From assembly GCA_022606425.2 (NCBI GenBank), contig JAHDVF020000223.1:655501-719500 (forward strand): a stretch of 64,000 nucleotides of DNA. Direction: 5' to 3'. The DNA is from Lepidostoma basale (taxonomy: Eukaryota; Arthropoda; Insecta; Trichoptera; Lepidostomatidae). This document shows positions 1-64,000 of this stretch, piece by piece. A program made the translations under genes and the position numbers. Every line of letters begins with the position of its first letter. Within the stretch, counting starts at the first letter, position 1. The notes under the pieces were generated by a model. It saw nothing but the letters and a program-made list of their open reading frames with translations, made no database searches and was not told the origin of the DNA.

Positions 1-259
1 TTCGGCAGGTACAGAATTAAGAGAAGGGCACGCCATCTGGGGGAAGATGTATGTCGGTAATCGTATTTATAGGATAAAATAATTGGAAAGCTTTCTTACC
101 TTCAGGGAAAGGATTTCTTTAGGCGAAAAATGACCGTTTTTATGGAAACGTGTATCGTTATATAGATTCTTAACCCTTGCTTTTGTACCGCAATGCTACG
201 TCAATTTTCGAGATTTCAAAATTCTATCTTTATCATAATCATTTTACTTCCGTTATTTA

Positions 260-838
260 ATTACAATGGGACGTGATATCTCCGAAGCTGTTCACCTGTG
301 CTTTGGAAGATATATTGAAAACTCTGGACTGGTTTGAACGTGGCCTCAACATAAATGGCGAGTGCATTTCCCACCTTCGCTTTGCAAACGACATTGTCAT
401 TCTTGCGGAATCTATGAGGGAACTCGAAGGCATGCTTAATGAACTGAACACAGCATCCAGACGAGTGGGTCTCGGAATGAATTTGGACAAGACGAAAGTC
501 ATGTATAATGAACATACTATCCCTAAATCAGTAACCGTCGATGGGTCGGCTCTCGAAGTGGTACAAGAATACACATATCTTGGCCAAATCATTCAATTAG
601 GTAGAGACAATTTCGAGAAAAAAGCCGATCGAAGAATTCAGTTGGGTTGGGCGGCCTTTGAAAAATAACGTCATGTTCTCACCTCTAAAATACCACAATG
701 CCTCAAGACTTAAGTCTTCAACCAGTGCGTCTTCCACGTCATAAAGCCAAGACATGGACACTGACGAAAGGTCTAGTCTACAGATTCAAAGTCACCCAAC
801 GTGCCATGGAAAGAGCCATGCTTGGAATAACATCTAGT
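260..838 (+). pseudogene. RTE-V type LINE reverse transcriptase fragment
   Basis: The open stretch 273-668 begins ISPKLFT, carries HLRFAND (the catalytic F/YADD box of RTE-clade reverse transcriptase with its second Asp changed to Asn), then MLNELNTASRRVGLGMN and YTYLGQII, and stops at TAA after LGWAAFEK. Past the stop, similarity continues in other frames to about 838 (VFNQCVF, then RAMERAMLGI). This is the palm/thumb-to-C-terminal junction of an endonuclease/reverse-transcriptase LINE. It lacks the endonuclease, the N-terminal RT blocks and the tail. The missing catalytic Asp and the frameshift indicate a dead copy. Confidence 0.85.
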
Positions 839-1277
839 AGCTCATTTTTATAATAGTGATGTATTTGGTTGTGTTGGTTGAAAATTCCATTATAAATCCA
901 TCCGTTCGAAATATCCGTTTTATTACATCTCCGATAACGTCGGTATGCGTGAGAGTAGGCAAGTACCTCGTCTTTTTCTTGAAACAAACGATTTTCACGA
1001 AAAGGCGCGCCTGACTCGACCCTTGAACGATGTACGTTTCATAGTTTCGTTATCATCTCACGTACTATGCTTTATTAACGAATTTTCGGACAATCCTCGT
1101 TTACAAATGATAAAATAAACTGTATTTATGATAAATCGTTTGGAAATATTGTTGGTCGCAGAGTCGTAAATCTTGAAACACATATATTTTAAATTCAAAG
1201 TTTGTCCTTCTAATAACGAATTTACGATCAACCATAAAGTACAAACATAATCCTGAAAATAATGGCATCCAAAAAAA

Positions 1278-2085
1278 TCCGTAATGATTAATATTAAACT
1301 TATTGAAAGCTAAGGCATTAAAACTGTGGAATTCCATAGTAATATGCCTAGGAAACTGAAAATTAATTTGTGTATAATCCACAAAATATTTCAAAAAACG
1401 GTGTAAATATATAATTATATTTTAATTGTATCTCAATAGAGACGAAGACGTAAACTGGAAACTGAACATGGATGATCAAGGTGTTTACAGGACTTATGAC
1501 CTGTCATTGGTTGGGTTAAGCGCACGCTTTATGTAATTACAACATTCCCCATTCCACCTTTGTTATTTGTGATCATGCATGACAAATTTTTGGAAGATGT
1601 ATATATACTTCAAAATCCATATTTATCTTCACGTGGCAGTTTCAGTCAGCCATCTATGTAGATTTGGTTGCACTAGTGAATTTTTTCAAGAATTAACCTA
1701 TACAACCGACCCACTAACGCCATCTATGGAGAATGATTTTCGGCATTTAGCAAACTACCTTATTAACACAATGTGAAGGCTGTTGACCAACATATTGTTA
1801 GAAGTCGCTAGGAGTATTATTCCATTCTATATGCCAAAGAATTTTGACCAGAATATTTGAAGACCAAATATTTGTGAATGTATACCTGTATACAAATCCT
1901 GGATTTACACCAAAGGGTGGTTAATTCAAATTAAAAAATATAATTATATATTTACACCTGAAGGTGAAGGTATCCTCCGAAACATGTCGGGTTTTTTTTA
2001 ATATTTTGTGGATTATAAACAAATCTTTTTTCAATTTCCTAAGATTATTATTTTATGAAATAAAACTCTGTTGTTCCACTAAGTA
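1278..2085. repeat. Family A palindromic element, split by a family B insertion
   Basis: The left part (to about 1425) has the family A landmarks CTAAGGCATTAAAACTG and GGAATTCCATAG and ends GGTGTAAATATATAATT. The right part (from about 1936) starts with the inverted copy of that sequence and carries the hammerhead-like module CTGAAGG-T-GAAGG-TAT-CCTCC-GAAACATGTC at 1965-1996. About 510 bases, including family B sequence, separate the arms. In the other family A copies the arms are separated by about 100 bases, so this copy was opened by a later insertion. Confidence 0.65.
1424..1590. repeat. Family B MITE, single arm
   Basis: The sequence matches one arm and the central spacer of the complete family B element at 19160-19470 (TCTCAATAGAGACGAAG, then CAAGGTGTTTACAGGACTT and CATTCCCCATTCCACC). 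The second arm is missing. A fragment of the far family B end (CTGGATTTACACC) lies near 1900-1915, which suggests that internal sequence was lost or replaced. Confidence 0.7.
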
Positions 2086-2094
2086 TATTTAATA

Positions 2095-2690
2095 AAGATA
2101 AAGGCCCTGGAACGATATCACCAACACTGCCTAAGTAGGATCCTTAAAGTGAAGTGACAGGACAAACGGACAAATGACAGCATACTCGTACTTGCTGAGG
2201 TCAATGTGACAAGTATTGAGGCTGCCATTATCCAAAAACAACTGCGCTAGGCTGGACACGTCGTTAGAATGCCTGAGGCAAGACTCCCAAGGAAGATTAT
2301 GTACTCTCAGCTTACTCAAGGAAAACGCTCACACGGTGGCCAGAGGAAGCGCTTTAGGGACTCCCTTAAAGGAAACCTACAAAAGACCGGCATCGACTGT
2401 GATTGCTGGGAAAAAACTGCAGAGGACAGATCTAGGTGGAGAACAGTAGTACATAAAGGCACACAAGACTCTGAAGCACAGCGTAGGGACGACGCCGCTG
2501 AGAGGAGGAGGAGGAGACCACTGGGAGACGGTGACGGCTCCACTACAGGCGCCTTCACCTGCCCCAGATGCCCCAGAATATGTGGGTCCATGATCGGGCT
2601 CTTCAGTCACATGCGGACCCACAACCGTGAAGGACAGTCTTCCTCGGACACGAGGGACAGCCGATGATGATGATTTAATAAACAGTATTT
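2095..2690 (+). pseudogene. RTE-like LINE 3' end with C2H2 zinc finger
   Basis: Reading across one frameshift gives LxRILKVKWQDKRTNDSILVL, QLRWAGHVVRMPEARLPRK, a basic stretch of EKTAEDRSRWR type, and a C-terminal finger CPRC-X12-HMRTH at about 2560-2622 (C-X2-C-X12-H-X3-H). The product ends at SR before TGATGATGATGA. Many metazoan RTE-like LINEs have a WAGHVxRM block followed by a C-terminal C2H2 finger, so the architecture is familiar. All reverse transcriptase motifs are missing. The open part 2269-2667 is intact for 132 residues, so this is one of the younger LINE scraps here. Confidence 0.8.
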
Positions 2691-2827
2691 TAATTCAAAC
2701 AAAAATCATAATTATGAAATTTCACAGCATTAATAAATCAATCAATTACAATTTCAAATTCACTAAAAATTAAACTATAATGTTTTAAATATAAATGTTG
2801 GAAAAAACGACCCGCGTGCTTTTCAAT

Positions 2828-2935
2828 GTGTACGAATGTAGAGGAAAGGAGAGTTATGTCAGAATAGAACGTGTGGCGAGCCATCCTCTCTGTCTACCCA
2901 TCCAGTGAAATGGCGTGATGATTAGTAAGTTATGT
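2828..2935 (+). pseudogene. RTE-T LINE 3' tail, very short
   Basis: Matches only the last hundred bases of the RTE-T consensus: the segment for CMNVEEAREVCQ, then GTGTGGCGAGCCATCC, TCTGTCTACCC and GAAATGGCGTGATGATTAG. It ends in a one-unit tail remnant. Upstream sequence from 2690 to 2827 is AT-rich and unassigned. Confidence 0.7.
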
Positions 2936-3597
2936 TCGGTGTTGAAATTTCTCAATAGGAGTTTATTGTAAATAATGAATATAAAGATTTATATTAATAA
3001 AGATTTTTTCCGTAATTTAAAATGTTTTGTTATAGCTATAAATCCAGTTCTTTTATAAATACATTTAAAAAAACTTTAGTTGAAAAATGAGAAAGAAAAT
3101 AAGTGATAGTTGTTTTATTCATATAGGAATTTTCAAACAAGTGTCAATGGCTATATCTACATATAGTCAGGAGTTTGAAGAATAAATATAGAGATAAAAG
3201 TTTACATGTAAGCCCTAATGAATAAAATGTAAAACATTAATGTAACTTAATTCTGTCTAACCCTAAAATAAAAACTTAAATACACACACGAATCCCCAAT
3301 TTCACCACCCGATAAGCAAGCTTTCAACTTGTCCAACTTGACAGATTAAGCATTTTCATTATTTGCGCGTAAAAATGTGGAAATATATATTTTTTTAAAT
3401 TTGTTAATTTTTTTAAGTAATTCCTTCTTTTTATATATAATACTATCGAACTAAAACTCGAGTCTATTGGATTAAAATATTTGACAAGATCTAGTGTAAG
3501 CGTAGCGTTGATGTATTCCGAGGGGCTGCATTTTTTAAATGAATATTCCTGCTTCCGAAATGTTCCCGTTACATCTCCCCTCTCCTCAATCCTAATT
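2936..3597. other. AT-rich stretch, nothing recognised
   Basis: No motif, LINE tail or inverted repeat was found here. A chance open frame on the minus strand (3324-3794) is low in complexity, runs into the inverted-repeat element that follows, and has no family resemblance. Confidence 0.5.
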
Positions 3598-4110
3598 ATA
3601 TCCCCTCCACCTTCATACATAACTCCACCCTTTTTAGTATATAAGTAACCACTTTGTTTTATTTTACTGTTAAAATTGTGTACAATGATAAACAACAATA
3701 AAATTGTGTCCCAAAAGGAAAGAAGAAGATGTTTCACAAAAAATAATCCATATTCCTGAATAAAAAATAGTATACCTTTTAGACCATCTACCACCCGTTG
3801 AGTAATATATTTCGGTATAAAATGCCGCGACCATGCGATAATCCATTAATTAAAAATGAAAAAAAAAAAATTGCTTGCCTAATATCGTAATCACGCTAAA
3901 ATGTCATTAATGGGGAAAACGAACATTTAACAGAGATTAACCGATTAAGAATTTTTCGTAACATATGATAAATAAATCCATCAATGATTTTAACATGTTT
4001 CAATGTCTTTGTCATTTATTCTAAATTAGCCTTCTCTTTGTATTGTGGTTTCATGTTTGAATAAATATAATTACACTTAGTATTACAACTCTTTATTTCA
4101 CTTAACACAA

Positions 4111-4140
4111 ACATGTTTCTGTTATAGCATAACCTATCAA
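4111..4140 (-). ncRNA. Hammerhead-like relic, family G
   Basis: On the minus strand: TTGATA, hairpin GGTTAT-GC-ATAAC, then (C to A) GAAAC and ATGTTT. The CUGANGA box is degraded (first C to T, GA lost), and GUC has become GUU. Kept as a relic because it matches the layout of the better copies. Confidence 0.4.
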
Positions 4141-4210
4141 TGTACACAATTTTAATAATAAAATAAAACCGAGTGGTCACTTATATACCTACTAAAAAGG
4201 GTGGAGTTAT

Positions 4211-4644
4211 CAAATCAAATCAAATCAGTTTATTTCATTAATAAACATTACAAAATTAATTTTTAAGGCATCTTTTGAGAACAGGTAAAATAATATATTG
4301 TGTATAACAGAAACGCATGAGAAATGGTTCGACATTAGGAAGACAGGATACTCTCCAGAATGAAGAGTATTTGCCTTCTTTACTAATACGAAAAACGTCG
4401 AAAGGGGACCGCGTTCAGCAGATTAATTGCTTTTTTCACTGATGTCACCAGAGGCAGGTTGGTTCTGGCGACCAGTAGGTAAAACAATCTATGCTGTCGC
4501 TGTCGGAGATATCTATCAGGGACAAAAAGACCAACACCCTCTAGCACGGCCGAGTTCTCGAAATATCCCCCGATTAATTTAAAGAAATAGGTTATTAGAT
4601 GCCCATCTCTTTGAAGCTGTAAAGAATTGGTATATTATGTATAA
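4211..4644 (-). pseudogene. Jockey/CR1-like LINE 3' end
   Basis: On the minus strand it matches the C-terminal part of the longer copy at 31014-31830 (LITxxF.LIGGYFENSAVLE, RYLRQRQHR, ARTNLPLV) with stops, and ends in TGATTTGATTTGATTTG. It is flanked by AGTTAT at 4205-4210 and 4645-4650. It sits inside the right arm of the inverted-repeat element and so is the younger insertion. Confidence 0.8.
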
Positions 4645-4671
4645 AGTTATATATAAAGGTGGAGGGGATAT

Positions 4672-5603
4672 GTAAGCGGAGCTTTTAATTTACTCTTTGC
4701 TAAACGCGCAAAAAGATTTTCAAATATCTCAACAAGTCAAATAAAAATTAAACTTTTATTTGTTCTGGCAGAATAACGTCTATCGGAACTTAAAGGTTCC
4801 TGGCCACTCGCAACATCGAGATATAAGTACGAGAAATAAAGTTGGGAACTAAGAGAAAGAGCCGATAGCTACTATCATTTCAATTACAACTTGCGCTGCT
4901 AACTCCCCCAAGAAATCCTCCGACAACGAAATGAAGATTTGTAACAAAACAGGGGTAGTTTTTCATATCTCTCAAATTGCTTGTAATGAATTTGCGAAAT
5001 TTGGATTCATTGAGATTTATGACGACAGATTAATTAGTTCAATTTAAAAGGTTCACTCACAAGACGCGCTGTTACTCGGAACTGCTCGGAATAAAGTGCC
5101 TACAAATTAAAATTAAAATATATTTCGCACTGAAATGATAAATTTCGTTTTAATTTTGAAAATAATTAATGGTCGTTAACCCTTCACTGGCGTACTTCTA
5201 CCCAGATAAAGCAAAATATATTCAAAATCTAATAAATAAATTTCAAATCAAAGTTCTTTTTAAAATGTAGTCATAATAAAATCATACATTTTACGTTTCA
5301 TTTGGCAAAAATAAATTACCGTATTTTACGGACCATAAGATATTATAAAAATTAATTTTTAGAAAAAAAATATGTTATATTATCTATCAATTTTTTTTTA
5401 ATATTTTGGACGATAAGACGCGTCGGACTATAAGTCGCACGATAATTTTTGGTTGAATTTTCAGAGTAAAAAAATGTGTGTTTCATGGTCCTAAAAATAT
5501 GGTTCTAGTCTCACCGTGTACCCTATAGATTTGATAGATTGACTATTAAATTACATACGCCATATTATAATACATTTTCTATGAATAATATTATCCAAAC
5601 ATA
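4672..5603. other. Low-copy sequence, no feature recognised
   Basis: The first 400 bases are less AT-biased than their surroundings (CTTATCGGAACTTAAAGG, AACTCCCCCAAGAAATCC) and match nothing else in the window, so they may be old unique intergenic or intronic DNA. The remainder is AT-rich. There is no open frame with family features. Confidence 0.4.
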
Positions 5604-6007
5604 GATGAATGTGTGGATGGATACTCTGTGCATGATAGAGTGTTGAATGAAAATATAAAAAGTGAATGCCGTGCGAATAATGGTGTTATGAACAAAATAA
5701 TGAAAGGATCATTAAGATGGTTTGAACATATGGAAAGAATGAATGAAGAAAGAATGGTAAAAAAAATTATATGTTACCGATGTATAATAAATGGAACTAG
5801 AAATAAAGGAAGATCGAGGAAAACGTGGCACGATCAATTAATCAAATATTGAATGTCGGGCATGTGAGAAGTCAGAGAAATCGACGCGCGTGCATGACAC
5901 GATGTTAAGAAATCTACAGAAATACGTCAGGAAAGAAAAGTGTGACAGTCTATTCTTTCTGCCTACCTCTTCGGGGAGACAGCGTGATGGTAAGTTAGTT
6001 AGTTAGG
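5604..6007 (+). pseudogene. RTE-T LINE 3' end
   Basis: Begins at the CMYSVxDRV region, reads SLRWFEHMERMNEERMVKKI, then breaks frame before GRSRKTWHDQ and stops. The nucleotide match continues through the RACMTRCMN and QSILSAY codons to GACAGCGTGATGG, followed by a (TTAG)n tail at about 5992-6007. This is a truncated dead copy. Confidence 0.85.
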
Positions 6008-6114
6008 TCGTTTTTTCTATAAACTGTATTTTTGTAATATTTAGATGTTGTAAATAAAGAAAATAAGTGTCGAAAAGACAAATAAACCAACAACTAGAAA
6101 CTCCTGGATACAGA

Positions 6115-6190
6115 AAGGACAAGACAAGGGAAGAGTGGAGGAAAATGGAAGAGGTTTATATCCAGCAGTGAAGCGAAGAAGTCTGAATCG
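6115..6190 (+). pseudogene. RTE-V type LINE tail scrap
   Basis: Reads KDKTREEWRKMEEVYIQQ, matching the last residues of RTE-V (DR..W..MEEAYVQQW). Only about 75 bases are recognisable. Confidence 0.5.
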
Positions 6191-6294
6191 CTTCATATGC
6201 CTATATCATATTATACCATACTTTGTGTTGTAGATGTTTTATGTTTTTTTATGTATCATATGTATCATAATTGTTATGTTTTTTTTATGTATCA

Positions 6295-6325
6295 CTGCAG
6301 AAGGACCTGTTATCTGAAACATGTT
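6295..6325 (+). ncRNA. Hammerhead-like relic
   Basis: CTGCAGA, extra A, hairpin GGA...TCT, GAAAC, ATGTT. It differs from the core in A6 (C here), and GUC has become GUU. Flanking sequence is AT-rich with no clear partner arm. Confidence 0.4.
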
Positions 6326-6335
6326 TGATATGTTA

Positions 6336-7077
6336 TTTTAATTTATTTTAAAAGTTAGTGTTGTAAATACATAGTACCTATATAAAAAAGAAAAAGACAA
6401 ATATGACAGATTCCTATTAAATTAATAAGTGTGTTAAAATAATCATTAAACCTATTAAATTAATAATATCTGAAACATTGTAACAGTTTATTGATCTATA
6501 CGTTTTAATAGTTTTCAATTTGTTATGAATAGCAGAAACAATTGAAATCTAAGTTGGCATTAACTTCGTACTAGAAATACACCAGGGAGTACAGAGCGTG
6601 GGGCCACGTACGAATTGACCACAAGTAACCACATACTGACAGAGTTCATGATAACTTTCAAATACAATTCAATACTTTGTTTATACAACAAAGTTCAAGC
6701 ATATTAAACGGCTCAAATATTTATATCACCCCTGCTTTCAAGAAACTTTAGAAAATACGTAAGAAAAACAATTGGCCTTAGAACCGCAAACTCCGGGGAA
6801 AAGTAAAACCTTAACGTTAAATTGAAAACATAAACGTACGGATCTCGTATCCTTTTGGTGATTTATTTTAGTTTCATAACTTTAATAAACGTTAGAATTT
6901 TCTAGTATTAAAATGAAATCGGTACTTTGCAATAGATCTACTCATCAAATTACAAATGAGAATATTTCGATGTTACGTACTTACCATCTTGCTCTACGAT
7001 ATGAAAACATAGACCTTGACAAGGTTTTCAATAAAAGTCTGGATGCATTTGAAATATGGATATACAAACAAACAAAC
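6336..7077. other. AT-rich stretch without recognised genes
   Basis: Nothing matches the repeat families. A chance 63-codon frame at 6913-7104 ends in the neighbouring LINE and shows no domain. Confidence 0.4.
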
Positions 7078-7575
7078 CAAAACGCCGCTTCTCCGCAGGG
7101 TTAAGCAGAGAGAATGGACCGCCACACTACTCTATCCTGGCATACCTCTCTACCTTCCTCCAAATTCATACAACGAGTCATACAAGCACGTCGATTCTTC
7201 CGACTTCTTAAATGACCAACCTTTAAAATTTGATTAATGTGGTCATGCCATGTTTTCCTCGGTCTGCCTCGACTCCGTACTCCATTAATATCATTAACGT
7301 ATACTTTCTTAACCATTCTTTCTCCATCCATGCGCTCCATATGTCTTTCATAATTTTGTTCATAATACCTTCTTCCGCTCTACATTCCTCTCTTATATCA
7401 GCATTTGAAATTCTGTCGTTTATCGTTCTTATACACATACGTCTTAGGGACCTTATCTCTACCGCATTTATTCTGCTCTCATCCTTCTTCTGCTAGTTCC
7501 ATGCTTCGCTTCCATACATTAGGGTTGAGATCAGAGCTCCATTGTGAACGGCCGTTTTCGCTTTCATTGAAAGGG
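7078..7575 (-). pseudogene. RTE-T LINE 3' end
   Basis: On the minus strand it starts near the KAKTAVHNGALI codons (7575), passes LMYGSEAWN, the TINDRISNADIREEC region and MERMDGERMVKKVYVNDINGVRSRGRPRKTW in broken frames, and ends at VVWRSILSA. The TTAG tail is replaced by a GTTT-like run at about 7060-7078. Confidence 0.85.
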
Positions 7576-7719
7576 ACAAAAAGAGTCATAAACGAGGAAG
7601 TATTAATTATAATACGTACTACCTCGTTTGTGACTCGTTCTGTTTATTATATGTTAAAAGTTATAGAATAAAGAAAGGAAAATAAATTGTCTAATAAGCT
7701 AATATAAAAAAAGATTAAT

Positions 7720-7764
7720 TGTATACAGTAATTGTGTTCAAACGACCTGTAGCATACAAAAAAA
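7720..7764 (+). repeat. SINE 3' end fragment
   Basis: GTATACAGTAATTG, then TTCAAACGACCTGTAGCATAC matches the 3' end of the tRNA-derived SINE copies near 55.3 and 60.4 kb. The tRNA-like head is absent. Confidence 0.55.
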
Positions 7765-7873
7765 CTGGAATACTTTGGGCAGATTTTACGTGGAAAAATT
7801 AACGGAAAACTAAGTAGAGGGAGAATAAGAAAATCTTATCTAAAAAATAACGTGAATGGTTCATTAAATAGTC

Positions 7874-8025
7874 TATTGTTTTGGCCGAAACACTATGATA
7901 CTTAGACATAATTAATATTTTAAATTTAAAACGCTGTTAATGGTATCATAATTATTGTTTATTTTTTATTTTTCGCGGCAGCTGTTTCGCCAATAAATTT
8001 TAGCATCATCAGGTAGTACAATATT
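7874..8025 (-). repeat. Family D repeat, single arm with hammerhead-like core
   Basis: The terminal motif GGCCGAAACACTATGATAC is followed by a core on the minus strand (7976-8012): CTGATGA, extra T, hairpin GCTAA...TTGGC, GAAA, CAGCTG, CC. The cleavage triplet GUC has become GCC, so this copy should be inactive even if the family once was active. No inverted partner arm is present. Confidence 0.6.
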
Positions 8026-8689
8026 TTTTTCGTTTATGTGGAGAGTTTTGGAGAAATTTAAATAGGCATTTTAAAGACATCGACATAAATTAGAACCAAC
8101 CAATTTTATGTTATATGCGATTAAGTGATGCATAAAGAGTCAAAAATCGTAATATTTTTTTCCATTATCACCAAGAAGTGTGCAGCATTTACTGATAAAT
8201 AAATAAAAATTAATAAAACTGCAATAAAACGAACGTTTTATAATGTATTTATGTAATATGTATTTATAATATGATGCTGAAAATTTATATTCGGATTTTC
8301 AAGTACATTCCTGAAATTTTGTTATTATCATAAAATGTCGGCGGGTCAAACAAATATAAATTATGTTGAGATACTGCTAGTAACTGCATATCATATTTTC
8401 TATGACCACAGACTCGACAAAGTACAAGCGACATATACTTTCGAAAATGTACGATCCTCTTCCTCCGCGAAGTGCTAGTCCAGAGAGGAATTTCGCGGTT
8501 AGTGAAATATGAAATTCGTTTTCAAGTCAAGTATGCGAGGCACCCGAGCGAAAGATTCACACTAGAGCTACTCGTGAACCAGTGAAAACGTTTTCCATCC
8601 AGATACGTATCCGCTTCCTAGATTGGTTACGGAAACTCAAATAAATATTTGTGAGCAATACCTTTTAGCTAGTATTGCTTCTAATAAAT
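8026..8689. other. Unique intergenic sequence
   Basis: Contains a less AT-rich block at about 8440-8640 (CTCCGCGAAGTGCTAGTCC, GGCACCCGAGCGAAAG) with no repeat match and no credible open frame. It could be non-coding unique DNA; no function can be assigned. Confidence 0.35.
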
Positions 8690-9300
8690 ATATAATGACT
8701 AACATACTCACTAACCATCACGCTGTTTCTCCGGAGGGATAGACAGAGAGGATGGATAGCTACATTGTTATATTCTGACATAACTCATCTACATTCACAG
8801 ATCGTGACATGCACGCTCGTCGATTGTTCCTACTTCGTACATGGCCGCCTTTCAGTAATTGATTAATTTGGTCATGCCATGTCTTCCTTGGCCTTCCTTC
8901 TTTTCCATTCACACTATTTACACATATATTTTTTTACCATTCTTCCTTCATCCATTCGTTCCATGTGTCCAAACCATCTTATTAACCCTTTCTTAATTTT
9001 ATTCCGGTAGCAGACAAATGTCTTGGCTGCGAAACGTGAGGGAGTGGACCGGCATCAGAAGTGTGATGGAACTGTTCCGAGCGGACAGGGACAGGTTCGC
9101 CGAGGTGATCGCCAACGTTGGGGGGACCCGACAGGGCACATGAAGAAGAAGAATTTTATTTATCACGCTTTCATCGGCCATATAATTCCTTTCTTACTTC
9201 ATCATTCAATATTCTATCATACTCGGTTTTTCCGCACATTCTTCTTTGTGACCTCACTTCTTGAACTCTATCATAATAATGTGTTAAATAAATAAACTAA
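8690..9300 (-). pseudogene. RTE-T LINE 3' end, interrupted at 9004-9151
   Basis: The minus-strand copy begins after TTAG-like tail remnants at 8695-8715, passes the GKRRKAKEDMA and NGRMKEEWxKK positions and reaches the HMERM region at 8960. It is split by an RTE-G tail, and older sequence resumes at 9152 through the CMIEYxxxSNIxRRV-like region to about 9295. The nine-base AATTTTATT duplicated on both sides shows that the split is an insertion. Confidence 0.75.
9004..9151 (+). pseudogene. RTE-G LINE tail inserted with 9-base duplication
   Basis: Translates as RQMSWLRNVREWTGIRS, VMELFRADRDRFAEVIANVGGTRQGT and ends GAAGAAGAAG. Flanked by AATTTTATT at 8995-9003 and 9152-9160. Only the last 40 residues are present. 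One residue pair is lost (ADRDR against AAQDRDR). It inserted into an existing RTE-T copy on the opposite strand. Confidence 0.9.
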
Positions 9301-9500
9301 CTAACTGACCACCACGCCGTCTCTCCGAAGGGGTTGGCAGAAATAATGGATCGCCACACAGTTCTTTCCTGTCCCCACGACATTTAATATTTGATTACTT
9401 TGATTATGTCACGTTCTCCTCGGTTTTCCCTCATAGACATTTACATAAACTTTCTTTACCATTCTTTCAATGTGTCCAAACCAACTCAATGATATTTTTG
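9297..9500 (-). pseudogene. RTE-T LINE 3' end
   Basis: The tail AACTAACTAACTGACC is followed by CACGCCGTCTCTCCG, the VWRSIISANP codons and, after a deletion of the RACMTRCMN segment, the KTWHDQ and VNVYE..MVKK positions, ending near the HIERM codons. It abuts the previous copy head to tail on the same strand. Confidence 0.75.
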
Positions 9501-10084
9501 CAAAAAACAATTATTTGTATATCAACCTGTATACAAGTGGGCGTATACACTCATTGTGTGATAAATGGCAATCTAGAGATTATAGGACTTAATTGTGTTT
9601 TGATCCATTGCAGTATATTTACCTTAGCGAGAGAATAACTTCGGGAAATAGAGCTCTAAAACTTTAGTAGGTTATTGCGAACAACAATGTCCGTAGAGAG
9701 CACCCCTAAAATCCGGCGGCGGCTTTAGGGTGGCAGTATAAAATACGGGGGTTGATGGTCCGTGTCCCGAAGACAATACGTGTGTAAACATAATTGAAAA
9801 ACGTGACTACCTTTTCGCGAAGAAGACACGAAAATATACTTACCTTTTTTGTGGGACCGGGAATTTTGGGATCGTTAACACAATAGTATCACACAATGGG
9901 TTAAAAACAGGCTATTAAAAGTTTATAATACAATCTTATACAAAACATTCACGCCATTCAAGTGAAATAATGAACCTTTGTGAACTTTACGTACTATTTT
10001 ATATATTTACGCAGGATTGTAATATAAATTAAAACAATCGTAGAAAAATTATTCACATCACTAGGTGGAGCGATGCTATTGTGC
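9501..10084. other. Unassigned sequence with a GC-rich hairpin and TATA-like box
   Basis: CCCTAAA at about 9705 and TTTAGGG at about 9730 can pair around a GGCGGCGG loop, followed by GTATAAAATAC at 9738. A strong splice-donor-like AAAAGGTAAGTAT lies on the minus strand at about 9839-9852. Partial family B end sequence (GTATACAAG) is present near 9530. I cannot tie these to a gene. Confidence 0.25.
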
Positions 10085-10108
10085 GGACGGCGGGTAGGGC
10101 CTGGAAAA

Positions 10109-10151
<43 letters not shown>

Positions 10152-10405
10152 AAGGAAGAATAGTAAAAAATATATACGTTAACCATGTGAATGGATACCG
10201 AGGGAAACGTGGGATGACCAAATTAATCGAGTTTCAAAGGTAAGCCATGTTGGAAGTCAAAAGAATCGACGTGCCTGTGTCACTGTATGAATGTGGAGAA
10301 ATCTAGAGAGGTGTGTCAGAATCGAGTAGTGTGTCAGGATCGAGTAGAGTGGCGGTTTAATCGCTCTGCCTACTCCTTCGGGGAAACAGCGTGATGGTTG
10401 GTTTT
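10085..10405 (+). pseudogene. RTE-T LINE 3' end with internal GA expansion
   Basis: Frames are broken, but GRIVKNIYVNHVNGYRGKRG, HVGSQKNRRACVT and the SAYSFGETA codons are visible, ending GATGGTTGG. A (GA)n run replaces the codons between RWFGHMERM and DEGR. A short local duplication (GTGTGTCAG...GAGTAG) lies at about 10311-10350. Confidence 0.8.
10113..10148. repeat. (GA)n microsatellite
   Basis: About 18 uninterrupted GA units within the RTE-T copy, probably expanded from its GAGAATGGA-like sequence. Confidence 0.95.
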
Positions 10406-11379
10406 TGTTATTTTTATTGTGTAATCGTACACCTTCATTATTCATTATTGTCGTTCTTTCAATTATAAATATATTTAATTGAAATTATTCGTTAATTGAA
10501 AAAAACAAACAGAATAGTAGAATGAACAGAGTTTTAATTCATAAAATTATGTTACCACATAACCTTTTATTGACAACATATTTCATGTTTATAATTCTAC
10601 AGAAATAAATTATTTCGTGTATGAATACAATCTTCAAAAACAATCTTTATTTTTAGACCAAAATAGGTCTGAAAATAAATGAAGTGCTGAATAGAAAATG
10701 ATTATATACAAACCATTTTTATTCACCAATATTTCACCAAACACATCAAAGAAGAAAAAATACTTTGCTATTTCTAAATAAGAATTGAAAATAATATTTC
10801 TCCGGTAAATTAATAGGGGGTTTATTTTATTATTATTATTATCAATCAAAACATGAGATGTTCCGCCCCGAGGTGAACGTAAGATGTCTCTACCTTTCCT
10901 TGTTAGCGTGTTGTCGAACGATACCCGGAAATTTGGTTAATTCATGAAAATAATAAAAGGAAAACAGGGAAAATCAGCGATGTTTTCGCACAGGGCGGTT
11001 TTAATATAAGGCACTTCAGAAGAATAACAATTGTCCCAATTTGAATATGCCTCGGCTGTATTCTTGCCGATATAACGGGAAGAAAAATGTTGTTTTGACA
11101 GTTCGAATATGTTAAACGTAAAAAGTTTGAAGGAATTCTTGGTGAGTACAATAATATTGAATAATACGTTTTAAAAGTTCTAAATGCTGATTACAAATGG
11201 TTGAAGTTAAAATCAAAACGTGGTTAACTCCTCTTAGTTCGTGTTTAATATAGCATTGTAAATATCAACATATCCTCACATTACCTATCTGGATTGAATT
11301 TGATTACATTGAATAGTCTTTAAGTGTTTAATTTATATAGATCCATAATTTTTCCACGTTTTAATTCATTAAATTTTTT
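10406..11379. other. AT-rich sequence, no gene recognised
   Basis: A somewhat GC-richer unique block lies at 10860-11100 (CCGCCCCGAGGTGAACG, CACAGGGCGGTTTTAAT). No open frame with family resemblance and no repeat match was found. Confidence 0.35.
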
Positions 11380-11440
11380 GAATAAATATAGTAACACTTT
11401 GTATTACAACACTTTTTTATTTTTACTGAACTCCGACATG

Positions 11441-11641
11441 GGTTCGATTCCCAACGAGGCAGGTGTGATTGTCACACTGTCTTTGGTCTGGTGTAGAATT
11501 CACGTGACAATAAAAATGGCGATAAATTGGCTACCTAACACATGTCACGAGAATCACTATGATAGCTACCCTTTACATCGATTTGGCTCATACTGTCATG
11601 ATGTAAAGAGCGATTCAACGAAATAATAATAATAATAATAA
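11441..11641 (+). repeat. tRNA-derived SINE, 5'-truncated at box B
   Basis: Starts at GGTTCGATTCC (box B of an RNA polymerase III promoter), continues through GATTGTCACACTGTC, ATTCACGTGACAATAAAAATGG, CACATGTCACGAGAATC and ATCGATTTGGCTCAT, and ends in (AAT)n. Box A is lost. The 3' end differs from that of the copies at 55 and 60 kb, so at least two SINE tail types exist here. Confidence 0.85.
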
Positions 11642-11705
11642 TGTTTCGGTTACAAGTAACTTTAACAATGAATTCAAAATTTAAGCTAATTCAATATTGT
11701 ATTAA

Positions 11706-11737
11706 TTAATAAAGGTAATTTGTAACCGAAACATGTC
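11706..11737 (+). ncRNA. Hammerhead-like motif, family G
   Basis: TTAATAA, extra A, hairpin GGTAA...GTAACC, GAAA, CATGTC. The opposite arm has the better stem sequence GGTTAC/GTAACC. The 5' box is degraded (G5 to A), so this copy is probably inactive. Helix III ACATGT and the GUC triplet are intact. Confidence 0.5.
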
Positions 11738-11841
11738 TGAGTTCGGTAAAAATAAAAAAGTGTTGTAATACAAAGTGTAACAACAGTGTGTTCTTTTTCC
11801 CAAACCAACTTAAAAATAATTTGAAATTGTGTAAAAATAAA

Positions 11842-11912
11842 CGTTCGTTTTCTAGAAGTTTTTTTTAGTATACATGATGTATTTCGAATATTTCGTTAGA
11901 CGAGGGAGGTTA
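11842..11912. repeat. Family C arm, degraded
   Basis: ACGTTCGTTTTCTAGAAGTTTT followed by a diverged TGATGTATTTCG matches one arm of the 33 kb palindrome. Confidence 0.5.
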
Positions 11913-11929
11913 ATTATAAGATATTGATA

Positions 11930-12050
11930 TGTACAAGTGAAGCGAATGGATCCATCCTGACTCCTTCTCATTTTGCTGCACTGCCAACCCTGAGGCAGCC
12001 GACCCTATTAAGAAATAGGTCATAATGCCAATACTAAGAAGAAGAAGATT
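11930..12050 (+). pseudogene. RTE-M LINE tail
   Basis: The codons for VKRMDPSR and for a diverged EIGHNANTKKKK stretch correspond to VRRMDLSRLPFIVL and the end of the copy at 36.5-37.1 kb. It closes with GAAGAAGAAG. Confidence 0.6.
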
Positions 12051-12149
12051 TATATTGTCTTGCTAGAGAATTATCCAATTTAATTCATTTCAAACAGGCA
12101 TTTGATAATTTCCTAGTTAGGCGAACCCTTCACTATAATAAAATATAAT

Positions 12150-12225
12150 AAAACTTATTCGAAACTTTTCTTTTCTAGAAGTTTTATCATAATATTATAT
12201 AAATGTTATTTACGTGTTTCGCCAT
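12150..12225. repeat. Family C arm, degraded
   Basis: ACTTTTCTTTTCTAGAAGTTTTATCATAATA then TTACGTGTTTCGCC. It keeps the GAAACACGTAA module on the minus strand but has no palindromic partner. Confidence 0.5.
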
Positions 12226-12295
12226 GATCGGTTGTATTAAATGTCATTAGTTTGTTAACACATTAATATTATTCTTATTATTATTCTCCTTCTGA

Positions 12296-12895
12296 TTGTA
12301 GATCTTGCGATCTGTTTATGCAGGATATCAACTTTCTTCCTGTGATGAAGACGAACAGCCTTCTCTCCATCTCATTGGTGGTCGACGGCCCTCTGGAGTC
12401 TCGTACATCACGATATTAGAAATTCTTGCTGGATCCATTATCTCGATGTGGTCCCTCTAGAATCGTCTTCTTTGCCTGCTCCATCTCACTATGTCTTCGA
12501 TTTTGCCGGATTTGCGAATTTCATCATTAGGTATCCTATCTATAAGGGTTCTCCCCAAAATAAATCGCAATGTTTTCATTTCTGCTACTCGAGATGTTTG
12601 GTTCTGACAGTGTCTGCTCTTGCTTCGATTCCGTATGTCATTATGGGCCTGACGCATGTTTTATAAATTCTAACTTTGCTTTCTACTAGCATACGCTTAT
12701 TGTCCCAGACAGTGTCCCTTAGACATCCAGTGATAACTGCAGCTTTATCAGTCTGTTTTTTAACATCATTATATAGATCGCGGCAACATCTCCACACCCA
12801 GATATTTAAACTTCATGACCTGTTCTATAGGTTTATCGTCTGCAACCAATTTGCATCTGAGAGGCTATCTGGATATTATTAGATGTTTTGATTTT
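12296..12895 (-). pseudogene. RTE-M LINE C-terminal fragment
   Basis: Two minus-strand open pieces cover it: 12585-12797 with TDKAAVITGCLRDTVW, YKTCVRPIMTYGIEARADT, and 12457-12657 with VAEMKTLRFILGRTLIDRI and IEDIVRWSRQRRRFW. They continue as MDPARI and EGRRPPMRWR to the 3' end near 12300 with RRRIIIRI-like codons. This is the region after the RT domain of an RTE-like LINE. At least one frameshift separates the pieces. The same family occurs at 26.8 and 36.5 kb. Confidence 0.85.
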
Positions 12896-12934
12896 GCGAT
12901 GGATATCAACATTAATATTATAATAGTTAAATGT

Positions 12935-13090
12935 TGTTTTTTATAAGAATCTCTTTCACTTTTGCCTTTTTTCGACAGCGACTAGTTTTGCAAGGCTCGT
13001 TGGCTTCGACTGACATCGACAAATCGGTCGCTATCGAAACAAAGACGAAAGCGGGAGCAGTATTTAAAAACCCACGTTTTTTAAGAACTT
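12935..13090. repeat. Family K palindromic repeat
   Basis: CACTTTTGCCTTTTTTCGACAG, GACTAGTTTTGC and AAATCGGTCGCTATCGAAAC, AAGACGAAAGCGGG form two imperfect inverted arms around about 12995. It is related to the copy at 27545-27625, which keeps GCGAAACCGGTCGC. Confidence 0.55.
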
Positions 13091-13573
13091 CTTCCATAAA
13101 AAGATTTCATTAAAATCATTACATTAGATTAGGTAATAGTAAACTATGCCAAAGGAAGGTTAAAACGGCACTTCCATATAATACAATAAAACTTCTAGCT
13201 GATTGCGTTTATCCTTTATGTTTATCAGTTAAATCGATTTCTGTTCGCACGGGTGTGCCTCTCTTGATTTAAACCGTGTCGAGGAAATTGTTTGAATTGC
13301 GAATAAAGCAAGGGGTCCGATCCTGCTGAGTCAGCAAATGGACCCGACGTGAAATGCATCTCTTTAAAAACGGAACCGACTTTGAAAGAAAAAGGAGGTG
13401 AATTGGTTTCTACACCACTTGGCAAAGGAAAATTCATTTAAAGGAAGAAGATTTCCGGGAATTGTATTTACGTTTTATTCAAATCTATTTCGGACACCAA
13501 AATACTTTTTATAAAAACGATTTTTAAATGTTTGAATAACTAAAAATAGGTTAACTATATCTGTTTTTCAACA

Positions 13574-13664
13574 TTTGAGTTCATTTTTCTCCACACTTTG
13601 TATCGTTCCTCCTAGAATGAAGGTGTTTAACCTTAAAACATTGGGAATAAAAATGAACTCAATG
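13574..13664. repeat. Family F palindromic relic
   Basis: TTGAGTTCATTTTT at the left and AAAAATGAACTCAA at the right are exact inverted repeats. Between them lies ATGAAGGTGTTTAACCTTAAAACATT, matching the family F stem-II hairpin and a GAAAC box mutated to AAAAC. Confidence 0.5.
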
Positions 13665-14284
13665 AGGAAAAAGCAGTCTTTTCATTCATAAAACAAAGTC
13701 AATATGGAATTCCACAGTGCTAAAAGACCTTAAATTTATCAAATTAAACATAGATAATAGATACGTATTTTTTTTTTAAAACGCAGTACGGTTTTTATTT
13801 TACTTTCAATAATAATCCATTTGTATTTATTTAAGCGTACAGTTTAATGTAAAAACACATTTTTACTCATAATTATACATTATAAATACACGAGATATAT
13901 TTCCCTCCATATTATTTGTGACAGCAGATATTTATATTTTTCCTCGCCTCTTCTCGTTACTTAACACATTAGAAACACATTAGGTCATTTTTAAAATCAT
14001 TTGGAGTCTTCGTGTCCTCTGGATATTCGTTAGCCAGGTGGTTTGGGGTATGCCTTTCCCTCCCTTCTTAGAAGCCTCAAATCTGGCATGATCTTATTGT
14101 TCTCAAAATTTATTATTTTTTATGATAAATAGAGGTATCTTAATATAATGTTCCCATCCAATCGATTACTCTCTCTTTCTCCCTCTCTCAGAAGAAAAAT
14201 ATGTAACCACGGGCAGTGGAATCAAGTTACATCTTGGAGTTGTACAAAGTCGATGTAATTTATTTATCTTATGTATTTAGTTGC
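13665..14284. other. AT-rich intergenic sequence
   Basis: No gene found. GGAATTCCACAGTG at about 13707 is a short family A end. The (CTCT)-rich patch at 14170-14190 is simple sequence. Just upstream, 13205-13445 is unique and less AT-rich, with no assignable product. Confidence 0.3.
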
Positions 14285-14645
14285 TGTTTACCGGATGGAT
14301 GAAGTGACGATAACTATAGGAGCGCTTTGTGACAAGCAAATGCCGGTACACGTATAGAGGAAGATGTACAAGGCAGAGCAAAACTGCATTGCGCCGAGAT
14401 GAAGATGAGATGAGCGGGCGGAGTACGGAAACATCAAGTAGCGCCCAGCCTACCATGTTTCACGAAAGGTGAAGGAAAGCGACCGAGAGAACGTGATAGG
14501 CCCAAGTTGACTTGGATGGGACTTATTTCAAATGAATCTCAAGAAAGACCGGATCCCACCGGACGCCACCAAGGACAGATAGTTTTGGAGAAGCCATGCG
14601 AGAAGAGCAGACCACAAGTTAATGAGACATAGACTAGAAAGAAGA
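14285..14645 (+). pseudogene. RTE-like LINE C-terminal fragment, separate family
   Basis: Frames jump, but VYRMDEVT, YGNIKxRPAYHVSRKVKESDRENV, PKLTWMGLIS, LKKDRIPPDAT and FWRSHAxRADHK are visible. They correspond to the GRERPKLTW...W..A..ADP end of RTE-like LINEs. It is unlike the other tails in the window and found once. Confidence 0.65.
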
Positions 14646-15219
14646 ATTGATATTAAATATCTGCTTAAAATATTTCAACTGTGCCACTGATATTCCTCAA
14701 AAGGTTTTATATAAAATAACGAAAACGTTTCTCGGAACTACGAATTTAATCCTTTAAAAATACTGAAACCACTGGAATAATCTGAATAACAAAATGCAAA
14801 TAGGTTTCACGAATATTTACATACACGAAACCAATCTTTGCATAAATCCTTTTGTTTCAACCATTCCACATTTATAAAAAAACTTTTACGAGAGTACTTC
14901 TGTTTATATAAAAAAGTGAGTTACTTCAGTAAATCAAAAATTTTCAACCTTTTTTTCATAAAAAATTTTCCTCTGTATTATATAAGATTTAAACATAGAA
15001 CAAACTCGTTCTTTTCGTAAATCTTATCATATCATATTTGAACTCTAAGGCTGATCTTATTAAATGTTTTACTCATCTTTTAAATAAAACTATTTGATTT
15101 TATATTAAAAATGTACAAATTAATAAATGTATAATAAAATAATAGTTAATATTTTGTCTCGGACACTCTGGCTAATTTAAATTTACACATGTTTTTTACA
15201 AACTTGGGTTTTCGTATAA

Positions 15220-15345
15220 AAACATTTTGAATGCATACAAATTCTTATAGACAATTACTGGATTTCACCCATTGCGGATAAATAATTTTTATTTTATAAG
15301 GATTAATTGTATTTCAATAGAGACGAAGATGTAAATTTTCGTATT
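15220..15345. repeat. Family B MITE fragment
   Basis: TTTGAATGCATACAAATTC, ACTGGATTTCACCCATTGCGG and TTAATTGTATTTCAATAGAGACGAAG match the far end and the start of one arm of the complete family B element. The rest is replaced by AT-rich DNA. Confidence 0.65.
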
Positions 15346-16090
15346 TTATTAAAAATATTTTTGTTTAGATTATATCGTTCTCCCAAATAATGAAGGAAAA
15401 CTCCAGAAAACCTTTAAAATATAATATATCGAGAAAAATAAACTGAAAAGTGTAAAAAAATATATTTCTTTAAAAAATTGTCATTGCGGAAATTTACGTC
15501 ACTGTAAAAACAAATCCATCTTCCGCTATTAATATCAAATTAACGTAGATTCCATTTATATATTTTTGTGCATATAAAAATAATAATGAAAATACAGAGA
15601 TATTCAATCAAAATAAAAATAAAACACATATTCTCCCTTACAAATTCAGTCCACAGCGAAATAAAACAGAGGAATTTCAAAACATTTGTAGCACTCATTG
15701 GATGTTTATAATGTTTGGGCAAAAACGATTATTACGTTTAATAAATAAATTCTAAGAATTTCGTTATCGCAAATACCATTATGGAGTTTTAAGTGGAAAA
15801 CTCGTAGGTAAAACAAGTTATTCAATTAAGGAACAGAATACAGGCATCACTCGGCAATATTAAATACTCTTTTTAACATTCAACAATAACCAAACCGCAA
15901 ACTTTCATTAAGCGCTAACAAATACTTACCCATTTGTAAGAAAAATCAATAGAATACCTCTTATTGTCTGTTGACTATTGTCTTTATGTTATGGTAGGTT
16001 TTATTATCACGGAATTCTGGAAAATAATTATTTCATCCCAATGAACAAATTTGAGGATGTTAGCAAAGCTTTTTTATTTTGGAATAACTT
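15346..16090. other. AT-rich stretch without features
   Basis: No LINE, SINE or palindrome landmarks were seen. Short frames here are chance. Confidence 0.35.
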
Positions 16091-16094
16091 CCGC

Positions 16095-16235
16095 CAACTT
16101 CGCCGAACTAACCATCACACGGTTTCTCATAGGGTTAGGCGGAGAGGTTCGACCGCCACACTGTTCTTTTCTGGCATAACTTTCGCGGTTCTTCTACATT
16201 CATACATAATGACACGGAAGCTCGTTGATTCGATA
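16095..16235 (-). pseudogene. RTE-T LINE 3' tail
   Basis: AACTAACCATCACACGGTTTC, CCGCCACACTGTTC and the CMNVEEPRKVMPE codons in reverse orientation. Only about 140 bases remain. Confidence 0.75.
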
Positions 16236-16439
16236 TCTTCCTGGAATATATTATATATTAAAATATTAAAAACGATTTCAACAATTATCATTTGTTGCTT
16301 CTTATGCAATGGTGTAAAACTCCATATAAAATATATGTATTATTGATGGCTGAGGTATTAGTTTTGTAAAATTATGTTACTAATTTATAATAGTAAACAC
16401 GATTGTTTAGTGGTTTTACTTGGATATAATTTATATTAA

Positions 16440-16500
16440 TTATGTTAAATAGTGTCAAATTCGTTTCGCCTTGCGAAGGCATTCTCAAACTCTTTGAATG
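16440..16500 (-). repeat. Family C hammerhead-like relic
   Basis: On the minus strand: TTGAGAA, extra T, hairpin GCCTT-CGC-AAGGC (five perfect pairs), GAAAC, GAATTTG. The stem is the best of the family C stems, but the 3' side no longer has the ACATGTC module. Confidence 0.45.
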
Positions 16501-16535
16501 AATAATAATTAAATAATTGATGTTTTTTAACTATT

Positions 16536-16612
16536 AAATAAATAAATAAATTAATTAATTAATTAATGAAATTCAAATAAATGAATAATTAAAAAAAAAA
16601 AAATATTTAACT
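16536..16612. repeat. AT-rich simple sequence
   Basis: Runs of AAAT and AATT units, followed by a poly-A tract. Confidence 0.8.
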
Positions 16613-16687
16613 ACTAAATAAAAGTGAATAAAATTATTATATAAAAATCATTTGATTATCATAAAATAATTCGTAATTTCAAAATTA

Positions 16688-16775
16688 TATTTAGTTTTTT
16701 TTTTTACATCGCTTCATTCTGTTTTATGAAACCAACCGGTTACGTTCCCGTTGAAGCTTCGTCGGGGTTATATCA
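16688..16775. repeat. Dispersed repeat with AACCGGTTACGTT motif, copy 1
   Basis: Matches 22190-22262 in inverted orientation: CTTCATTCTGTTTTATGAAACC, ACCGGTTACGTTCCCG. The family is unidentified. An unpaired GAAACCAACCGGTT may relate it to the palindromic repeats. Confidence 0.5.
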
Positions 16776-17310
16776 GTTCATTTTCTTAATTCTTCAAAAA
16801 GGTTCATTTTCTTAATTTTTTTAAATTATATTAAATTCTTTTTATTAATGCCCCATCACAAAATAAGTGCTCCATACAAATAAAGATATAACTTTTCCAA
16901 TAAAATTAGAATTTAGTTATTTTTATTTACATTAAACGACATTTTTATTATACTCGTATACAATATTAAAGCGAAGAAAAGACGTGCAATGCCGAGTCGG
17001 CGCATTTTGTATGTATGATATATATTTTTATTATATTTTACTAGTCCCTAACACGTGCGACAGAACCGAGAAATCTGTTCCTGCTATCGGCATTCCAGAC
17101 ACGAAGAGAAAATTCCGCAACCTCTTTCAACTCTGATCGAATGTTGACGTCACACATCTGATCTCGAATTCAAAATTCAATATTCTAGAAAAATAAATTT
17201 GATCTTACTCGCCGTCAATCGAAATGCAATTTTATAATATTTCTCCATGGTGAGTATCTATACAATATCTTCTAAGGTGAGTTTTTGCATTTAACCATTT
17301 ATACATTAAC

Positions 17311-17780
17311 CCTTATGTATGGAAGGGAAACATAGAACTAGCAAAAGGAGGATGAAATTAGAATAAATGCAGTTGAAATGAGATCTCTAAGACGAATGTG
17401 TGGATACTCTGTGTATGATAGTGTCGAATGAATAAGAAGTGAATGCAGTGCAAATTAGTGTGTTATAAACAAAATAATAAAATTAGTATGGTTTGGACAC
17501 ATGGAAAGGATGAATGAAGAAATAATGGTAAAAAAAGTATATGTAAACGATGTTAATGGAAATAGAAATAGAGAAAGACTGAGGAAAACGTGGCACGATC
17601 AAATAAATCAAATATTTAATGTCGGCCACGTGAGGAGTCAGAGAAATCAACGCACGTGCATAACACGATTTATGAATGTTGAGAAAGCTAGAGAAATGTG
17701 TCAGGAAAGAAAAGTGTGGCGGTCCATTCTTTCTGCCTACCTTCGGGGAGACGGCGTGATGGTTAGTTAGTTAGTTAGTT
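17311..17780 (+). pseudogene. RTE-T LINE 3' end with target duplication
   Basis: Begins CCTTATGTATGGAAG, passes RINAVEMRSLRRMCGYSV and, in the open part 17501-17770, MERMNEEIMVKKVYVNDVNG, LRKTWHDQINQIFNVGHVRSQRN, CQERKVWRSILSAY, closing with GTGATGG and four TTAG units. ACATTAAC precedes it (17303-17310) and ACATTTAAC follows it (17781-17789), a target duplication with one base of difference. An internal frameshift precedes the open part. Confidence 0.9.
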
Positions 17781-17790
17781 ACATTTAACG

Positions 17791-18556
17791 TTTTCTCGGT
17801 TCTTTATTTTATTTTATTGCCTAACACGTGAAGATAATGTGATGCCTTTGAAATGCGAAATATGCATTTGATAAAACCAGTCAAGGTCAGTTGCGTAGCG
17901 GCATCGCACGGTGTTTCAAATCTTACGAGCTACTTTTCATTATTCTGTAAAATTATTATTTTGAAAATTTTATTCTTATAAAATGTATATGTCTGTTGAC
18001 TTCTACGATAGAAACACATATATCTGTCTATCTCTCTGTCTTTACATAAAGTAGGTATTTGAATAGCGTATTTCGTAAGATTTTTTTTTAATATGAGACC
18101 GTAAAAGGCCCTTTGCAGCTCGACCCTGAGTATAAAGATAGAAATAGAAGTATTTTTTTAATTTTGAATATTAAATTCATAGATATATATCAATCAGTTA
18201 GCGGCGAAACAATACGACTGAACCGGTTTTGTTGTTGCATGCAATTAGGTAGGTAATTTAGGGGTTGAAATTTCAACAAATCGGCCTCAAATTTAGTGTG
18301 TGAACTGGATGACTAATACTCTTCCTAAACACTTATTATAAGCCATTTCCATGTCATTGGGTTTTTACTAAAAGTAGCTCGTAATATCGCACCCTGAAAC
18401 ACCGTGCATCGGTGGAGTGCGGACGTATACGAAAATAGTGTATACTGTTTAGAGTTGGTTTTAAACCAAGTGTGGACGATAAACCAACCGCGGGCTCCAC
18501 AGCTCCCACCAAGGTCACCCTTGTGGAGAGCTTGTTTACCACAGTGTGGCCCGCCT
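17791..18556. other. Unassigned sequence
   Basis: Resumes the unique context interrupted by the LINE (CCTAACACGTG occurs on both sides, at about 17046 and 17820). A block at 18440-18545 has internal short inverted repeats (GGTTTTAAACC, CTCCACAG...TGTGG) with no family match. Confidence 0.3.
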
Positions 18557-18612
18557 TTAAAAATATAATAAAACTTCTAAAATAGAGACGTTTTCATTTG
18601 TATTAATTATAA
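18557..18612. repeat. Family C arm fragment
   Basis: AATATAATAAAACTTCTAAAATAG then ACGTTTTCATTTGTATTAATTA matches the outer half of one arm of the 33 kb palindrome. Confidence 0.55.
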
Positions 18613-18984
18613 AATCAATACCTATTTGGCAAAAGGTCCCAACTGTTTTTTTATGAATTTTACAGGAGAGCAAACATAAGATTTTTACATTGTTTTGATT
18701 ATTTATGAAAATGTTATTTGTCTTCCAAACTGTTTATTTCAAATTTCAATTTACATAGCATAACGTAATCTACAAGATATATCAATAACTAAATTTAAAA
18801 AATATACATGTATTTAAAAAAAATAGGAGTTGAATGCAATTGTACATAAAAAAAAATACAGCTCTAACGTTGTCTCAAAACATAAAGTGCGCAAAAATAA
18901 TACTGATGGTATATTTAACTCAATTTCACAAAAAAAAACGCATTTGGGACCTTTTTGCCAAATAAGTACCGAAATATGGATTTT

Positions 18985-19147
18985 TACATCTTCTTCTTTC
19001 ACAGCCGTTGTCGTCCACTGCTGGACACAGGCCTCCCCCATACTTCTCCATGTATGACATGTCAAACGGGGTGTGGTTGGCATTACAACGCCACGCTTGC
19101 CAGATGGGTTGGCGAGGTGTCCTTCCACGTTAGCCCATGCGTTAATA
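18985..19147 (-). pseudogene. RTE-V type LINE tail, minus strand
   Basis: Minus-strand codons read NPSGKRGVVMPTTP, then WRSMGEACVQQWTTTAVKEE, the end of the YVQQWTTDG-type LINE tails. Family B is inserted at its 5' side, and the flanking 12-base duplication shows that the LINE scrap is older. Confidence 0.75.
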
Positions 19148-19159
19148 TTATCCACTGAG

Positions 19160-19470
19160 TAAATTGTATCTCAATAGAGACGAAGATGCAAATTGGAAAC
19201 TGAACATGGTTGATCAAGGTGTTTACAGGACTTATGACCTGTCATTGATCATAAGAATGGTGGAATGGGGAATGTTGTAATTACATAAAGTGTGCACTTA
19301 ACCAAACCAATGACAGGTCATAAGTCCTGTAAACATCTTGATCAACCATATTCAGTTTCCAATTTGCATCTTCGTCTCTATTGAGATACAATTAAATCAT
19401 AAATTGACAACCCGCATGGGTGAAATCCAGTATTCGTATACAAGTATAAGTATACATTCAAAAAATATTG
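19160..19470. mobile_element. Complete family B palindromic MITE, 311 bases
   Basis: Flanked by TTATCCACTGAG at 19148-19159 and 19471-19482. About 85-base arms, one at 19163-19248 and its reverse complement at 19306-19392, pair almost perfectly (TCTCAATAGAGACGAAGATG...CTTATGACCTGTCATTG). Outside the second arm lies a unique 78-base end with CATGGGTGAAATCCAGTAT, so the hairpin is off-centre. No coding capacity. The 12-base duplication is longer than usual for a cut-and-paste MITE and fits target-primed insertion better. Confidence 0.85.
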
Positions 19471-19482
19471 TTATCCACTGAG

Positions 19483-20295
19483 GTTAATTACTCGATCTCT
19501 AACATTTTGCATAGTTTCCAGGGGAGACCAAAGTCGAGGAGGTGTGGATAGGTACTTGTTTTACGTTTTACGTGGTAGATTTTTACATCATTGTTCAAGA
19601 AATAATGAATAATTTTGAAATTGTTTGTGGGTGGAAATTATAACTAGTTAATTTATTCGTAGCGTGTTAAAAAATAATAATGATAAAAAACAGAGCTTTC
19701 GAAAATAAAAGCCGGTGGGTGTTTGCCCACAAAATGTGTTTGCGGCGACCGACAGTTTGAAGGAACATAAAGCCCAGCGTAGTGCTGCGTATAACTTTAC
19801 AAGATTAATTAATCGCCCCCTCCCCTCCCGGAGTCTGTAACCCGAAGAGATTAAGCAATTTTGTTTTTAAAGTGTCAGCATAGTGCGACGGCAAATTTTT
19901 AATAAATTTCCTTCAATAACGCGAAAAAAAAGTTTGTCGATTTTTCATCGCGGAATACTAAATATTTTCCCCATAATTCGAATTGAAATTTTAAACGAGT
20001 TTCTTAATCTAAAAAGAAACGAGTGTTTTGGGATTGAGTGGAAGGGCTGTCTGAATTTATCGAGTGTACTTTGGGATATTATTTTCGCCAACTCGGCGAA
20101 GTTAATACTTTGCGAAGAAATCATCAATCTATTTTATCCGTATTTAAATACAATAGGTACGTTGAAAGCTTTTAAAATTGTGAAGTTATTTTAAAAGTAA
20201 GAGCATCGCATTTCATCAAAGAGGTGCTTTATATGAAATCACAAATAATAACATAATTCGGAATTAAATTTAAATAAACTATGATTAAGATAACC
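19483..20295. other. Unique sequence with GC-rich patch
   Basis: 19690-19860 is GC-richer (GGTGGGTGTTTGCCCAC, CGCCCCCTCCCCTCCCGG) and non-repetitive within the window. A 103-codon frame at 19883-20194 has no recognisable motif. No gene call is made. Confidence 0.3.
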
Positions 20296-20580
20296 AAATA
20301 TTAACTAACTAACTAACTAATCATCACGCCGTCTCCACGAAGGGGTAGGCAGAAAGAATGGACTGCCAAACTTTTCTTTCCTGACATATTTCTCTCGCTT
20401 CCTCAATATTCATACATCGTGTCATGCACTCGCGTCGATTTCTCTGACTCCTCACATGGCCGACATTCAATATTTGATTTAATTGATCGTGCCACGTTTT
20501 CCTCGGTCTTCCTCTATTTCTGGTTCCATTTACATCCTTCACATATAACTTTTTTACCATTATTTCTTCATTACTGATAA
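20296..20580 (-). pseudogene. RTE-T LINE 3' end
   Basis: The tail of TAAC units (20304-20320) precedes an open minus-strand piece 20324-20596 with EEIMVKKLYVKDVNGTRNRG, RKTWHDQLNQILNVGHVRSQ, RECMTRCMNIEEAREICQ and VWQSILSAYPF. 5' truncated just before HMERM. It is among the better-kept tails. Confidence 0.9.
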
Positions 20581-20759
20581 TATTACTGATGACCAAATAA
20601 TATTACTGAAATCTGCTGATGGATATTCATTTCAAATAACAATAAATAAATAAACTCTAGTTAATGTGTACTAAAATGTGGGGTACTAAATTTTTGTATG
20701 TATACTCGTATAATAGTATCTACAATAAATATTGTATTATAAATAAAATATATGTTCTT

Positions 20760-20925
20760 CTATATTCTCTTTTACTTTGTGTTGCGGATTGTATTTGAAC
20801 AAATATAACTGCACTTTCACAGACATGTTTCGGTTATGACACAAACTTGTTGTGCCATAATGTTGTAAAGTGTAATAAAGTGTTTTTAAAATAAGTGCAG
20901 TTATATTTATTTAAATAAAAAGTAT
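20760..20925. repeat. Family G palindromic element
   Basis: Starts with the module ACTTTGTGTTGCGGATTGTATTTGAAC shared with 22.3 kb. AAATATAACTGCACTTTCACAG is inverted as GTGTTTTTAAAATAAGTGCAGTTATATTTATTT. The minus-strand core at 20820-20855 has AACC-GAAACATGTCTG, with helix II partly lost. Confidence 0.65.
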
Positions 20926-21659
20926 AAACTTACGATGGATACGAAAAATGTAATGAATATTCTAGTAGTTGGTAGAAAGTCTGCAGCAAAATACAGAAGA
21001 AAAGAATTTGTCAAAGTTTACTAGAAACAAACGCCAATGTCAATTTTGTTGTAAATCATTTATAACAACAATTAGTCTAGAACAAGCAATAAACCGGCCG
21101 TTGAGCAAATGTGTTGAGGATAATGATAAATGGGATTATGTCACAAAACACGACTGACTACCCGGCGGGGTGTTGTTGTGTTTGCTAATCCTAAAAGTAA
21201 CACCGGTCTTTAAAGTTTCTGTTTAAATTAACTTTAATTCCACCCAGTCTGGCACTGCCGGGAACTTCTCGCATTACCATACGATTTAACTGAATTTAAA
21301 ATTAAGCCCTAAACAAAGGCAAAAAAGTGTTTATAAATAGATTAAGTGTTAATGCCTGTGAAAACAGTGAAAATTATTTTTTAATACAATATTAAAACAA
21401 CCTCATCTATATTCACTGTTGTTTAAGATTTTTTTAAGTACTTACATATAATACTATCTGCACGTATTATGGAATTGAATAACAAAGTTTTAATTTAAAA
21501 TTTAAAAACGTGAAGTAAAAAAGGGGTTCAAAAGGGTAGTAGGGCTACGATGGGATATGTTTTGCTTGAAAGCATGCCTCTACAAAATGTCGTAATGCGC
21601 CTGTTGCATTTACAACAGCAACACTGCTATCAATTCCAACTCTCTAGCGTTCACGAGAG

Positions 21660-21915
21660 GTCTTTTAAAGACACCGCGAACCCCGGGCAATGTGGCACAT
21701 ATTACTTAGTGCCATAGCAGATAGAGAGAGAACGCGATGAGCGAGCTTCCAGCGCCATAAAACTGGATGCACCCAGCTAAGGGAAGGTAACCCCGACAGA
21801 AAATCCTCCAAAGAAGGCAAGGGGATACCACTCTGGATATTTTTCCCCAGGTCATCACTATAAGGGTAATAGTCAACGTTAGGGAGACCTGACAGGACAC
21901 AGAAAGAAGAAGAAT
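21660..21915 (+). pseudogene. RTE-G LINE tail, badly decayed
   Basis: Ends with codons resembling VIVNVRETxQDTERRRR and GAAGAAGAA, matching AEVIANVGGTxQGT plus GAA tail. Upstream, several frameshifts hide the rest. Strand assigned from the tail. Confidence 0.5.
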
Positions 21916-22189
21916 AAAGTTTAAAAAAAACAATGTATATTTTTACCCTGACTAGCTGACTAGCTGAAATCAGTTGGTTGTTAAAAATAAATTGATGTAA
22001 AAACAAGTGTATTAATATTATATTTAAAAATGCCACACCGCAAATTAGGTTCTTCATACGAAAGTTTGAATTTTAAAATCATGGTGATTATATTTGAATT
22101 GAATATTAAATAGATTTAATTTTGAATAGAATATCATAAAGATTTAATTTCAAGTTAAATATTGTAAAAAATAAAATTATCCTTCAGTT

Positions 22190-22262
22190 TGTTTTTGTAA
22201 CCGCAAAAAAGCTCTGGCGGCAACGTAACCGGTCGGTTCGATAAAACAAAATGAAGTCGCGC
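22190..22262. repeat. Dispersed repeat with AACCGGTTACGTT motif, copy 2
   Basis: GTAACCGCAAAAAAGCTC, GGCAACGTAACCGGTCGG and AAAACAAAATGAAG are the inverted equivalents of copy 1 at 16.7 kb. Confidence 0.5.
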
Positions 22263-22289
22263 AAAAACAAATAATACAAAAGTTTTTAA

Positions 22290-22450
22290 TTTCTTCTATA
22301 TTCGCCATTACTTTGTGTTGCGGATTCATTGAACAAATGTTTATTTTTTAACCTTGGACACAACACCAAATTTATTAAAAAAATAAAATCAAATAACAAA
22401 AAACATGTTTTTTACACAGAAACCCTTCATCAGTGATATAAATATTATAA
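22290..22450. repeat. Family G-like repeat with hammerhead-like core
   Basis: Begins TTCTATATTCGCCATTACTTTG. The minus-strand core 22403-22433 reads CTGATGA (perfect), extra A, GGGTTTCTGTGTAAA, then AAAC and ATGTTT. The second half of the helix-II stem and the G of GAAA have decayed. Sequence kinship to 60.40 kb (GGGGTGTCTGTGTCCC) shows the likely original stem. Confidence 0.55.
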
Positions 22451-22749
22451 ATATATATTTTAAATGTCTTGAATACGGTCAGTTTTGACAGATATATTAG
22501 AAGTGTTCTTAATTATTTTTAATAAAATCGTGTTTAAGATGTGTAATGACCTGAAAAACATGGAAAGAAACAACAGATGAATTAACCGTCTGTTAACATT
22601 ATATTATACATAATATGTTTTCTTCAAATATATCATATTTAATTAGCCTTGACCAACTTTATGGATATTTTAACTTATTAAGATGTTTTTTTTTACAATG
22701 GATTATCTATTATGACATGAGATCAGATTTTTTTTAAATATATTCATGT

Positions 22750-23484
22750 AAAATTTTTAAAAAAGAAGAACATGGCAGTCAGCAACATTTGCGTGAATGG
22801 TAAAAATTTGGAGCAAGTAGATGAGTTCGTGTATTTAAGTAGTATGTTTACAAGATATGGGCGAGTGCAAAGGGATATTGAAAGAAGGGTTGGGACAGGC
22901 AACAAAGTGAATGGTGCACTTAAAGTTGTCATCGCAAACAAAAACCTATTCAAAAAATCTAGAATGGCAGTGCGCAACGGTGTTCTTCTACCGACCCTTA
23001 TGTATGGAAGTGAAGCATGGAACTGGCAAAAGAAGGATAAAAGTAGAATAAATGCAGTAGAAATGAGATCTCTTAGACGAATGTGTAGATACTCTGTGTA
23101 TGAAAGAGTGTCGAGTGAAAATATAAGAAGTGAATGCGGTGCGAATGATGGTGTTATGAACAAAATAATGAAAACATCATTAAGATGGTTTGGACACATG
23201 GAAAGAATGAATAATGAAAGAATGGTAAAAAAAATTATATGTTAACGATGTAAATGGAACCAGAAATAGAGGAAGACCTAGGAAAACGTGGCATGATCAA
23301 ATAAATCAAATATTGAATGTCGGCCATGTGAGGAGTCAGAGAAATCGACGCGCGTGCATGACACGATGTATGAATGTTGAGGAAGCGAGAGAAATATGTC
23401 AGGAAAGAAAAGTGTGGCAGTCCATTCTTTCTGCCTACCCCTTCGAGGAGACGGCATGATGGTTAGTTAGTTAGTTAGTTATTC
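22750..23484 (+). pseudogene. RTE-T LINE, longest C-terminal copy
   Basis: An open 157-codon piece (22772-23245) gives MAVSNICVNGKNLEQVDEFV, YLSSMFTRYGRVQRDIERRV, KSRMAVRNGVLLPTLMYGSE, RINAVEMRSLRRMCRYSV, SLRWFGHMERM and VKKIIC. One frameshift then follows, and the remainder (GRPRKTWHDQINQILNVGHV, RRACMTRCMNVEEAREICQ, VWQSILSAYPFEE) runs in another frame to four TTAG units at 23462-23480. The first block is the end of the RT domain (VDEFVYL, YLG-like). Endonuclease and catalytic RT motifs are absent. Confidence 0.92.
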
Positions 23485-23699
23485 ATATAAAGATGTTCAT
23501 GGTTTATGTAAAATGATCCACGATGGAGGGATGAATCTACTAGAAAGTCTCTAATATTTTACTAATTGAATGATGCTCTGAATATTCAACCTTTTTGTAC
23601 TGACTTTATAATCTTGCATTCTAGGTTCAAGTACGCAAGCACCGAATGATATTTGATACACAAAAAAATTACATGAGATTCACACTGTGAATGCCTTAA

Positions 23700-25279
23700 G
23701 AGGGTTCACCCATGTGAAGGATTTAAAAAATCGATTTTTTTTTTCATTCGTAAATTGCTTCCTTAATATGTCAAGAATGCGGTGGTAAAGTGATTATTTA
23801 AAATTCGAAGTCGTTATAAAGATACAGCAGTTAGAAGAAGCAACTGTTCGGAGCTCTGGTTGGCAGTCGAGGGCTGGGCCTGTTGTGTACAGTAGGCTGA
23901 GACCCTTCTATACAAATATACGTTCATACAAGTACAGAAAAGTTTGTACAGGTTTAAAAGGAAATTTCTATAGTTATTCAATATTTTGTCGAACTTGTTT
24001 TAGTCATGGTTTAGCTTCGAAGAGCACAAAAGCTACAAATTATTTATTTTCGCAATGAGTGGTCGAAAAGGAAGTACGACTGGAAATGTTATAATAAAAA
24101 TGCAATGCCGTAATAAAAAGTGAAAGCTTATTGGAAACCGTTTTACCACCCAAAATTTTACGGAATTTACACCAGCTTCTGCGAGAAAAATAAAAAACAG
24201 AATGAACATGGAGGTTGCCATCGCTAAAAGTTTCGCGTATTGCATTTTGGAGTTTGTTTCAAAATTTGACAGAAGTTTCAGGTGATGGCACTTGGAAGAA
24301 AAAAGGCTTCTCATCTCTATTTGGTGCTTCTACGTTGATTGGAAAGTACACCGAAAAAGTTTTAGATGCCGTGGCTATGAGCAATCGTTGATTTGGACTT
24401 TTGCTCCAAAGCATCTACACTCTGGCCCCAAGATCTTTGAAATTGAATGAATTGAATCTTTAACGAAGGTTTTGTAGGAGTATTAAAGTAATGACGACTA
24501 TGGGATGCCTTGTTGGCCGCGAAGCGCATACTTATGTACAGAAATGAGATGAAACGCGAATCTCGCGCTCTGAGCGACAACCGAATGATAGGGTTAAACA
24601 AGAAAGAACTGATACAAGAGCTGAACAATCTGCTTCGAATTACAAGAGGAAGAGGAAGGAGTAATCTATGGACTAGGCATCGCCGATGGAAGGTTAGTTA
24701 AGATTTTCATAATTTTAACCGGACTTGAAACTCTAACGCGTTTTTCTCAAAACTCTGTTTTGCAAACATTCCTCCATCATATCTCAAGAACGGTTTGACC
24801 GAATGACTTCAAATTTATAGTGTAGACTCAACACATAAAGACGCACAGAACTAAATACGATCATTCAAAAATTCCCAATATTTCTATTTTTTTATAAATA
24901 AACATACAAAAAAAACATTTTTTTTTTTTTTTTTTCTTCAGAGGTCTACCAAAAATCCAATTTTTGGTATTTTCAATTGAGTATTATTCATTCTGTGCAT
25001 TTAAGCTTACATATTAAAACACCGTTAATTTTTTTCATTTCAGATGAGCCAATCAGCCGGAATCGTGGAGGAAGTGAGCGTCCATTTTTTCGAGGTGGGT
25101 GTGTTCAGAGCGCTATAACTCACGTTCTATTAGATATTTTTGGCTAAATATTTATATATGTACTCTTTAAGTACATACAAATAAATGATAAAAAACTGAA
25201 AGTTCTATCTTTTCACTGGTCGTCAAAACAAATTCCCTAAAAATGCTTAAAAAACAGGCCGTCACATGGGTGAACCCCC
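23700..25279 (+). mobile_element. Kolobok/Mutator-like DNA transposon remnant
   Basis: Terminal inverted repeats GAGGGTTCACCCATGTGAAGG (23700-23720) and, at the other end, the complement of GGGGGTTCACCCATGTGACGG (25259-25279) differ at two of 21 positions. Both are bordered by TTAA (23696-23699 and 25280-25283). The interior contains a decayed transposase on the same strand. The TTAA duplication is typical of Kolobok and piggyBac, and the protein motif points away from piggyBac. At 1580 bases it is shorter than an autonomous element, so it is internally deleted. Confidence 0.85.
24220..24715 (+). pseudogene. Transposase fragment with SGDGTWKKKGFSS motif
   Basis: The frame through 24221-24387 reads SLFQNLTEVSGDGTWKKKGF, SSLFGASTLIGKYTEKVLDA, VAMSNR then stop. 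The DGTW(x)(K/R)RGFSSLFG block is the signature of the Mutator-like transposase domain often seen in arthropod transposons; its Asp is a likely metal ligand. Downstream the frame shifts to a basic stretch, LLAAKRILMYRNEMKRESRA (24510-24701), resembling the C-terminal KR-rich end. The middle of the protein, with the other acidic residues, is deleted. Confidence 0.75.
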
Positions 25280-25283
25280 TTAA

Positions 25284-25980
25284 CGGATCTTTTTATCCGA
25301 ATTCACAAGACCAAAGTTGCGCTGACCGAGTAACATGGCAATCTTAGTAATAACGTGTGGTTGCATTCGATGGTGGCTTAATTGCAGACGGTGATATTAG
25401 AATTCTTTTGCTGGTCGAATGGTATACATATGAATTTTAATGACATCATAATTACAGGGCACAGAGACCGCATTCTCTGGTCCAGATTGGAGATATGACA
25501 AGGCTTCTTCCCAACAATAACACCTGTGGATGACTGCTCCCAGATATGACGGTTTGCAAAACGTGGCGAATTTAAATTGAATTTAGTTTGTAATATGATT
25601 TTTCAATGATGTCACATGTTTAAATGTTCTGGTTTGTATTAAACTATTTAATAATCATTTTAGAATTCTATAATTAAGAGGGTTTATTTATTTCGTGGTG
25701 TCTTATACCTTGATAGCTGAAAAATGGCCAGCCCAGCGGCATTTGTACTGAACTGACCACGCCATAAAAACTCATGAGACAAGACTCGTAAAGAAAAAAT
25801 GTACTCTCAGCATCCCAATAATAATAATTATAAATTGGATAATTTATAGAACACCATTTTTTTTTATTACTAATCTCAAGGGCGCTGTTGAAAATGCTTC
25901 GTTTTATGAACTTAATAAAATAATAATAATAAACATATTTTATTATATGGAAGACTAATAAGGGGTGTGCCAAAGAGTTG
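25284..25980. other. Unassigned sequence
   Basis: Unique and moderately AT-rich. No landmarks beyond short AT runs. Confidence 0.3.
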
Positions 25981-25984
25981 TCAC

Positions 25985-26165
25985 ATAACACAACATCTTA
26001 AGGAGCTCCACTGACTGAAATGTCTAAAAAGGATACAATACAAGCTCTGCTGGACGGTCGTTAAGGCGTTGCATGGAATGGCACCTGCTTATATATCTGA
26101 ACTCTGCATCAACGATAACTTGAATGCCAGACAGTCTGCATTGCGATCAGCTAAGTCTTCTGCGA
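25985..26165 (+). pseudogene. Jockey/CR1-like LINE RT C-terminal scrap
   Basis: Reads LKRIQYKLCWT, VVKALHGMAPAYISELCI and ARQSALRSAKSS, the conserved YK...ALHG.AP.YL.EL....LRSA segment after the RT palm of this LINE group. Related to 38205-38335. Confidence 0.75.
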
Positions 26166-26169
26166 TCGG

Positions 26170-26285
26170 TAGATTGACTGTGTCTGTTGTAGAATTATAG
26201 TGACAATAAATTAGATTAGCTACCTATCACATGTCATGATAATCAAAAAGATAGTTGTACTATTTATATTGGTTCGCGCGGTAAT
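26170..26285 (+). repeat. SINE body fragment
   Basis: GTAGAATTATAGTGACAATAAATT, TAGCTACCTATCACATGTC and a diverged 3' end (TTGGTTCGCGCGGTAATG). No box A or box B. Confidence 0.6.
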
Positions 26286-26789
26286 GTTTCCAGGATCAAG
26301 AGTCAACCATTTTGTCTCCTGGATCACCAAACGGACCCGCGAGTCGAATTAACCAAGCGCGAGTGAAATACATGAATCACGCCGCTATGTGGCGTGATTG
26401 TGCGATTTGTCATCGGTTATAAGTGTGCACGTCGTAAAAATGATATATTTGATTTCTAGCTACAGTATTGCTACGCTTTAGAAACAATTTGTCATTTTTG
26501 GGGTAAACAATGATTTAACCTATATTTTTTACTAGCAAACTTGTGTCTTTGACTGTTATCAGAAATAATGATTATTTTTATGTACGTGTATAACATCTAA
26601 TATTTTAGGGTGTTTTAACTAGTACAACCAGAGTGCGTTTTATTATCCGAGCCGATTTTATCGCTATAACTTTTAAATGGATAGAATTATATTATATAAT
26701 ATATACATTATTTATTTGGAATATACCATTGTGATAGTCTTAAATATATTATTATCAATAAAAAAAAGAGATCCTGCAAAAAAAATTAA

Positions 26790-27000
26790 ATAGTGAGATG
26801 GATTAGGTAGAGTAGACAATTCTGGAGGAACCACATCGAAAGGATGGATCCAGCGAGGATTCCCAAGATCGTGACTCCAGAAGGCCGATGACCACTTAAG
26901 AGATATAGAAAAGGCTGGTCATCTTTATCACAGGAAGAATGTTGATAACCTGCATAAACAGATTGCAAGATCTACAATAAAAAGAAGAAGAAAATTAAAA
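26790..27000 (+). pseudogene. RTE-M LINE tail
   Basis: Codons give SRQFWRNHIERMDPARIPKI, VTPEGR, LKRYRKGWSSLSQEE and a CKIYNKKKKK end. 5' truncated. It matches the minus-strand copy near 12.3-12.5 kb. Confidence 0.75.
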
Positions 27001-27544
27001 TACATTGTTTTTCAAAAAAAAATATATTTATAAATGAATCGTAGGTACTCTTATTATACAATCAAAAAAATAAAATATAAAATAAATTCATAACAATTAT
27101 TTAATTAAAGTATATTAACTTATTAAAACACTGTTATAAAACACCACGGAGGCAAGGAAAGTTCTATCATGTGTAGTTTCATAATAACTAAAACACTCGA
27201 TACCCTTGGAAAAAACACAAAGTCGGCCAAACCTTACGATAATGGCAAGAGAATAGAAGAGATTAAACCATTTTAGGGCCATCCTTACCAAACTATTTTG
27301 CTGTTTAGATGAAGAGGACCATGATAATGAGCACACTATGCATTTTTTCTAATCATCATCATCGAGAAAGCTTAAAAATATATCGTTTGATTTATAATAA
27401 CATGAAGGGAAAAATTCACGTTATTAATGACGTCAGTTTATAAAAACACAAAAAGCTTTTTTAAGATAATCAAATGATTTTACTGAAGTCTCTCAATGGA
27501 AGTTCATTTTAAATAATAATTAAATAAATCGATGTTTTTTAAAT

Positions 27545-27625
27545 ACTTCCACTTTTGTATTTATTTCGAGAGCGACCGGTTTCGCCAGGTTCGAAATAAA
27601 GACGAAAGTGAAAGTAGTTTAAAAA
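27545..27625 (-). repeat. Family K repeat with GAAACCGGTC module
   Basis: CCACTTTTGTATTTATTTCGAG and AAATAAAGACGAAAGTGAAAG are inverted. On the minus strand the centre is GGCGAAACCGGTCGCTC: GAAA followed by the palindrome ACCGGT and a GTC triplet. The 5' box and helix II are deleted. Confidence 0.5.
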
Positions 27626-27639
27626 AAACATCGTTTTAT

Positions 27640-28166
27640 TTAACTTATTGAAAGTTAAGACATTAACACTGTGGAATTCCATAGTAATATACTTTGGGAA
27701 TTGAAAAACTTTGTTTAATCCACTTTTTTTTATAAAAAATATTTAAAAACACGACATGTTTCGGAGGATACCTTCAGGTGTAAAAATATAACAAAAACTA
27801 AACAACGGAAGACTAATAAAAACGCATTTAAAATTCGATACAATAATTCAAATTTAAAAGTTAACAATTTTTTGTAAATTATATTATCATCGTGTATTAT
27901 TATTATTTTATATTATTTATTATTTCTTACTGAGAAAAAATAATTGTTAGTACCTAATTATAACAAACAGCCCAGGTTAATTTTTAAATTTGAATTATTG
28001 TATCGAATTTTAAATGCGTTTTTTTTTGTCTTTCTTTGTTTAGTTTTTGTTATATTTTTACACCTGAAGATTGAGGTATCCTCCGAAACATTTGGCGTTT
28101 TTTTAAATATTTTTTATAAAAAAAAATTGATTAAACAAAGTTTTTCAATTCCCAAAGTATATCGTT
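27640..28166. repeat. Family A palindromic element, complete
   Basis: The arms 27689-27870 and 27975-28163 are near-perfect inverted repeats of about 180 bases (ACTTTGGGAATTGAAAAAC, AATTCGATACAATAATTCAA). One-sided lead sequence TTAACTTATTGAAAGTTAAG precedes the left arm. Each arm has a GAAAC module facing outward. The transcript would fold into a very long hairpin. No coding capacity. Confidence 0.85.
27753..27779 (-). ncRNA. Hammerhead-like motif, family A left arm
   Basis: On the minus strand: ACAC, CTGA, AGG-TAT-CCT, CC, GAAA, CATGTC, GTGT. The outer ACAC/GTGT can pair as helix I and ACATGT is self-complementary. The segment between CUGA and helix II is shortened relative to the 34.5 kb and right-arm copies. 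Confidence 0.5.
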
Positions 28167-28169
28167 TTA

Positions 28170-28360
28170 AACTAACTAACTAACTAACCATCACGCCATT
28201 TCCCGGGAGGTGTAGACAGAGAGGATGGATCGCCATAATGCTCTGTCCTGGCACACTTCTCGGGCTTCCTCTACATTCATACATCGTACCATGCACGCAC
28301 TTCGATTATTCCGACTTCGAATGTGACCGCCTTTTAGCAATTGATTAATTTGGTTATGGC
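28170..28360 (-). pseudogene. RTE-T LINE 3' tail, left half of head-to-head pair
   Basis: Tail of TAAC units, then GAPGKWR-region, MNVEEAREVCQDRALWRSIL codons (minus-strand frame 28191-28379) up to QINQLLKGGHIRSRNN. It joins the next copy at 28360/28361 without spacer, with the 3' tails pointing outward. Confidence 0.9.
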
Positions 28361-28872
28361 AATGGAGTTCTAGTGCCAACCCTCATGTATGGAAGTGAAG
28401 CTTGGAGCTGGCAAAAGAAGGATGAAAGCAGGATAAACGCCGTAGAAATGAGATCACTAAGAAGAATGTGCGGGAAAACGTTGTATGATAGAATACCGAA
28501 CGATGAAATAAGAAAAAAATGTTAGACAGATGACTGCATCATGAATAAAATTAAAAAAGGATCCCTGAGATGGATGGACATATGGAACGAATGGATGAGA
28601 GTAGAATGGTTAAAAAGTTGTACACAAGCAGCGTGAGTGGGAAAAGAAGCCGAGGACGACCGAGGAAAACATGGCATGACCAAATTAACCAATTACTAAA
28701 AGGCGGCCACATTCGAAGTCGGAATAATCGACGTGCGTGCATGGTGCGATGTATGAATGTGGAGGAAGCCCGAGAGGTATGCCAGGACAGGCCAGTGTGG
28801 CGATCCATCCTCTCTGCCTACCCCTCCGGGGAAATGGCGTGATGATTAGTTAGTTAGTTAGTTAGTTAGTTA
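28361..28872 (+). pseudogene. RTE-T LINE 3' end, right half of head-to-head pair
   Basis: Starts NGVLVPTLMYGSEAWSWQ, passes MRSLRRMCGKTLYDRIPND, and in 28570-28842 reads MERMDESRMVKKLYTSSVSG, GRPRKTWHDQINQLLKGGHI, ACMVRCMNVEEAREVCQD and VWRSILSAYPSGEMA, followed by about six TTAG units. Its last 200 bases pair with the left copy at roughly 88-90% by eye, both belonging to a SGEMA subtype. Confidence 0.92.
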
Positions 28873-29359
28873 TAAAATTAACATAGGAATATTTTTTAAA
28901 GCAAAAATATTGTAAAAGTGTTTAAAGGGAATTTTATGTTTTTCGTATAATATTTATCTAGTAATTTGTCAGGCGAAATTCGTTATTTCATAGTTCCTGA
29001 ATACAATTTATAAATCACCGACAACCGTCCACACACTAATCTCGTACATTACTAAGAGATTTGTTCACGCTGACCTCCGTTGGGTCGTGCCGAGGGATTT
29101 ACACTGTTCACCACTAAAACCACACTTCACATTATTGGACATCACCGCTGTGTGTTTCAATTAAACCAACACAGTGTGACTTGCTCACTAATCATAACGT
29201 TATATTCCCCAACCATACATCGTGGGAATCAAATCAAATTAATTCAATCGCTTTGGTAATGATTTTATGTAATGAAAGCACGAGACAAGTAGACATTTAG
29301 AAAACGAATAACCCTTATTGTGCGGCTGACTTCAATTGAAGTGAAAAAAAAATATCTCT

Positions 29360-29470
29360 AATTGGGGTTGGCTACATTTACAGCTTAGCATACAAATCAA
29401 CCTGAAACGAAAAGTCTATAAAGCTTGCGTTCTGCCAGTTGGTACTTATGGTCTTGAAACTGTTACATTG
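29360..29470 (+). pseudogene. RTE-V LINE fragment upstream of chimeric retroposon
   Basis: Reads WGWLHLQLSIQINLKRKVYK then ACVLPVGTYGLETVTL. Its last 76 bases are repeated at 29838-29911 after a 367-base foreign segment. Confidence 0.7.
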
Positions 29471-30303
29471 TTTTTCTAAAGAGACCATTATGAGCTATTA
29501 CGGCCTCGCTCGATTCTATACAACTTTATTTTATAATACTAATGCACCGAGATAAAAAAAAAATAACCGAATACACGCCATTGAATCAAGAGGTCCCATA
29601 CAGAGACAATAGCATTGTACAATAAAAAATATTCATGTCCAGAATTCACTACTCAAATATACGATCGTTGTTTTAAAAAAAAACTTAGATACACATCCAT
29701 TAGTTGAATGGTAAATATCGCCTATAACCAATGGTGTTTGCATCTCACTTTAATATATTTTTTCAGTAATATTCTTATATTCAGTTTTCATAATAAAAAA
29801 TTTTGATGTGTATACATATACACCGAAAATACCGATCAACCTGAAACGAAAAAGTCTATGAAGCCTGTGTTCTAACAGTTGGTACTTATGGTCTTGAAAC
29901 TGTAACATTGTCCAAACAAAGTGCCGAGAAACTACGAGTGACCCAAAGAGCCATGGAAAGAGCCATGTTAGGAATAAGCCTAAGAGGCAAAGTCAGAAAC
30001 GATACGGTGAAAGAAAAAACAAAGGTGACTGACATCATCCACCAGGTGGCGACTCTAAAATGGCAATAGGCAGGTCACGTAGCCAGAACCTCAGATGAAA
30101 AGTGGACAAAAAGACTACTGACTTGGAGACCGTAGACGGCAAAGAGAAGTGCAGGGCGACCGCAACTACGGTGGAAGGATGATCTTAACAGACACGTTGG
30201 AATAACCTGGATGCAGTCTGCATAGGACAGAGTGACATGGAAGCGAAAGGAGGAGGCCTTTGTCAAGGAGTGGACGGAATTAGGCTGGGTAAGAAGAAGA
30301 AGA
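29471..30303 (+). mobile_element. Chimeric retroposon: unique 5' segment plus RTE-V tail, copy 1
   Basis: The 5' 367 bases (TTTTTCTAAAGAGACCATTATG...GTGTATACATATACACCG) are non-coding and have no other relative in the window except at 55474. They join the RTE-V C-terminal region, reading RKSMKPVF, YGLETVTLSKQSAEKLRVTQ, RAMERAMLGISLRGKVRND, VTDIIHQVATLKW and DDLNRHVGITWMQS, and the element ends in GAAGAAGAAGA. The copy at 55474-56293 has the same left edge and the same join, so this composite has moved or been duplicated as a unit. Confidence 0.8.
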
Positions 30304-30527
30304 TAGCTTAGCAAGTCTCAATTCATCATATTATTACATACAATTTAGTTGTAAGGAACTTTCGTAAAAAGGTTTATAATATGCATTCAAATATGAACTG
30401 CAAATATAGTCAGACGCTCTATAGGGGTAAATGTCATATTGAAAGAAATGTCACAAATTTGATTCTGAATGTTTAAAAATCGAAAACAATTTTTTAATTG
30501 AATAATTTAAAAATATGTTTCACAATA

Positions 30528-30680
30528 ACTAAACTAACTAACTAACTAACCATCACTCCGTCTCCCCGAAGGTGTAGCGGATGCGGCACTCCATCCTTCT
30601 CTTTTTGCCCCCACGTGCGACGTGGTGTGGTGCGTTGCGAACATCATCGCCACCAATAGGCATCTCCCGCATTTATCACA
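30528..30680 (-). repeat. Retroposon with RTE-T-like 3' tail, copy 1
   Basis: On the minus strand: GCCTATTGGTGGCGATGATG, TTCGCAACGCACC, GAGAAGGATGGAGTGCCGC then CTTCGGGGAGACGGAGTGATGG and TTAG units. The body differs from RTE-T, but the last 35 bases and the tail are the same. The body also occurs at 53170-53310. Confidence 0.65.
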
Positions 30681-30689
30681 ATACTTAAT

Positions 30690-30990
30690 TATAATTTAAA
30701 TGCAAACATGTTTCGGGACACAGGAGTCCTTTATCTGTGTAAATATTAACAAAATGTTTTATATATAACATTTAAAAAATCATAAATATGGTCAGTTATG
30801 ACAGAAGTTAAAATGAATTTTTCTAACGTTTAATGCATTCGTTGCAACAAAATTTTTATGTAAATCTAAAATAATATTTTAAAGATTTCGTATGAAGCAC
30901 TCCCTTTGTGATTATAAATTTTGAATTTAGAGATATGAAATAATAAAACACTCTGTAATTGTGTTTTTATCTCATTCTGGAGGCTAAGAC
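30690..30990 (-). repeat. Palindrome-type repeat with hammerhead-like core (30705-30738)
   Basis: On the minus strand: CAGATAA, extra A, hairpin GGAC-TCCTGT-GTCC, C, GAAA, CATGTT, TGC. U4 and G8 are substituted. The flank TATGAAGCACTCCCTTTGTG resembles the module near 39.68 kb. No complete second arm. Confidence 0.5.
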
Positions 30991-31013
30991 TCGACATGGG
31001 CTGTAGGGCCATT

Positions 31014-31830
31014 GAATCAAATCAAATCAAATCAGTTTATTAACTCAAAAGACATTACAAACAGGAAAATGTTTAAGGCATTTATTAAGTACAGGTAAAA
31101 TATTATAAAAATACAACAAAGTACCAGGAACGCATTAGAGATGGTTCGACATTAGGAAGACAAGATACTTTCCAAAGTCAATAGTATTTGCCCCCTGAAC
31201 GTACTTTCACTAACATGAAAGACGTCGATCTCCGAGGAGACCGCGTTCAGCAGACTAATTGCTCTTCCCACCGGTGTCACCAGAGGCAGATTGGTTCTGG
31301 CGGCCGGTAGGTAAAACAATCTGTGCTGTCGCTGTCGGAGATATCTATCGGGGACAAAAAGACCAACATCCTCCAGTACGGCCGAGTTCTCAAAGTATCC
31401 CCAAATTAATCTGAAGACATGGGTTATTAGATGTCCATCTCTTCGAAGCTCTAAAGAATTGGTTCCGAGCATTCCCAGAAGAAATGCCGCGGGATAGAGC
31501 CACGGATAACTACCATACTCCCTCATGTAGAGATACCTCTGAAATTTTTTCTGAACCCTTTCCAGCATAACGGAATATCTCGCCTCGTGAGGACTCCATA
31601 TCACAGAACCATTTTCGAGCCTGCTCCAAACCAATGCGTTGTATAGGACTCTGAGCACATTGGGATCCCTGAAAACTCTTCCGGTCCGGACGATGAACCC
31701 CAACATTCTCAGTGCAATGCCATAAATCCTCTCGATATGTGCACGAAAAGTCAGCCTACTCTCATAGATGATTCCGAGATGCTTCATCGTAGATACATGT
31801 GCCAGTTGCTGAAGAAGAAGAAGTACCATT
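31014..31830 (-). pseudogene. Jockey/CR1-like LINE C-terminal fragment, 225 codons open
   Basis: The minus-strand frame 31152-31829 reads VSTMKHLGIIYESRLTFRAH, IERIYGIALRMLGFIVR, VLRVLYNALVWSRLENGSVI, WSPHEARYSVMLERVQKKF, then a C-terminal domain ending RGQILLTLESILSS. This is the K.LGI..D..L.F..H and L....VRS.LEY.S.VWSP region that follows the catalytic palm in Jockey-group reverse transcriptases (catalytic motifs themselves absent). The 3' UTR ends in TGATTTGATTTGATTTGATT. It is the longest open LINE piece in the window and thus a recent insertion. Other copies lie at 4211 and 54745. Confidence 0.9.
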
Positions 31831-32849
31831 TTCTATCACAATGGGTTTTTATTATTTCATATCTATTAATTTAATATTTTCAAGCTCTTCTTGGGGTCCA
31901 GGAATTAATAATTTAACCCGTTGAAAAGGGAACTCAGGATAATATGAGATGGGTGTTTTTTAATTTATCGACATTTTGTTATAAGAAATTATTATTTAAA
32001 TACGCAGTAACATTCCTTAGCGTTAAAAATGTAATAGGACCAGGTGACCTTCATTTTTCACATCAACGCGTGATGAATACTGATGACCCGACCGGCCACA
32101 GGAGTGGGGTTGCAGATGTGATAGTGTGGGTTAATATCGTGTACGTATTAAACACACACTTAAATGCACTGTTCATTTTGTTTTCAATGTAAAGTAATGC
32201 ATTTAAAAATGATTTAGATTATATTTATTTTACTACTGCTATATTCGAGAAAATGCATACAACATAATCAAATTAAACGAATACAATTGAAGTAAGATAT
32301 TTATTCATTTATGCCATTCAACAACAACAGATACATGACGTTTAACAATAAAATTCAATAATAACGTCAATACGATCTACTGATGATTGACAGCTGTCAT
32401 TTAAACCGACTCCTGCGCCATCTCTTGGTGACTTACATTACACAGAATTAAATACTTACATCAAATTAAATTAATTCAACCCAATATATACTGTAACTTA
32501 TCCATTAATAGACTAATTTGCTGGTCCTACTAAGAATTTATTAATATGCATTTTAAAAGTACATTATAACTCTGTTTATATTTCGTCAATTTTTAAAGTA
32601 ATATTATTAAACAGTGAAAACGTCGTCCCAATCTGTTCTGTATCTATCAGATCTATTGGTCCTATAGCCATGAACATTGCCGTCTATTTATATGCAGGAA
32701 AATTTAATATGCTGGAAATTGTAAAAAATTATCTTCACAGTAATTTCAAGTGTATCAATGTGATTTCCGTTCCCAACTTATGCTTATTTATTATCTTTAT
32801 GACGAAAGCTAAAATATTCCTTAAAAATTCGATTTAAGAACAATTACTA
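31831..32849. other. Unassigned sequence
   Basis: AT-rich with no repeat landmarks. The patch at 32040-32120 (GGTGACCTTCATTTTTCAC, CGACCGGCCACAGGAG) is GC-richer but has no recognisable product. Confidence 0.3.
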
Positions 32850-32995
32850 CGAATGAAAACGTATATTTTCTAATTAGAAGAATTCCAATATTTTATGAGA
32901 ATGTAGTGTTTCGCGTAACTAAGGCATTTTCATTTAATAACGCCTTAGCAAGGCAAAACAAACGAAAATAGACGTTTTCATTCACATTAATGAAA
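32850..32995. repeat. Family C palindrome, diverged
   Basis: Outer ends ACGAATGAAAACGTATATTTTC and GAAAATAGACGTTTTCATTC are inverted. Centre: TTTCGCGTAACTAAGGCATTTTC and GCCTTAGCAAGGCAAAAC. Next to a much better copy at 33040. Confidence 0.75.
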
Positions 32996-33039
32996 TAAAA
33001 AAGTATTTGTCGACAATAAAATATAATTGCTACATAATT

Positions 33040-33201
33040 AATACGAATGAAAACGTCAGTTTTCTAGAGGTTTTATTATATTTTATGTGAATGACATGTT
33101 TCGCCCTTCTAAGGCATTATCAAAATGCCTTAGAAGGGCGAAACATGTCATTCCCATAAAATATAATAAAACTTCTAGAAAACTGACGTTTTCATTCGTA
33201 G
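33040..33201. repeat. Family C palindrome, near-perfect 78-base arms
   Basis: The arms 33040-33118 and 33124-33201 mirror each other with only a few mismatches, around a five-base centre. Each arm, read outward from the centre, contains GCCTTAGAAGGGC, GAAACATGTC and AAAACTTCTAGAAAACTGACG-like sequence. One arm keeps TTGATAA before the hairpin. The high arm identity suggests a young element or gene conversion between arms. Confidence 0.9.
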
Positions 33202-33289
33202 TAATTATTTTATATGGTGTTTTACATCATTGTTCAAAAAAGCACAATGTATGTAATTGCTACAATTTTTTGTGATTTCCGTTCTAATT

Positions 33290-33470
33290 TTTGTGATGAT
33301 AGCTAAAATATTATTATAAACTGTTATATTCAAAAACTTTGATTGGTTTTCACAATTTATATATTTTTTAATTTTTATTTTTCGCGACAGCTGTTCCGTC
33401 AACCTTTGGTATAGTAATCTAACAGTTAATAATGTTGAAGTATCATAGTGTTTCGGCCAAAACAATGGAC
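33290..33470. repeat. Family D fragment
   Basis: TTTTCGCGACAGCTGTTCCGTCAACC and the terminal GAAGTATCATAGTGTTTCGG. On the minus strand GCGAAAC has become ACGGAAC and the CUGAUGA box is lost. Confidence 0.6.
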
Positions 33471-33954
33471 TTTTAAAATATTTTTGACTAATTCAATGAT
33501 TAATTCAATTCGTTCATTGTTGTTCATATTCCAAGACCCGGTGCTTTTGATACATATATACCTCTACATAAAAATATTTTCTGGGTCCGTTCTAAGCTCC
33601 CAACTGCCTACGAAAATAATTCGTTTTCCTGTAATAGCCTTCTGGAATAATAACTTCCTCAATTCCACGAGCATTGTCAGTAAAGGTAAGCCCCGTAATG
33701 AATATTACTATTTCTATTTATGCAAACTCGTGAAGGAGTCATTAATATTCATCGTCACGCCGTGATACAAGTCTGTTCGAGGAGAGTCATGGCCGGACCC
33801 GTGTCATCCGACAACGTCGCTGAATCCTTGGAGCAGGCAGGCAACACTCACTCGTTTATATTAATCACTCAAGTTACTAAATTCTCAAATAAAAGTAGAT
33901 ACTTTTCAATACACCCGCATCCTTTACTTTAATATACAGAATTATTATAAATTG

Positions 33955-34248
33955 AATTTTTGACCCTTATGTATGGAAGCGAAGCATGGAAGTGACAAAA
34001 GAAGGATGAAAGTAGAATAATTGCAGTAAAAATGAGATCTCTTAAACGAATGTATGGAAAAACTGGGTATAGTATGTCGAATGAAAATATAATAAGTGAA
34101 TGCGGTGCGAATAAAAGTATTACGAACAAAATACTAATCGGATCATTAAGATGACACATGGAATGAAAGAACGGTAAAAAAATAATATGTTAACGATGTA
34201 AATGGAACTAGAAATAGAAGAAGACCGAATAAACGTGGCATGATCAAT
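33955..34248 (+). pseudogene. RTE-T LINE, 5' piece of a split copy
   Basis: LMYGSEAWK, MRSLKRMYGK, ISECGANKS and then, after small deletions, GTRNRRRPNKRGMINxI codons. It continues at 34633 after the family A insertion. Confidence 0.85.
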
Positions 34249-34258
34249 TAAATCAAAT

Positions 34259-34622
34259 TTTAACTTATTGAACGCTAAGGCATTAACACTGCGGAATTCC
34301 ATATTAATATACTTAAAAAATTTAAAAACTTTGTTTAATCCACTATTTTCTAAATTACTTTTTTTTTATAATTTATTTTAAATTATCAACATGTATTATT
34401 ATTATTATTTAATATTATTTATTAGTTCTTATTGTTAAAAAAATAATTATTAGTATCTACTTATAACAAATAACACAGGCTAATTTTTAAATTTGTATTA
34501 TTGTATCGAATTTGAAATGCGTTTTTTAATTTTGTTTTTATTATATTTTTACACCTCAAGATGAAGGTATTCTCCGAAACATGTGTTTTTTAAAAAAATT
34601 TATTAAATAGTGGATTCCTAAG
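34259..34622. mobile_element. Family A element inserted in RTE-T, 10-base duplication
   Basis: Flanked by TAAATCAAAT at 34249-34258 and 34623-34632. Starts TTTAACTTATTGAACGC, then GGAATTCCATATTAATATAC, and ends with TTAAATAGTGGATTCC. It contains one module at 34553-34587: CTCAAGA, T, GAAGG-TAT-TCTCC, GAAA, CATGTG. The left arm is largely deleted. The duplication shows that family A is mobile and gives its exact ends. Confidence 0.85.
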
Positions 34623-34786
34623 TAAATCAAATATTGAATGTCGGCCACGTGAGGAGTCGGAGAAATCGACGTGCGTACATGTACACGAAGTATAAATGTT
34701 GAGAAGGCGAGAGAAGCATGTCAGGAAAGAAAATTGTGGATTCTTTCTGCCTACCCCTTCGGTGAGACGGCGTGATGGTTAGTTAG
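34623..34786 (+). pseudogene. RTE-T LINE, 3' piece of the split copy
   Basis: SNIECRPREESEKSTCVH-type frame with nucleotide match to QILNVGHVRSRRNRRAYM, NVEKAREACQERK, then ILSAYPFGETA codons and a short TTAG tail. Confidence 0.85.
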
Positions 34787-35695
34787 ATTTTTATTATAAT
34801 ATATTATACAAAAAAATATTTTTCAATTATTTGTTTTATTTTCCTATTTTACGATCTATGTTCTTTTCAAATAAATTAGATTTAATATCACGTGCGATAT
34901 TTAATTTGCGATCGTTTTATTTAAATTTCACACTACAGGCATAACATATTCCGCAATGAATGGAGTCTGAATAAGAATGACTGGAAACACTTAACCCGAC
35001 CGGATCATAAATCATTTATCTCACCAATCGTTGTTACAGCAACAACGGAGCGACAAACAAAGCCAAGGGATCGCGGCTTTACGGAAACTCCGAAAGAGTA
35101 ATGAGTTCCCTCATTCCTCCCCCGATTTGAGTAATTAAAATCATTTCTTTGTCCTATGCTCGTCCTTCCCGGAATATTCAGAATAAAAATCTTTCTGTAA
35201 ATAGCATTTTCAAGATTCACAAAGGAACAAAATCTTTCTACCATTCTCACCTTCACCTTTTGCTATAAAATCAAATCGCCCCTTTGCGAGAATAACGTGT
35301 TATCTCGACTTATTTAAAAATTGAAAAATGAAACAAGATACCCGTCTGAAAGAGACAACGTGACAACACAATATACCACTATTGTGTTGTCTCTTTCCCT
35401 CATAAATTATGTGTTTTTCCCTTGAAATACCATGTTTTTGTAGAAAATAAAGTTGAACACTGCGGATTTGATTATCGAATAAAAAAACATTTATTTCGAA
35501 ATGTCACGTTATTCTCACAAAGAGGCGAAATATTAAAATATAATGTAGAAGAAACACTGTTATTCACCATTTATTTATCTGGAAAGCCTGTTTACATGAG
35601 GTTAAAAAAAATGGAAAACATCAAAAATAAATAAGAATTAAGATTTACATTGTCGATTATAGAAAATATTTTCAAAAGTCATTGATAACTTTATT
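34787..35695. other. Unassigned sequence, partly unique
   Basis: 34930-35280 is less AT-rich and non-repetitive within the window (CAACGGAGCGACAAACAAAG, TTCCTCCCCCGATTTGAG). An 83-codon minus frame shows no family. CACAATATACC...ATTGTGTTGTCTC at 35365-35395 forms a short inverted repeat. Confidence 0.3.
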
Positions 35696-35699
35696 GTTA

Positions 35700-36050
35700 T
35701 TATACTAACTAACTACCAGGCCGTTTATCTGAAGAAGTATACAAAAAGAATAGACCGCCACACCGTCCTTTCTTGAAAAACTTCTCTCAATTTTTAATCA
35801 TTTATACATCGCGTCATGCACGCACATCGATTTCATCGACTTCTCACGTGGTCGACATTTAATATTTGATTGATATGATCGTGCTACCATTTCCTCGGTC
35901 TTTACATATATTTTCTTAACCAATCTTTCTTCATTAATTATTTCTATATATCCAAACAATCTTAACGATTCTTTTATTATTTTGTTAACAACATTTTCAT
36001 AATCATAGACTTCTTATTTTTTCTGAATTTATTCTACTTTCATCCTTCTT
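35700..36050 (-). pseudogene. RTE-T LINE 3' end, decayed
   Basis: TAACTAACTACCAGGCCG tail, VWRSILFVYF-like codons, RDAMHARTSI region, HDHINQILNVDHVRSR and KRLVKKIYV positions, ending near the NKIIKESLRLFGYIEI codons at 35970. Confidence 0.75.
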
Positions 36051-36524
36051 TTTTGTTTTTAGAACAAATAGCAGACAAAGTATCTCTTTGCCTGTTTATT
36101 TCCATCACAATATTGAATAAAGACTGAAGAAGAATAAAACAATTGCTTTATTCAAATTATCATTTTCAGAAACAAATTCGAAACGAAGTGTTCGATTGGC
36201 CAAGAGTAATGCTCACTTTCCAACAATAAAGGGAATACTTAATTAAATTCTTCGACGTCATTAGGGAATTTAGATAGATATAATAGTTTGCGTTTCCCAT
36301 GCATAAATATAGGTTGAATTTTCTCCCAAGACACTTTACTCTCAATTTAGCTCAGAATTTCATTATTAAGGGAACGAGTGATATATTATTAGCATGGGCC
36401 TATTGAAGTCTAGGAACTGAGTTTGGCAGGAATATTAAATATCAATTACTCAATCTGCTGGTATCAAAAACCTGTTTTCTCACTGGATGGGTTAAACTGT
36501 ATTTCCTATAATATTATATATATT

Positions 36525-37085
36525 ATATTAGATATTTGGGTGTGGTCTTGTTTGAGAAAACGGATCTACCGTGTGAAGTGATGGGGCGAGTAAACAAGAT
36601 GCGGTCATTTCAGGATGCTTGAAGAATTTATTTTGGAAAAACCCTGACATGAAGATCAGCAGCAAAGTGACAATTTATAAGACTTGTGTGCGACCTATCC
36701 TGACATATGGGATCGAGTGCAGGGCGGACACCACAGTCACAAAAAACGCGCTTAGAGTAACAGAAATGAAGACGCTCAAAAATATATCTGGCAAGACACT
36801 GCAAGAGAGGATAAGGAATACCTACACGGATAAGGGAGATATGCGAGGTCGTGGATGTCGTTAGGTGGAGAAGGCAAAGCAGAAGATACTGATATGCACA
36901 CGTGAGGAGAATGGATCTATCCAGACTCCCCTTCATTGTGTTAGACGGCCAGTCCCATGGTAGACAACCCCCGGGCTTACCACCAAAGAGATGGATCGAC
37001 AGCTGGGAGTCGACTTCGCAGGAGGCCAATTCCTCTTAAGAAACAGGGCACTAGGCCTACTTTAAGAGTAAGAAAAAAAATAAGA
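36525..37085 (+). pseudogene. RTE-M LINE C-terminal region
   Basis: YLGVVLFEKTDLPCEVMGRV, then the open piece 36619-36864 with LKNLFWKNPDMKISSKVTIY, KTCVRPILTYGIECRADTTV and EMKTLKNISGKTLQERIR. A frameshift leads to REICEVVDVVRWRRQSRRYW, HVRRMDLSRLPFIV and PKRWIDSW, ending AGGCCTAC...AGTAAGAAAAAAA. The longest RTE-M copy here; RT catalytic motifs are missing. Confidence 0.85.
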
Positions 37086-37689
37086 AGAATCTACACTTAT
37101 ATAAACTTTTATTTGGCGCCGCTGACACAAATATTATACAAATTAAGCAACTATGAACTACTTTGCAAATTGTCACGTCTTACCCCTATGTTCTGCACAA
37201 GACACACCGCATGCTAAGTTTCCCACCTTCCTGCGTATCGCGCTAACTACGCTCAGAGCATTGCAATGTACTGGATTAACGACAACTATAATAAGTATTT
37301 TGGTAATATATATGTTTTTCATCTTTCGGTGTAGATGAGACTGATGTTTCATTAATTTTTTTATTCAATTATTTATTCATGGTTACAATCCTGCGGATTG
37401 GTCTGCAAAAGGCTTCACTCGTTTCCTCCATTCAGTCCTGTCTCCAGCCAGTGTTTTATTATTATTTACAATAATAATAGAATAAATAAGTTATGTAACT
37501 CATTGAAATATTTTATTCGTATTAGTTGAACTAAACTAAAGACGGATTGTATGTGCTGAAGTCATAAATAAAAAAGGATATACGTTTACTTAGGGCCAAC
37601 GGATATATAGGTTAAATAGTTCATTAGGATTACTAATAGGTATTACTTCTAAAATTATATATATTTTTAATAAACTTAAAGTGTTTACA

Positions 37690-37900
37690 CTATGGAATTC
37701 CAAAATGAAAATTTTTATTAAATAAAACACGTTTTTTTCATTTGTGGGTTTATTTTTCTTGACGTGTTTCGAAATCTTTATAACTTCATCATCGGGAGAA
37801 AGATGTTAACTTATTTCTTCTCTCGATGACGAATTAAAACACCGTCGAAAATAATAAACTCAAAAGTGGATTAAACAGTGTTTTAATTCGTAAAAAAATC
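37690..37900. repeat. Family F element with hammerhead-like core (37761-37795)
   Basis: Minus-strand core: TTTCT, C, CCGATGA, extra T, hairpin GAAG...TTTC, GAAA, CACGTC, A, AGAAA. The TTTCT/AGAAA flanks can form a five-pair helix I. U4 is C here as in the other F and E copies. The inverted partner CTTCTCTCGATGACGAATT lies at 37816-37840 but lacks the GAAAC box. Confidence 0.6.
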
Positions 37901-38204
37901 ATAATTAATAGATTATTGTTATATACGAGTATAAGAAACAGCAAACAGCTCATTTTAAATGCAAAATATTTCATATACAAATTAACAAAATAAATAATGT
38001 TTTTTATATTTTTCTAACTGAATGTGTAGCTTCGTTATCATACATTCTAGTTTAAAACAAAGCTGATTTTTTGGGAAGTCCATGTTTTGACTAAAAAAAT
38101 GATTTACTAAAATTATAATTATTATTATTGCTTTAATTTCTTATTGGTAATCAAACCCATCTTTAACTTAATTCACATCTTCACTGAATCGAATTTTCTG
38201 AGGG

Positions 38205-38335
38205 AATTCAATACAAACTCTGCTGGACAGCTTTCAAAACTCTACACGGATTTGCATCTGCAAAATTATCTAAACTTTGCATCACTGAGAGCTTAAATTC
38301 ATGGTTATTAACCAAGCGATCAGTAAACCTTTAAG
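38205..38335 (+). pseudogene. Jockey/CR1-like LINE scrap
   Basis: Codons for IQYKLCWTAFKTLHGFASAK, LSKLCITESLN and (K/R)RSVNL match the YK..WTAxKALHG.A...SELCI segment also seen at 26.0 kb. Confidence 0.7.
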
Positions 38336-39329
38336 TAAATGATAGATTATCATAACCTGTGTTCCGTTCTTACGTAAATATGCATTCATGGTAATGTATT
38401 GAAGTCAAAATAACGTTCATTAAATTTTATAGAAATAAAGATAAGTTAAAATATTTTGAATAAACTTCAATTTTGGTTTGCCGTCCTTAATAATTAAGAA
38501 ATTATGATTTTAAAACAGGTCTTATTGTTTCTCGAACAATGATATATTAACAATGACATCTTTATATAAAACTATGATTTGTTACTGTATAAAATGTATG
38601 TTTTTTGAGAAGTTGAATTGTATATTATGGCAGACTTGTTTTACTTTGCTAGAGTATTATCAATAAAAATTACGTCATTTGTTAATCTGATAACAAAGCG
38701 AAATATGCCAGTCCCATAAAAACATAAAATATGAAAGTTTTTATCAATGTTAAAAATAAATTAAATTAATATTTGTTGGTTTATTTAACATAAGATTGCT
38801 TTCTTTAAAATCACTTCCAAAATTATATTTATAAAAAAATACATAGTACTATAGTTTACATATAATATATTTTAAAAAATGGCAAACCCAAATTGCATTA
38901 TTTTGATATTTCCATTCAAATAAAAATTTTCATGGATACGGTAACCTTTTAAAGGCTTTGAAAGATAAACTTGAAAAAATTGGATGGAAAAAGTTTGAAA
39001 TAATGGAAAGTTAAAGTGTTTGCGAGCTTTCGAGCCAAGCCTCCCGAACTTTTCTCCAACGTGGAAGTTAAACCGTATTCTGATCTTCTCCTACGTCCTG
39101 AATGATGGAATATAATAAATTATTTTTTTGATCAAATGACGTCATCAAATAAAATCTCTGATAAACTTTTTAATAATTGATGGAATGTGAATAACTAAGT
39201 AATGTCTTAAAAGATGCTAATTATTAAAAATGGGGGGGTTTTATTCTGTAAAAAATATTCGATACTTTATCAAACTATAGATAATATGGAGATTTACAAC
39301 TTTGTTCAAGAAACAATACGTTTAATGTC

Positions 39330-39415
39330 ATATTTTTGCACTCTTTGCATCGATTTGGCTCGCGCTGTAAGGGTTTAAAAAGACATTCAACAAAATAGTA
39401 GTACAAAATATTTTA
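39330..39415 (+). repeat. SINE 3' end fragment, second tail type
   Basis: TTTGCATCGATTTGGCTCGCGCTGTAAGG and ACATTCAACAAAATAGTAGTAC match the 3' part of the SINE at 11441-11641. Confidence 0.6.
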
Positions 39416-39424
39416 AGTATGAAA

Positions 39425-39600
39425 TACTCTTATTATGCGTATCACAATTAATTAATTAATGGAATTGCTGTTTCGAATCATCATCATTTGGTGTAACAAA
39501 CAACAAGCTAGTTGTTATTTACATCTGATGACTAACGATTAATAAATAAATTGTGATACGTGTAATAACAGTGTTTCAAAATTAAAACATTTAATATGTT
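39425..39600. repeat. Family D palindrome, decayed
   Basis: ATTATGCGTATCACAATTAATT and AAATAAATTGTGATACGTGTAAT are inverted. Between them TGTTTCGAATCATCATCATTTGG and CATCTGATGACTAACG retain the CUGAUGA box on both strands, but helix II is lost. Confidence 0.6.
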
Positions 39601-39726
39601 GCAATAACATAATTTTATGACCAAAACAATGGACTGCCTAGAACAAATAAGTATAATAATAAAATTTTCGTATGAAGCATTCACTTTGTGGTACGACATT
39701 TAACTTTTTTTTTTTTATTATTTCTA

Positions 39727-39953
39727 TTTAAATAAAAACACTGCTCTTTGGTTGTCACCACTATGCGGTTATTTTAATTGCCGACTAGTTTCGCTTGTAC
39801 TCAAGCTTCCTCGGAGCTTCGTAATAAAAGGTTGTAACACTTCGTAATAACTGTTATTACAAAGCCCCGAGGATACTTGGGTACAAGCGAAACTTGTCGG
39901 CAATTAAAATAACCGCATAGTGGTGAAAAACAAGGCGCCGTGTTTTTATTTTA
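39727..39953. repeat. Family E palindrome with two hammerhead-like cores
   Basis: Arms of about 95 bases: GGTTGTCACCACTATGCGG, AATTGCCGACTAGTTTCGC and, inverted, GCGAAACTTGTCGGCAATT, CCGCATAGTGGTG. Minus core 39783-39814: CCGAGGA, A, GCTTG-AGTA-CAAGC, GAAA, CTAGTC. Plus core 39867-39898: GCC, CCGAGGA, T, ACTTG-GGTA-CAAGC, GAAA, CTTGTC, GGC. GCC/GGC can form helix I. U4 is C in both. Confidence 0.8.
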
Positions 39954-41305
39954 TTTTATTTTAATCTAATTAATAAATAAAAAAGTATAATAATGATAAA
40001 ATGCCTTACATTCAGTACAAAAATATTAAGAAAAAACGAGGATCTCTGACATATAAATCAATCTAAAACTCACATAAAAAGAGATGCATGTAAATGTGTA
40101 TGAATGATTTTTTCTGCAAATAAAATTAATAAAGAAAATAACAAAATGAATATCAAAAATAAGATGAAATTCTAGCAGTACGGGGCGCAATGTAATTAAA
40201 TTACAAATTATCACGGTGTGAATTCACTTTGTAATCCCCGTGTAGAAATAAGTCAAACATGAACTAAACCGAACAAATACAGGAAACGTGATTGCGCTAG
40301 GAATATAAATGCTTTGAGGATATGACTCCTTTCTTGTGGGATGCTTTCGAGGAAAATTCATAGTACACATGAATAAAAATAAAAATAAAACATGTGATAT
40401 ATTTAAAAATGTTAAAGAAAAGAGTATTACTGTTCATTTGTTTTTCCGATCCGCTTTTTTAGTTTTTCTTCTCGAACCAATGTTATCTTTCCAACCATAA
40501 TTATGCAAACAAAGAAAAAAACAGTACTTACATTGTAATGAATGAGAATTTCTCAATTCTTAATTATGTAAGTATTTCCATTAGTCAGATTATTAAATGT
40601 ATTAGAAAAAGGAAAATTAGGTTATTTAGATTTCTGCCTAATTGTAGATAAATTAAATACAAAAAGATAATCAAATTAAAAACTTATTATTTATTACCTC
40701 CATTTCCGACGATATCATTAGTTCCAGATCAGATGATGGATGTGAGTATTGTTTAGATTATTATTGAGACTTTTCTTAGTTGAAACTTCATTTTAATTAT
40801 AACCTCTGTTTTCGATGTCTTTATATTAGATTATATTTATTATTTCCAAAATATTGACGTTAAACTCCATATTCGATATTGATTAGACAATACTAACGTT
40901 TTCAATAGCAATAAAATAAATTACAAATAAGTATTCCAATCAAATTAAAAACTATTATGATAATATCCGTTTTATATTTAAAGATTTTGTGTGTGTTATA
41001 AAAGAACACAAAATGTTAAATAATTAAACCTACAATCCCAACTAACCAAATCCTCTCCAAAATAAAATAAATCTTAGTGTTTTTCATAACCGGTTTCGAA
41101 AGGCGACAGTTCCTTTCGTCGTGAAAAGTAAAACTTAAGGGGTAGAGCGAAATTCAATTGATTAATGAGTACACTTACTACCAGCCAGTAATTTTCTATG
41201 TACTATATTATTATTGTTTGAATTATTAATTTGTATCTTTTTTAAGTAATTTTTTTTTTTTACTTTAACAAAATTAAAGTGTAATAAAATAGATAATATA
41301 ATTTT
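39954..41305. other. Long AT-rich stretch, no gene found
   Basis: No LINE, SINE or palindrome landmarks. A 62-codon minus frame at 40026-40214 is hydrophobic but has no family features and no context. GGAGTTAAACGTC-like or GTCGTGAAAAGT sequences near 41100 did not resolve into a motif. Confidence 0.35.
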
Positions 41306-41308
41306 TCC

Positions 41309-41500
41309 ACCGTAGTTGCGGTCGCCCTGCACTTCACTTTGCCTACTTCTTTTTGCAACTACGTTGGAAGGATGATCTAAACAGACATGTCGGAATAACC
41401 TGGATGCACTCTGCACAAGACAAAGTGACGTGAAAGGAAATAGAGGAGGCCTTTGTCCAAGAGTGGACGGAAATAGACTGAAAAAGAAGATGATGTAATG
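41309..41500 (+). pseudogene. RTE-V LINE tail with inverted 5' piece
   Basis: From 41356 on the plus strand: ATTLEG-type frame with LRWKDDLNRHVGITWMHSAQ, DKVTxKEIEEAFVQEWTEID, ending GAAGATGATG. Upstream, 41309-41354 is the reverse complement of the immediately preceding and overlapping element sequence (CCACCGTAGTTGCGGTCGCC). Sixteen bases around GCAACTACG(G/T)TGG are present in both orientations. Confidence 0.8.
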
Positions 41501-41854
41501 TTCATTGTATAAAATACTTTGTCAAACTTTGTTTATTGTACTCGTTTTGAAATATTTATCTATTATTATTTAAATAGCATATGAAACCATTCGTGCAGCT
41601 AACATATCACCCATTATGTTTTATAGGGTCAACGCGTGTTTAATATGTTTTTAGACAGAGATATAAAGAGAAACGCAATCGACATTCAGGCACGCGCTAA
41701 TGACAGTCTTCCCGGAAAAAAAATATTCACAATGCAGTCGATATGAACCGAATATTAAATAAAGTGACTGTAAAAAACAATACTCATATTAACATCATTA
41801 ATTTAATTCCTCCGCACTAAAAATCAATTTAATGTTCCTTTTATAAATTAAACA

Positions 41855-41945
41855 CTGTTTTACAAAGATATTGTTTATTTTTATTGACATGTTTCGAAGG
41901 ATTTATTTATCGGAGGAATGATATAAACTTTTAAGTTAAGTTATT
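41855..41945 (-). repeat. Family F fragment with hammerhead-like core
   Basis: Minus core 41886-41913: CTCCGATAA, A, TAAATCCTTC, GAAA, CATGTC, AATAAAAATAAAC. G8 is A and helix II is weak. ACATGT and GUC are intact. Confidence 0.5.
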
Positions 41946-42104
41946 AACTAAATAAGAGTATTTTTTGTTTATTTTTTAAAATACTTTGTACGTATGTGAG
42001 TGTTGTATACAAAGTATATAAAAAAGAAACATTAAACATCTATAACACACAGTTATGGCGAACTTAGTATTTTTGTTCGAAACATAAAGTAAATTAAACG
42101 ATGT

Positions 42105-42210
42105 TTAAATGGTGTTTTGGTGAATTAAAACACTGTTTTTTTTTCAATTTATTTGTCTTGACATAATTCAAAGGTTTTACACCTTCAACATCGGGAGAAT
42201 AATATAAGGG
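42105..42210 (-). repeat. Family F fragment with hammerhead-like core
   Basis: Minus core 42160-42194: CCGATGT, T, GAAGGT-GTAAA-ACCTTT, GAAT, TATGTC, AAGACAAATAAATTG. Helix II is the best of the F copies, but A9 is T and GAAA is GAAT. Confidence 0.5.
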
Positions 42211-42375
42211 GTTGCTGAGGGGTTGAAGGGGTTGGTGCCTGTTATAAAGGGTTGCTGGGTCATCATACGGATCTCTTGGCTGTTCCTATGCCTCCAAGTT
42301 CCCGTTGCAACACAGCGATAACCTGGAGAATAATATTTAGAACGATTTCTGCTTTTCTTTGGACAGTAGATTTCC

Positions 42376-42722
42376 CTTCTTCTTCTTCTTTAGGTGCCCT
42401 GTCGGGTCCTCAAAACTTTGGCGATCACCTCGGCGAACCTGTCCCTGTCCTGCGCCGCTCGGAACAGATCCTCCACACTTCGGATGCCGGTCCACTCCCT
42501 CACGTTTCGCAGCCAGGACATTTGTCTCTTACCGGGCCCTCGGCGTCCCTTAATTTTCCCCTCCAACATCAGTTGTAGAAGGTGGTACTTTTCCCCACGC
42601 AGTATATGACTCAGAGGTAAAATTTTCCGAACCTTGATAGTTGATAACAGTTCCCTGTCAACTCTAGCTCTCCTCGGGACTTCGGTATTGGTAACCGTGT
42701 CTGTCCAGGGAATTCTGAGCAT
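42376..42722 (-). pseudogene. RTE-G LINE C-terminal region, 110 codons open
   Basis: MLRIPWTDTVTNTEVPRRAR, LLSTIKVRKILPLSHILRGE, KYHLLQLMLEGKIKGRRGPG, RQMSWLRNVREWTGIRSVED and LFRAAQDRDRFAEVIAK. The usual (G/S)H(I/V)LRGEKY and WLxxxREW motifs of this RTE-like tail are intact. It ends in a GGGCACC...GAAGAAGAAG tail (42376-42400 on the plus strand reads CTTCTTCTTC). 5' truncated. The best RTE-G copy. Confidence 0.9.
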
Positions 42723-42729
42723 TCGATCA

Positions 42730-43900
42730 TGATTTCCCTTAGCCGAGTGAATTAAGTTTTCTGGCGCTGGAAAGTACAGTTAAAATTCAAATCTTCAAAT
42801 ATAAAATACGAATCAATTTAAAAATCTATTTTGAAAGTATTTATTTCGAAAATCTTCGTTAAAAGATGGGTGCAGCGATGAGCAAAAACTACCACGTAAC
42901 TACTCCCAAAGTCCGGCCGGCATAATCACGGAAATGGAATAAAAAAATCTCAGCCGGACTCAATTACCCGAATCCCGCGATAAATATATTACCAATGCCG
43001 TCCGTCCGCGTCAACGGAAAACAAAAATAAATTCAGTTAGAAATAAAGCACAAAAGGGTCTCAATCAGTGGGGACACAAAAAGCGCAAATAATCCCTCGA
43101 ATCGGCGGCATTAATATAAATCGCCAGCGACGCGAGCACAAAGTCGGTAACTTCATTTTCACTTCCCAGCCCTTGAATTATTGTTCCCGAAAGTTCACCG
43201 AATGAAATGGCTGGAAGGCGAACACAAGTTGACAATTCGGTTACAGAAAATTTTCGATTAATTAAAGTTATTTATCATCGTGACAGCGGTATTAAAATAA
43301 TTACAACAGAAAGAGTCTACCTTCCTTCCAAGCCGACGAAATTATTCTATTTTATAATTAAATGAAGTCATTTAAATTTTGTTTTGATAATTCAATTATG
43401 TGTTATCGCTTTACGCAACAATACAAAATATAAATCTATATTTCTACATTTCAACATATTACTATCTTTATTTCTTAACTTTAGTTAGTGAATATTTTTC
43501 GCCCGTAATTGTATTCCTGGAGTGACCAGTTTTGTTAGATATCGACGGCTCTCTTTAAGCTATTTTTTTAAGCAATATAAATGTATTCTAACGAAATCCC
43601 AATATACGAATTTATTATCGTGCGACGAAGTATTGATTGACCAGACATACGGTGCATATAATATGCGTATGGTACATCAGGAAACTTATTTTTTCTATTC
43701 GACAATAATTTACTCATAGTTAAGAAAAAATATACATGTACAGTTATCCTTTATTTTAATTATTTTTGGATTATTAACATCCAAAAAATCTGTTTATTTT
43801 AAATCAGCGTAACTTTCATCTCTTTATAATCATTATTTTATAAATATTAGTTTTTTACCGAGTTCAAAAACACTGTTTTCTGAAAACACAAAAGATATGA
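42730..43900. other. Unassigned, includes a GC-richer unique block
   Basis: 42860-43260 is non-repetitive in this window and less AT-biased (AAAGTCCGGCCGGCATAATC, CCGTCCGTCCGCGTCAACGG, CAGCGACGCGAGCAC). No open frame, splice or promoter pattern is strong enough for a gene call. It is the best candidate here for conserved non-coding or promoter-proximal DNA. Confidence 0.35.
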
Positions 43901-43904
43901 CGTT

Positions 43905-44045
43905 TCTTCTTCATCTTCATGTATCCTGTCGGATCACTCCGACGTAGATAATCACTTCAGAGAAATTCTCAGTCATGGGTAGCACAAAAAACAACTCTAC
44001 AAGTATTTTTTTCCACGGCCGTCTATCCCTGAATAACCAGCTGGA
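43905..44045 (-). pseudogene. RTE-G LINE tail scrap
   Basis: Minus-strand codons resemble ELFFVLPMTENFSEVIIYVG, VIRQDT and end in GAAGAAGAAACG, matching ELFRAAQDR..FAEVIANVGGTxQDT. Confidence 0.55.
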
Positions 44046-44404
44046 GTATGTTAGAATTTTTTTCTCTAGATTTGTTATTAAAGTAAGAACACTTAAAGTG
44101 TTTGATTAAGTTTACGTATAATGAAAATAAATAAAAATATGATTGTATAATATATTTTTTAAATATATACTTAGTAATATTTCACATAGGTTTATGGCTT
44201 CGTTCGGTTTCGGCAACTCGCTGCCATTTTCTAGTGCCAGGAAAGGAGCGAGCTGCTTTACTATGAAATTTAAAAGGAAATCATTCCTTTTTTAATGTTC
44301 ACGTATGCATAATTTTATATTGCCGATTACAAAAAATATAGAGGTTTTTATATAATAATCACCACGATTTTAAGTTCATATAGTTCATGCTGGTTGGCTT
44401 CGAT

Positions 44405-45087
44405 AAATCTGATGATGAATGTGAATAAGTCCAAGGTTTATTGAAGGATTTTTGAAGGAGAAGAGACCATGACAGTCTGCAACATTAGCGTGAATGGTGA
44501 AAATTTTTAACAAGTGGATGAATATTACGTTAACAAAATATAAATTTACAAAATATAAATTTACAAAATATTTCAAATAATGTTTTTAAAAAAAATTAAC
44601 AAAATATTTACAAAATATATTTATGTAAACGTATACAAAATAGATTTGGGGTAGTATGTATGAAAAAATTAAGTAAAAATAAGATTTCTTAGACGAATGT
44701 GTAGATACTCTGTGTATAATAGTGTCGAATGAAAATATAAGAAGTGAATGCGGTGAATGATGGTGTTATGAACAAAATAATGAAAGGATCATTATGATGG
44801 TTTGGACACATGGAAAAAATAAATGTAGAAAGAATGCTAAAAAAATTATATGTTAACGATGTAAATGGAACTAGAAATAGAGGAAGACCGAGGAAAACGT
44901 GGCAAGATCAAATAAATCAAATATAGTATGTAGGCCACGTAAGGAGTCAGAGAAATCAACGCGCGTGCATGACACGATGAATGAATGTTGAGGAAGCGAG
45001 AGAAATATGTCAGGAAAGAAAAATGTGGCAGTCCAAAATTTCTGCCTACCCGTTCGGGGAGACGGCGTGATGGTTAGTTAGTTAGTT
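44405..45087 (+). pseudogene. RTE-T LINE copy with AT-rich internal replacement
   Basis: Begins with MNVNKSKVxxxE, RRETMTVCNISVNGEN, DEYY codons (end of the RT domain). 44530-44645 is an AT-rich run with repeated TAAATTTACAAAATA units instead of the expected RR.G.GNKVNGAL region. RTE-T resumes at 44650 (IRFLRRMCRYSVYN) and runs to VMNKIMKGSL, GRPRKTWQDQIN and MWQSKISAYPFGETA, with TTAG units at 45072-45087. Several frameshifts. Confidence 0.88.
44530..44645. repeat. AT-rich short tandem repeat
   Basis: TAAATTTACAAAATA is repeated about three times, then diverged TTTACAAAATAT units. Confidence 0.7.
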
Positions 45088-45099
45088 TTTAGAGGTTTC

Positions 45100-45764
45100 T
45101 AATATTGTTCTCTTGATGATAGAGGTATTAATTTACCTTTGTAAAAATCGACTAAAATAAACTCAGATAATATTCTTTTACATCTAGAAATACGTTTTAA
45201 AGAGAATAATAATAAGGCGTTCAAATTGAAACATCCCAGTTCCTTACTGTAAAGAGAATTAATAAAATATTTATTCACCGTTTCGAAAAGTGTATTAAAA
45301 TTGATGAAGCAAATACCCACATCATCTCGACTAAGGCAGAAATGTTATCACACACATTATGAGAGATTGTTTCTCTGCTTACTTGGCAATCAAAGGGCGG
45401 CCCACTTATTCCGATAGAAGATGTTGTTTGTATAGCTCGACTGCCTTCATTGTTCCTTCGAGTATTATTTGTGAACACTGTTCACTTAACTAAATAGACA
45501 CTCTTAAAATCAAGATGTTTATAGAAGCAGACAACTAGATATCATCAATACCAGAAATTGTCAATTTCATCACAGGATTATGTATTAAGGCCGGATGTTA
45601 GAAATTAACTAAAATTATGTATAAAATTATTAATAAAATGTTTATTTTTAATCATTATCGTTATCATTATTGCCTTTCTAATATTTGTATTAAATTATAT
45701 ATATACCCGTAAAATCGGGAAAACAATAAAAATTAGATAAACAAACTAAGTAAACTTTGAAGAC
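45100..45764. other. Unassigned sequence
   Basis: Moderately AT-rich and unique in the window. Two short minus-strand frames have no family features. Confidence 0.3.
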
Positions 45765-45842
45765 CGCAGAAGATGACAGAAGTGCTTGGAGGCGAAGACT
45801 GGGAGAAGATTAAGTATATGGTAGAGCCATCGAAGAAGAAGA
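45765..45842 (+). pseudogene. LINE tail scrap with GAA end
   Basis: LKTAEDDRSAWRRRLGED then RAIEEEE. The (A/D)DRxAWRxRL pattern followed by GAAGAAGAAG is typical of RTE-like LINE ends, but only 78 bases remain. Confidence 0.45.
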
Positions 45843-45904
45843 AATAAACTAAATAATGAGCAGCGTTTATATGAAAAAGAAATAAGCATTATACAAAATC
45901 TTTT

Positions 45905-46775
45905 TCTTCTTTCGGTGCCGTGTCAGGTACCCCCAAAGTTGGCGATCACTGCAGCAAAGGCATCTCTATTCTGCGCCACTTGGAACAATTTCTGAACTCT
46001 TGTTATTCCTGTCCACTCTTTGATGTTCCGCAGCCAGGACAGCTGCCTTCTACCAACTCCCCGACGACCCATTAACATCTCGTCACCTGAGAGTAAAAGG
46101 ATTCCAACTAACAAATTTTCAGATTTGACTTTTTTTCGTGAAAAGGGTTCTTACTAACCTTATCTATACGCACAATTAAAAAAACATGTAATAGTATCGT
46201 CATTTTGATGTTACGAAAAGAATCAAGTTCCATCTGATCATTCAAAACACACGATTCACTGAAGAAGGATTCATTTAAACTTATAACTTTATTATTACAA
46301 CTGTTTCCAGACGAAATTTACGCGTTTATCGGTAAAAGAATCTCTGGAAATTGGAATAAAACCCTTTTATTCCAAGATACATACCCGAAACCAACAAAAC
46401 TTTGACTTCATTTTTCTCAGCTTTTTACTTTTGTCAGTTGGAACCTTCTTACTCTCAGGTGACGATCTGTCGAAGGAGGTGGTATTTTTCTTCCCTCAGC
46501 ACATGAAACCTTTCTAATTTACACACTCAACAACAGCTCTCTATTGCCTCTGGCTATCTGCGGTACGTCTTCATTACTGAGCCTATCGGTCCACGGTATA
46601 CGGAGCATTCTGCGGTACCTATATCCACATCTCGAACGCTTCCAACCGGTTCATTACATTCACTTTCAGAGTCCAGGTTTCGCAGCCATATAATAGAACA
46701 GACCATATATAACATTTAATCATTCTTTGTCCGAGTTTCAAGTTAAGATTATCGTTGCAAAAGTATGTCCTTTTT
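45905..46775 (-). pseudogene. RTE-G LINE C-terminal copy split by a MITE
   Basis: The minus-strand 5' piece (46775-46469) encodes LGQRMIKCYIWSVLLYGCET, WTLKVNVMNRLEAFEMWIYR, RMLRIPWTDRLSNEDVPQIA and NRELLL. The 3' piece (46080-45905) encodes GRRGVGRRQLSWLRNIKEWT, LFQVAQNRDAFAAVIANFGG. The intervening 46081-46464 is a MITE. Removing it with one ATCT copy rejoins the frame as LLRQMLMGRRGVG, four residues shorter than other RTE-G copies. The tail GAAAGAAGAAAAAG closes it. Confidence 0.88.
46081..46464. mobile_element. 384-base MITE with terminal inverted repeats
   Basis: Ends CGTCACCTGAGAGTAAAAGG and, in reverse complement, CGTCACCTGAGAGTAAGAAGG. About 32 bases pair with four mismatches. ATCT lies at 46077-46080 and 46465-46468. 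The interior is AT-rich and non-coding. Superfamily not assigned; single copy in this window. Confidence 0.85.
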
Positions 46776-46784
46776 TATTAAATT

Positions 46785-47204
46785 CAGCTCAAATATATAG
46801 AAAATAATAGGTCCATCGCAGCATTTGAAAGAAGGGTTCTTAGGACAATATACGAGTATGGCCCAGTGAGAGACCACAATGGTTGGCGTCGTCGATATAA
46901 CCGAGAGCTATATGATATCTATAAAGAGCCCGATGTGATCAGATCCATCAAAGTAGGGCGCCTGAGATGGGCTGGTCACATAATCAGAATGGACGACGAC
47001 AACCCTACAAAACGCCTCACGCTCTCAGTACCACAGGGACGTAGAAGACCAGGAAGGCCCAAAATGCGATGGATGGACAGTGTCAACACGGATGCATCGG
47101 TGTTGCAAGTGAGAAATTGGAGAATGGGGGCATCAAACAGACAAGAATGGAGGAAGCTCCTGGATTCAGCCAAGGCCCACCCAGGGCTGTCGAGCTTAGG
47201 ATGA
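46785..47204 (+). pseudogene. RTE-like LINE C-terminal region, ATGATGA tail
   Basis: SIAAFERRVLRTIYEYGPVR precedes the open piece 46866-47204 with NRELYDIYKEPDVIRSIKVG, RLRWAGHIIRMDDDNPTKRL, GRRRPGRPKMRWMDSVN, VRNWRMGASNRQEWRKLLDS and AKAHPGLSSLG, stop. The WAGHxxRM, GRRxxGRPxxRW and W...A.DR..W pattern defines the end of an RTE-like ORF. 113 codons are intact, so this is a relatively recent copy. Found once. Confidence 0.9.
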
Positions 47205-48225
47205 TGATGATATAGAAAATAAAAATATTTATTTATTGTTTTCTAAATCTATATCATTGCGTCGTTACATTTAAAATCAACCATTGAATAATTTAGATAA
47301 AGTTACAATATAAAAATATTACAAAATAAATAGTGTACGTGGACCCAAACAATATTTCTATTCACAGAATTATTATGAGGAAAAAATTCGGCAATGTCGG
47401 AACCTGATTTAATTAATAAGAATGAAAACGTCAGAATAACATGTAAATAATGAAAATAAAAAAAAAATATTTTCATTATTTACAATGATCTTCTACCTAG
47501 AAATTTCAATCAACAACATCAATAATTAGAATAACATGTTACACCATGCTTAAATCTATTTCTTAAAAAACAGACTTTTTCGTTCGTATTCATTATTTAA
47601 AATGGAGTTATAGGTACATAATTATTCAAGAAACTATAAATAATTTTGATTTCATTAACATGGAATTTTTCATCCCGTTTCGATAATAATTTTTTGGGTT
47701 ATTTTATATAATAAATTTAATGATTCTTAACCTCAGATCATATTTGACATAGAATTTGGAATTATAATATATATAGAATTAATTAAAATATTTTATTAGC
47801 GTCCTCTAATCTGCTATAAAACACGGGTGAATGCGCACATCGCAGAGCGTCTCGCAACATTATTACATTCGTATTTGAATATATGAATTTCGAACATCAT
47901 TATTCCACGAAGAACGTGAAACTTTTGTCTAAACTCATCCGAGACTTTAAGCACTTACACAATCGCATATTACACACACAAACAAAAGGCGTCTTGAAAT
48001 AAGTTATTTTATTTTTTAATAAAAAATATTCAATTTAATATTTATTGAATTTTACAAAAAATAATCTTTATAAATCAATAAGGTACTTTATCATATGTTT
48101 TTTTACCAATTCAAAGGATATAAAAATTAATTTAATCAAAATTTGGTATTTATAATTGCTAAATGTAATTAAATATTTCAATAATTTATACAAAAATCTA
48201 CTTTTCCACACAATACTTCATTAAT
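47205..48225. other. AT-rich stretch with family C traces
   Basis: TAATAAGAATGAAAACGTCAG (about 47413) and TTTTTCGTTCGTATTCATTATT (about 47577) are outer family C arm sequences 140 bases apart and inverted, but the centre is lost. Otherwise nothing is recognised. Confidence 0.4.
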
Positions 48226-48373
48226 AAAGATAATAAAAACGTTTTCCAAATTTCTAGAAGATTTAATATACACATTTTGATAATACCTTAGCAAATGGAA
48301 ACAAATTATTTACATAAAATGTAATTAAAACTTCTAGAAAATAGATGTTTTCATTCTTATTCAATATTAAATA
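48226..48373. repeat. Family C palindrome, diverged
   Basis: Outer AAAAACGTTTTCCAAATTTC and AATAGATGTTTTCATTC with ATTTTGATAATACCTTAGC at the centre. The GAAAC module has become GGAAAC. Confidence 0.7.
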
Positions 48374-48399
48374 TATATTTCTGTACATAATTTTGATTA

Positions 48400-48480
48400 A
48401 TACGAATGAAAACGTTTGTTTTCTATAAAGTTAAATACATTTTATGTGAATGACACATTTCGCCTGTCTAAGGCCTCATT
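48400..48480. repeat. Family C single arm
   Basis: AATACGAATGAAAACGTTTG, AATGACACATTTCGCCTGTC, TAAGGCCTCATTT. On the minus strand GCGAAATGTGTC replaces GCGAAACATGTC. It ends abruptly at the palindrome centre. Confidence 0.7.
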
Positions 48481-49214
48481 TCTTGACTTATTATTTTAAA
48501 TAAAGATATAAGATGCTTTAGATAATGTCTAAAGTTTGTTATGAAGTATTCTTAAATGAAAATTGTAAAACTTTATGATTCTGATAGTATGTTATTAAAT
48601 ATGTAAACTCCGAAGAATATATGTGTATTGTACTCGTACATTCACTCACACTCATGCGTAAGTACACATCACACAATGCCCCCCTCAACAAGTTCGCCAA
48701 GATGAATCGCAAATGTTCGCGTAGATTTGTATTGTCCTTACCTCTCTGCCGACACTTGAATGCGAATCAAGAACTCCAGAATTTATTATTTAATTTATCA
48801 ACATCCACCTACCGACACACCGAAATTTGAAAACTTTAGACCGTGCCTTATTTAGAACCTTTCCAAATTAAAATGTTTCTTAATCTTGCTTGCTCCTCTG
48901 AATATTCCCAGTAATGTTTAATAACCCAAATAAATTCAAAATAATAACGAATAAAAATGTTGCCTGAGATTATTTTATATTTTACTGTGTATATATATCT
49001 TTCAAATCTTTGATTAATTTATCATTTGAAAAGATTTTAATAAGCCATTATTGTAAAAGAATTTAAATTCAATATTCATAAACTACAACACAACCTCTTT
49101 AATAAATTCTGTTACTACAATAACCAATTCGATAATCATGCAGTATAACATATGGTAAACATTTTTTAGTATATATTGTATTAATATAATATTTAAGGTA
49201 TTGTAAACAAACAA
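48481..49214. other. Unassigned AT-rich sequence
   Basis: Nothing recognised. A 69-codon plus frame at 48621-48830 shows no motif. Confidence 0.3.
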
Positions 49215-49420
49215 ATATCAATGAAAGCAAAAATAGACGTTCACAGTGCAGTTCTAGTCCTAACCATTGTACATGGAAGAGAATCATGAAACTGGCAGAA
49301 GAAGGATGAGAGCAGAATAAATGCGGTAGAGATGAGATCCCACGTATATGTGGTAAAACGATGTAAGACAGAGTTTCAATGCTGATATTTTGAAATGAGG
49401 AGCAACCGACGAATTACCTA
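49215..49420 (+). pseudogene. RTE-T LINE internal scrap
   Basis: SMKAKIDVHSAVLVLTIVHG, RESxNWQKKDESRINAVEMR, then PRICGKTM, the region upstream of RWFGHMERM. No 3' tail. Confidence 0.75.
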
Positions 49421-49532
49421 AACCTCAATAAGAACTTTAAATTATTATTTTCTCTCAATAATTAGGTGCAACAAATCATATTTTCCTACCTTAATCTCAT
49501 ATGCAACCTAATGTGGTTTAATATTTATAAGT

Positions 49533-49709
49533 AATACGAATGAAAACGTCCGTTTTCTAGAAGTTTTATTATATTCTATGAGAATAACATTCCATGAGTT
49601 TCGTCTGTCTGAGGCCTAAGGCATTATTAAATGTGCCTTAGACAAGCGAAACGTGTCATTTACATAAAATATGATAAATCTTCGAGAAAACAGACGTTTT
49701 CATTCGTAT
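49533..49709. repeat. Family C palindrome
   Basis: Arms 49533-49625 and 49629-49709: AATACGAATGAAAACGTCC...TTTCGTCTGTCTGAGGCCTAAGG and GCCTTAGACAAGCGAAACGTGTC...ACAGACGTTTTCATTCGTATT. The left arm has an insertion ACATTCCATGAG beside its GAAAC box. Confidence 0.85.
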
Positions 49710-49777
49710 TTATTATTTTATAAGGAGTTTTAAATCATTTTTCAAGAATTTTTTTTTTTTAATATTGCCCGAGAAAA

Positions 49778-50112
49778 TTCGGCCATGGAAAGAGCCATGC
49801 TTGGAAACGAATTTATTCGACAACAAACCAAGCGGACTAAGGTGGCTATGAGGATGGGCGGACTTTAGTGGCGATGGGCTGGCCATATCTGTCGGGGAAC
49901 CGACGGCCGATGGGGGAGACGGGTTCTGGAGTGGAGACCGCGTACAGGATTCCGCAGAGTTGGATGTCCCCCTGCACGCTGGACTGACGGCGACGATCTG
50001 AAGAGGATTGCTGTAAATGGATGGATGGAAGCGGCAATGGATAGGGGGTGGTGGCGTGCTTTGCGAGAGGCCTACGTTTAGCAGTGGATGACAGACGGCT
50101 GATGATGATGAT
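49778..50112 (+). pseudogene. RTE-V LINE C-terminal region
   Basis: MERAMLGNEFIRQQTKRT, VAMRMGGLxWRWAGHICRGT, DGRWGRRVLEWRPRTGFRRV, PPARWTDGDDLKRIAVNGWM, EAAMDRGWWRALREAYVQQW and a stop after MTDG. The WRWAGHI.R...RW..KVL.WRPR signature is nearly complete with one internal stop. Ends (ATG)n. Confidence 0.88.
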
Positions 50113-50289
50113 GTTGACAATATTTTTAACAGTTCTAGCTATCTGCAGAACATTTATGTTACTGACCACATCGGTCTAAAGGATTGTGCAATGCAGCCAT
50201 ATTTTAAATATTTTATTGCCCATTGTTAGGCATTATCAAGCCAAAACATATCATTCTCATGAAATATGTTTTCGATAAAATAATTTTTT

Positions 50290-50974
50290 AATAATAATTA
50301 TTGTGAAATTTACATAAATATTCAAACAATAAATAAATTTCTGAAATTGTTCTTAAACTGTGATCAAAAACGGGAAATTTGGCAAATGTAGAATTCGTAG
50401 AATTCAGTATCCTATGATTACTTCCTGTCAGGTACGTCACACATAAACCGGTCCAGAGTGCATTCGGGTAAATGGAGATGATTAATGCCAACTCACGCGT
50501 CTCTCTAGCGGAAGCTGTTTGTGACATCACGCTCAATGAAATTTTGGACTTGATATCTGCACAATTGGAGATTCTCACGTCATGTGATGCGCCTCAAATA
50601 TTTTACTATAATTTCTAACAAGTTCACACCAAGTCGATATCAATTATTGCTGCCGGTCAATGATTTCAGGAAGGAGAACTTTTGGCTATAATGAAGCATT
50701 CAAAAAGAACTCGAAAATAGGGAGAAAGTTTAGGAGCGCTTCCTTTTATATTATATTTAATTTTTGGTTCCCATTTACGTATCATTTATATATAATATTT
50801 AATCATTAAAGTTAAAAAATATCGTACAATCAATTTACATAAACCTATATTTTTTTTTTTGGTTTTTATATGTAAAATTTTGATTTTTACTATTTTTTTA
50901 ACTGCTTGAATACAAAAATATGCAAAAGAAATTTTCAATCGGTCGCAATTTTATGAAAAATTTAAATTTAAATT
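50290..50974. other. Unassigned sequence
   Basis: 50400-50650 is less AT-rich and unique (GGTACGTCACACATAAACCGG, CTAGCGGAAGCTGTTTG). A 96-codon minus frame has no recognised motif. Confidence 0.3.
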
Positions 50975-51292
50975 TAAATAATCGGCTACGTACACCGATA
51001 ATACAATTAATATAAATTATGATGAATTTTGATTTTATTTTTTTCAGATAACCCCTTTTCGAGAAATCGATGCGACCGTAGCGAGAGAATTTTCTTAAGA
51101 CTCTATAGCAATGCTGTTAACTTTGTTACTACTAGTATTTAATATTTTTCAATAAAATATTGCAAAAACTATAATGAATGTTTACTTAAGAAAACAAAAA
51201 AACGCCATCCCTATATTTTTTATCGCGGTCATATTTTTTTTACGAAAATCAATTATTTTTTAGGCCGTCACAGTGGCTGCCCCCTTCAAAAA
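50975..51292 (+). mobile_element. Possible right end of a Kolobok-like element
   Basis: Ends TTTTTTAGGCCGTCACAGTGGCTGCCCCC, closely similar to AAAACAGGCCGTCACATGGGTGAACCCCC at 25.26 kb, with a preceding TTTTTTTCAG as in that element. No matching left end and no TTAA border were found. Confidence 0.35.
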
Positions 51293-51339
51293 AACATTTG
51301 AGAACAAAAAAAACTATAAGAAGTAAACGTAATATGAAC

Positions 51340-51500
51340 GGAACCTATGTAACCAGAAACAGTGAAGAATTTCTAAAGATGGTTGAGACGAATGAAAAGA
51401 ATGAATGAAGATTGCATGTTAAAAAATGTACACATTACGATATGAATAGAATAAGAAACAGGGTGAAACGCGTAAAACGTGGTTTAATAGACTCAACCAA
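51340..51500 (+). pseudogene. RTE-T LINE, heavily decayed
   Basis: Codons resembling FLKMVETNEKNE, CMLKNVHI.DMNRIRN and KTWFNRLNQN align with SLRWFGHMERMNEERMVKKV and RKTWHDQINQ. Confidence 0.45.
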
Positions 51501-52085
51501 AATTTAAATTAACAAACCTGTTTATTTAAAAATTTTGTACAACCTGCAGAGTTAATTCCTTAAGTTTATCAAACAATGTACTAACTTAAAGTGTCGGCGA
51601 AAACATACTAAATAAATGTAGAGTTTTTAATTTATGATTTTATTTTATTTGCATCCCTTATAGACATTTTTCTGATCAATACAAATCAATTCGTTTAATA
51701 ATTGCGACATCTAGTATATTCAAAATAACTAGAAACATCTATAGACAAAAGACAATTTTCGTAGTACATGTAATATTTGACCTTTTTCCTGCTAAGTTTC
51801 TTTAGTCACTGCAGTCTGTTTATTCTCAATAGAAAACTAATGACGACAGTATGACGAAGAATGACATCACGCTTTGCAGAGCCTGCGTCTGACAATACAT
51901 TCTCCTCTTGTGAATCATAAATTGAAATCAGTTTATTAGTTCCACATCGTACACGTAAATATGAAAAACATGAAGACATCCTAATGTCATGATAAGTTTA
52001 TTTATTATTTCTAGAAAAACAGGGTTATACTACATATTAAATAGAACACTATATATATTTTTTAAATTCACATTGTATAAATAAA
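51501..52085. other. Unassigned AT-rich sequence
   Basis: No landmarks found. Confidence 0.3.
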
Positions 52086-52104
52086 GTGTTGTGTTAATAA
52101 GTTT

Positions 52105-52165
52105 AAAAATATTCTTCAATTATAAATCCACAACACAAAGTGATGGTGAATTTAGAAGAAATACA
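52105..52165 (-). repeat. Palindromic-repeat boundary module
   Basis: The minus strand reads TTCTTCTAAATTCACCATCACTTTG, TGTTGTGGATTTATAATTG, matching the module that opens the repeats at 20.77, 22.30 and 60.27 kb. Confidence 0.55.
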
Positions 52166-52240
52166 TGTATATATTTTTTACTGTTAAAATTTAAAAACTG
52201 TTATATATCACAATTTCCTTTTTATTTACTGAGGTGTCGC

Positions 52241-52276
52241 GACAGCTGTTTCGCCAACAGATCTTGGCATCATCAG
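52241..52276 (-). ncRNA. Hammerhead-like motif, family D left arm
   Basis: CTGATGA, extra T, hairpin GCCAA-GATCTG-TTGGC, GAAA, CAGCTGTC. All conserved core bases of a hammerhead are present. Helix III can be two pairs closing AGCT, or an eight-base palindrome joining two molecules. Helix I is not convincing in the flanks (GTAACAC/GCGACAC). Confidence 0.6.
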
Positions 52277-52305
52277 GTGTTACAATAAACAGTTTATTGT
52301 AACAT

Positions 52306-52341
52306 CTGATGATGCCAACATCGGTTGGCGAAACAGCTGTC
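52306..52341 (+). ncRNA. Hammerhead-like motif, family D right arm
   Basis: CTGATGA, extra T, hairpin GCCAAC-ATCG-GTTGGC (six pairs), GAAA, CAGCTGTC. The loop and the last stem pair differ from the left arm, with pairing preserved. Confidence 0.6.
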
Positions 52342-52363
52342 GCGACACTCAGTAAATAAAAAG

Positions 52364-53110
52364 AAATAGTGATATATAGCAATGTTTTAAATTTTAACAG
52401 TAATAATATTGAAGTATCATAGTGTTTCGGCCGAAACGATAGACTATGTATTATATATTTTTAAATACAGATGAAAACGTTTGTTTGCTTGAAGCTGTGT
52501 TATATTTAATGCGATTAACGTGTTTCTCCTTGCAAATAACATTTGATATGACTGTCATTTATATAAAATAAAATAATTTTCTTGAAATCCGATGTTTTAT
52601 TCGTAATAATCATATTAAATTCATTAAACGTATTTAGTTAATTACTTTATTTAAATGTGACGAAATCAATGTTTTAATGCACATTTTCAAGAATCCTTAA
52701 AATTAAAAAAAAAATAATACAAGGGTAGTGCATATGATAGTCGATTATTTTTTAATACCTAATCCTGAATAGATGATTTATTTTCTAAAACTTAGAGTAC
52801 AAAACTCTTACATAATGCCCAAAAATATCATTATTTATTTAATAAGAACTATTATCGCTTGTACCCGAGCTTCATTAAAGCAAAGCTTGGATATAAGCTA
52901 AACTAGTTGTTTTCAAATATAATTACAATCCATGGTTTAAATACAATGTTACGTATTACCTTTTAAATTATATATTCATAAATTTAAAAGGTAACATATA
53001 ACCACAAAGTTAGTGTCTTAAATGCAACCTTTTATTAATGGATGACTATACGAGTATGTGCCTTTTATGTCAATGATAAATAATAAATGTAAAATTTTGA
53101 TAAAATCTAT
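52364..53110. other. AT-rich sequence with a family E relic
   Basis: 52855-52915 has TTATCGCTTGTACCCGAGCTTCATT and AAGCAAAGCTTGGATATAAGC, TAAACTAGTTG, an eroded family E palindrome. Family C traces lie near 52470-52600 (GATGAAAACGTTTGTTTGC, GTGTTTCTCCTTG). Confidence 0.45.
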
Positions 53111-53114
53111 AAAT

Positions 53115-53310
53115 CTAACTTACTAACCAACCATCACGCCGTCTCCCCGAAAGGGTAGGCAAGAAGAATGGACTGTCACACTTCAACCGATGCGGCAATC
53201 CATCCTTCTCTTTTCGCCCCGCGGGAGACGCGTTGTGATGGGTTGCGAACCTCATCGCCACCAATAGGTATCAGGTATCTCCCACGCACACTTCGATCGT
53301 CCAACATCCA
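53115..53310 (-). repeat. Retroposon with RTE-T-like 3' tail, copy 2
   Basis: On the minus strand: TACCTATTGGTGGCGATGAGG, TTCGCAACCCATC, GCGAAAAGAGAAGGATGGATTGCC, then GTGTGACAGTCCATTCTTC and CGGGGAGACGGCGTGATGG. It shares the body of the 30.6 kb copy, but keeps about 20 more bases of the RTE-T-type end. Confidence 0.65.
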
Positions 53311-53943
53311 CAAAATAAATCTAAAACAAATCATATAAAATACGATGATATAAAATAAAATAAAATAATAAAATAAAAACATTTTAACACATAATGTTCA
53401 TTTTATATGGCGCGCTTGTTGACATGGATGATCTGGACTTTTGTGTTTATTTCATTTATGTTACACGCATCCACCGTTTTTTTAAATAAGCTGTAAATAG
53501 GCATTAAAATCAATCTAACACCAGCAAGAACTTTAGAATAATATTGAAGAAATTATTCAAACTGTCATTGGAACAAATAAAATAAAAATTACACCTGTCA
53601 AAATTCTTTGTATGAACGAAAAAACTTATATTAAAGCATTAAAAATCGATTCAGAGTGTGGTGATAAACACTAGTTTCAATTTATGCATTATTATTAATA
53701 TAATGTATTGGTCATAACACATCGTGATTATTTAAATTGTGTATTTAATAACATCAGAATGCTTAATGAATCACATTGGACAATGAGATGCAAATTGTTC
53801 AATAGAAGTGACACGACTGTATAAGTTGACGACACGACATCTATATTATACGATAGAGTCATGACAAAAAATGATTATGAATACTACACTTAAAAATTAT
53901 GTTTTGAATAAAGTTATAAGAGTTATCGCATATTTATATTTTT

Positions 53944-54273
53944 GGTGTTCTTCTACCGACCCTTATGTATGGAAGCGAAGCATGGAACTGGCAAAAGAAG
54001 GATGAAAGTAGAAGAAATGCAGAAGAAATGAAATCCCTTAAAAAAATTATATGTTAACGATGTAAATGGAACCAAAAATAGGGGAAGACCGCGGAAAACG
54101 TGGCACGATCAAATAAATCAAATATTGAATGTCGGCCATGTGAGGAGTCAGAGAAATCGACGCGCGTGCGTGACACGATGTATGAATTTTGAGGAAGCGA
54201 GAGAAATATGTCAGGAAAGAAAAGTGTGGCAGTCCATTCTTTCTGCCTACCCCTTCGGAGAGACGGCGTGATG

Positions 54274-54306
<33 letters not shown>
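53944..54306 (+). pseudogene. RTE-T LINE 3' end with 10-base duplication
   Basis: Flanked by TTATATTTTT at 53934-53943 and 54307-54316. Starts GVLLPTLMYGSEAWNWQ, loses the segment between MKSL and KKIIC (about 180 bases), then runs through GRPRKTWHDQINQILNVGHV, RRACVTRCMNFEEAREICQ and VWQSILSAYPFGETA to eight or so TTAG units, the longest tail in the window. One frameshift. Confidence 0.92.
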
Positions 54307-54309
<3 letters not shown>

Positions 54310-54429
54310 TATTTTTACTTTTATTGAGATATCGCATATTTGTTTTCATCGTCTTCTAAGAGAGACTCTCTTGAAAACCTGCTTATAATAAAAACGTTAT
54401 TTTTTTGGAATTGCTCAACTAGGGAGGGG

Positions 54430-54740
54430 GTGGTATTAGCAGCGTAAGAGCTGAGATACGAGGGTAAATAAATTTTCTCCCTTCAGTTGTCAAGTTCGTG
54501 TCATCAATTCCGAGTTTAGCGATTCGATACTGTCACGTTCACCGGAGTATAAAGGGAGCATACTCCGCCCGCGAGAGCCCCCATCTGTGAAGGTGTTAGA
54601 CAGGTTATTACATATTTCCGAATAAAAAAATCCGCCTTTTAAAGCCTGACACAAGGATAAGAATTTGTAAACTTTTTTTATATATGTGAACACAATAATC
54701 GATAAATTTATTTGGCTTTTTGAAAATATTTTAGAAATAA
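54430..54740. other. Unassigned, possible LTR fragment at about 54528-54660
   Basis: TGTCACGTTCACCGGAGTATAAAG, GAGAGCCCCCATCTGTGAAGG, TTTCCGAATAAA and CCTGACACA give the order of an LTR (TG start, TATA, polyadenylation signal, CA end), but there is no primer-binding site, no coding DNA and no clear target duplication. Confidence 0.3.
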
Positions 54741-54744
54741 AATC

Positions 54745-55115
54745 AAATCAAATCAGGTTATTTTCTCAAAAGATATCACAAACAATATTTATAGTTTAAG
54801 ACATCTATTGAGAACAGGTAAAATATAACAAATATATAATACCAGGAACGCATGAGAGATGGTTCGACATTAGGAATATAAGATACTCTCCAAAGTCAAG
54901 AGTATTTGTCTTCTGAACGTACTTTCACGAATATGAAAGACATCGATCTCCGAAGCGATCATGTTCAGCAGTTTGATTGCTCTCCTCACCGGCAACACCA
55001 GAGGCAGGTTGGTTCTGTATGCTGGGAGATCAAACAGTCTGTGCCGACGCTGTCGAAGATAACCATCCGGGACATAAATATGGAATTCTCTAAGAATCTC
55101 CTGATCACTATGCAA
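54745..55115 (-). pseudogene. Jockey/CR1-like LINE 3' end
   Basis: The minus-strand frame 54870-55115 gives EFHIYVPDGYLRQRRHRLFD, YRTNLPLVLPVRRAIKLLNM and RRQILLTLESIL. The tail is CTGATTTGATTTGATTT. Third copy of the family of 31.0-31.8 kb. Confidence 0.9.
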
Positions 55116-55161
55116 ATAAATTCGAATAAATCAATAATAATAAACAATAACTGACAATATA

Positions 55162-55390
55162 ATACCTTGGTATCAGAGTGGTAAAAGCTCTGATTGCTAT
55201 ACCGAAGGTCCCGGGTTCGATTTCCGGTGATGGCAGTGTTATTGTCACACTGTCTTTGGTCTGAAGTAGAATTCACGTGACAATAAAATGGCGATAGATT
55301 AGCTACATGCAACATGTCATGAGAATCAATATAATAGCCAAAAAATATAAAATACATTGATTGGGTTCAAACGCCCTGTTGTACACAAAA
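55162..55390 (+). repeat. tRNA-derived SINE, full length
   Basis: Box A TGGTATCAGAGTGGTAAAAGC and box B GGTTCGATTTCC are 30 bases apart as in a tRNA. The body contains GTCACACTGTCTTTGGTC and CACGTGACAATAAAATGG, and the 3' end GGGTTCAAACGCCCTGTTG. Dependent on a LINE for movement; the partner is unknown. Confidence 0.85.
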
Positions 55391-55473
55391 AAAGTATACA
55401 TATGTAATAAAACTTCGTGATAAATGACGAGTATGGTAAAACTATAACAGGACGTTGTAAGGTCTAATTCGTC

Positions 55474-56293
55474 GTTTTTCTAAAGAGACCATTATGAGCT
55501 ATTACAGCCTCGCTCGATTCTATACAACTTTATTTTATAATACTAATGCACCGAGATAAAAAAAAAGTAACCGAAGACACGCCATTGAATCAAGAGGTCC
55601 CATACAGAGCCAATAGCATTGTATAATAAAAAATATTCATGTCCATGATCGTTGTTTTAAAAAAAAACTTAGATACACATCCATTAGTTGAGTGGTAGAT
55701 ATCGCCTATAACCAATGCTGTTTGCATCTTACTTTAATATATTTTTTCAGTAATATTCTTATATTCAGTTTCCATAATAATAACATTTTTTGATGTGTAT
55801 ACATATACACCGAAAATACCGATCAACCTGAAACGAAAAAGTCTATGAAGTCTGTGTTCTGACAGTTGGTACTTATGGTCATGAAACTGTAACATTGTCC
55901 AAACAAAGTGACGAGAAACTACGAGTGACACCAAGAGCCATGGAAAGAGCAATGTTAAAAATAAGCCTAAGATACAAAGTCAGAAACGATACGGTATGAG
56001 AAAAAACAAAGGTCACTGACATCATCCACCGGGTGGCGACTTTAAAATGGCAGTGGACAGGTCACGTAGCCAGAAGCTCAGATGAAAAATGGACAAGACG
56101 ACTGCTGCCATGGAGACCGTGGACGGCAAAGACAAGTACAGGCGACCGCAACTACGGTGGAATGATGATCTGAACAGACACTTCGGAATAACCTGGATGC
56201 AGTCTACACAAGACAGAGTGACATGGAAGCGAATGGAAGAGGCCTTTGTCCAGGAGTGGACGGGAATAGGCTGAGGAAGAAGAAGAAGGAAGA
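55474..56293 (+). mobile_element. Chimeric retroposon, copy 2
   Basis: The left edge TTTTTCTAAAGAGACCATTATG and the non-coding first part are nearly the same as at 29471 (a 25-base deletion near 55645). The RTE-V part reads YGHETVTLSKQSDEKLRVT, RAMERAMLKISLRYKVRND, then, in the open piece 56089-56274, TTAAMETVDGKDKYRRPQLR, WNDDLNRHFGITWMQSTQDR and EEAFVQEWTGIG, ending GAAGAAGAAGAAGG. Left flank unrelated to that of copy 1. Confidence 0.82.
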
Positions 56294-57285
56294 AGTCTAT
56301 ATGTTAAGGCCAATTATGTATAATATATTTATATTATCATTTGACATAGTATCCACTATATGGTATAGACAGTTGTCAGTAAATCACATAGTAAGAAGTA
56401 AATTAATAGTAAAAAATCGGACATGAGTACCATAACTCAACTCATCCGAAAATTTACTTTAGACAATATGGCTCTCAGGTACACATATAAATAATAACCT
56501 GTTTTTACTCACGTGCAGTATATTATTTTTATCCTTGCAACTTAATTTTTTACTGTGTGCGTTAGTAAATTATTTAAGTCGCAAGTTATATAATGTAAAC
56601 TGGTTTATATAAAATCTGGTTTTGAGCGACAAAGCGTTTGATTTAAATTTCAGGCACGTGTTGTTTGTCTGTGTAAGAGAGATATTTAATGGGCACTCAA
56701 CAATATAGATCTCTGTTTACACTTTAAAAAATGAAAGGAATCTCCGAATAAAAGCTCGTCTTTAAGAATGTGAACTTGTGTACTGAAAAAATGATCAAAG
56801 AAAACCTGCTATGACCAAATAAGTGGCAAAAAAACATGAAAGCCGGTAAACACGGTGCTTTCCCGCAGGCCATTGCTCATCGGCATAGTAGAATCGTCAG
56901 AAATTCGGATAGGTCGATTTTTTTTTAACTTTTTCAGTTTTTTTTATAATTGTATCGTTAAGAATTTGTGATAGTCATACATTGCCGATATTGTGTGCCT
57001 CTGTTTGTCTGCTGGAATACCCTAAAACTAAACTTGTCTCAAACGTTGCGTGAATTTCAGCAAACACGTTAGATACGTGCATTCGGGTATGTCACATTTT
57101 ATAACGACAAATAAATAAATTAAAACAAACTTTGATAAAAAATATAGATAACAGTTTTAACGGCGTTCGATAATTATCAACAAAATCGTGAATTAGACAT
57201 TTACGAATTGTTTAATTCTCAATATTTAAGGTAAAAATTAATTGAAATAACATCTTCTTTTGAGCCACAAAATGTGCGATTTTTC
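56294..57285. other. Unassigned sequence
   Basis: No repeat match. GC content is slightly raised at 56600-56900. No gene evidence. Confidence 0.3.
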
Positions 57286-57289
57286 TCAA

Positions 57290-57440
57290 ACTTCTTCTTC
57301 TTCAGACTTCTTCCATCCACTGCTGGATAAAGACCTCCAGCACTTTCCATTTTTTTCAACTCGTCCCTGTCTTTTCCTTCCCGAATCCCGGTCGTTCCAG
57401 CTATTCGAGCAATGTCTTCAATCCAAGTTTTAAGTGGCCT
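57290..57440 (-). pseudogene. RTE-V LINE tail
   Basis: The minus frame gives RPLKTWIEDIARIAGTTGIR, DRDELKKMESAGGLYPAVD, then KKKK. It corresponds to RPxTRWxDDI.R.AG..W....QDR..W..MxEAYVQQ. Confidence 0.75.
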
Positions 57441-57619
57441 ATTTTTATAAAACACCGTTTTGTTTAAATTAAATAAACAATATGTAATTTTCATTATCAA
57501 GTCATAGTCTGAATAGAAGACAGCACTGAGTTGACGAAACAGGAATGCGACGAAAAAGTGAAATAAAATATAACATATGTGTATTATTAAAACAATGAAT
57601 ATTCTCATTTTCTTATACG

Positions 57620-57815
57620 AGTATACGAGTATTCTTATTGAAAACATGGGTTTTCCAGAAGTTTCAATATATGTTATGTATTTGACATACTTCCCTTTGC
57701 TAAGGCAATATTTAATGAACATTTCACAATGCATTCCCAAAGCGAAATAGGTAATTTATTCAATATTTAATTAAAATTTTATTCCAAAGACGTTTTCATT
57801 AATATTAAATGTTTA
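57620..57815. repeat. Family C palindrome, decayed
   Basis: TTGAAAACATGGGTTTTCCAGAAG and TTTTATTCCAAAGACGTTTTCATTAATATT outside; TTTGACATACTTCCCTTTGC, TAAGGC and CCAAAGCGAAATAGG inside. Confidence 0.6.
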
Positions 57816-57924
57816 TAAATTAATAAGGTTCAAAACTCATTAATTATCATTATTTTCAATAGATTTGTCAACATCAATAATAATTTAATAATCAAATATA
57901 TATACGAAAAGGGAAATAACTAAC

Positions 57925-58208
57925 TTAGTAAGGATGGAGTAGACAGAATGAATGGACCGCAATACTGTTCTTTCCTGACGTACTTCTCGCAGTTCCTCAA
58001 AATTCATGCATAGTGTTATGTACGCACGTCGATTTCTCCGACTCCTCGCGTGGCCGAATGTTTATTTGATTATTTGATCGTGCCACATTTTTCTCGGTCT
58101 TCGACTATTTCTAGTATCGTTTACATCGTTATCATAACTTTTTTGACCACACTTTCTTCATTCATTATTTCCACGTGTCCAAACCATCTTAAAGGTACTT
58201 TCATTAAT
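57925..58208 (-). pseudogene. RTE-T LINE 3' end
   Basis: Tail absent; VWRSIHSVYSI and YVRKEQYCG codons, HARRSRRNRRAYIT, KNVARSNNQI and ERKCGQKSYDN positions, then LRWFGHVEIMNEE. A SINE follows directly at its 5' end. Confidence 0.8.
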
Positions 58209-58217
58209 ATATTCATA

Positions 58218-58435
58218 ACATGTGAGTGGTAAGAGTTCTGTCACACCGAAAGTCCCGGATTCGATTCCCGGCGATGGCAGTGTAAATGTCACAATTCTGG
58301 TGTAATATTCACGTAACAATAAAATGACGATAGATAAGCTACCTGTCACATGTCATGAGAATCAATATAATAGCTTAAAAGAAATTGCCTATAGTAATTG
58401 ATTTCAAACAACCTGTTGTATATAAACATTAAAAA
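58218..58435 (+). repeat. tRNA-derived SINE
   Basis: GTGAGTGGTAAGAGTTCTG (box A region, 5' end cut) and GATTCGATTCCCGG (box B), then CACGTAACAATAAAATGACG and TTCAAACAACCTGTTGTATA at the 3' end. It abuts the RTE-T copy. Confidence 0.85.
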
Positions 58436-59655
58436 TAAAATTTCACAAAAAGAGCAATAATATTATTGTTTATTTTATAACTTTTTTTTTTAAAACCCAA
58501 TTGGGTTTTAATGATACATTTTTAGATCTTACTTGTAATTATATAATGTTTTAGGTATATTTTACATTGATTTGTAGTGAGACTCCTTGTGTCTTTTGGT
58601 AGTTCATTGTAAAGTTTCAGTCCATTGTTCAATATCCTTGATTGTCCTGTCTTAGTTCGTGCATTCGGTAAGTGATATCTGTCACAGTTCCTGGTCCAGT
58701 GTCTGTGTACTAATTATTCTAATTTTAATCGTTTTCCCTCCGAGCGTCACAATTGTATGAGGTTTGGCATTCGAAAATACAATTTTATTTTGTGTGAATC
58801 CGTTTACTTTGGAAACATGTTATTATTGATTTCAAAACATCTTTCATCATATGAAAAATCCTTAAAAACTTTTGAGGAAATTGTGAAATAACCGTATGGT
58901 TTTATAATAAAATCGCCAACTTCAAATATGATTTTGTATTATTTTATTATCAGGAAATAGATTTATTTTTCCATCAGTTAATAATACCGGATTAAAATAA
59001 ACGTTTTAAAACCGGCGGCCCGCTACGAAACTGTCAAATTTGAAATATTTTTATTATGTTTGCTGACGCGTCATCTCTATCCATTTTTTATTGGAAATAT
59101 CGTAAGCCAGAGTGACTTTCGTGGGCCCGACAACGTTTCACCCACATATCTATTTATTTATACACGATATTCTATATTTACCCGTACGTCTTATTTATTT
59201 ATACGCGATATGCCGTATTTACTTAACCGTAAAAAGAATTAGGACGCAGTTGAGAACAATTTAAAGCGGATTTATTCTGGAACGTTACGCTAATGGGTTT
59301 TATTAAACACAACAGGCACTTTCATGTTTACAATTTCAATGTGTAATTGTAAATGCAGTAAATTCACTTGTTAAGCATAAAACAGGGTGTTTCCAATAAC
59401 CGACTAAATAATACAACAACTTCCTTAACCGTCGCGTTGCCATGTGGTAAATTGAGTTTCCACTGCCAATTTAAAGTTGATTTTCTTAAAACCTATGGAC
59501 CCTAATATTATAAAAAAAATTGTAATCCTCCATTGAAGTGTTCTCAATATTTCGTAATAAAAAAAAAGCAAAAAATTACTTCCTTCATCCCAAAAAAAAA
59601 TATTTTCTAAGACTGCCCTCACCTTCATTCGTGTTAAGGTAGAATTTGTTTTGCT
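58436..59655. other. Unassigned, largely unique sequence
   Basis: 59000-59250 is somewhat GC-richer (AAACCGGCGGCCCGCTACG, GGGCCCGACAACGTTTC). TTTATACACGATATTC and TTTATACGCGATATGCC at 59157 and 59196 are a short direct repeat. No gene evidence. Confidence 0.3.
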
Positions 59656-59875
59656 AATATTTACAACTTTATCAAAAGTGACAAATACTTACTCGCTGTT
59701 TTGAACGTATTATAAATTATATCTTTGACCTTTTCAATATGTACGTAATAATACCACTGTGGACGGAAACGCAGGACGCAACTTAATAATATCAGAACTG
59801 TGAAAATATTAACACTTTACCAAAAGGGACAAATATTAATACGTACTCGTTGTCTTGAACGTACTATACATTTTG
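59651..59875. repeat. Pair of about 70-base direct repeats
   Basis: TTATCAAAAGTGACAAATACTTACTCGCTGTTTTGAACGTA at about 59670-59710 recurs, diverged, at about 59818-59862 (CCAAAAGGGACAAATATTAA, TACTCGTTGTCTTGAACGTAC). The spacing is about 150 bases. Confidence 0.7.
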
Positions 59876-60265
59876 CCTAGGTGCCTTTATCCTCGCCCCG
59901 CCGGCCGCGGCGCGCAGACAAGTTTATACCCGATGTCCATTCGCCCGTATGCTGTGACGCATTACATATCAGAAATCGCATGGTTCCAGAAAAAAATTAA
60001 TAATGATATGTTTTTCAAATAATCCATGTATGTTATAGATATCGATCTATTTCTAATGAAATTCCCTACAAGATGACATAAATTAAATTTTGATTCATCT
60101 AGTCATATGCTTGATATTTAGATAAAGTTAGCGGTAAACTGAACTTACCACATGGGAGCGAGCGTTTTGTTTTGAACACGGTACGTTAAGGGTTAATAAT
60201 GGTGTGTTTAAATTAAATATTTATCGTCAATTTAAGTTAAATAATAAATGTATGACTTTATAAAA
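59876..60265. other. Unassigned sequence with short GC-rich patch
   Basis: CTCGCCCCGCCGGCCGCGGCGCGC at about 59893-59915 stands out against the AT-rich surroundings. No gene is attached to it. Confidence 0.3.
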
Positions 60266-60399
60266 TGTCTTCTATATTCGCCTTCATCATTTGTGTTGTA
60301 TATTCACTTTTGAATAACTTTTTTGAAAACATTGTAACACTAACACTTGTATGCGTGAATTAATGAATTTTAACAGTCAAATTAAAGTTTATTTATACA

Positions 60400-60427
60400 C
60401 TGAAGAAGGGGTGTCTGTGTCCCGAAT
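60400..60427 (+). ncRNA. Hammerhead-like 5' half, family G-like
   Basis: CTGAAGA (all core bases), extra A, hairpin GGG-GTGTCTGTGT-CCC, GAA. It is then cut off by a T-rich run and the SINE, so helix III and GUC are missing. Confidence 0.5.
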
Positions 60428-60449
60428 TTTTTTTTTTCGTTTTTTCTCC

Positions 60450-60678
60450 TTGTATACAACAGGTCGTTTGAACCCAATTACTGTATACAATTTATTTTAG
60501 CTATTATATTTATTCTCATGACATGTGATAGGTAGCCAATCTATCGCCATTTTATTGTCACGTGAATTCTACACCAGACCAATGACAGTGTGACAATCAC
60601 ACTGCCATCGCCAGGAATCGAACCCGGGACCTTGAGAACGGAAGTCGGAACTCTTACCATTCAGCCACGAAGGTCGAA
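60450..60678 (-). repeat. tRNA-derived SINE, best conserved
   Basis: The minus strand begins CTTCGTGGCTGAATGGTAAGAG (box A TGGCTGAATGG) and has GGTCCCGGGTTCGATTCC (box B), TGGCGATGGCAGTGTGATTG, CACGTGACAATAAAATGG, CACATGTCATGAGAATAA and GTTCAAACGACCTGTTGTATAC. An (imperfect) cloverleaf D-arm/T-arm spacing supports tRNA ancestry. Confidence 0.9.
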
Positions 60679-60924
60679 GTTTTTGGGAAAGGTGTAAAAT
60701 AGTGTTGGGAAAATACAATGTTTTCAAAAAGTTATTCAAATTATGAAATATATTTAAATTATTTGGAATTTTTTAAAAACAAAATAAATTTGAAAAAAAA
60801 GGGAAATTAAATTTTGTAATGTTATTCAATAATGACATAAGCAGTTTCAAATTATATCATTTAATCTTTCATAAAATTTAAGTTGCAGTGTTTTTAAAAT
60901 TTTGATATTTGAAATAAATAGCGT

Positions 60925-61212
60925 TTTGGAGCCAAGAGAGAGCTGTTGTCGAATGTCAAAGTGAAAAAGGTCTCATATTTGGGTCACGTGCTGCGTGGAG
61001 AAAAGTACCGCCTCCTCCGACTTATATTGGAGGGCAAGATAGAGGGAAGACGGGGAGTTGGCAGAAAACAGATGTCCTGGCTGCGCAACATTAGAGAGTG
61101 GACCGGAATGAGGACGGTGGATGACCTGTTTCGGGCAGCGCAGGACAGGGAGGTTTTCGCCGGAGTGATCGCCAACGTCGGGGGGACCTGACACGGCACA
61201 GGAAGAAGAAGC
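60925..61212 (+). pseudogene. RTE-G LINE tail, open 81 codons
   Basis: RELLSNVKVKKVSYLGHVLRGE, KYRLLRLILEGKIEGRRGVG, RKQMSWLRNIREWTGMRTVD, DLFRAAQDREVFAGVIANVG and GT, stop, then GGCACAGGAAGAAGAAG. All motifs intact. 5' truncated. Confidence 0.92.
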
Positions 61213-61529
61213 GTTTTGGAATAATCAATTGAATTTATTTACTTCTTCTTCTAGATGTTCCTCTCTTTTTGGAGGTTCGGCAACTAGTAGCTCTAAACAA
61301 TAATGTTCTATTGCAACTTAACCAATTTTGAAGGGTTTTTCTCAATGATTGAAGTACCTATTCAAGTTTCTTGCGTTTTGTATTTCATTAAAATATTAAA
61401 TATACATAAATTATAGTATAAAAGAATACTATCAAACATTTCAATACTACAAGAGATTGTATTCAAGGTGGCATATTCAGAATATGTAAATAGGACAATA
61501 AAAAATGAATTGCTGTACCTAATCATTGA

Positions 61530-61706
61530 GAGTATAATATAGGATTGACGAGGTGTTGGCAGGAGGCGAATCTCCTGGCTCCAGAACAACCAGGGACTGG
61601 ACTGACTTAAAAATAATTTAGGAGCTCTTTTGGGCTGCAAGAGACAGAGGCGCCTACTTTCAAATGATAGTCAACGTCGTGGGGATCTGATATGACACCG
61701 AAAGAA
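61530..61706 (+). pseudogene. RTE-G LINE tail scrap
   Basis: TRRCWQEANLLAPEQPGTGL in one frame and ELFWAARDRGAYFQMIVNVV, GI in another, then ACACCGAAAGAAG. It ends against the inverted-repeat element at 61715. Confidence 0.75.
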
Positions 61707-61714
61707 GCAAAATA

Positions 61715-62488
61715 CAATGCCTCACTCTTATGTGATATCATTATACAAATGATGACTGCATACATAGTGAATGCAAATACTCCTAATAAAATATATAATC
61801 CAATGTTCAACTTCGGTTAACTTTTTGTGTTGGATATTTAAGAATTCGTAGTATTGAACAACCAATTTTAAACTCCGGTTAACTTTCCGGGTTGGGTTTT
61901 CGAGAATTCGTAGAGAGTGTATAACTCCGGCTAAGTTTCTGTGTTGAATATTCGAGAATTCGTAGAGTGTTCAACAGCCAGTGTTCAACTCCGGTTAACT
62001 TTTTGTGTTGGATATTTAAGAATTCGTAGTGTAAAACAACCAATCTTCAACTGCGGTTAACTTTCCGTGTTGGGTTTTCGAGAATTCGCAGAGAGTGTAC
62101 AACTCCGGCTAAGTTTTTGTGTTGAATATTCGATAATTCGTAGAGTGTTCAACAGCCAGTGTTCAACTCCGGTTAACTTTCTGTGTTGGATATTTAAGAA
62201 TTCGAAGTATTGAACAACCGATTTTCAACTCCGGTTAACTATCCGTGTTGGGTTTAAGAGAATTCGCAGATAGTTTTTGTACCGGAGTTGTCTCCGGTCA
62301 AGTTTCTGTGTTGGATATTCGAGAATTCGTAGAGTGTTCAACATCTAGTGTTCAACTCCGGTTATCTTTCTAAGTTGAATATTCGAGTTCCTAGAGTTAC
62401 TGGTTTATATATTTTATTGGGAGTATTTGTATTCACCTTGTATACACCCATCAATTGTATAATGATATCACATAAGAGCGAGGCATTG
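61715..62488. mobile_element. Inverted-repeat element filled with a higher-order tandem repeat
   Basis: The left end CAATGCCTCACTCTTATGTG (61715-61805) and the right end, complement of CATAAGAGCGAGGCATTG (to 62488), form about 88-base terminal inverted repeats with roughly 15% mismatch by eye (GATATCATTATACAA, GAATGCAAATACTCC). The interior is the tandem array below. No transposase. Target duplication not certain. Confidence 0.8.
61803..62398. repeat. Higher-order tandem repeat, 178-187 base period
   Basis: Three related units of about 55-62 bases alternate: a (GTTGGATATTTAAGAATTCG), b (GTTGGGTTTTCGAGAATTCG) and c (GTTGAATATTCGAGAATTCG), all containing AACTCCGG(T/C)TAA. The order abc repeats from 61803, 61981 and 62160, with a final partial unit from 62347. 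The third c unit carries a 10-base insertion (ACCGGAGTTG). Confidence 0.88.
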
Positions 62489-62489
62489 A

Positions 62490-62925
62490 TTTCCTCGCGC
62501 CCATCGCCTGCTGAACATGAATTCACAGAATATGCAAATTCGGTATGTGGCTCTGGAGCGTATCAAACACGATCGCTAATGAAATTAGGGAAGCTGCACA
62601 TGGACGATAAAAACTACCCGAATGTATCCGAGTGAAGCTGAACGCACGTAGGCAGAGATGTCAAACAGTTCACGGCAAATAAGGGCGGATATCCCAACTA
62701 CGGAATACAGCCGTAAGGAAATGCTTAATTTGTATGCAAATTCTCGGTGGCGTTTCATTAAGGTTTCAGGGAGGCAGACGGCATCAGAACTGGGCTCTAA
62801 TAACATTACACTGTACGAAGGGATTTTCATTAGAGACAACGATTCGAATCGAGGCTTAAATTTTGTCTTTGGGTCTAGTAAAAAAAAATCCAAAAAGATT
62901 CCATCTCAGGTCTACATATAGCTCT
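62490..62925 (+). other. Unrecognised sequence with two short open frames
   Basis: Frames 62348-62635 (ending KLHMDDKNYPNVSE) and 62658-62921 (MSNSSRQIRADIPTTEYSRK, EMLNLYANSRWRFIKV) are in different phases and less AT-biased than their surroundings. I see no known domain. They could be chance, or a decayed mobile-element protein. Confidence 0.25.
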
Positions 62926-63049
62926 TAGAATCGAGAGTTCGCTTAAACCTCAAAGAAAAACGTTTTGCAATCAGCTAACCAATTTATTTACTCCAAGTTC
63001 TCTCTATATTGTAGGAAATGCCAAATGTGGACGTATACTTTTATACACT

Positions 63050-63640
63050 GGGTTCATTCGGAAAGGACTTTGGGATTAAATAAAATGAAGTTGTCTCTAA
63101 TTTTCAAAGATTTAAAAATAGATTCTGGAAAGAAGAATTTATCAATGAAAGCAAAAATGGTCTTTCACAACGGAGTTCTCGCTCCATCGCAAATATATGG
63201 AAGCGAAGCATGGAACTGGCAGAAGAATAATGAAATCAGAATAAATGCAGTAGATATGAGTTCCCTTAGACGTATGTGGTAGTAGAACGATGTATGAGAG
63301 AATTTCAAAAACTTGTAATATGAGGGAGTCACATAGAGGGAAAGAATGTATTATGAACAAAATTATGAAAAAATCACTACGTTGATTTGAATGCATGGAA
63401 GATTAATTAAAAGGTAAGAACGTTTAAGTTAACGACGTAAATGGATTACGGAGTCGGGGAAGACCGAAATAAACATGACAAAATTAATAAATTTTCAAAC
63501 GTCGGCCATGTAAGAAAAATCGCTGTATGAATGTGAAGGAATCAAAAGGGTTTGTCAGAATAGTGTAATGTAGTGGTCCATTCTCTCTGCCTACTTTTCC
63601 GGGGAAATGGCTTTGACGGTTTGTTATTGTATATAATTTT
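63050..63640 (+). pseudogene. RTE-T LINE copy, decayed
   Basis: SMKAKMVFHNGVLAPSQIYG, SEAWNWQKNNEIRINAVDMS, SLRRMW then stop. It continues in broken frames through TMYERISKTCNMRESHREGK, CIMNKIMKKSLR and the SGKPKxTxQN positions to SILSAYFSGEM. The tail is lost. Confidence 0.8.
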
Positions 63641-63681
63641 ATTTAAATATTATTCGAACTATATCACAAATAAATAACTTA

Positions 63682-64000
63682 CTAACTAACCATAACGCCG
63701 TCTCCCGGAGTGGTAGACAGAGAGAATGGACCGCTATACCGTTCTGTTCTGACATACCTCTCTAGCTTTCTCCACATTTATACAGCGTAACATGAATGCT
63801 CGTAAATTTTTTCGACTTCGAATATGGCCGCTTTTCAGTATTTGATTGATTTGGTCATGCCATACTTTGCTTGGTCTTCCATGGCCTCTCTTTTCACTCA
63901 CACTACTTGTATACAGCATTTAAACCATTCTTCTCTCGTCCATTCGTTCCACATGCCCAAACCATCTCAGGGATTATTTAATTTAACTTATGATTGCAAT
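63682..64000 (-). pseudogene. RTE-T LINE 3' end, runs off the window
   Basis: TAACTTACTAACTAACC tail, then the minus frame from 63919 with LYTSSVSEKRGHGRPSKVWH, DQINQILKSGHIRSRKNLRA, MLRCINVEKAREVCQNRTV. It reaches MERMDERRMV at about 63955 and continues past the window edge (SLRWFGHVER). Confidence 0.88.

Follow-up and report, generated by a model that had tools for sequence, protein, structure and literature searches.

An inverted-repeat search of the window (the whole stretch of Lepidostoma basale DNA analyzed here, 64,000 nucleotides in length), which is AT-rich (30-38% GC per 4 kb) and harbors many dispersed repeats and reverse-transcriptase-like open reading frames (ORFs), identified 34 pairs of inverted repeats, and several of the 25 longest carry a motif resembling the hammerhead ribozyme. 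One of them is the insert here termed D1, where the palindrome and the two outward-facing motifs that an earlier note on this DNA had located at 52218-52363 were both found. The inserts and motifs on which the analysis relies are the following, with motifs accompanied by their E-value under a covariance model (R1, described below) and by whether they belong to its training set.

52179-52451, no strand: D1 insert, a head-to-head palindrome with a tailed right arm, flanked by the 11-bp repeat TATATATTTTT at 52168-52178 and 52452-52462
52298-52349, plus strand: D1 right hammerhead-like motif (5.8e-12, in training)
52233-52284, minus strand: D1 left hammerhead-like motif (3.4e-12, in training)
52405-52451, plus strand: D1 tail, reading ILKYHSVSAETID from 52406
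7969-8020, minus strand: D2 motif, in a single-arm copy (2.9e-11, in training)
27639-28160, no strand: A1 insert, a palindrome with a tailed left arm, flanked by ATCGTTTTA at 27630 and 28161
28056-28102, plus strand: A1 right motif (3.2e-11, in training)
27745-27785, minus strand: A1 left motif, with a 6-base gap (1.3e-7, not in training)
1950-1996, plus strand: A2 right motif (3.3e-12, in training)
34259-34622, no strand: A3 insert, with a shortened left arm, flanked by TAAATCAAAT at 34249 and 34623
34547-34593, plus strand: A3 motif (2.6e-9, in training)
39730-39951, no strand: E palindrome, from the inverted-repeat search
39775-39822, minus strand: E left motif (4.4e-10, in training)
39859-39906, plus strand: E right motif (3.5e-11, in training)
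37753-37803, minus strand: F1 motif (4.5e-11, in training)
42152-42202, minus strand: F3 motif (1.9e-4, not in training)
41878-41921, minus strand: F2 motif, degraded (0.0071, not in training)
33035-33253, no strand: C1 insert, its arms meeting inside the core box and its right arm tailed, flanked by TAATTGCTACA at 33024 and 33254
33088-33126, minus strand, and right arm: C1 left and right motifs (0.0097 and 0.068, respectively)
49526-49757, no strand: C2 insert, a palindrome with a tailed right arm, flanked by TTTAATATT at 49517 and 49758
11698-11745, plus strand: G motif, weak (0.074), the left arm being interrupted by a SINE-like repeat

One arm has lost the motif or carries a damaged version of it, and its partner preserves it better, in A1 (left arm, 27745-27785), A2 (left arm, 1284-1410, which is missing nearly the whole stretch between the helix I strands), A3 (left arm, 34259-34356) and F1 (plus-strand arm, 37813-37912). 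Several further repeats were recorded in the window. The tRNA-like, or SINE-like, dispersed repeat that interrupts the left arm of G has copies at 60450-60674 (minus strand), 55164-55388, 58223-58426 and 11440-11568. Family B consists of a palindrome at 19156-19399, with 92-nt arms that are 96% complementary and without a hammerhead-like motif, and of partial copies at 1415-1566 and 15303-15337. A pair of C copies at 48284-48474 is arranged tail-to-tail, the opposite of the usual orientation, and several overlapping direct repeats form a tandem-like array at 61800-62397 in the self-comparison of the window.

The layout proposed earlier, comprising a CUGANGA-like box, one extra base, a hairpin, GAAA, a self-complementary stretch and UC, had been attributed to seven unrelated families. 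It is borne out for families A, D, E and F. Family C presents only part of it, with its arms meeting inside the CUGANGA box and most of the box missing; the evidence for G is weak (E = 0.074), and K must be removed from the group, its core not being present and the family being absent from the covariance-model list up to E = 10. The repeats are probably not unrelated, and features that do not depend on the motif agree with an origin as pseudo-LTRs of Penelope-like elements (see below). The self-complementary stretch had also been described as a palindrome or near-palindrome that always ends in GUC; not every copy conforms, since the ACACGT at 37.8 kb lacks palindromic symmetry, D2 has a terminal GCC, and the A1 right arm and A3 terminate in G.

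Compared with the canonical hammerhead, both boxes (CUGANGA and GAAA) and both helices (I and II) are present, E and F carrying C at position 4. Helix II does not directly follow A9: skipping one base yields the most pairs in 10/10 window copies tested (4-5 of 5 pairs, a count that falls to 1-3 without a skip and to 2-4 after skipping two bases). The six-base stretch in the place of helix III is too short for an intramolecular hairpin, except for the eight bases of D, ACAGCTGT, in which two pairs closed by a tetraloop could serve as helix III. With its extra base after A9 and a helix III that outside D is too short to form by itself, the motif deviates in two respects that define the canonical type I hammerhead; it is hammerhead-like rather than canonical, and may nonetheless function like a hammerhead. 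The weakness of helix I in D, already pointed out in the earlier note, was also seen here.

Minimal hammerheads of Penelope-like elements (PLEs) and Terminons were reportedly described by Cervera in 2014 and by Lunse in 2017. Insofar as they could be compared, by description only and from partial accounts, these share with the motif reported here the core boxes, the two helices and a helix III that is missing or replaced by a self-complementary stretch; the present motif would differ from them by its extra base between A9 and helix II, seen in each supported copy, and, in E and F, by having C at position 4. PLE hammerheads are presented as minimal versions without helix III in two papers (PMC6155905, PMC7761336), and the hammerhead of an Anolis PLE cleaves only when the PLE protein is added (PMC11167929). 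A literature search returned no paper on a base inserted in the hammerhead core and none on hammerheads in combination with miniature inverted repeats in insects.

Statistical support for the motif comes from a descriptor scan whose score combines the core, the two helices and the self-complementary stretch, with 0, 1 or 2 additional bases permitted after A9 and before helix II. In 60 dinucleotide shuffles, the window matches exceeded expectation at scores of at least 15 (6 versus 0.4 per shuffle), 16 (4 versus 0.15) and 17 (3 versus 0.033, the best shuffle match reaching 17.1), with a descriptor composed after examples had been seen. The offset of the extra base is the cleaner part of the result: shuffle matches with 0, 1 and 2 extra bases are about equally frequent (292, 295 and 280), while the seven best window matches all have exactly one. 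One of these seven, at 14975, is AT-rich and probably due to chance. A cruder first scan had given 25 window matches against 14-24 in ten simulations, which is barely or not above chance, and the count of CGAAAC (47 versus 24-39 in 20 simulations) was discarded as evidence for being too crude to use. A search of the window with Rfam returned no hammerhead up to E = 10 and only one tRNA at the gathering threshold (60603-60674, within the SINE-like copy at 60450-60674). This silence on hammerheads was set aside because Rfam also missed the intact copy in the record L010.

The model R1 was trained on 13 sequences, comprising nine window copies and one motif from each of the records L010, L011, L008 and L022. 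It identified 37 window matches at E<=10, 13 of them at E<0.01 and belonging to families A, C, D, E and F. Four of these 13 lie outside the training set, namely 27745-27785, 42152-42202, 41878-41921 and 33088-33126, all on the minus strand, the first being the A1 left arm, whose partner arm was inside the training set. Eight further matches fall at E 0.01-1, including G, both D4 arms, the C1 right arm and M, with G and the D4 arms at 0.07-0.56. The earlier note had called for a covariation test of helices I and II, and both were found to covary. Across the 13 aligned sequences 82.1% of the cells pair, a percentage inflated by the choice of some sequences partly for their pairing, versus a mean of 59.3% when partners are re-dealt and 30-48% when the partner is slid, and the covariation score is 0.545 versus 0.147. 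Two-sided changes occur in 4/4 pairs of helix I (71% of cells paired) and in 4/5 pairs of helix II (86%); in F3, all five helix II pairs are kept with some bases unlike those of F1.

The four external sequences are a selection from 24 matches to an exact pattern in bacterial and archaeal contigs, a number near chance (estimated at about 32). L010 is the only one of the 24 with both helices, its intact motif combining a helix I of four pairs (CCCC/GGGG) with a helix II of five (GGCGT/ACGCC) and an extra base that was demanded by the search pattern. The matches in L011, L008 and L022 are imperfect and weaker, and were kept because the surrounding DNA looks eukaryotic; the L008 motif sits in one of two inverted arms. 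A further match, L023 (Shinella), has seven helix II pairs and only 1/4 in helix I. The L010 contig (1-6691), filed as a Zoogloeaceae metagenome-assembled genome, has ORFs of bacterial appearance at one end; its other end, which bears the hammerhead-like motif, looks like eukaryotic DNA, and the contig is probably chimeric. Viral contigs, searched with three patterns, gave 0, 0 and 11 matches and were rejected, the best-paired (L029 and L031, with five and four helix II pairs) failing on helix I, with 1/4 and 2/4 pairs, respectively.

Exact direct repeats of 9-11 bp flank six of the 16 elements tested (A1, A3, C1, C2, D1 and E, the repeat of E being of low complexity), and at the other ten no such repeat reaches 9 bp. 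In a re-test of 11 elements, which omitted D3, C3, K, F2 and B, repeats of at least 9 bp were found at an element's own ends in 6/11 cases versus 7/110 cross pairs, one unrelated cross pair reaching 13 bp. With insert boundaries that were placed by eye and then adjusted to the flanking repeats, one short and one longer tailed arm are seen in all four inserts in which both arms carry a cut site and can be measured between repeats. The distances from the predicted cut to the end of the short and long arm are 66 and 114 nt in A1, 58 and 104 in C1, 60 and 100 in C2 and 62 and 110 in D1, that is, 58-66 nt on one side and 100-114 nt on the other, with ends that differ by 40-48 nt. The tails also have a peptide in common. 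The pattern [ML][EK][FY][HY][ST][VI], drawn up after the peptides were seen, occurs in any frame at six window sites versus a total of six in 50 whole-window shuffles. D tails account for two of these sites and the tails of A1 and F1 for one apiece; the remaining two are in fragments, F-like at 2714 and C-like at 16325. The tails of A2 and A3 deviate from the pattern (MEFHSF and MEFRSV). The AUG at the tail peptide is, on sequence grounds, the preferred candidate for the start of a PLE reading frame, because the AUG inside the motif, a start codon suggested by work on the Anolis element (PMC11167929), opens in D1 a frame of only 15 codons, whose phase is not that of the tail peptide. The sequence AACASTGTT was observed at eight loci (27127, 35553, 37874, 39567, 41851, 42129, 43869 and 45474) versus about 0.8 expected by arithmetic; at least four of them (37874, 39567, 41851 and 42129) lie within arms of the D or F families, and it is perhaps a stem-loop near the start of reverse transcription.

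The arms of each insert were compared with each other and with other copies in the nine two-armed inserts having another copy. In four of these the identity between partner arms exceeds that with any other copy (C1, 0.96; A1, 0.96; D1, 0.95; A2, 0.84). The other five show no clear excess: C2 (0.81, versus 0.85-0.87 to C1), D4 (0.76, others reaching up to 0.76), C0 (0.71), C3 (0.68) and A3 (0.42, a value obtained from only 24 columns). The arms of E, which has no other copy for comparison, are 0.87 identical. A1 and A3 share their right half from the same inner end, and their left arms stop at different points. In view of these different stops and of the four own-partner identities, we favor an origin in which the two arms would have been copied from one RNA at insertion, either through self-priming or with each strand of the target serving as a primer.

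In a study on the rotifer Adineta, Penelope elements are described with pseudo-LTRs (pLTRs) in head-to-head inverted orientation, one of them with an optional 31-bp tail, with the first 12 codons inside the pLTR (22 with the tail), with target repeats of 8-10 bp, and with self-priming as the preferred route to the palindrome (PMC3846280). In the Anolis Poseidon element PAc, the cut lies 26 nt and the start of reverse transcription 111-118 nt past the start codon, placing the latter 85-92 nt beyond the former; cutting and extension occur on the two strands of the target alike, and a tail of 30-40 bp corresponds to the stretch between two start sites (PMC11167929). As far as these accounts can be compared, the inserts in the window resemble both systems in their head-to-head arms, single tailed arm, short and variable target repeats, AT-rich sites, minimal hammerhead and similar distances from the cut to the start of reverse transcription. 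They differ in being pairs without an ORF, in the coexistence of several families within 64 kb, in the lack of a PLE protein among the ORFs scanned and in a frame that seems to start at the tail, and not at stem II as in PAc. Because the fit to the rotifer and Anolis elements is close, the palindromes are read as PLE pLTR pairs without an ORF, and it is quite probable that they are non-autonomous pLTR copies inserted as two head-to-head cDNAs with a hammerhead-like motif. The Penelope-like origin put forward in the earlier note thus gains from the arm orientation, the flanking repeats, the tail features and the cut-to-end distances, but not from coding sequences: among 68 of the 130 window ORFs of at least 72 codons, Pfam revealed no PLE reverse transcriptase or GIY-YIG domain, and one RVT_1 domain, at 261-668, could not be placed in a clade. 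Non-autonomous copies would be expected to lack such a linked protein. Our confidence in the PLE and two-sided-insertion readings is tempered by an own-partner signal in only 4/9 inserts and flanking repeats in 6/16 elements.

Unlike the motif, the covariation, the flanking repeats, the end lengths and the tail peptide, the enzyme, the two-sided priming and the cleavage belong to a mechanism that we infer. The template would be an RNA that comprises the pLTR, the hammerhead-like motif and the initial codons of the PLE frame, and a PLE reverse transcriptase would begin to copy it internally, at either of two sites beyond the motif. The AT-rich target would be cut, one strand receiving cDNA from the nearer site and the other from the farther, "tail" site; the cDNA ends matching the 5' side of the RNA would then join centrally, and gap filling would leave the target repeats of 9-11 bp. 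Self-priming would provide an alternative route to the palindrome. The motif itself would act as a minimal type-I hammerhead-like RNA, with the self-complementary stretch in place of helix III. Its cleavage would take place in PLE RNAs, either in dimeric form or assisted by PLE protein, and not inside the palindrome transcript. A transcript of the whole D1 insert is predicted to fold as one long hairpin (-159 kcal/mol, computed), in which the motif would be buried, and the palindromes are hence more likely to be by-products of PLE copying than working ribozymes.

A palindrome that arose a single time and has since multiplied as a whole, instead of forming anew at each PLE insertion, would account for the region next to the center that A1 and A3 have in common, for the junction of C1 and C2 at the same motif position, with about 7 nt between, and for the five of nine inserts without an own-partner excess. 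It is nevertheless unlikely, since partner arms are closest to each other in A1, A2, C1 and D1, since the C1 arms are no closer to the same side of C2 (0.86 and 0.85) than to the other (0.85 and 0.87), and since the A1 and A3 left arms stop at different points, although a later deletion in A3 could explain the latter. Near-perfect palindromes with short direct repeats are also typical of foldback elements, and family B is such a palindrome without the motif, so that transposase-mobilized DNA transposons of the foldback or MITE type, resembling hammerheads only incidentally, might be invoked; target repeats that vary in length (9, 10 and 11 bp), ends that differ by 40-48 nt, a peptide common to the tails and a core and helices conserved across families render this explanation quite improbable.

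Small retrozymes, non-autonomous elements that spread as hammerhead-cut circular RNAs, likewise combine type-I-like hammerheads with small AT-rich repeats in metazoans (PMC7229834), where one axolotl form resembles the possible helix III of D, with its two pairs and tetraloop. Unlike the metazoan retrozymes described there, the motif unit forms no tandem arrays within the window: its copies are single or inverted, and no direct tandem pair was seen in the self-comparison, which makes a retrozyme origin very improbable. A chance resemblance in AT-rich repeats would agree with a crude motif count barely above simulation and with the lack of any Rfam hammerhead up to E = 10; we regard it as the least probable explanation of all, given the descriptor scan, the covariation, the covariance-model matches and the failure of Rfam to detect even the intact L010 copy. 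A retroelement of a known kind thus offers the best account of the shared layout, in preference to coincidence.

A broader proposal, which we advance only tentatively and hold to be doubtful as a whole, is that PLE insertion in this lineage is habitually two-sided, the two target strands being primed at different sites of the RNA and leaving one short and one tailed arm per palindrome, and that its ribozymes form a subclass in which an expansion by one base after A9, before helix II, is conserved in several families as well as in other records. The parts worth following are the extra base and the paired short and long ends. An expansion of one base kept across families that differ elsewhere would provide a test of how far the hammerhead core can stretch and of the need for PLE protein. 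The mode of PLE insertion, in turn, is unsettled, and small palindromes of this kind keep the cDNA ends, their junction and the target repeat in one piece; should short ends prove to be paired with long ones throughout the genome, sequence alone would suffice to test the two-strand priming that has been observed in vitro with the Anolis PLE.
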